NCBI GenBank assembly: GCA_030448225.1
Contig: JAUJNJ010000083.1
Coordinates: forward strand, 1 to 25,128
Length of the DNA stretch: 25,128 nt
Reading direction: 5' to 3'
From: Phycisphaerae bacterium
GTDB lineage: Bacteria > Planctomycetota > Phycisphaerae > Tepidisphaerales > Tepidisphaeraceae
This document shows positions 1 to 25,128 of the stretch, in pieces; positions within the stretch are counted from its first letter, which is position 1, and every line of letters begins with the position of its first letter. A program made the position numbers and the translations under genes. The notes beneath the pieces are model-generated. The model saw only the letters and a program-made list of their open reading frames with translations. It ran no database searches and was not told the origin of the DNA.

Positions 1-45
1 GAGGTCACGCCGTTCGAGCTCGGCCGCTACCTCCCGGTGCTGTGA
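1..45 (+). CDS. C-terminal end of an upstream gene (partial, unknown)
   Basis: The first 15 codons of the window form an open frame (EVTPFELGRYLPVL) closed by TGA at 43-45. The next gene's GTG start overlaps this stop in a GTGA arrangement. The same junction occurs twice more in this operon, which supports a real translated end rather than chance. Fourteen residues are too few to assign a family. From position it is presumably another member of the purine/ureide operon. Confidence 0.5.
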   Translation, partial: EVTPFELGRYLPVL

Positions 46-575
46 CGGCCGTGGCCCGGGCTCTAGTCATAACCCACTCGGCCAGCGAGGGCGTGGGCAA
101 CGTCGGCGCGTGGCTGGAGGCCAGCGGCGTCGGCCTGGAGGTCGTCGAGCCGTGGAACGGTGACGAGGTGCCCGCGGACCCGTCCTCGTACGACGCCCTG
201 GTCGTCATGGGCGGGCCGCAGCAGGCGTACGACGACACGTCGGCTACGTGGCTGCGCGCGACGAAGGACCTGATGCGGCAGGCGGTGGCCGATCGGGTGC
301 CGACCCTCGGCGTCTGCCTCGGCGGCCAGCTGCTCGCGGAGGCAACCGGCGGACGCGTCGAGAAGGGTGCGGACGGGGTCGAGGCCGGGGCACGCCTCGT
401 CTCGAAGCGCGACGCGGCGTGGGAGGATGAGCTGTTCACCGACGTGCCGTTCACGCCGACGGTGGTCCAGTGGCACGACGACGCGATCGTGCAGCTGCCG
501 CCGGGCGCGGTGCACCTGGCGAGCAGCCCGCGCAACGCGCACCAGGCGTTCCGCATCGGCGACCTCTTCGCGTGA
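42..575 (+). CDS. Class I glutamine amidotransferase-like protein, C-terminally truncated
   Basis: This 177-residue protein (GTG start) resembles the stand-alone GMP-synthase-like class I glutamine amidotransferases. Visible family features are the VVMGGPQQAYDD segment near residues 54-65, the nucleophile elbow GVCLGGQLLAEATGG with Cys92, the WHDD motif near residue 143, and the late segment NAHQAFRIG. Family members normally continue about 50-60 residues further, through a QFHPE segment that supplies the catalytic His and Glu. Here the frame stops right after AFRIGDLFA, and the next gene begins at the stop codon, so there is no room for the missing part. Glutaminase activity is therefore doubtful. 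It could be a degenerate remnant, or a protein that borrows or dispenses with the triad. Its role in the ureide operon is unknown; nitrogen handling would be a guess. Confidence 0.75.
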   Translation: MTAVARALVITHSASEGVGNVGAWLEASGVGLEVVEPWNGDEVPADPSSYDALVVMGGPQQAYDDTSATWLRATKDLMRQAVADRVPTLGVCLGGQLLAEATGGRVEKGADGVEAGARLVSKRDAAWEDELFTDVPFTPTVVQWHDDAIVQLPPGAVHLASSPRNAHQAFRIGDLFA

Positions 576-1342
576 CGGAAGTTATGCGGCCCGCCCAGCA
601 ACTCGGTCACACGCGCACCCGCGTCCGCGACCGCTACGCGCTCATGCCGCTGGAGGGCTTCCCCGCGTCGCGCCTGCCGACCTGGCCGGACGCGCAGGTG
701 AAGGTGCTGGCGTCGCCAGCGCTGGGGGCGCAATTCGTGCAGTACCTCATCGAACTGCCGGCCGGCCGGCGCGGCCACTTCGCGCCCGATCACGAAGTCG
801 AGACGTTTTTCTTCGTCGCGAGCGGGTCGGGCTTCTTCACGAACGGCGCCGGCATCAAGATGAGCATGGGGGAGGGCCACTTCGGCCTCGTCCCGCCCGG
901 CGAAGCCGTCCACGTGATCGCGAACGATGCGGTCTCGCTGCTGGTGTTGCGCAAGCGCTACGAGCCGGCCGCGGGCGTCGAGGTGTTCGAGGGCGTGTAC
1001 GGGCACGAGTTGGAAGTGAAGAAGGCGGCGTGGGCCGACAATCCCCACTCGCTCCTCCAGACGCTCATCCCCGACGAGGTCCGATACGACCTCGCGATGA
1101 ACATCTTCACGTTCGACCCCGGCCACGGCCTGCCGATCGTCGAGACCCACGTGATGGAGCACGGCCTCTACTTCCTCGAAGGCAAGGGCCTCTACTACCT
1201 CGGCGACGAGTGGATGGAGGTCGAACGCGACGACTTCATCTGGATGGGTCCGTACTGCCCGCAGAGTTTTTACGCGACCGGGCCCACGCCGTCGCGCTAC
1301 CTGTACTACAAGAACGTGAATCGCGAGCCCGGATGGAGATAG
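572..1342 (+). CDS. allE: (S)-ureidoglycine aminohydrolase
   Basis: The encoded 256-residue bicupin protein matches UGHY/AllE (E. coli AllE is about 261 residues), which converts (S)-ureidoglycine to (S)-ureidoglycolate and releases ammonia. The C-terminal cupin carries ETHVMEH, giving Glu191, His193 and His197, and CPQSFY with Gln231. The spacing E-x-H-x3-H and then Gln 40 residues after the Glu is that of the manganese ligands reported for plant UGHY (Glu235, His237, His241, Gln275). The N-terminal segment RYALMPLEGF also fits the family. I chose the GTG at 572 because it overlaps the preceding TGA; ATG at 584 is the alternative. It acts directly after allantoate amidohydrolase, encoded two genes downstream, and its product is the probable substrate pool for the unusual neighbour that follows. 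Confidence 0.93.
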   Translation: MTEVMRPAQQLGHTRTRVRDRYALMPLEGFPASRLPTWPDAQVKVLASPALGAQFVQYLIELPAGRRGHFAPDHEVETFFFVASGSGFFTNGAGIKMSMGEGHFGLVPPGEAVHVIANDAVSLLVLRKRYEPAAGVEVFEGVYGHELEVKKAAWADNPHSLLQTLIPDEVRYDLAMNIFTFDPGHGLPIVETHVMEHGLYFLEGKGLYYLGDEWMEVERDDFIWMGPYCPQSFYATGPTPSRYLYYKNVNREPGWR

Positions 1343-1344
1343 CG

Positions 1345-2331
1345 ATGGACGAGAAGATTTACCGAGACGCCGACGTCGACGAGACGGTCCTTAAGGGCAG
1401 GACGATCGCCGTGATCGGGTACGGCATTCAGGGCAAGGCGCAGGCGGCCAACGCGCGCGACGGGGGCTTCAACGTCATCATCGGCTGCCGCGGGAAGGAT
1501 CAGGGGAGCGCAAGCCGGGAACAGGCGAAGGCCGACGGGTTCGAGGCGATGAGCGTGGCCGACGCGACGAAGCGGGCCGACGTGCTGCTGATCGAACTGG
1601 CCGACCCGGTGCAGCCGGCCGTCTATAAGGCGGAGATCGCGCCGCACCTGCGGGCGGGGCAGACGCTCTGCTTCTGCCACGGGTTCAGCGTGTTGTACGG
1701 CCAGATCCAGCCGCCGCGGGACGTGAACGTCGTGCTGTACGTGCCCAACGCGCCCGGCGCCTTCGTGCGCTCGAAGTATCTTAAAGGCGAGGGCGTCTAC
1801 GGCTGCGTCAGCGTCGACCACGACGCGACCGGCGACGCGATGAAGATCGTGCTGGCCATCTCCAAGGCCGTCGGCAGCACTCGCGCCGGCGTCGTGGAGA
1901 TGACGTTCCAGCACGAGACCGAGGGGGACAACTTCGAGGAACAGATCCTCTACGGCGGCGCGATCCACCTCCTGCGGGCGTGCTTCGAGACGATGGTCGA
2001 GAACGGCTACCCGCCGAGCTTCGCGTACGCCAAGGCCGTCCGCAGTCTGCGGAGCGTGATCGACGTGATGGACGAACACGGCATCGAGGATTACCTCACG
2101 AGTCGCTGCAGCCGCACGGCGGAATTCGCGGTGCGCACCCGCGGCCCGCGGGTGGTGAACGTCGACGAGGTCCGCAAAATCTTCGCCGAGACCGAGGCCG
2201 GCATCTTCGCGCGGGACTGGATGCAGGAGTGGGCGCTGGGCATGCCGCAACTCCACCGCCTCCGCCGCACGGCCCGCGAGAGCGAGATGGAGCAGACCGG
2301 CGCCGAGTGGCGGGAGGAGTTCGGCAAGTGA
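1345..2331 (+). CDS. Ketol-acid reductoisomerase (IlvC)-like protein, catalytically divergent
   Basis: The 328-residue protein has the full class I KARI layout: an N-terminal Rossmann domain (AVIGYGIQGKAQAANARD, residues 22-39, and CHGF with His112) and the C-terminal helical knot domain (TRAGVVEMTFQHETEGDNF, FETMVENGY, SRTAEF). Aligned from memory to Pseudomonas KARI, His107, Asp190, Glu194 and Ser251 are kept as His112, Asp195, Glu199 and Ser256. The catalytic Lys130 is Asn135 (PNAPG instead of PKGPG). Metal ligands Glu226 and Glu230 become Lys230 and Ser234 (YAKAVRSL instead of YFECLHEL). It is therefore unlikely to make branched-chain amino acids. Flanked by ureidoglycine aminohydrolase and allantoate amidohydrolase, it may be an NAD(P)-dependent oxidoreductase of the terminal ureide step, for example a ureidoglycolate dehydrogenase; this is inference. 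ATG 1345 has GGAG six bases upstream; ATG 1333 is the alternative. Confidence 0.85.
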   Translation: MDEKIYRDADVDETVLKGRTIAVIGYGIQGKAQAANARDGGFNVIIGCRGKDQGSASREQAKADGFEAMSVADATKRADVLLIELADPVQPAVYKAEIAPHLRAGQTLCFCHGFSVLYGQIQPPRDVNVVLYVPNAPGAFVRSKYLKGEGVYGCVSVDHDATGDAMKIVLAISKAVGSTRAGVVEMTFQHETEGDNFEEQILYGGAIHLLRACFETMVENGYPPSFAYAKAVRSLRSVIDVMDEHGIEDYLTSRCSRTAEFAVRTRGPRVVNVDEVRKIFAETEAGIFARDWMQEWALGMPQLHRLRRTARESEMEQTGAEWREEFGK

Positions 2332-2342
2332 CGATCATATCT

Positions 2343-2363
2343 CGCACGCCCGGCCGGCGTGCG
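2343..2363 (+). terminator. Perfect 8-bp stem hairpin between the IlvC-like gene and allC
   Basis: CGCACGCC and GGCGTGCG form a perfect stem around a 5-base loop in the 64-bp gap before allC. The downstream side is A-rich then TT (GGCAAAATTGT) rather than a run of T, so it is a poor intrinsic terminator. It may be an attenuator, an mRNA-stability hairpin, or chance in GC-rich DNA. Confidence 0.3.
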
Positions 2364-2395
2364 GGCAAAATTGTCCTTCGCCAGACGTTCCGGTC

Positions 2396-3622
2396 ATGCC
2401 GATCTCGCCCGACCGCATCCTCGCCGACATCGACGCGATCGCCGCGTTTAGCGAATCGCCGCCTTCGGTCGGCCACAGTCGACCGACTTTCAGCGTCGCG
2501 TGGCGACAGGCGCGGGACTACGTCGTCGCCGAGGCGGCGCGGGCCGGTTGCGCCAGCCGCGTCGACGCGTTCGGCAACGTCCACCTCCGCCACGCGGCCC
2601 TCCCGCCGGACGCGCGGGTGTGGCTGAGCGGGTCGCACCTGGACTCGGTCCCGACCGGCGGAAAGTACGACGGCGTCGTCGGCGTCGTCTGCCCGCTCGA
2701 AGTACTCCGCGCCGCGCACGCGGCGGGACGCCACGACCTGCCGCTCGAACTGATCCTGTTCGCCGAAGAGGAGGGCACCACGTTCGGCCTCGGCATGATC
2801 GGCAGCCGCGCCTGGACCGGCGCGCTGGCGGCCGAGCACCTGCGGCAGTTCAAGAACCGCGACGGCCTCGACTACATTCAAGCCGGCGCCCCCCACGGCG
2901 TCCGGCCGGAGGCGTTCGACGCGGAGCGGATCGATTCGTCCCGGTACAGGGGACTGATCGAGGTTCACGTCGAGCAGGGGCCGGCGATGTGGGAGGCGGG
3001 CGTGCCGCTGGCCGTCGTAACCGCGGTCGCCGGCCGGCGGCAATACCGCGGCAAGTTCATGGGCACGCCCAACCACGCCGGTAGCACGCCGATGAACTTT
3101 CGCGCCGACGCCCTGGCGGGCGTGGCGTCGGTCGTCACGTTCGTGGAGTCGATGGCGCGGGACCTGTCGCCGCAGACGGTGGCGACGGTCGGGCGGGTCG
3201 AGTGCGAACCGAACGCGATCAACGTGATCCCCGGCACCGTCCGGTTCACCGTCGACCTGCGTTCGCCGGACGACCGCCTCCTGGCCGTCGGTCATGAGCG
3301 GCTCGAGCGAATGGTGATCGAGGCATGTACGGCACGAAGGCTCGCGTTCGACTTCCTGATGACGGAGGACCAGCCGGGCGTCGCACTAGATCGCGGCGTA
3401 TGCGACGTTCTCCGCCGGGCGGCCGGTGGGACGATCCCAGGGACCGTCAGCGGCGCGCTGCACGACGCGGCCGTGCTGGCTCCGATCCTGCCGACCGCGA
3501 TGATGTTCGTCGCCAGCAAGGGGGGGATCAGCCACAACCCGGCGGAGTTCAGCCGCGCCGAGGACATCGCCGCCGCCGCCCGGGTGCTCGCCGTCGCGGT
3601 GGAAGAAGGGGAGGTCGCGTGA
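2396..3622 (+). CDS. allC: Allantoate amidohydrolase (M20/M28-type Zn hydrolase)
   Basis: The 408-residue length is typical of the allantoate amidohydrolase / N-carbamoyl-L-amino-acid hydrolase group of M20 peptidases. Dinuclear-metal motifs are visible in order: SGSHLDSVPTGGKYDG (His81, Asp92), AEEEG (Glu124-126), VHVEQGP (His191), and GGISHNPAEF (His380). GTPNHAGSTPM, in the dimerisation lid region, is also conserved. The usual SGAGHDA appears as SGALHDA, a mild change. It hydrolyses allantoate to ureidoglycine, CO2 and ammonia. The neighbours encode the enzymes that make allantoate and use ureidoglycine, so allantoate amidohydrolase is favoured over beta-ureidopropionase or carbamoylase. 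The stop overlaps the GTG start of the next gene, suggesting translational coupling. Confidence 0.92.
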   Translation: MPISPDRILADIDAIAAFSESPPSVGHSRPTFSVAWRQARDYVVAEAARAGCASRVDAFGNVHLRHAALPPDARVWLSGSHLDSVPTGGKYDGVVGVVCPLEVLRAAHAAGRHDLPLELILFAEEEGTTFGLGMIGSRAWTGALAAEHLRQFKNRDGLDYIQAGAPHGVRPEAFDAERIDSSRYRGLIEVHVEQGPAMWEAGVPLAVVTAVAGRRQYRGKFMGTPNHAGSTPMNFRADALAGVASVVTFVESMARDLSPQTVATVGRVECEPNAINVIPGTVRFTVDLRSPDDRLLAVGHERLERMVIEACTARRLAFDFLMTEDQPGVALDRGVCDVLRRAAGGTIPGTVSGALHDAAVLAPILPTAMMFVASKGGISHNPAEFSRAEDIAAAARVLAVAVEEGEVA

Positions 3623-4146
3623 GCGGCGGCGGCCGAATCAGCCTCGCCTCGCTGAACGCGGCCGGCCGCGACGTGTTCGTCGCTGCCTGCGGGCACGCCT
3701 TCGAGCACTCGCCATGGGTCGCCGAACGCGCGTGGGCGCGGCGGCCGTTCGCGTCCGTCTTGCAGTTGCACGCGGCGATGTGCGACGTCGTGCAGGCGGC
3801 GACGGCGGACGAGCAGCTCGCGCTCATCCGCGCCCACCCCGACCTCGTCGGCCGCCTCGCCCGCGAGCATCGGCTGACGCGCGAGTCGGTGGCCGAGCAG
3901 GCCGCGGCGGGCCTCGACGCGCTCCCGGCCGACGAGGCGGCTGCGTTCGAGAAATACAACGCGGCCTACCGCGAGCGCTTCGGCTTCCCGTTCGTCATCT
4001 GCGCGCGGCAGAACCGAACCGACGCCATCCTCGCCGCGTTCCCGCGCCGCCTGGCCAACGATCGGGCGGCCGAGATCGACGCCGCCCTCGGCGAGATCGC
4101 CCAGATCGCACGGCTCCGCCTCGCGGACGTCGTGTCGGAGGATTGA
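3619..4146 (+). CDS. uraD: 2-oxo-4-hydroxy-4-carboxy-5-ureidoimidazoline (OHCU) decarboxylase
   Basis: Starting at the GTG that overlaps the allC stop, the product has 175 residues, close to the usual 165-170 for UraD. Family hallmarks are the catalytic His73 in RAHPDLVG, the ESVAEQAAAGL segment with Glu93, YNAAYRERFGFPFVICAR near residues 114-131, and a closing helix RAAEIDAALGEIAQIARLRL. It decarboxylates OHCU to (S)-allantoin, so that allantoin is formed stereospecifically after urate oxidase and HIU hydrolase, the next two genes. The open frame extends far upstream of 3619, but that part overlaps the well-conserved allC C-terminus and has no family similarity, so the internal GTG is preferred. 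Confidence 0.92.
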   Translation: MSGGGRISLASLNAAGRDVFVAACGHAFEHSPWVAERAWARRPFASVLQLHAAMCDVVQAATADEQLALIRAHPDLVGRLAREHRLTRESVAEQAAAGLDALPADEAAAFEKYNAAYRERFGFPFVICARQNRTDAILAAFPRRLANDRAAEIDAALGEIAQIARLRLADVVSED

Positions 4147-4152
4147 TTCGCG

Positions 4153-5007
4153 ATGTCAAACGTTCTGACGCACAACGCGTACGGCAAGAGCCGCGTCCGG
4201 CTGACGAAGGTCGTGCGCAACGGGCCGGTCCACGATTTGTTCGAGATCGACGCGGCCGTCGAGCTGGAGGGGAAGTTCGCGGCGGCCTACCAGCAGGGCG
4301 ACAACCGCGCGGTGATCGCGACCGACTCGATCAAGAACACGGTGTACGTGCTGGCGAAGGAACACCGCTTCGCCACGGTCGAGGCGTTCGCCGCGATCAT
4401 CGCCCGCCACTTCGCGGAGCTGTACCCGCAGGTGAGCCGGGCGACCGCCGAGCTGACGCAGTCGACGTGGCGGCGCATCGACGTGAACGGCCGGCCGCAC
4501 GGCCACGCGTTCACGAGCGGCGGGGCGCACCTCCGCTACGCCCGTGCGGCACACGACCGCGCCGCCGACGACCCGACGATCACCGGCGGCGTGCGCGGGC
4601 TGGCGGTGCTGAAGACGACGGCGTCGGAGTGGCGCGACTTCGTCGACGACCGCTACCGCACGCTGGGCGACACCGGCGACCGCATCCTCGCCACGAAGAT
4701 CGATGCCGACTGGGCCTACAACGCCCGCGCGTCCGACTTCGCCGCGCACTGCCGTGCGATCGACGAGGCGATCCTGACCACGTTCGCGACGCAGCACAGC
4801 CGCGGCGTGCAGCAGACGCTGCTCGACATGGGCGAGGCGGCGCTGGCCGCGTGCGATGCGATCGACTCGATCTCGTTCGAGCTGCCGAACATGCACCGCG
4901 TGCCGTTCGACCTCGAGCCGTTCGGGCTGAAGTTCGACAACGACGTCTTCGTCGCGACCGACGAGCCGTTCGGCCTCATCAAGGGGACGGTCGCGCGCGT
5001 CGGGTAA
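4153..5007 (+). CDS. uox: Urate oxidase (uricase)
   Basis: The 284-residue protein is a cofactor-free uricase of the T-fold family (usual length about 290-300), which oxidises urate to 5-hydroxyisourate. Recognisable elements are YGKSRVRL with Lys12 (the lysine of the catalytic dyad), ATDSIKNTVYVLAK with Thr57-Asp58 (same numbering as Aspergillus uricase), GLAVLKTTASEW, DRILATKIDADW, and RGVQQTLLDMGEAAL with the substrate-binding Gln. ELPNMHRVPFDLEPFG follows, with Asn246 and His248. All key residues look intact. It starts 6 bp after uraD and ends 7 bp before uraH, so the three urate-to-allantoin enzymes sit together. No C-terminal peroxisomal signal is seen, as expected for a bacterium. Confidence 0.96.
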   Translation: MSNVLTHNAYGKSRVRLTKVVRNGPVHDLFEIDAAVELEGKFAAAYQQGDNRAVIATDSIKNTVYVLAKEHRFATVEAFAAIIARHFAELYPQVSRATAELTQSTWRRIDVNGRPHGHAFTSGGAHLRYARAAHDRAADDPTITGGVRGLAVLKTTASEWRDFVDDRYRTLGDTGDRILATKIDADWAYNARASDFAAHCRAIDEAILTTFATQHSRGVQQTLLDMGEAALAACDAIDSISFELPNMHRVPFDLEPFGLKFDNDVFVATDEPFGLIKGTVARVG

Positions 5008-5014
5008 GTTCACC

Positions 5015-5368
5015 ATGGCAGGCAAGCTCACCACGCACGTGCTCGACACCGCCCGCGGCCGGCCCGCGTCGGGGATGCGGATCGAGCTGTACCGCGTCGG
5101 CGCGCCCGGCGGCGCGACGCCGCTCGTCGAGGCCGAGACCAGCGCCGACGGCCGCCCGCCGGCCCCGCTGCTCGAGGGGGACCTCGCCGCCGGCACGTAC
5201 CGCCTCGTGTTCCACGTCGGCGGCTACTTCGCCGCCCGCGCCGACCCCGACGCGCGGCGCTTCCTCGACGTCGTGCCGATCGTGTTCGTCGTCGACGACC
5301 CGGCCGGCCACTACCACGTGCCGCTGCTCGTCTCGCCGTGGGCGTACAGCACGTACCGGGGGAGTTGA
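5015..5368 (+). CDS. uraH: 5-hydroxyisourate hydrolase (transthyretin-like)
   Basis: The 117-residue protein is a textbook transthyretin-related HIU hydrolase. It shows LTTHVLDTARGRPA with His8, the DGR turn with Arg47, HYHVPLLVSPWAY with His101, and the C-terminal signature YRGS with Tyr114. By comparison with Bacillus PucM these correspond to the His/Arg/His/Tyr active-site set. It hydrolyses HIU from urate oxidase to OHCU for UraD. There is no signal peptide, so it should be cytoplasmic. The 45-bp gap to the next gene is a G-rich stretch with repeated GGGGAGT-like words, which may be a small intergenic repeat. Confidence 0.96.
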   Translation: MAGKLTTHVLDTARGRPASGMRIELYRVGAPGGATPLVEAETSADGRPPAPLLEGDLAAGTYRLVFHVGGYFAARADPDARRFLDVVPIVFVVDDPAGHYHVPLLVSPWAYSTYRGS

Positions 5369-5413
5369 GGAGTGGGGGGTGGAAGCATGGGGAGTCGGGA
5401 GTAAAGGAAGGCG

Positions 5414-6784
5414 ATGGCGTGGGACGTGCTCATTCGTGGCGGCGAGGTGGTGACGCCGGACGGCGTGCGCCGGCTCGACGTCGCGATCGAGGGGGGCACG
5501 ATCGTGGAACTCGCGCCGGAACTGACGGGTGCGGCGCGAGAATCGATCGATGCGGCGAGGCTGCACGTCTTTCCCGGCGTGATCGACGCGCACGTCCACT
5601 TCAACGAGCCGGGGCGGACCGACTGGGAAGGCTTCGACACCGGCTCGGCCGCGCTGGCGGCCGGCGGCGGGACGTGCTTCTTCGACATGCCGCTCAACAG
5701 CCACCCGCCGACGCTCGACGGCGAAAGCTTCGACCTGAAGCGCAAGGCCGCCGAGGCGAGCAGCCGCACCGACTTCGCCCTGTGGGGCGGGCTGACGCCG
5801 GGCAACCTCGACAAGCTGGAAGAGTTGGCCGACCGCGGCGTCGTCGGGTTCAAGGCATTCATGTCCGACAGCGGGATCGAGGAGTTCGGCCGGGCGGACG
5901 ATGAGACGTTGTTCGGCGGCATGAAGATCGCGGCGAAACTCGGGCTGCCAGTCGCGGTCCACGCCGAGAGCCAGGAGATCACCGGGCGTCTGACGGCCGA
6001 GGCGCGGGCGGCTCGGCGGACGTCTTACGCCGACTACCTCCGCTCCCGTCCGCCGGAGGCAGAGGTGGCTGCGATTCGGACCGCGGTGTTGCTGGCGAAG
6101 GAAGCGGGCTGCTCGCTGCATGTCGTCCACGTCAGCACGCCGGACGGCGTGCAGGCATGTACGTTCGCCGCCAGTGGTTCTGACGTCACATGCGAGACGT
6201 GTCCACACTACCTGTGGTTTGATGACGAAGACCTGCTGGCGGCCGGCGCGGCGCTGAAGTGCGCGCCGCCGTTGCGTAACGGCGAGTCGAGGGGCTGGCT
6301 GCGAAAATACCTGAGCACCGGGATGATCACAACGATCGGCTCCGATCACTCGCCCGCCCCGGCGTCGATGAAATCCAGCGACGATGCCTTCGCGGCTTGG
6401 GGTGGGATCGCGGGCGTACAATCTACACTGCCGGTGATGCTCACGGTCGCGCGGCACTGCGGCATTCACGTCATCGGCAGGCTCACGGCCGGTTACGTGG
6501 CGACGCGCTTTAACATCCGCGAGAAGGGCGGCATCGCAATCGGACTCGACGCTGATCTTGCGCTGGTCGACGTCGACGCGCAGTACACTCTTACCCGCGA
6601 CATGCTCCTCGACCGCCACAAGCTGAGTCCCTATGTCGGCCGGCGGTTCCGCGGGCTCGTGCGACGTACAATGGTGCGCGGGCACACGGTGCTCCTCGAC
6701 GGCCGGACCGTCGGCGACTTCCGCGGGCGCCTGGTGAAGCCGGCCAGCACCGGGCGGAACGACGTCGGGGCCGCGCATGCGTGA
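5414..6784 (+). CDS. allB: Allantoinase
   Basis: This 456-residue cyclic amidohydrolase matches AllB (E. coli about 453). It shows the binuclear metal site of the family: DAHVHFNEPG with His60 and His62, a probably carboxylated Lys147 in GFKAFMSDSG, His183 in AVHAESQE, His239 in HVVHVS, and Asp311 in GSDHSP. FNEPGRTDWEGF is typical of allantoinase rather than dihydropyrimidinase or dihydroorotase. It opens the hydantoin ring of allantoin to give allantoate for AllC. An AAGGAAGG ribosome-binding site lies just before the ATG. The 3' end overlaps the xanthine dehydrogenase small-subunit start by 8 bp. Confidence 0.95.
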   Translation: MAWDVLIRGGEVVTPDGVRRLDVAIEGGTIVELAPELTGAARESIDAARLHVFPGVIDAHVHFNEPGRTDWEGFDTGSAALAAGGGTCFFDMPLNSHPPTLDGESFDLKRKAAEASSRTDFALWGGLTPGNLDKLEELADRGVVGFKAFMSDSGIEEFGRADDETLFGGMKIAAKLGLPVAVHAESQEITGRLTAEARAARRTSYADYLRSRPPEAEVAAIRTAVLLAKEAGCSLHVVHVSTPDGVQACTFAASGSDVTCETCPHYLWFDDEDLLAAGAALKCAPPLRNGESRGWLRKYLSTGMITTIGSDHSPAPASMKSSDDAFAAWGGIAGVQSTLPVMLTVARHCGIHVIGRLTAGYVATRFNIREKGGIAIGLDADLALVDVDAQYTLTRDMLLDRHKLSPYVGRRFRGLVRRTMVRGHTVLLDGRTVGDFRGRLVKPASTGRNDVGAAHA

Positions 6785-8289
6785 CCACCTCTACTTCTAC
6801 GTGAACGGCCGGCCCGTGGACGTCGCCGGCGACGACGCGTTCCTCACGCTCTCCGACTTCCTCCGCCGGCGAGGCGGGTTGATCGGCACGAAGGTGGTGT
6901 GCGCCGAGGGCGACTGCGGCTCGTGCTCGGTGCTCGTCGGCCGACCGGCGGGCGGCGGCATGCGTTACGCGGCGGTCGCGTCGTGCATCCAACTGCTGTT
7001 TCAGCTCGACGGAGCACACATCGTCACGATCGAGGGGCTGCGCGACGGGCAGGCGCTCAACCCGATCCAGCAGGCGATGGTCACCTGTCATGGCACGCAG
7101 TGCGGCTTCTGCACGCCGGGCTTCGTTGTCGCGCTGTACGACCTGATGCACGACGGCCGGCCGATCGACGCCGACGCGGTGCGGCGGGGACTCGTCGGCA
7201 ACCTGTGCCGGTTCACGGGGTACAATTCGATCGTCAGTGCGGCGATGGAGACGGACCGCGCGAACCTCAAGCCGCTCGACGCGCTGTATCCGCCCGCTGT
7301 GATCGCCGCCACCCTCACGCGCGCGGGCGAGGCCGTACTCCCATCGAGGTGCCCGGCGGCCGCGCGCTTCAAGCCGACCGACTTGGCCGCCGCCGTCCGC
7401 TTCCGCGGCGAGAACCCCGGCTGCCGTCGTCGCCGGCGGCACGGACCTGGCGTGGTCTACAACAAGCGGATGCGTTCGATCGACGTCGCGATGAGTACCG
7501 GCGCTGGCGGAACTGCGCGGCGTGACGTGCGACGGTGACGCGATCTACGTCGGTGCGGGCGAACCGCTTACCGAGTTGGAGCGGCGGCTGACCACCTGCC
7601 GGAACTCGGCCGTTACCTCGCGTGGTTCGGGTCGCCGCTCATCAAGAACGCCGGGACCCTCGGTGGGAACCTCGTCACCTGGCTCGCCGATCGGCGACAC
7701 GCTGCCGCCGCTGATCGTGCTGGGCGCGGAGATCGACCTCGCCGGCGCGCGGCACGCGCGGCGTGCCGGCGCGCAGCAGTTCTACACGGGCTACCGCCAA
7801 ACGGTGCTCGCGCCGGACGAACTCGTGACCGGCGTCCGCATCCCGATCCCGAAGGCCGACGAGATCCTGCGGCTCTACAAGGTGTCCCGCCGGAAGGACC
7901 TCGACATCTCCAGCTTCAGCGCCGCGATTTGCCTGAAGCGGTCGGGCGGCGTGATCGCCGACGTGCGGATCGCCTTCGGCGGCGTCGGCCCCACCGTGCT
8001 GCGGATGACGAAGACGGAGGCCGCCCTTCGCGGCGGGCCCGCCACGCTCGACCGCTTCGAACGCGCGGCCGCCGTCGCCGCCGCCCAGGTCACGCCGATC
8101 TCCGACGTGCGCGGCTCCGAGCGATACCGCCGATCACTCGCCGGCAATATTCTCCTGAAGTTCTGGCACGAAATGATCGGCGGCCGCGACCACGGTGACG
8201 GCGGAAGCAACGGCGACGGCCCGCCAGGCCCGGCGGCCGATCCGCTTCGCCTCCCGCAGCCGGCGGCAGTGACCCGCACGGAGGCGTGA
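6777..8289 (+). CDS. xdhA: Xanthine dehydrogenase small subunit (2Fe-2S + FAD), frameshifted
   Basis: The N-terminal part (6777 to about 7340) is a molybdenum-hydroxylase 2Fe-2S domain. Cluster I cysteines are C42, C47, C50 and C70. The second domain has CGFC (C109, C112), but GNLCRFTGY has Phe146 where CRC is usual. The FAD domain follows (AGGTDLA, IKNAGTLGGNLV, SPIGDTLPPL) and then the CO-dehydrogenase-flavoprotein C-terminal domain, ending YRRSLAGNILLKFWHEM. Conserved motifs jump frame at about 7341, 7367, 7420, 7452, 7503, 7593 and 7680, and perhaps once more near 7750-7780. From 7681 on, one frame reads to the TGA at 8287-8289. Several jumps are compensating pairs, so sequence error is more likely than decay. 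With XdhB the enzyme oxidises hypoxanthine/xanthine to urate, feeding the upstream urate oxidase. Confidence 0.88.
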
Positions 8290-8540
8290 GTGGCGGGAGC
8301 TGGACGGCGCGACGTGCGTTGCCTGCACGCGTCGCCTGTGCTTTCCGGGCCGAACTTTCAAAGCGACGCGGGCAAATAGCAGCGAAAGTAATGGGGAGCG
8401 TGGGCGGTGTCGTCGTGAGTGCAGCGAAAGATCCTCCACAGATTCTGTGGATGCGGCGAGAGATCCTTCGAAGTACCTCAGGATGACAAGCAGCCGCGCG
8501 CCCGGTGGGCCGGACGCGCACGTGAACGAAGGTGAGCACG
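8290..8540 (+). other. Gap between xdhA and xdhB
   Basis: I see no gene in these 251 bases. The middle is occupied by a palindromic repeat (8409-8489, listed separately). At the downstream end GAAGGTG (about 8527-8533) is a plausible ribosome-binding site for ATG 8541. The preceding operon genes are separated by 64 bp at most, so the repeat looks inserted into the operon. Confidence 0.6.
8409..8489. repeat. REP-like imperfect palindrome, copy 1
   Basis: The left arm GTCGTCGTGAGTGCAGCG then AAAGATC pairs imperfectly with the right arm GATCCTTCGAAGTACC then TCAGGATGAC. The centre has its own small palindrome, CCACAG-ATT-CTGTGG. The outer words GTCATCCTGAG / AAGGATC recur in a second copy at 10993-11076. 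This looks like a dispersed intergenic palindromic repeat, possibly transcribed as a stem-loop between xdhA and xdhB. Confidence 0.7.
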
Positions 8541-10860
8541 ATGGCATCGGTCGGCAAAGACATCGCGCACGACTCCGCCGTCACGCACGTGACGGGCGAG
8601 TCGCTGTTCCTCGACGACGTCGCGCCGCTCTCGGGCGAACTGGTCGCTGGCATCGTGCCGTCTCCCATCGCTCACGGCAGGTTGCGGAAGCTAGACCTGT
8701 CGGCCGCGGCGGCGGTGCCGGGCGTGGTGGCGATCCTCACCGCCCGCGACGTTCCCGGCCACAACCTGCACGGCCCGGCGGTGAAGGACGAACTGCTGAT
8801 CGCCGAGGACGAGGCGGTCTTCCTCGGCCAGCCGCTGGCGATCATCGCCGCCGAGAGCCTCGACGCGCTGCACCGCGCGGCGAAGGCGGCCGTCGTGGAG
8901 ATGGATCCGATGCCGCCGATCTTCGGGATCGACGAGGCGATCGCCGCCGGGTCGTTCCTCGGCGGCCCGCGGAAGGTGGAGCGCGGCGACGTGGACGCCG
9001 CGTTCGCGTCGGCGTCCCGCGTGATCGAGGGGGAACTTGAGGTCGGCGGGCAGGAGCATTTTTACCTCGAGTCGCAGATCGCCATCGCGGTGCCGGGCGA
9101 GCAGGGACAGATGACGGTCCACTCGTCCACGCAGCACCCCAGCGAGGTGCAGATGATGGTCGCCGAGGTGCTCGGCGTGCCGTTCAACCACGTCGTCTGC
9201 GTCTGCAAGCGCATGGGCGGCGGCTTCGGCGGCAAGGAGACGCAGGCGGCGCAGCCGGCAATGATGGCGGCCCTGCTCGCGGCCCACACGCGCCGGCCCG
9301 TGCGGTTCGCCTACACGAAGGACGACGACATGCACTTCACCGGGAAGCGCCACCCGTTCAAGGCGTTCTACCGCGCCGCCTTCGACGACGCCGGCTGCGT
9401 CGCCGCGCTGCACGCGCGCCTCTTCTCCAACGGCGGGTGCTCGAGCGACCTGTCGTTCGCCGTGCTCGAACGCGCGATGCTCCACTCGGACAACGCCTAT
9501 TACCTGCCGAACGTGCGGATCGAGGGGCGCGTCTGCCGTACGAACCTCCCGAGCAATACCGCGTTCCGCGGGTTCGGCGGGCCGCAGGGCGTCGCGATGA
9601 TCGAGAACGTGATGCAGGAGATCGCCGCGGAACTCGCCGTCGATGCCGCCGACGTCCGCCAAGCCAACTGCTACGGCGTCGACGAGCGCAACGTCACGCA
9701 CTACGGCCAGGTCGTGCGGAACAACACGCTGCCCGAACTGTTCGCCACGCTGCGACGCGAGTGCGACTACGACGCGCGCCGGGCGGAGATCGAGCGCCAC
9801 AACGCGTCGTCCGCGACTCGCCTCCGCGGCTTGGCGATGTCGGTGGTGAAGTTCGGCATCTCGTTCACCCGGCGGACGATGAACCAGGCGAACGCGCTGG
9901 TGAACGTCTACCCGGACGGCTCTGTTTTTTTTTTTACGGGGTCCACCGAGATGGGGCAGGGCGTCAACACGCGCATCCGCCAGATCGTGGCCGACGAACT
10001 CGGCGTGCGGTACGACGCGGTGGTCGTCGCGCCGACGAGCACCGACAAGAACAACAACACCTCCCCGACCGCCGCCTCGGCCGGCACGGACCTCAACGGC
10101 GCCGCCGCCGCCGACGGGTGCCGCCGCTTGCGCGAACGCCTCGCGGCCGTCGCTGCCGGCATGCTCGCCCGACCCGACGACGGCCTCGCCGCGGAGCCCG
10201 ACCGGGTCCGCTTCGCCGACGGCCGCGTCGGACGCCCGCGCGCGCCGCAGCGATCCGTATCGTTCCGCGACGTCTGCTGCCAGGCGTACGAATCACGCGT
10301 CAGCCTCGGCGAGCCGCGGCTTCTTCGCCACGCCCGGCGTCGACTTCAACCGCGAGACGGGCAAGGGCTCGCCGTTCCTGTACTACACGAACGGCGTCGC
10401 GCAGCGAGGTGGCGATCGACCGCTTCACCGGCGAACTCGCCGTCACGCGTCGACGTGCTGATGGACCTCGGCCGGTCGATCAACCCCGGCATCGATCGCG
10501 GCCAGATCGTCGGCGGCTTCGTGCAGGGGATGGGGTGGGCCACGGCCGAGGAACTCGTCTACGCGCCGACCGGCGCTCCTCTCGAACTCGCCGACGACGT
10601 ACAAGATCCCGAACATCTCGACGTGCGGGCGCACTTTGACGTGCGCTTCTCGACAACCCGCACAACGACGTGAGCCTGTATCGCAGCAAGGCCGTCGGCG
10701 AACCGCCGCTGCTGCTCGGCCTGAGCGTGTGGCTGGCGGTGAAGGACGCCGCTGCAGAGCGGCACGCGCGGCGTTTCGCAGGCCTGCGCCTCCCCGCGAC
10801 GGCCGAGACCATTCTGCGGGCGATGGAACGACTGCCGACGGCAGACGAGCCGCGGTCTGA
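8541..10860 (+). CDS. xdhB: Xanthine dehydrogenase large (molybdopterin) subunit, frameshifted 3' end
   Basis: From ATG 8541 to about 10317 one frame encodes a typical molybdopterin subunit: HVTGESLFLDD, QHPSEVQMMVAEVLGVP, the Moco-binding MGGGFGGKE (residues 225-233), AFRGFGGPQG (Arg343), STEMGQG and KNNNTSPTAASAGTDLNG. After that the conserved reading changes frame about six times. VDFNRETGKGSPFLYYTNG, SEVAIDRFTGELAVT, the segment from DLGRSINPGIDRGQI to WATAEELVY, SPTTYKIPNIS and DNPHNDVSLYRSKAVGEPP lie in alternating frames. The last contains the expected active-site Glu (KAVGEPP). The final frame ends PATAETILRAMERL; the stop is uncertain and 10860 is approximate. An 11-T run lies at 9925-9935. 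GTG 8532 is an alternative start. It pairs with XdhA. Confidence 0.88.
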
Positions 10861-10992
10861 TGCCATCCGCTCAAGTTCAGGTGCGCCTAAGGTTACGACT
10901 TCTTCGGCGCACGCTTCCTCGCCGCATTCCAGGTGCCACACGACGGCGACGGGTTTGCGCGGGTTGCAGCTTCTGCACAGCGGCAGCCGTTC

Positions 10993-11076
10993 TTGTCATC
11001 CCGGGAGCCGCGGCGAAGGATCTCCGGCAGGTCCCGCCAGCCCGCGTGAGATCCTTCGCTGCGCTCAGGATGACAT
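10993..11076. repeat. REP-like imperfect palindrome, copy 2
   Basis: The arm TTGTCATCCCGGGAGCCG then CGGCGAAGGATCT at 10993-11023 pairs with GAGATCCTTCGCTGCGCT then CAGGATGACA at 11048-11075. The arm ends (GTCATCC, GAAGGATC) match copy 1 at 8409-8489. It lies between the ends of the convergent xdhB and NlpC/P60 genes, so it could act as a bidirectional terminator. The rest of 10861-11158 shows no convincing gene. Confidence 0.75.
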
Positions 11077-11158
11077 GCACCGAGCGACTATACGAAGTGT
11101 TGCGAACCGCTCTAGCGACGGCACGCCAGCGACTGCGCGCGGGAATAGTCTTCGTGAT

Positions 11159-12398
11159 TCACCTCTCGAACATGCGCTTGGCGAAGCAGAACGACGCCGC
11201 GCGTTTCGGGGCGTAGCCGGGGTCGCCGGGGCGGAAGCTGCTGACGATCACGCCCGGGTCGCCGGCCTCGATGAACCGGCCGTCGCCGAGGTAGATGGCG
11301 GGTGGTGGATCGAGCCGCGCGCGGACAGGAAGTAGAGCAGGTCGCCGCGGCGAAGGTCGTCGCGGTGCCAGCGGGTGGCGACGAGCCGGCCGCCGAGCGA
11401 CTGCTGGTCGGCGTCGCGCGGCAGGTGCATGCCCAGCGACTTGAACGACGTCTGCACGAGCCCGGAGCAGTCGATGCCGGCCGCGGTAGTGCCGCCCCAG
11501 ACGTAGGGCGTGCCGAGGAGCCGCATCGCCGCCTCGATCTGGCCTGCTCCACGCGCGGGTCTACCTCGGCGGGCGCGGTCGTCGGCTCGGAGGGCGACCG
11601 TGCGGCCACGCTGGGCGCGCGGATGCGCCGCCGCCGCCGCCGCCGCGCTCCGCGCCGCCGTCGCCAGCGCTCGCTCGGTCGTGGCCCCCGCTTGCTTCGC
11701 CGCGCCCCGTGCGATCGCCATCCCCGGTGCGAAGTCGCCGGACGCGCCGTCGACGTAGCCGACGTAGCCGTCGGGCCCGTGGCAGAGGTACGTGTCGCCG
11801 CCGCCGGCGCTGGAGCAGGAAAAAGGCGGTCGCCGGCGACGCATTCGGTGAGCGTCTCGCGCGTGGCCTCGCCGGCCGGCTTGTCGTAGAGGAAGCAGCG
11901 GTCGGCGGCGACGACGGCGAGCGTCGCCGTCGGCGGCGAGGGCGGCGGCCGGCAGTCGCTCGACCGACTGCGCGCGTGCGCGAAGCCGAGGCGGTTGAGG
12001 AACCGGACGCCGACGCCGCGTGCTCCGGGTACTCGACGAAGCGCGCGCAGGTCGACCGAACCGTCCGGCGTCGCCGTCGCCGTCAGCTCGACGGCGAACA
12101 TCCGCGGGTCCTCGACGAACTCGCGCCAGGAAGAAGTCCATGCACCGGCAGCCGGACGGCGTCGCCGCGCCGTCCGGCTCCACCCGGCGGACGAGCCGCG
12201 TCGTAGAAGCGGTTCCTGCTGCTCGGGCGTCCCCGTCATCTCCACGTCGCGCCGTATCTCGCCGGCAAGCGTGGCGGTCGAAGGCGTCGCCTCCGCGGCA
12301 GCTTTACCGCCGCCGCCGCGCCGCCGCGGCCGGTCGCAGCCGACGAGGGCACCGATCAACAGCACGGCCGCGGACGACCGGACGAAACTCGAGTTCAA
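11159..12398 (-). CDS. NlpC/P60 cell-wall hydrolase lipoprotein, frameshifted
   Basis: The proposed TTG start at 12398 has AGGAG seven bases upstream. It opens a lipoprotein signal, NSSFVRSSAAVLLIGALVGC, with the lipobox cysteine. An SH3-like stretch follows (YLCHGPDGYVGYVDG), then an NlpC/P60 domain: GTPYVWGGTTAAGIDCSGL with the nucleophile Cys (codon near 11467-11469), DLRRGDLLYFL, HH and AIYLGDGRFIEAGDPG, ending FCFAKRMFER with TGA at 11159-11161. These pieces lie in at least three frames, with shifts near 11830 and 11300 and probably near 12010-12180. The overall length is not a multiple of three. The product would be a periplasm-facing lipoprotein cleaving peptidoglycan peptides. The segment order matches bacterial SH3-NlpC/P60 enzymes. 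Repeated compensated shifts suggest sequence error, though a pseudogene is possible. Confidence 0.78.
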
Positions 12399-12745
12399 CT
12401 CACCACTCCTCAAAAGCCCACACGCGCGGCGTCACGTCGGTCGCCGCGCCCCGATTCGTCTCACGACGCCGCGGCGGATCGGGTGCGGCATCTAAACGGA
12501 AGGTGGCCGGGCGGAATCGTGCGGCCGCCCGGTACGCACCACGGCCACAGAATCCGCCCGACCCTTATCCGGACCCTGAAAGCTGCCCCGGTTGTTCATT
12601 ATTTCGGGAAAATTTGCTGCATTTCCGCAAGCGTCTCAATGGTGTCCACTCGACCGGGGGATCGAGTTGGCCCGCCACCATTTGGCGGATCCGTTTGTCC
12701 CGCCGGGGCGCGTGCCGCCCGCCGGTCGGGAAGGAGCAACCTGCA
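12399..12745. promoter_or_regulatory. Divergent intergenic region between the NlpC/P60 and porin genes
   Basis: These 347 bases separate two genes transcribed away from each other, so promoters for both should lie here. An AT-richer island at about 12592-12635 (TTGTTCATTATTTCGGG and onward) stands out from the GC-rich surroundings, but I cannot define convincing -35 and -10 boxes. GGGAAGGAG at 12728-12735 is a strong ribosome-binding site for the porin ATG at 12746. No gene is visible. Confidence 0.45.
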
Positions 12746-14019
12746 ATGTCCGTGTCGTCTGGAGTCGTGCCTGCGTCGCGCCGCGAAGTGGGCGTGCCTC
12801 GTCCTGTTCGCCAACACCGTCGCCCGTCGCCCTGGCCGCCGACCCGGAGCCGCTGGTCGAAGGCCGCGGGCCCGACTCCCGAGACCGGCGCTTTCCACGC
12901 GCCGCCGAGGAGGAGAAGGAGCTGACCAAGCCGCTGATGTTGCTGCTGGGCAACCTCGGCGTCGGCGACGCGCTGACCGAGGCCAGCATCGACGTGGGCG
13001 GCGTGGTCGAGGCTTCGTACACGTTCCCGACGAGCAACCCGCCCGACGACATCATCGCCGGCCGCGTTCGACCTCGAGCACGACGAGCCGCTGCTGAACC
13101 AGGTCGTCCTCTACGTCGAGCGGCAGACCGACTTCGAGACCCCTGGGACCTCGGCGGCCGCCTCGAACTGCTCTACGCAAGCGCCGACGCCCGCTTCACC
13201 GCCTCCAACGGCCTGTTCGACTACGACGGGTTCGAGGACGGCCCGGAAAATCAGTTCGACATCACGCAGGCGTACGGCGAGGTCGTGATCCCGGTCGGCA
13301 CGGGGCTGAAGACGAAGGTCGGCAAGTTCATCACGCCGCTGGGGTACGAGCTCGTGAACCCGGCCGGCAACGCGCTGTTCTCCCCCCGGTTCCTGTTCGG
13401 CATCCTGCCCTACGCGCACACGGGCGTGCTGGCGACTTACCAGCTGACCGAGCAGGTGCAGGTGTCGGGCGGCATCAGCCGCGGCTGGGACCAGGCGCTG
13501 GAGGACAACAACGACGCGCTCGACTTCATCGGCAGCGTCGGCTACACGCTCAGCGACGAGACGAGCCTCTTCTTCAACTTCACGACCGGCCCCGAGCAGC
13601 CGGACAACAACGGGCGCTACCGCACCGCGTTCGACTTCTACGCGACGCACCAGTTGAGCGACCAGCTGACGCTCGCGGTGAACGCCGACTACGTCTTCGA
13701 CGCCCGCGCCGGCCAGGACGGCGACGACGCGCATGTGTACGGCGTGGCCGGGTACGCGGGGTACGAGGTGAGCGAGCAGGTCACCGTCAACACCCGCCTC
13801 GAGTGGTTCAACGACACGTCGCGCGTCAACGGCTTCGACGCCGTGCTTTACGAGGCGACGCTCGGCCTGTCGATCACGCCGTTCGCCGGCGACGACGTCG
13901 CGTCGAACCTGAAGGTCCGCCCCGAGGTCCGCTGGGACTACGCCGACAACGACGTGTTCGACGACGGCACCGACGACCAGCAACTGACGCTCGGCGTGGA
14001 CGCGTACTTCACGTTCTAG
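12746..14019 (+). CDS. Outer-membrane beta-barrel porin, BBP2/OmpL-like, frameshifted N-terminus
   Basis: The start at ATG 12746 follows GGGAAGGAG. The signal peptide is readable only across frames (AAKWACLVLFANTVA in one, VALAADPEP in another). The mature barrel begins NLGVGDALTEASIDVGGVVE and continues with alternating amphipathic strands: the GRLELLYASADARF strand, QAYGEVVIPVGTGLKTKVGK, FITPLGYE, HTGVLATYQLTEQVQVSGG, and the carboxy-terminal strand QLTLGVDAYFTF ending in Phe. The FITPLGYE and closing-Phe pattern matches the porins annotated as putative beta-barrel porin-2 (OmpL-like), frequent in planctomycetes. A compensated frameshift pair at about 13066 and 13141 hides FDLEHDEPLLNQVVLYVERQ; another affects the signal peptide near 12780-12830. 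It probably forms a diffusion channel; substrate unknown. Confidence 0.8.
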
Positions 14020-14040
14020 CAACTCCGCTGCGGAGGAATT

Positions 14041-14214
14041 GAACCACGGAGACACGGAGACACGGAGAGCAGAGGAGATGCGAACCACGGATTACGCAGA
14101 TGACGCCGATTTGAAGAGCGGGTCGCGAACCCGTGGCCGGTGGAACGCAGCGTATACAACTGCGGAAACTGCGTAATCAGTGGATGATTCTGTCCCCTCC
14201 GTGCCTCCGGGTTC
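14041..14214. repeat. Nested inverted-repeat element (AACCACGGAGACACGG family)
   Basis: The outer left arm GAACCACGGAGACACGGAG (continuing to 14067) faces a shorter right arm CTCCGTGCCTCCGGGTTC at 14197-14214. Inside, CCACGGATTACGCAG at about 14085-14099 faces CTGCGTAATCAGTGG at 14169-14183, one mismatch in 15. The element starts just after the porin stop and may help end transcription. The remainder of the 14020-14380 gap has a small CTCCGCTGCGGAG palindrome at 14023-14035 and no supported gene. Confidence 0.8.
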
Positions 14215-14380
14215 AGACGCGTTTTAGCTGAACGTCGACTCATTGCGTTCCCTCACCAAACCTTGTTTCGCGACCGGCCCGCAGGGCCGAGGTAGAGATC
14301 GACAACCCTCCGGGGCGCCGCGACAACCTCGCGGCCCCCCGGTTGCATTTCCGCGGGTCTTCCAACAGAACAGTCGGGCG

Positions 14381-15403
14381 ATGGCGGAGCCGACGGTCGA
14401 CATCGAGGATGAGGCGTCGCTCGTCGCGTACCTGCGGGACACGGCGCGCATCGACCCGCACGAGACGCCGGAAATCCGCGTGCTGGCCGGCGGCGTGTCG
14501 AACAAGACGATCCTCGTCCGCCGGCCGTCGGGCGAGGCGTGGGTGCTGAAACAAGCCCTGCCGAAGCTGCGCACGAAGACCGACTGGTTCAGCGACCCGG
14601 CCCGCGTGCGTCGCGAGGCGCTCGGGCTCGAATGGCTGCCGCGGATCGCGCCGCCCGGCACGATCACGCCGCTGGTCTTCCGCGACGACAATCAGAACCT
14701 GCTCGCGATGACGGCGGTGCCGGAGCCGCACTAGAACTGGAAGACGATGCTGCTCGAGGGCCGGCTCGTGCCGGACCACGTGACGCAGTTCGCGACGCTA
14801 CTGGCGCGAATCCACCGCGGCGCACACGAACGGCGGGGGGAACTCGCGGGGCTGTTCGACGAGCGGTCGTTCTTCGAGTCGCTCCGCGTCGAGCCGTACT
14901 ACGCGTACACGGCCGATCGGGTGCCGGCGGCGAAGCGCTTCTTGCACGACCTGATCGACGCGACCCGCGCCCGGCGGTTCACGCTCGTGCACGGCGACTA
15001 CAGCCCGAAGAACGTGCTCGTCCACGCCGGCCGGCTCGTGCTGCTCGACCACGAGGTGATCCACTGGGGCGACGGCGCGTTCGACCACGGCTTCGCGCTG
15101 GCGCACCTGCTCAGCAAGGCCCACCACCTGCCCGCCTTGCGCGGCCAGTTCGTGGCGGCGGCGCGGGCGTTCTGGCACCGGTACCGCGACGAGGTGGGGG
15201 ACGTGCCGTGGGCGGCGGCTATGGAGCCGTGGGTCGTGCGGCACGCGCTGGCGTGTTTGCTGGCGCGAGTGGCGGGGCGGTCGCCGCTGGAATACCTTTC
15301 CGACCCGGCCCGGCGGCTGCAGCAGCGTGCCGTCGTGTCGCTGATGGCCGAGCCCTTGGCGACGGTGGACGAACTTGGGCGGCGTTTCGCGGAGCGGGTG
15401 TAG
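14381..15403 (+). CDS. APH-family small-molecule phosphotransferase with one in-frame amber codon
   Basis: One frame from ATG 14381 to TAG 15403 encodes a roughly 340-residue aminoglycoside-phosphotransferase/choline-kinase-fold protein. It shows the N-lobe (LAGGVSNKTILVRRPSGEAWVLKQAL, with the ATP-site lysine), then VPEPH-stop-NWKTMLL. The catalytic loop LVHGDYSPKNVLV (His204, Asp206, Asn211, counting the stop as a position) and the metal Asp223 in LLDHEVIHWGD follow. The stop is TAG at 14732-14734, where a Glu (GAG) would fit the family, and both sides remain well conserved. So it is a recent mutation, a sequencing error or read-through. Substrate unknown; a sugar, alcohol or amino-alcohol is likely. 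Two bases separate it from the enolase-like gene, implying a shared operon and possibly a shared pathway. Confidence 0.83.
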
Positions 15404-15405
15404 CG

Positions 15406-16677
15406 ATGCCAACGATCGAACGATTAACCGCCCGGGAGATCCTCGACACCCGCGGCACCCCCACGGTGTCGGCGACGTGCGTGCTGGCCGGTGGGGCGGC
15501 CGCGTCGGCATCGGTGCCGTCCGGCGCGTCGACCGGTGTGGCCGAGGCGCTGGAACTTCGCGACGCCGACCCGACCCGCTACGGCGGGCTCGGTTGCCGC
15601 ACCGCGACCGCGAACGTCAACGGCCCGATCGCCGACGCCCTGCGCGGCCGGCGGTTCGAACATCAGTCGGAACTCGATGCGGCCACGACGCAGCTCGACG
15701 GTACGCCGAACAAGTCGCGCCTCGGGGCCAACGCGTTGCTCGCGACGTCGATCGCGTTCGCCCGCGCCCACGCGCGGTCGAAGGACGTCCCGCTCTACGC
15801 GCACTTCGCCGACATGATCGGCCACGTGCCGCGGACGCTGCCGCGGATGACGATCAACTTGTTCAGCGGCGGAAAGCACGCCGGCGGGCAGGTGCCGATC
15901 CAGGACGTGCTGATCGTGCCGGCGTCGGCGGCGACGATCGACGACGGCCTCGCCGCGACCTACGCCGTGTTCCAGGCGGCGGTCGAACTGACGAAGCGGA
16001 AGTACGCGACCCGTCCGCTCCGCGCCGACGAGGGCGGCCTCGCGCCGCCGTTCCCGGACGTCGAGGCGATGCTCGCGGACGCCGTCGCATCGATCGAGGC
16101 CGCCGGCCTCACACCCGAACGCGACATCGCGGTCGCCATCGACGTCGCCTCGAGCCACTTCTACGAGGACGGCCGCTACCAACTCGTCCCCGAGACGCTG
16201 ACGAGCAGCGGCATGATCGAGCGCCTGAAGCGATGGGTGAGCAGCTACCCGATCGTCAGCGTCGAGGACGGCCTCGCCGAAGACGACTGGGACGCGTGGC
16301 CGGCGCTGCGGGCCGCCATCGCCGGCCGGGCGCTCGTGCTCGGCGACGACTTCCTCTGCACGAACCCCGCCCGCATCCGCCGCGCGATCGAAGCCGGGGC
16401 GGCCGACGCGCTGCTGCTGAAGGTCAACCAGATCGGCACCCTCACCGAGGCGGCCGAGGCGCTGCGCGCCGCGCGCGACGCGGGCTGGCGCGTGACGGTG
16501 AGCGCCCGCAGCGGCGAGACGGAGGACGACTGGCTCGCAGACCTGGCCGTCGGCTGGGGCGGCGACCAGATCAAGGTCGGTTCGATCACGCAATCGGAAC
16601 GTCTGGCGAAGTACAACCGCCTGCTGGAGATCGAGGCGGAGACGGGATTGCCGGTCGTTCGCTGGCCGAACGTTTAG
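15406..16677 (+). CDS. Enolase paralogue (His370-to-Ala active-site variant)
   Basis: The 423-residue protein aligns along the whole enolase family. Visible are the flexible loop SGASTG (Ser39-Gly44), His158 in SGGKHAGG, QD at 166-167 where enolase has QE, ADEGGLAPPF (Glu209), and VAIDVASSHFYEDGRYQL (metal Asp246). SVEDGLAEDDWDAW (metal Glu287), LGDDFLCTNP (metal Asp314), LLKVNQIGTLTEA (general base Lys339), SGETEDDWLADLAVGW and DQIKVGS (Lys390) complete the set. The usual SHRSGE is SARSGE, so the conserved His (370 in E. coli, 373 in yeast) is Ala367, and Glu168 is Asp167. It may still dehydrate 2-phosphoglycerate slowly or act on another phosphorylated acid. Co-transcription with a kinase 2 bp upstream favours a dedicated pathway over the housekeeping role; inference. 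Confidence 0.88.
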   Translation: MPTIERLTAREILDTRGTPTVSATCVLAGGAAASASVPSGASTGVAEALELRDADPTRYGGLGCRTATANVNGPIADALRGRRFEHQSELDAATTQLDGTPNKSRLGANALLATSIAFARAHARSKDVPLYAHFADMIGHVPRTLPRMTINLFSGGKHAGGQVPIQDVLIVPASAATIDDGLAATYAVFQAAVELTKRKYATRPLRADEGGLAPPFPDVEAMLADAVASIEAAGLTPERDIAVAIDVASSHFYEDGRYQLVPETLTSSGMIERLKRWVSSYPIVSVEDGLAEDDWDAWPALRAAIAGRALVLGDDFLCTNPARIRRAIEAGAADALLLKVNQIGTLTEAAEALRAARDAGWRVTVSARSGETEDDWLADLAVGWGGDQIKVGSITQSERLAKYNRLLEIEAETGLPVVRWPNV

Positions 16678-16716
16678 GGACTGGCGTCGCAATCTCAGGG
16701 GTTCTAAATGAATCAC

Positions 16717-17189
16717 GCGCTACCGCGGCCGAGGCACGGGCCTCCGGCTTCCGCTCGCTGCGATCGCACGCCTGCGGTGGGCGCTCCCAAACCCACGGCC
16801 AGGGCCGCGTGACGGCGGCAGCTCCGCGGAGCAGATGGGGGGAGGACCGCCCGCGCGCGACAGGCGGTCAGGGGGTCGCCGCCCGGAAGGTTCGCGCAAT
16901 AGACGCGGCTCACGATTGCCGACGCGGGGCGACTCGGAGCGATGCCTCCTCACCCAACGCTCTCCCCCGACGACGGGGTGAGAGGACCGGACGCCCGCCG
17001 CCGACGACCTGTGTCGCTCCGTCAACTGGTTCTCGAACGTTCCCGCCGGGAGCTGTACGCGCGCTCGACGCGCGTGGCGGAAGTCCTCGCTTTGACAGCG
17101 CTTACTGTGACGTGCGGAGCGCCACCCGCAGGCGTGCGAGCGCAGCGAGCGGAAGCCGGAGGCCCGTCACTCGGCCGCGCCAGGCGCTA
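16717..17189. mobile_element. MITE-like non-coding element with ~70-nt inverted ends
   Basis: Positions 16717-16787 (containing ACGGGCCTCCGGCTTCCGCT, CGCACGCCTGCGG and GGCGCTCC) are nearly the reverse complement of 17114-17189 (GGAGCGCC, CCGCAGGCGTGCG, AGCGGAAGCCGGAGGCCCGT), with a handful of mismatches and small gaps. The ~330-bp interior has no credible gene. It holds a 12-nt palindrome GCTCCGCGGAGC and a hairpin at about 16960-16985 (CTCTCCCCC...GGGGTGAGAG). I see no transposase and no clear target-site duplication. It fills the gap between the convergent enolase-like and amidohydrolase genes. A large composite intergenic repeat is the alternative. Confidence 0.6.
16960..16985. terminator. 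Hairpin between convergent genes, inside the inverted-repeat element
   Basis: CTCTCCCCCGACGACGGGGTGAGAG can fold into a stem of about 9-10 pairs with a short loop. It lies between two convergently transcribed genes, so it could stop transcription from both sides. No T-run follows on either side, so it is at most a weak intrinsic terminator. Confidence 0.35.
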
Positions 17190-17230
17190 TCTCCCCCGTG
17201 CTTCTTCTCCTTCGAAATGGCCGAAGAGAT

Positions 17231-18514
17231 CTACCGAGCGGGAGCTGCTAGGAAGTTCGCGAAGTTGTCGCTGAGGTACCCCTTTACGGTCCGGCGCACC
17301 TCGTCTCGCGTCACGTTCCAGCCGGTGGCGGCGAGGTCGGCGAACTTCTCCTTCAGCACCGCCGCGATGATCCGGCGGCTGTGGTCCCACTTGTAGATGA
17401 TCTGGTCGAGCACGCGGGCGTCGCTGTGCTGGGGGGCGAAGTCGGTGCCGAGCAACTCGATCCGCATCCGCGTGATCTCCTCGATGAGGCTCGGGTTGTT
17501 CACGTACCACCAGCAGCCGAAGACGAACAGGTTCGGCTGGAGCCGGGCGGCCACGGCCAGCTCGTGCTGGTTCTCGCGCGACAGGACGGTCGCCATGAAC
17601 TTGTTCCGCGGGTTGCCCGCGCAGAGGCGGTTGAGGCTCATCATGTCGGCCTTGCCCAGCGCGTCGCCGGCCAGGCGCAGGGCGGGGTTGGCCTGGCGGT
17701 CGACGCCGATCATCACGGCGAACGGCAGGTTCCGTTCGCGGCAGACGGGCAGCACCGCCTCGTCGAGCACGCGCGTCGTCGGCGAGTTTGCGTTGGGGTA
17801 CCGCCACGTCGGCGGCAGTGAAACGGCGACGTAGAGGGCGTCGACGCGGTCGATCCACTCGTTCAGGTAGCGGCGGACCTCGGCCATTGATTCCGCGCCG
17901 AGGTCGGCGCCGGCGTTGTAGCCGAGGGCCGCGAGCTTCGATTGCACGCCGGGCCAGCCGAGCAGGAGCGGGTCGATGCGGAGCACGCCCTTGAACCGCG
18001 GGTCTACCGGCGCGCCGGCCAGCCAGCTCGGCCGCTCGTTGTCGTCCATCGGGTCATTTGTCATCACGACCGTGTGGACGTTCGACAGCTCGAACACGCG
18101 GTCGACGTAGCGCTGGGGCGTCTGCATCCGGAAGAAGTCGCGGTAGGCGGCGAGGTTCTTCTCGCGGAGGTCGAGGCCGAGCTTGTTCAGCACCGTCAGC
18201 ACGCCGCGACACGCCTCGCTGAGCGGGGCGCGCTCGACGAAGAGCGTTTGCCAGACGTGGTCGGCCTGCTGCGACTGGCTCATCGACCAGAACGCGTCGT
18301 AGGCGACGCCGCCCGTGCGGATCGTCTCGCCGACGAGGTAGTGGTACGTCAGCAGCTCGTCGATGCCCCAGAGCATCATGCCGCCGAACGTGGGCGGGTA
18401 GAGGTGCGTGTGCAGGTCGTACACGCGCGTGGACGCGACGGCGTCGTCGACCCACGCGTCGAGCGGGGACGCGGCGGCACGGGAACCGGCGGGGGCGGCG
18501 GCGGTGGTGAGCAT
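17231..18514 (-). CDS. Amidohydrolase-superfamily protein, uronate-isomerase-like
   Basis: The 427-residue protein carries a TIM-barrel metal motif VYDLHTHLYPP (His35, His37) followed by MLWGIDELLTYHYLVGETIR. That resembles the L-W-x-G-D-H-Y-x-W-R region of glucuronate/uronate isomerases (UxaC). Late in the protein, GTDFAPQHSDARVLDQIIYK offers a metal Asp, and the end (VKGYLSDNFANFL) has the closing helix common to amidohydrolases. It has no signal peptide, so it is probably cytoplasmic. Length and motifs fit a divergent member acting on a sugar acid or related compound, but overall identity to true UxaC looks low and the substrate is open. ATG 18514 has AGGA about 11 bases upstream; ATG 18526 is an alternative. 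It is the last gene of the minus-strand group. Confidence 0.72.
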   Translation of the reverse strand: MLTTAAAPAGSRAAASPLDAWVDDAVASTRVYDLHTHLYPPTFGGMMLWGIDELLTYHYLVGETIRTGGVAYDAFWSMSQSQQADHVWQTLFVERAPLSEACRGVLTVLNKLGLDLREKNLAAYRDFFRMQTPQRYVDRVFELSNVHTVVMTNDPMDDNERPSWLAGAPVDPRFKGVLRIDPLLLGWPGVQSKLAALGYNAGADLGAESMAEVRRYLNEWIDRVDALYVAVSLPPTWRYPNANSPTTRVLDEAVLPVCRERNLPFAVMIGVDRQANPALRLAGDALGKADMMSLNRLCAGNPRNKFMATVLSRENQHELAVAARLQPNLFVFGCWWYVNNPSLIEEITRMRIELLGTDFAPQHSDARVLDQIIYKWDHSRRIIAAVLKEKFADLAATGWNVTRDEVRRTVKGYLSDNFANFLAAPAR

Positions 18515-18593
18515 AGTGCCGCCCATCCTAACGCGCGCCCCGCGGCCGCGGCCAGAGGCGCGGCGCGCGGTCATGGTGGGGGGAAAGAATAGG

Positions 18594-18745
18594 AACCACG
18601 AAGGCACGAAGACACGAAGCGGGCCGTTGGCTGCCGGGCCTGTTGTCGGAATACGCCTGCGTCGGTTTTGTTCAAACGGATGCCCGGCCACGCTCACCTG
18701 TTCGCCGCTTCGCGGCCGGCTTCGTGTTTTCGTGCCTTCGTGGTT
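18594..18745. repeat. 26-nt inverted repeat pair (AACCACGAAGGCACGAAG family)
   Basis: Positions 18594-18619 (AACCACGAAGGCACGAAGAC then ACGAAG) and 18720-18745 are reverse complements with one mismatch in 26. They bracket 100 bp with no gene. The arms differ from, but clearly resemble, the AACCACGGAGACACGG arms at 14041. The element lies after the SGNH gene and before the amidohydrolase start on the minus strand, where it could terminate or attenuate transcription. Confidence 0.85.
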
Positions 18746-18759
18746 CGACTTCTCCCTCG

Positions 18760-19467
18760 TTACTTCACGTGCGGCTTCACGAGCGACGTCCAGAGTTGAT
18801 AGCCGGCGGCGTTCATGTGGAGGTTGTCCTTCACGTACAGCTCCGGGCGGGGCTTGCCGTCGGGGCCGAGCATGGGGGTGAAGATGTCGACGTACGTCAG
18901 CCGTTGCGGGTCGGCGGCGGCGAGTTCGGCGAACAGGCGGTTCGTCTCGCGCTGTTCGCGAAGTAGTTTCACCCGCGCGACGCTCGGCTTCACCGCCAGG
19001 ATCACGACGCGCGTCTGCGGCAGCGCGGCGTGCACCTTCTTCAACAGCGCCGCGAGGTCGTCGCGCACGCGCGCGGGCGCCAGGCCGTCGTTCAGGTCGT
19101 TGTCGCCGGAGTAGAAGACGATCTGCCGCGGGCGGTACGGCAGGACGATGCGGTCGGCGTGGAGCGTCACGTGCTCGGTCCGCGACCCGCCGAACCCGCG
19201 GTTGATGACCGGCAGGCCGGGGAAGTCTTCCTTTAGCGTCTTCCACAGGCGGATGCTGGAACTGCCGACGAAGAGGATGCCGTCCTGCGGCGGCGCCTGC
19301 CGCTCGTCGGCCTCCTCGAACGCCTTGATCTCCTTCTCGAACGGCTTGGCCTTTGACGCGGTCGCGTCTTTCGCAGGCGTTGGCGCGGGTGCCGGCGCGG
19401 GCGCGGGCGCCGCGGCGAGGCAGGGGACGAGCAGGAGCAACACGAGCGCGAGCGGGCGGTGACGCAA
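18760..19467 (-). CDS. Secreted SGNH/GDSL-type hydrolase
   Basis: The 235-residue product starts at TTG 19467, six bases after a perfect GGAGGA. This start places a clean signal peptide (RHRPLALVLLLLVPCLAAA) at the N-terminus, whereas upstream ATG or GTG starts would bury it. An Ala-Pro repeat linker and a charged helix follow, then an SGNH fold: block I ILFVGSSSIRLW (nucleophile Ser70), block II GFGGSR, block III YSGDND, and block V KDNLHMNAAGY carrying the Asp-x-x-His pair. GDS is GSS here, as in many lysophospholipase/acetylesterase relatives. It should be an exported esterase, perhaps removing acetyl groups from polysaccharide. The upstream neighbour on the same strand is the toroid-protein gene. 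Confidence 0.88.
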   Translation of the reverse strand: MRHRPLALVLLLLVPCLAAAPAPAPAPAPTPAKDATASKAKPFEKEIKAFEEADERQAPPQDGILFVGSSSIRLWKTLKEDFPGLPVINRGFGGSRTEHVTLHADRIVLPYRPRQIVFYSGDNDLNDGLAPARVRDDLAALLKKVHAALPQTRVVILAVKPSVARVKLLREQRETNRLFAELAAADPQRLTYVDIFTPMLGPDGKPRPELYVKDNLHMNAAGYQLWTSLVKPHVK

Positions 19468-19588
19468 GGAGAATCCTCCGGGTGCAATGGTGGGGGCGCA
19501 CGTCAGGTGCGTCGTCGGATGGTAATCGACGAGCGCGGGAAGTGGCGACCGCGACGACCGCAAGAGACGTCTTACCCGCGCCGTCCGT

Positions 19589-20722
19589 TCACCGCTGGTA
19601 CAGCGGCAAGTAGCGGTAGGGCACGCACAGCGCCAGCACGGCCATGCTCGTGCGGTAGGCGTCGCCGGCCTGGGCTTCCTGCCCGTTGCCGCCGGCGAAG
19701 TGGCCGTCGGGCTGCTGGAGCTTCATCAGCGGCTCGCGGAGCTGGGGGTAGACGCCGTCCCAGTACTTGCCGCCGAGCTGGTAGAGCGACTGGCTGCAGT
19801 AGTAGATCGCGTAGAAGTAGAACTCGCTGTTGGGGTCCTTCGGCGGGTGCTCGATCAGCCACTCGCCGCCGCGGACCGCCTCGGGGTTGGGGCGCTCGGC
19901 GGTGTGCTGGCCGAGCATCACCATCGACAGGATCCCGGTGCCCGTGCGCGCGGCGTTGGGCGGCCCGCCCGGCTGGTAGCAGAAGCCGCCGGACGGCACG
20001 GCGCATCGGCGGACGTACTCGACGCCGTCGTCCAGCGCCCCCTTCGGCACCGACGCGCCGCTGTTGGCCGCCCCGCGGAGCGCCATGAGCTGCCACCCGG
20101 TGACGGAGATGTCCGCGTCGCGCGCGGTGGGGCTGTAGCGCCAGCCACCCTTGTGCGGGCCGTCGGGCAGCTTCTGGGCGTCGAGGATCACCTTCACCGC
20201 CCGGGCGAGCACCTTGTCGATCTTCGTGCGGCGCTCGTCGTCGACCATCCCGTACACCTCGCCGAGCATCGCCGCGCTGATGCCGTGCTCGTACATCACG
20301 GCGTTGCTGCTGGCGGCCGAGAGGATGCCGTTCTCCTTCTGGTGCTCGACGACGTAATCGATGCTCTTGTTCAGCACCTCGCCGTACGGGCCCTGCCCGG
20401 GGACGTGGCCGCGGGCGAGGAACGCCATGACGGCCAGCGACGAGATCGCGGTCGTCGAGTCGCCGCCCTGCGGGAAGCGGCCGTCGGGCATCTGGTTGCG
20501 GGCGAGCCAGTCGAGCGCCTTGTCGACCGCCGCCTCGACGTGCGGCGGGACGGCCTCGCTTTCGATCCCGCCCGCCTCCTGCGCGCGGGCGACGGCGGCG
20601 CGGCCGAGCGGCGCGTGAGTCGTGAGGAGTGATGCGGCGACGGCGACCGTAAGGAGCGTCCTCGCCGTGCGGCGGCGGCGGCGGCGGCGGGGCGGCGGCG
20701 TCGAATTCGTCCGAGCATTCAT
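19589..20722 (-). CDS. Secreted prenyltransferase/squalene-cyclase-like alpha-alpha toroid protein
   Basis: The 377-residue protein starts at ATG 20722 with an arginine-rich N-terminus and a hydrophobic signal (TARTLLTVAVAASLLTTHAP). The mature part is built from repeats of the terpenoid-cyclase alpha-alpha toroid: ALDWLARNQMPDGRFPQ, STTAISSLAVMAFLARG, a GGWRYSP turn, DISVTGWQLMALRGA, TGTGILSMVMLG, YFYAIYYCSQSLYQLGG, and the end YRTSMAVLALCVPYRYLPLYQR. The acidic DXDD motif of squalene-hopene cyclases is absent, so it is not expected to cyclise triterpenes. Such exported toroid proteins are common and uncharacterised in planctomycetes, often encoded near large DUF4175-type membrane proteins, as here. 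The function is unknown; peptide or surface-protein binding is a guess. Confidence 0.8.
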   Translation of the reverse strand: MNARTNSTPPPRRRRRRRTARTLLTVAVAASLLTTHAPLGRAAVARAQEAGGIESEAVPPHVEAAVDKALDWLARNQMPDGRFPQGGDSTTAISSLAVMAFLARGHVPGQGPYGEVLNKSIDYVVEHQKENGILSAASSNAVMYEHGISAAMLGEVYGMVDDERRTKIDKVLARAVKVILDAQKLPDGPHKGGWRYSPTARDADISVTGWQLMALRGAANSGASVPKGALDDGVEYVRRCAVPSGGFCYQPGGPPNAARTGTGILSMVMLGQHTAERPNPEAVRGGEWLIEHPPKDPNSEFYFYAIYYCSQSLYQLGGKYWDGVYPQLREPLMKLQQPDGHFAGGNGQEAQAGDAYRTSMAVLALCVPYRYLPLYQR

Positions 20723-20812
20723 CCGGGCTGCTCCGCGAAAGACCTGAAATCCAGAGGGCGAACGAGGCCGGCGGCCAACCGAGCGTCTGCAACGCTCGCG
20801 CACCGTCCAGGC

Positions 20813-20867
20813 TTGGTCATTCTTCTTTGGTCATTTGTTGGTCATTGAGGCTTGGTCATTGGTCATT
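20813..20867. repeat. Five copies of the nonamer TTGGTCATT
   Basis: TTGGTCATT occurs at 20813, 20827, 20838, 20852 and 20859, the last two overlapping by two bases. The cluster fills much of the 151-bp gap between the DUF4175-like gene end and the toroid gene start. It is far more AT-rich than its surroundings. It could be a degenerate simple repeat or a protein-binding array upstream of the toroid gene. Confidence 0.8.
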
Positions 20868-20873
20868 CGTCGC

Positions 20874-23800
20874 TCACTGCGGCTTGACCACTGGCGCCGA
20901 CCCGCCCTCGCCGTTGATGCGGGCGATCCGCACGTAGTAGTTCTTGATCATCTCCTGGTACGCCGGCGGGCCGTTCTGCTGGGCCGCGTTGAGGAGTTCC
21001 TGCTGCATGACCGGGCCGAGCTTCACCCAGTCGCTGGCGCTGACGCCGAGCATGCGGACGTTGTCGGGACGCGTGTCGTCCCCGCCTGCGGCGACGCTGA
21101 TGCCGTCTTTCGGATCGCCGGTCTGGCCGGGCGTGGTGCCGGGCTTGTCGCTCGCCTGGGCCGGCGTCATCCCCTCACCCTCGCCCTGACCTTCCCCCTC
21201 GCCGGGCGACGACTGCTGCGCCGACGCGGCCGCCGCCTGCGCGGCCTTGGCCAGCGCGTTGGCCGCCTGCTGCGACGCCATCGACTGGTTCTTCATCGCC
21301 TGCTGCTGCGCTTGCGACGCCTCCTGCGCGGCGACGGCAGCCTGCTGGGCGGCCTGCTCGGGGGTCATCGCGGGCTCGCCCTCGCCCGGCTGGCCCTCGC
21401 CCTGTGGCTCGCCCTGTCCGCCGGGCTGGCCGGCCTTCGCTTGCGCGGGCTCGCCGTTTTCGCCCTGCTCGCCGGCGGGCGCGCCCTCGCCCGCGGGGGC
21501 GGGTTCGGCATTGGGGTCCTGCTCGGCCTGCGCGACCTCCGCCTCGACGTCTCGGAGGGCCTGCTGCGCCTGGGCTAGCGCCGCCTGCGCGTCGCCCTGC
21601 GACTCGGCCGCCTGATCCTGCGCCTCGGCCGCCTTCGCCTGCGCGGCATCGGCTTGGGCGGCGGCATGGGCGGCGCGCTTCCGCGCGTCGGCCGCCTGCT
21701 GCTGGGCCGCCTCGGCCTGCTCGCCGTGCTGGGCCGCCTGCTGCTTGGCAGCTTGCGCCTGCTTGGCACCGGCGGCGGCCTGCTTGGCCTGTTGGGCGGC
21801 GGGATCGTTGCCGGCGGCGGCCTGCCTGCGCGGCCTGCGCGCACCGCGCCGGCGGCCTGCTGCTCGGCCGCTTCGGCTTGGGCCTCGGCGGCGTCGGCCT
21901 CGGCCTCGCGGCGCGACCTGCTGGCCGGCCTGCGCGCCTGCTGGCCCGCCTGCGCGGCCTGCTCGTTCGCCTGCTTCGCCGCCTGCTCGGCGGCGGCGGC
22001 CTGCTGCTCGGCCTCGGCGGCCTCGGCCTGCGCGCGGCGGCCTCGTCGATCGGGACCATCGCCTCGGCGGCGCGCTCGGCGAGTTCCGGCGCCTTCTCCT
22101 TCGCCTGCTGCTGGAGCCTCGGCGGCCTGCTTCGCCTGCTTCGCCTGCTCGGCGAGTTGGTTCTGCTGACCGGCGACGTCCTGCGGCGACTGCTGGTTCT
22201 GCTTGGCGTCGGCGAGTTGTTCGGCCTTGTTCTTCGTCGCCTCGGCCAGTGCGGCCTGACGCTCGGCGAGTTCCGCGGCCTGGGCGCGGCGGCGTTTTGC
22301 GCGGCGGCCTGCTGCTCGTTGACGAGGTCGGCCTTGGCGGCGGCCGCGTTCTGATCGGCGGCCTTCTCCAGCGCGTCGCCCGCCTTCTGCGCGGCCTGGG
22401 CCGATTGCTCGGCGGCCTTCTTTGCGGCATCGGCGTCGCCGGACTGCTGTGCCTCCGCCGCCTCCTGCTGCGCGGACGCCGCGGCCTGTGCTTGACGCGC
22501 GGCCTCGTCGGCGGCGGCCTGCGACGCCTTAGCCGCCTCGGCGGCGGCCTTGGCGGACGCGGCCTGCGCCTTGGCGGCGCGCTGCGTGTCGGCATCGGCG
22601 GCCTTCGCCGACTCCTGCGCCGCCTCGGCGGCCTGCGCGTCGTCTGCGGCCTCCTGCGCGGCGGCGGCGGCGGCCTGCTGCGCCGCCTTCGCCTCGGCCA
22701 CGAGTTGCTCGGTCGCCGCCTTCGCCACGGCGGCGGCCTTGGCGGCGGCGGCCTTGGCGGCGGCGTCATCCTTCTTGTCCTTCGCTTCCTTGGCGGCCTG
22801 CTCGGCCTTGCGCGTCGCTTCGGCGGCCGCCTGCGCGAGTTGCTTCGCGCCCTCGCCCGCCTTGTCGCGCTGATCGATCGCGGCCTGCTCGGCCGGGTCG
22901 GCCTTGAGCTCGTGGGCCGCCGCCTGCGCCTTGAGCTGCCTGGCGGCGTTCTTCAGTTGCTCGGCCGACGCCTTCTGTTGCTGCTCCGCGCCCTGCGGGT
23001 TGTTCTGCCGGAGGTCCTTGACGATGTTCTGCTGGTGGTCGGGCGACGGCGTCTGCGCGCCGGCCTCGCGGATCGACTCGGCCTGCTTCTGCTGGAACTG
23101 TTGCAACTCCTCGTTCAGCTCCTGCTGCTGGCGGGCGATCTCGTTTGCGTCCTTCTGGAGCTCGGCGATCTCCTGCTGCTTCTCGACCTGGTCCTGCGCG
23201 CGCTGCGTCGCCTCCTGCTGCTCGGCGATCCGCTGCGTGAGTTCCGCCAGTCGCCGGGCCGCCTCGACCGCCTCGGGCTTGCGCAGCGCCTCGTCCTGGC
23301 CGATGCGCTCCTGGAGGCGGTTCATCAGCTCCTGCTGTTTCCGCTGCTGCTCGCGCTGCGACTGCTCGAGCATCTCCTGCGTGCGCCGCTGCTCCGGCGT
23401 CAACTTTCCCGGCTGCGCCTTCGCCTGCTGCGCGGCCTGTTGCTGCTTCTCGAGGGCTGCCTGCTGGTCGGCGAGTTGCTGCTGCGCCTGGGCGAGCTGG
23501 CGGAGGCGCTCGGCGCTGTCGAGCGCTTTCTTCTGCTCTTCGACCCGCTTGTGCAGCGCCTGGAGCCGCTTTTTCGCCTCGTCGAGGTGTTCGGTGGCGG
23601 CGTCGGCCACGGCGCGGCGTGCCCCGTCGGCGGCGCCGGCGCCGATCATCAGCTTCGCCACGCCCTCGGCGGACGCGAGGATCGGCCCGTCGGCCACGCT
23701 CTTCGCCTCCCGCGCGACGGCGTTGAAGCCGCTTGCCAGGTGCTCGTCGGCGGCGGCGCCGAGGTCGCGGCCGGTGTCGCCGAGCAGGTCGCGCGTGGAG

Positions 23801-25128
23801 GTCGCGCGGAGCTTTTCCTCCTTGTTGAGCGCGCGGTCGGTGTCGACGTTCTTCGTCGCGTCGAGCGGGCCGCGGGCCTGGTCGAGCCGGCGGATCGCCT
23901 TCTCGATCGCCTCCATCAGGCTCTTGGCACGGGCGGCGTTGGCCTCCTCGGCGTAGCTCTTGCTCTTGTCGCGCTGGACGACGAGCGTCTGCTTGTCGGT
24001 GGCGACCGTCTGCGGGTCGGGGTCGCGGTTGTCGGTGGCCTCGAGCCAGTAGGTGATGCGCTCGCCCTTCGTCAGCGTCTGCCGCGCGAGGTGCCCCGGG
24101 ACCGAGAGGAGGTACTGCCCGCCGGTCTTGCGGCGGTCGCCGGGGGCCAGCTTCACGTCGTGGCCGGTGGCGGCGGCGCCGTCGACCTGCACCATCGCGC
24201 GGACCCGGGCGACGCCGAAGTCGTCGGCGGCGGTGAAGACGACCGGGACGTCGTCGTCGGCGCGGACGGTGATCTCCTGCGGCGGGGAGGTGATCGCGAT
24301 CGTCGGCACGGCGTCGAACTTCGCGACGATCGGGCGGGGCTGGTTGTCCTGGTTCGTCAGGCCGTGCGCATTGGCGAGGTCGATGCGGTAGGTGCCGCTG
24401 CTGACGACGCGAATCGCCGACTCGTACCGCCGCTCGGCGCCGGCGACGGGCGTGAGGTCGGCGGTGCGCGTGCGGCCGCCCTCGGTGATCGTGAGCTTGC
24501 TCTTGGCGAGGTCGAGCGCGTCGCCGGCGTGGATCGTGAGCGTGACGTCGGTGCCCTGGAGGGCGTCGATCATGCCGTTCTTGTTCAGCTCCGTCCGCGC
24601 GTCCATGCCGGTGTAGGCCGGGTAGTCGTAGCGGAGGTCGAGCTGCGCGACGGACGGGCGGGGGTGGACGATCGCGGTGTGCCACTGGGATTGGCCGCGG
24701 TCGGTCGTGGCCATGTAGCGGAAGCTCTGGCGCAGGTCGGCGAGCGTCGCGGCGAACTCGCGGGGGCCGGTCTGCTTCAGGTCGACGTTCTGCGTCTGGC
24801 CGGCGTCGTAGCGGATCGTGACGGCGGCGGTCTTCGAATCGCGGTCGGGGCCGGAGCGGTGGTTGACGCGGACCGTGACGGGGAGCGAGTCGCCGGCGGC
24901 GAGCGTGACGTCGCCGGGCGCGAGGGCGACGTCGGCCAGCGCGGCGGGGAGCGTGTTCTTCCACGGCATCAGCAGGCGGTAGACGCCGCCGAGCAGGCGC
25001 TCGCGCGGCATGACGACCGCGAGGACGATCCAGAGCAGCAGCACCGGCGCGAGGCAGATCGCCCACCACTTGATCGAGGCGGACGGGACGACGGATTCCA
25101 CCTTCACGGCGGCCGCGTCCTGCTCGTC
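20874..25128 (-). CDS. Large DUF4175-like transmembrane coiled-coil protein (5' end outside window)
   Basis: The frame is open to the window edge, so the true start lies beyond 25128; more than 1,400 residues are inside. Near the N-terminus a membrane segment (WWAICLAPVLLLWIVLAVV) is followed by RLLMPWKNTLPAA. Extracytoplasmic beta-rich domains with LDLRYDYPAYTGMD and PPQEITVRADDDVPVVFTA come next. From about 23900 downward it becomes a very long Ala/Gln/Glu/Lys coiled coil (ELNEELQQFQQKQAE and similar), then a Gly/Glu/Gln-rich tail (PGEGEGQGEGEG) and a conserved end (DWVKLGPVMQQELLNAAQQ, YYVRIARINGEG). About five indels between 22290 and 21830 break the frame. The layout matches DUF4175-type proteins of planctomycetes; function unknown, possibly envelope-spanning scaffolding. 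Confidence 0.78.

Follow-up and report, generated by a model that had tools for sequence, protein, structure and literature searches.

The window, that is, the whole stretch of DNA analysed here, comprises positions 1-25,128 (25,128 nucleotides, forward strand) of contig JAUJNJ010000083.1 from a Phycisphaerae bacterium (assembly GCA_030448225.1). It carries a urate-degradation operon, within which lies a paralogue with the ketol-acid reductoisomerase (KARI) fold, here termed KARIv. The features are as follows.

584..1342, forward strand: AllE, (S)-ureidoglycine aminohydrolase (TIGR03214, 265.6 bits against a cut-off of 200; presumed start within a frame open from 470)
1345..2331, forward strand: KARIv, KARI-fold paralogue of 328 amino acids (KARI_N and KARI_C domains, alignments, residues of homologues, structural model)
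1747-1749, 2032-2034 and 2044-2046, forward strand: KARIv active-site codons for N135, K230 and S234, respectively
2396..3622, forward strand: M20 amidohydrolase, presumed allantoate amidohydrolase (AllC role), of an operon-specific clade
3619..4146, forward strand: UraD, OHCU decarboxylase (TIGR03164, 199.5 bits)
4153..5007, forward strand: urate oxidase (TIGR03383, 302.2 bits)
5015..5368, forward strand: 5-hydroxyisourate hydrolase, HIUase (TIGR02962, 123.9 bits)
5414..6784, forward strand: AllB allantoinase (TIGR03178, 530.3 bits)
6777..8289, forward strand: xanthine dehydrogenase small subunit, split between the frames 6777-7538 (FeS) and 7522-8289 (FAD)
8532..11335, forward strand: xanthine dehydrogenase molybdopterin subunit, split between the frame 8532-10673 and the initial 55 residues of 10670-11335

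The two frames of each xanthine dehydrogenase subunit overlap, covering profile positions 2-213 and 254-467 in the small subunit and 1-668 and 703-757 in the large one; these are either real splits or frameshifts in the record. Further along, a BBP2 porin match lies at 12592-14019, and at 14539-16677 enolase domains occupy residues 293-703 of a longer open frame, the upstream part of which is perhaps non-coding.

The ATG start codon of KARIv at 1345 lies 2 nt past the stop of the AllE gene, which ends at 1342, so that the two genes may be translationally coupled. The initial annotation had described the protein as following class I KARI from end to end, and this was borne out. KARI_N (189 bits) and KARI_C (105 bits) cover the whole protein in a domain scan, and the ilvC profile TIGR00465 gave 296.6 bits against a cut-off of 226, a cut-off passed by all three proteins scanned (that of the window and two relatives). 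An AlphaFold model built from 69 sequences (mean pLDDT 84) retrieved KARIs exclusively among the 50 PDB matches listed, the top match being 7q03 with a TM score of 0.88. The same domain scan returned no match in KARIv to Ldh_2, the domain of the AllD family, and neither the M20 fold nor the Ureidogly_lyase domain that would mark UAH or AllA; by family, as judged from its sequence, KARIv is neither AllD, UAH nor AllA. Between the window and locus L001, differences affect 45 of 326 residues but, where the residue is unchanged, 46 of 107 fourfold sites, a comparison from which the protein is seen to be maintained by selection.

The active site departs from this picture of a KARI. A HMMER alignment of KARIv to 7q03 placed N135 on K131, D195 and E199 on D191 and E195, and K230 and S234 on E227 and E231. 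The lysine of the P-K-x-P-G motif, which we take to be the catalytic residue of KARI, is therefore Asn135 in KARIv. The Mg-I ligands of class I KARI are D191 and E195, and those of Mg-II are D191, E227 and E231 (PMC5940873); the same four residues are given as Mg ligands elsewhere (PMC8615647). KARIv has thus exchanged both Mg-II glutamates, for Lys230 and Ser234, and possesses neither the Glu/Glu pair nor a two-Mg site of the type found in BurG, a remodelled KARI. Retained are His112, Ser256, Asp195 and Glu199 as the Mg-I ligands, the Rossmann motif and the NADP-loop residues. Losses and retained residues alike had been proposed from inspection by eye, and the alignment to 7q03 restores neither the lysine nor the two glutamates.

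The Asn/Lys/Ser triple was found in 120/120 sequences when the window protein was taken with its 119 best-listed homologues. In a wider set of 224 sequences (drawn from two homologue lists of at most 120 best rows each, window included, one row being a fragment), N135 was present in 223 and replaced by His in one, and K230, S234, D195 and E199 were present in all. Canonical IlvC proteins, by contrast, carried K, E and E in 9/9 cases (nine of 11 canonical loci taken in, two left out). Because the triple is nearly invariant against this background, its replacement of the KARI residues is not a matter of chance. Other positions fixed in the clade and differing from the nine IlvC proteins include G194, N196, E198, R233 and R236, and R257 is invariant in the 69-row alignment where three aligned KARIs have Asn or Asp. 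In the cofactor loop, R49 and an S-x-S-R motif are retained (193/224 sequences by pattern). Loop residues of this R49/S-x-S type bind the 2'-phosphate of NADPH in KARI (PMC5940873, PMC8615647), which points to NADP(H) as the cofactor of KARIv, but only tentatively, since acidic residues are often interspersed.

When 84,980 species genomes were scanned with short exact peptides, 22 loci at 74-86% identity were recovered, distributed over Planctomycetota, Verrucomicrobiota and Spirochaetota. An ordinary KARI, at 40-45% identity, was encoded besides KARIv in 17 of these 22 genomes; in the other five, all spirochaetes, KARIv was the only KARI found. The genomes are mostly draft MAGs and absences are soft throughout. 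A tree built from 19 variants and 11 canonical KARIs showed KARIv as one clade (100/100) on a long stem, the pattern to be expected if the function had changed and then come under constraint. No intermediates between KARIv and IlvC were seen in the samples, although more distant variants may lie beyond the best 120 rows of each homologue list. Full-length matches in the 22 genomes scored at least 551 or at most 258 bits (one at a contig end, 313), matches in a further search scored 566 bits or at most 275, and a search of 248 Phycisphaerae genomes gave no match from 540 bits down to the limit of E 1e-100. On plasmids, all 115 records matched were below 60% identity, and the ten listed were at about 40-42% and mostly annotated as IlvC.

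The surroundings of KARIv were compared over 26 loci, namely the window, the 22 loci of the scan and three more. In 25 of them, AllE is encoded upstream in the same orientation, with a gap between the aligned parts of at most 146 nt in 23; the exception (L011) offers 599 nt of upstream sequence only, in which AllE is not seen. An extra frame separates AllE from KARIv in L004 and L138. That in L004 (1805-3461) is a frame of 518 residues with glycine/aspartate repeats which by eye have the look of calcium-binding repeats, and that in L138 (about 8920-10185) resembles, also by eye, a GntR-type regulator. A full-length M20 gene follows KARIv in 22/26 loci, with gaps of up to 777 nt, and the beginning of one follows it in L019. 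The contigs of L010 and L021 end before the M20 gene, the M20 gene of L010 lying beside the 3' end of KARIv on another contig, and in L005 a FUR-family frame stands in its place. UraD, urate oxidase, HIUase, allantoinase and xanthine dehydrogenase are present at many of the loci; L015 has the AllE-KARIv-M20 triplet with no other urate gene on its contig, and L006 has it with none except a distant allantoinase-like frame on the opposite strand. Genes for the large subunit of glutamate synthase and for a class III aminotransferase stand ahead of the operon in two verrucomicrobial loci (L012, 2-4794, families assigned by scan; L010, 1-4682, by clustering), an arrangement that suggests possible direct ammonia assimilation or glyoxylate transamination.

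A location in ilvBN-leuA operons would have spoken for branched-chain amino-acid synthesis; instead AllE and/or M20 adjoined or lay near KARIv in 26/26 loci, the neighbours being partly annotated. That KARIv is a bona fide KARI which merely sits beside urate genes is highly improbable. Its passing of the ilvC cut-off is the point in favour of such a reading, set against which are the lost catalytic lysine and Mg-II glutamates, the ordinary IlvC in most of the same genomes and a ureide context conserved across three phyla. Residues, clade and context together rule out an ordinary IlvC identity; KARIv is almost certainly not a working KARI. It belongs to the KARI family by fold, but it fails two features of a KARI and, on its predicted active site, should not be called IlvC. 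Many relatives among the matches listed nevertheless bear the name ketol-acid reductoisomerase.

The initial annotation had argued that the operon otherwise lacks an enzyme for ureidoglycolate, and the distribution of known ureidoglycolate enzymes agrees with this. Among 248 genomes of Phycisphaerae, the class of genome G001, AllE was present in 13 and KARIv (E<=1e-100) in eight, all eight having AllE (Fisher p 4e-12); with the upstream AllE genes described above, the suggested co-occurrence with allE holds in both comparisons. A ninth KARIv genome, G021, has its gene cut by a contig end (5e-93). The four AllE genomes that lack KARIv (G507, G551, G727 and G809) have an M20 hydrolase on either side of AllE, arranged as AAH-AllE-UAH triplets. 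In G507, one M20 protein passes the allantoate-amidohydrolase (AAH) cut-off with 481 against 479 bits and the other matches the Arabidopsis ureidoglycolate amidohydrolase (UAH) with 396 bits, and all four UAH genes group with Arabidopsis UAH at 100/100. KARIv and UAH are mutually exclusive in this sample, UAH occurring in 0/9 KARIv genomes and 4/4 of the others (Fisher p 0.0014), on small numbers of related genomes. A UAH orthologue was likewise found in 0/25 KARIv genomes, where the best matches to the UAH query reached 30-37% identity (no match in G019) as compared to 56-59% for the true UAHs, and AllA was found in 0/22, in line with the absence of allA that had been looked for.

In a second sample, of 294 genomes from the phylum of G009, AllE was present in seven and KARIv in one, G009. 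G507 and G551 have UAH; G559, G569 and G578 encode near AllE an AllD with 52-60% identity to that of E. coli, together with AllG and AllF, and a 3.7-kb contig of G493 carries AllG in the vicinity of AllE. Loci L076, L077 and L079, and L078 in part, represent planctomycetes with AllE, AllD, AllF and AllG of the E. coli type, an oxalurate branch outside the enterobacteria. The absence of allD from KARIv genomes, also raised initially, was borne out only in part: Ldh_2 proteins of the AllD superfamily occur in 10/22 genomes, but when 10 of the 14 Ldh_2 matches were compared with E. coli AllD, an identity of 40% was reached in G018 only. G018 may thus have both KARIv and an AllD-type enzyme. In this spirochaete, relatives of AllG, AllF and AllH lie together (L080, 3366-6857), the 40%-identical AllD relative being on another contig. 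In these samples, then, every AllE locus of sufficient length encodes one enzyme that is known or presumed to act on ureidoglycolate, near AllE a UAH in four genomes or an AllD in three, and KARIv is the candidate for this role in its own operons.

Since KARIv takes the place of a hydrolase, UAH, it might have a non-redox role, either as a ureidoglycolate hydrolase or lyase, possibly through a concealed redox cycle of the kind described on the KARI fold of BurG (PMC9359912), or as a non-catalytic partner of AllE or M20. The absence of a visible oxalurate sink in most KARIv genomes would fit with this. The conserved Rossmann motif and 2'-phosphate residues, however, argue for a bound nicotinamide cofactor, and we regard such a role as unlikely. 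A lyase route coupled to urease was also considered and is weak, 16/25 KARIv genomes having no urease match.

Ureidoglycolate should be formed in KARIv operons because AllE retains its active-site positions: the E-H-H-Q, Tyr and Lys residues, which we presume to be those of the active site, are present in 25/25 AllE proteins of KARIv operons and 4/4 of UAH operons (positions shared with E. coli AllE and conserved in at least 90%). The second neighbour is less clear-cut. KARIv had been placed between AllE and an allantoate amidohydrolase; AllE is confirmed by its profile, but the window M20 protein passes no allantoate-amidohydrolase model, only a broad hydantoinase/carbamoylase one. We presume it to be the allantoate amidohydrolase because allantoate would otherwise be without an enzyme. 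The operon M20 proteins form a clade of their own (22 rows, 100/100) distinct from AAH and UAH, the nearness of which to either carries a support of 53, and their residues are mixed, with G127, G353 and V277 as in AAH and E102, R105 and V262 as in UAH. They have R214 and Q216 (R-x-Q) against Q213 and R215 of E. coli AllC (Q-x-R in AAH), and their substrate range may differ from allantoate alone. A further M20 match, located outside the operon or in addition to its own M20 protein, was seen in 13/25 genomes, and two such second proteins that were compared (L134 and L135) are closest to E. coli AllC at 33-35%; the roles given here to the M20 enzymes are therefore tentative.

The unusual M20 clade is one reason to consider a reductive route, in which KARIv would use NADPH to reduce the imine of ureidoglycine or ureidoglycolate to N-carbamoylglycine, for cleavage by the adjacent M20 enzyme to glycine, ammonia and CO2. 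The NADPH-type loop and the M20 gene that so regularly follows KARIv are consistent with it, and it requires neither the oxalurate nor the urea sink that KARIv genomes mostly lack. There is precedent in Streptomyces KARIs, described as reducing the imine pyrroline-5-carboxylate to a very low, though still detectable, extent, although a Corynebacterium KARI did not convert this compound (PMC4353338). Against it stands the intact AllE encoded upstream, such that ureidoglycolate would have to dehydrate before reduction, and no published account of such a route was found in a literature search. We consider it improbable. Somewhat less probable still is its fullest form, a new reductive end to purine catabolism in which KARIv acts as imine reductase and M20 on both allantoate and N-carbamoylglycine, so that glycine, ammonia and CO2 are formed and glyoxylate, urea and oxalurate are not.

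Other uses of a reductase turn on glyoxylate. Glyoxylate carboligase (Gcl) over the cut-off was found in 0/22 KARIv genomes, lower-scoring relatives occurring in 18/22 with a best score of 332 bits against a cut-off of 711. This disfavours the second function put forward in the initial annotation, reduction of tartronate semialdehyde in a glycerate pathway, which has a chemical likeness to KARI substrates as its one recommendation and is now very unlikely. With no Gcl, glyoxylate would need another outlet, and KARIv could serve as a glyoxylate (or hydroxypyruvate) reductase. Glyoxylate and urea arise from ureidoglycolate by spontaneous decay (PMC3793230), BurG can use NADH to reduce hydroxypyruvate (PMC9359912), and the NADPH-type loop would suit such an enzyme. 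UAH, however, also gives glyoxylate, yet KARIv is absent from the four UAH genomes and UAH from the 25 KARIv genomes. The urea co-product would, moreover, often be wasted, as urease alpha exceeds the Pfam cut-off in just 9/25 KARIv genomes (more than 100 bits in six; 3/4 among UAH genomes). There is accordingly only a slight chance that this is what KARIv does.

Taken together, KARIv is very probably the enzyme of a ureide step, and ureidoglycolate is its probable substrate. The best single guess continues to be the one first proposed, an NAD(P)-dependent (S)-ureidoglycolate dehydrogenase derived from KARI and giving oxalurate, but we hold both this activity and oxalurate as its product tentatively. 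AllE would release (S)-ureidoglycolate, KARIv would reduce NAD(P)+ with the hydride taken from the carbinol carbon, and the resulting oxalurate would then be cleaved by the operon M20 protein or by another enzyme. Oxidation of the carbinol is the simplest nicotinamide reaction available to ureidoglycolate. Within the active site, Asp195 and Glu199 might bind a single Mg2+ or form hydrogen bonds to the ureido group. Lys230, which occupies a lost Mg-II ligand position, could give the positive charge that Mg-II supplies in KARI, and Arg257 and Ser256 might bind the carboxylate. Without Mg-II and the catalytic lysine, the alkyl-migration half of the KARI reaction would be gone and the hydride-transfer half left. 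BurG reduces N-hydroxy-N-isopropyloxamic acid to a hemiaminal with NADH (PMC9359912); oxalurate and ureidoglycolate would form an analogous oxamate/hemiaminal pair, and the proposed reaction would be the reverse of the BurG type.

Two observations count against a dehydrogenase. The oxalurate sink AllFG (AllFGH, PMC11326118) accompanies AllD at 3/3 loci in related genomes, AllG with AllF lying beside AllE and AllD, yet AllG was found with KARIv in only 1/22 genomes (G018, with AllF/AllH pieces beside it). An oxalurate consumer in the same genome is a supporting rather than a defining feature, but its near absence means that M20 or another enzyme cleaves oxalurate, or that the product of KARIv differs; because AllFG sits beside AllD, our expectation of oxalurate was lowered from evens to somewhat below. 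Secondly, AllD uses NAD+ (PMC3527362), in contrast to the NADP(H)-type loop of KARIv, which would also suit a reductase.

If the reading as a dehydrogenase is true, the ureidoglycolate step, known from three unrelated solutions (AllA, UAH and AllD), gains a fourth, derived from an enzyme of branched-chain amino-acid synthesis of which half the metal centre has been dismantled, and KARIv would be a natural experiment separating the isomerase and reductase halves of KARI. As KARIv passes the ilvC cut-off and its relatives carry KARI names, metabolic models will over-call branched-chain amino-acid synthesis, the five spirochaetes in which it is the sole KARI found being the case in point. In a literature search covering titles and the beginnings of abstracts, no published link between KARI and ureide or purine catabolism was found. 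The two sets of terms co-occur in PMC5041015 in the reference list only, and PMC12507026 makes no mention of KARI or ureidoglycolate.

With respect to known systems, class I KARI (IlvC) shares with KARIv the full-length fold, an identity of 40-45% within the same genome, the Rossmann motif, His112, the Mg-I ligands, Ser256 and the NADP loop. KARIv differs from it in the replaced catalytic lysine and Mg-II ligands, in the fixed R233 and R257, and in its place in a ureide operon, as a second gene besides an ordinary ilvC in most genomes. KARIv is another remodelled KARI after BurG and, to our knowledge, the first known catabolic one with half of the metal site removed. BurG, of malleicyprol biosynthesis, is likewise a neofunctionalised KARI and the precedent for both 2-hydroxy-acid oxidation and oxamate-to-hemiaminal reduction, but it binds two Mg2+ and NAD+ and serves another pathway (PMC9359912); in the HMMER comparison, 29 KARI chain sequences outscore the BurG entries (about 1e-43 against a best of 1e-86). 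AllD, of the L-sulfolactate dehydrogenase-like family, would share the reaction proposed for KARIv and has AllC and AllE as operon neighbours (allD-allC-allE in E. coli), lying near AllE in planctomycetes without KARIv, yet its fold is unrelated and it is accompanied by AllFG. UAH adjoins AllE in related operons that lack KARIv and presumably acts on the same substrate, but it is an unrelated M20 hydrolase giving glyoxylate, ammonia and CO2.
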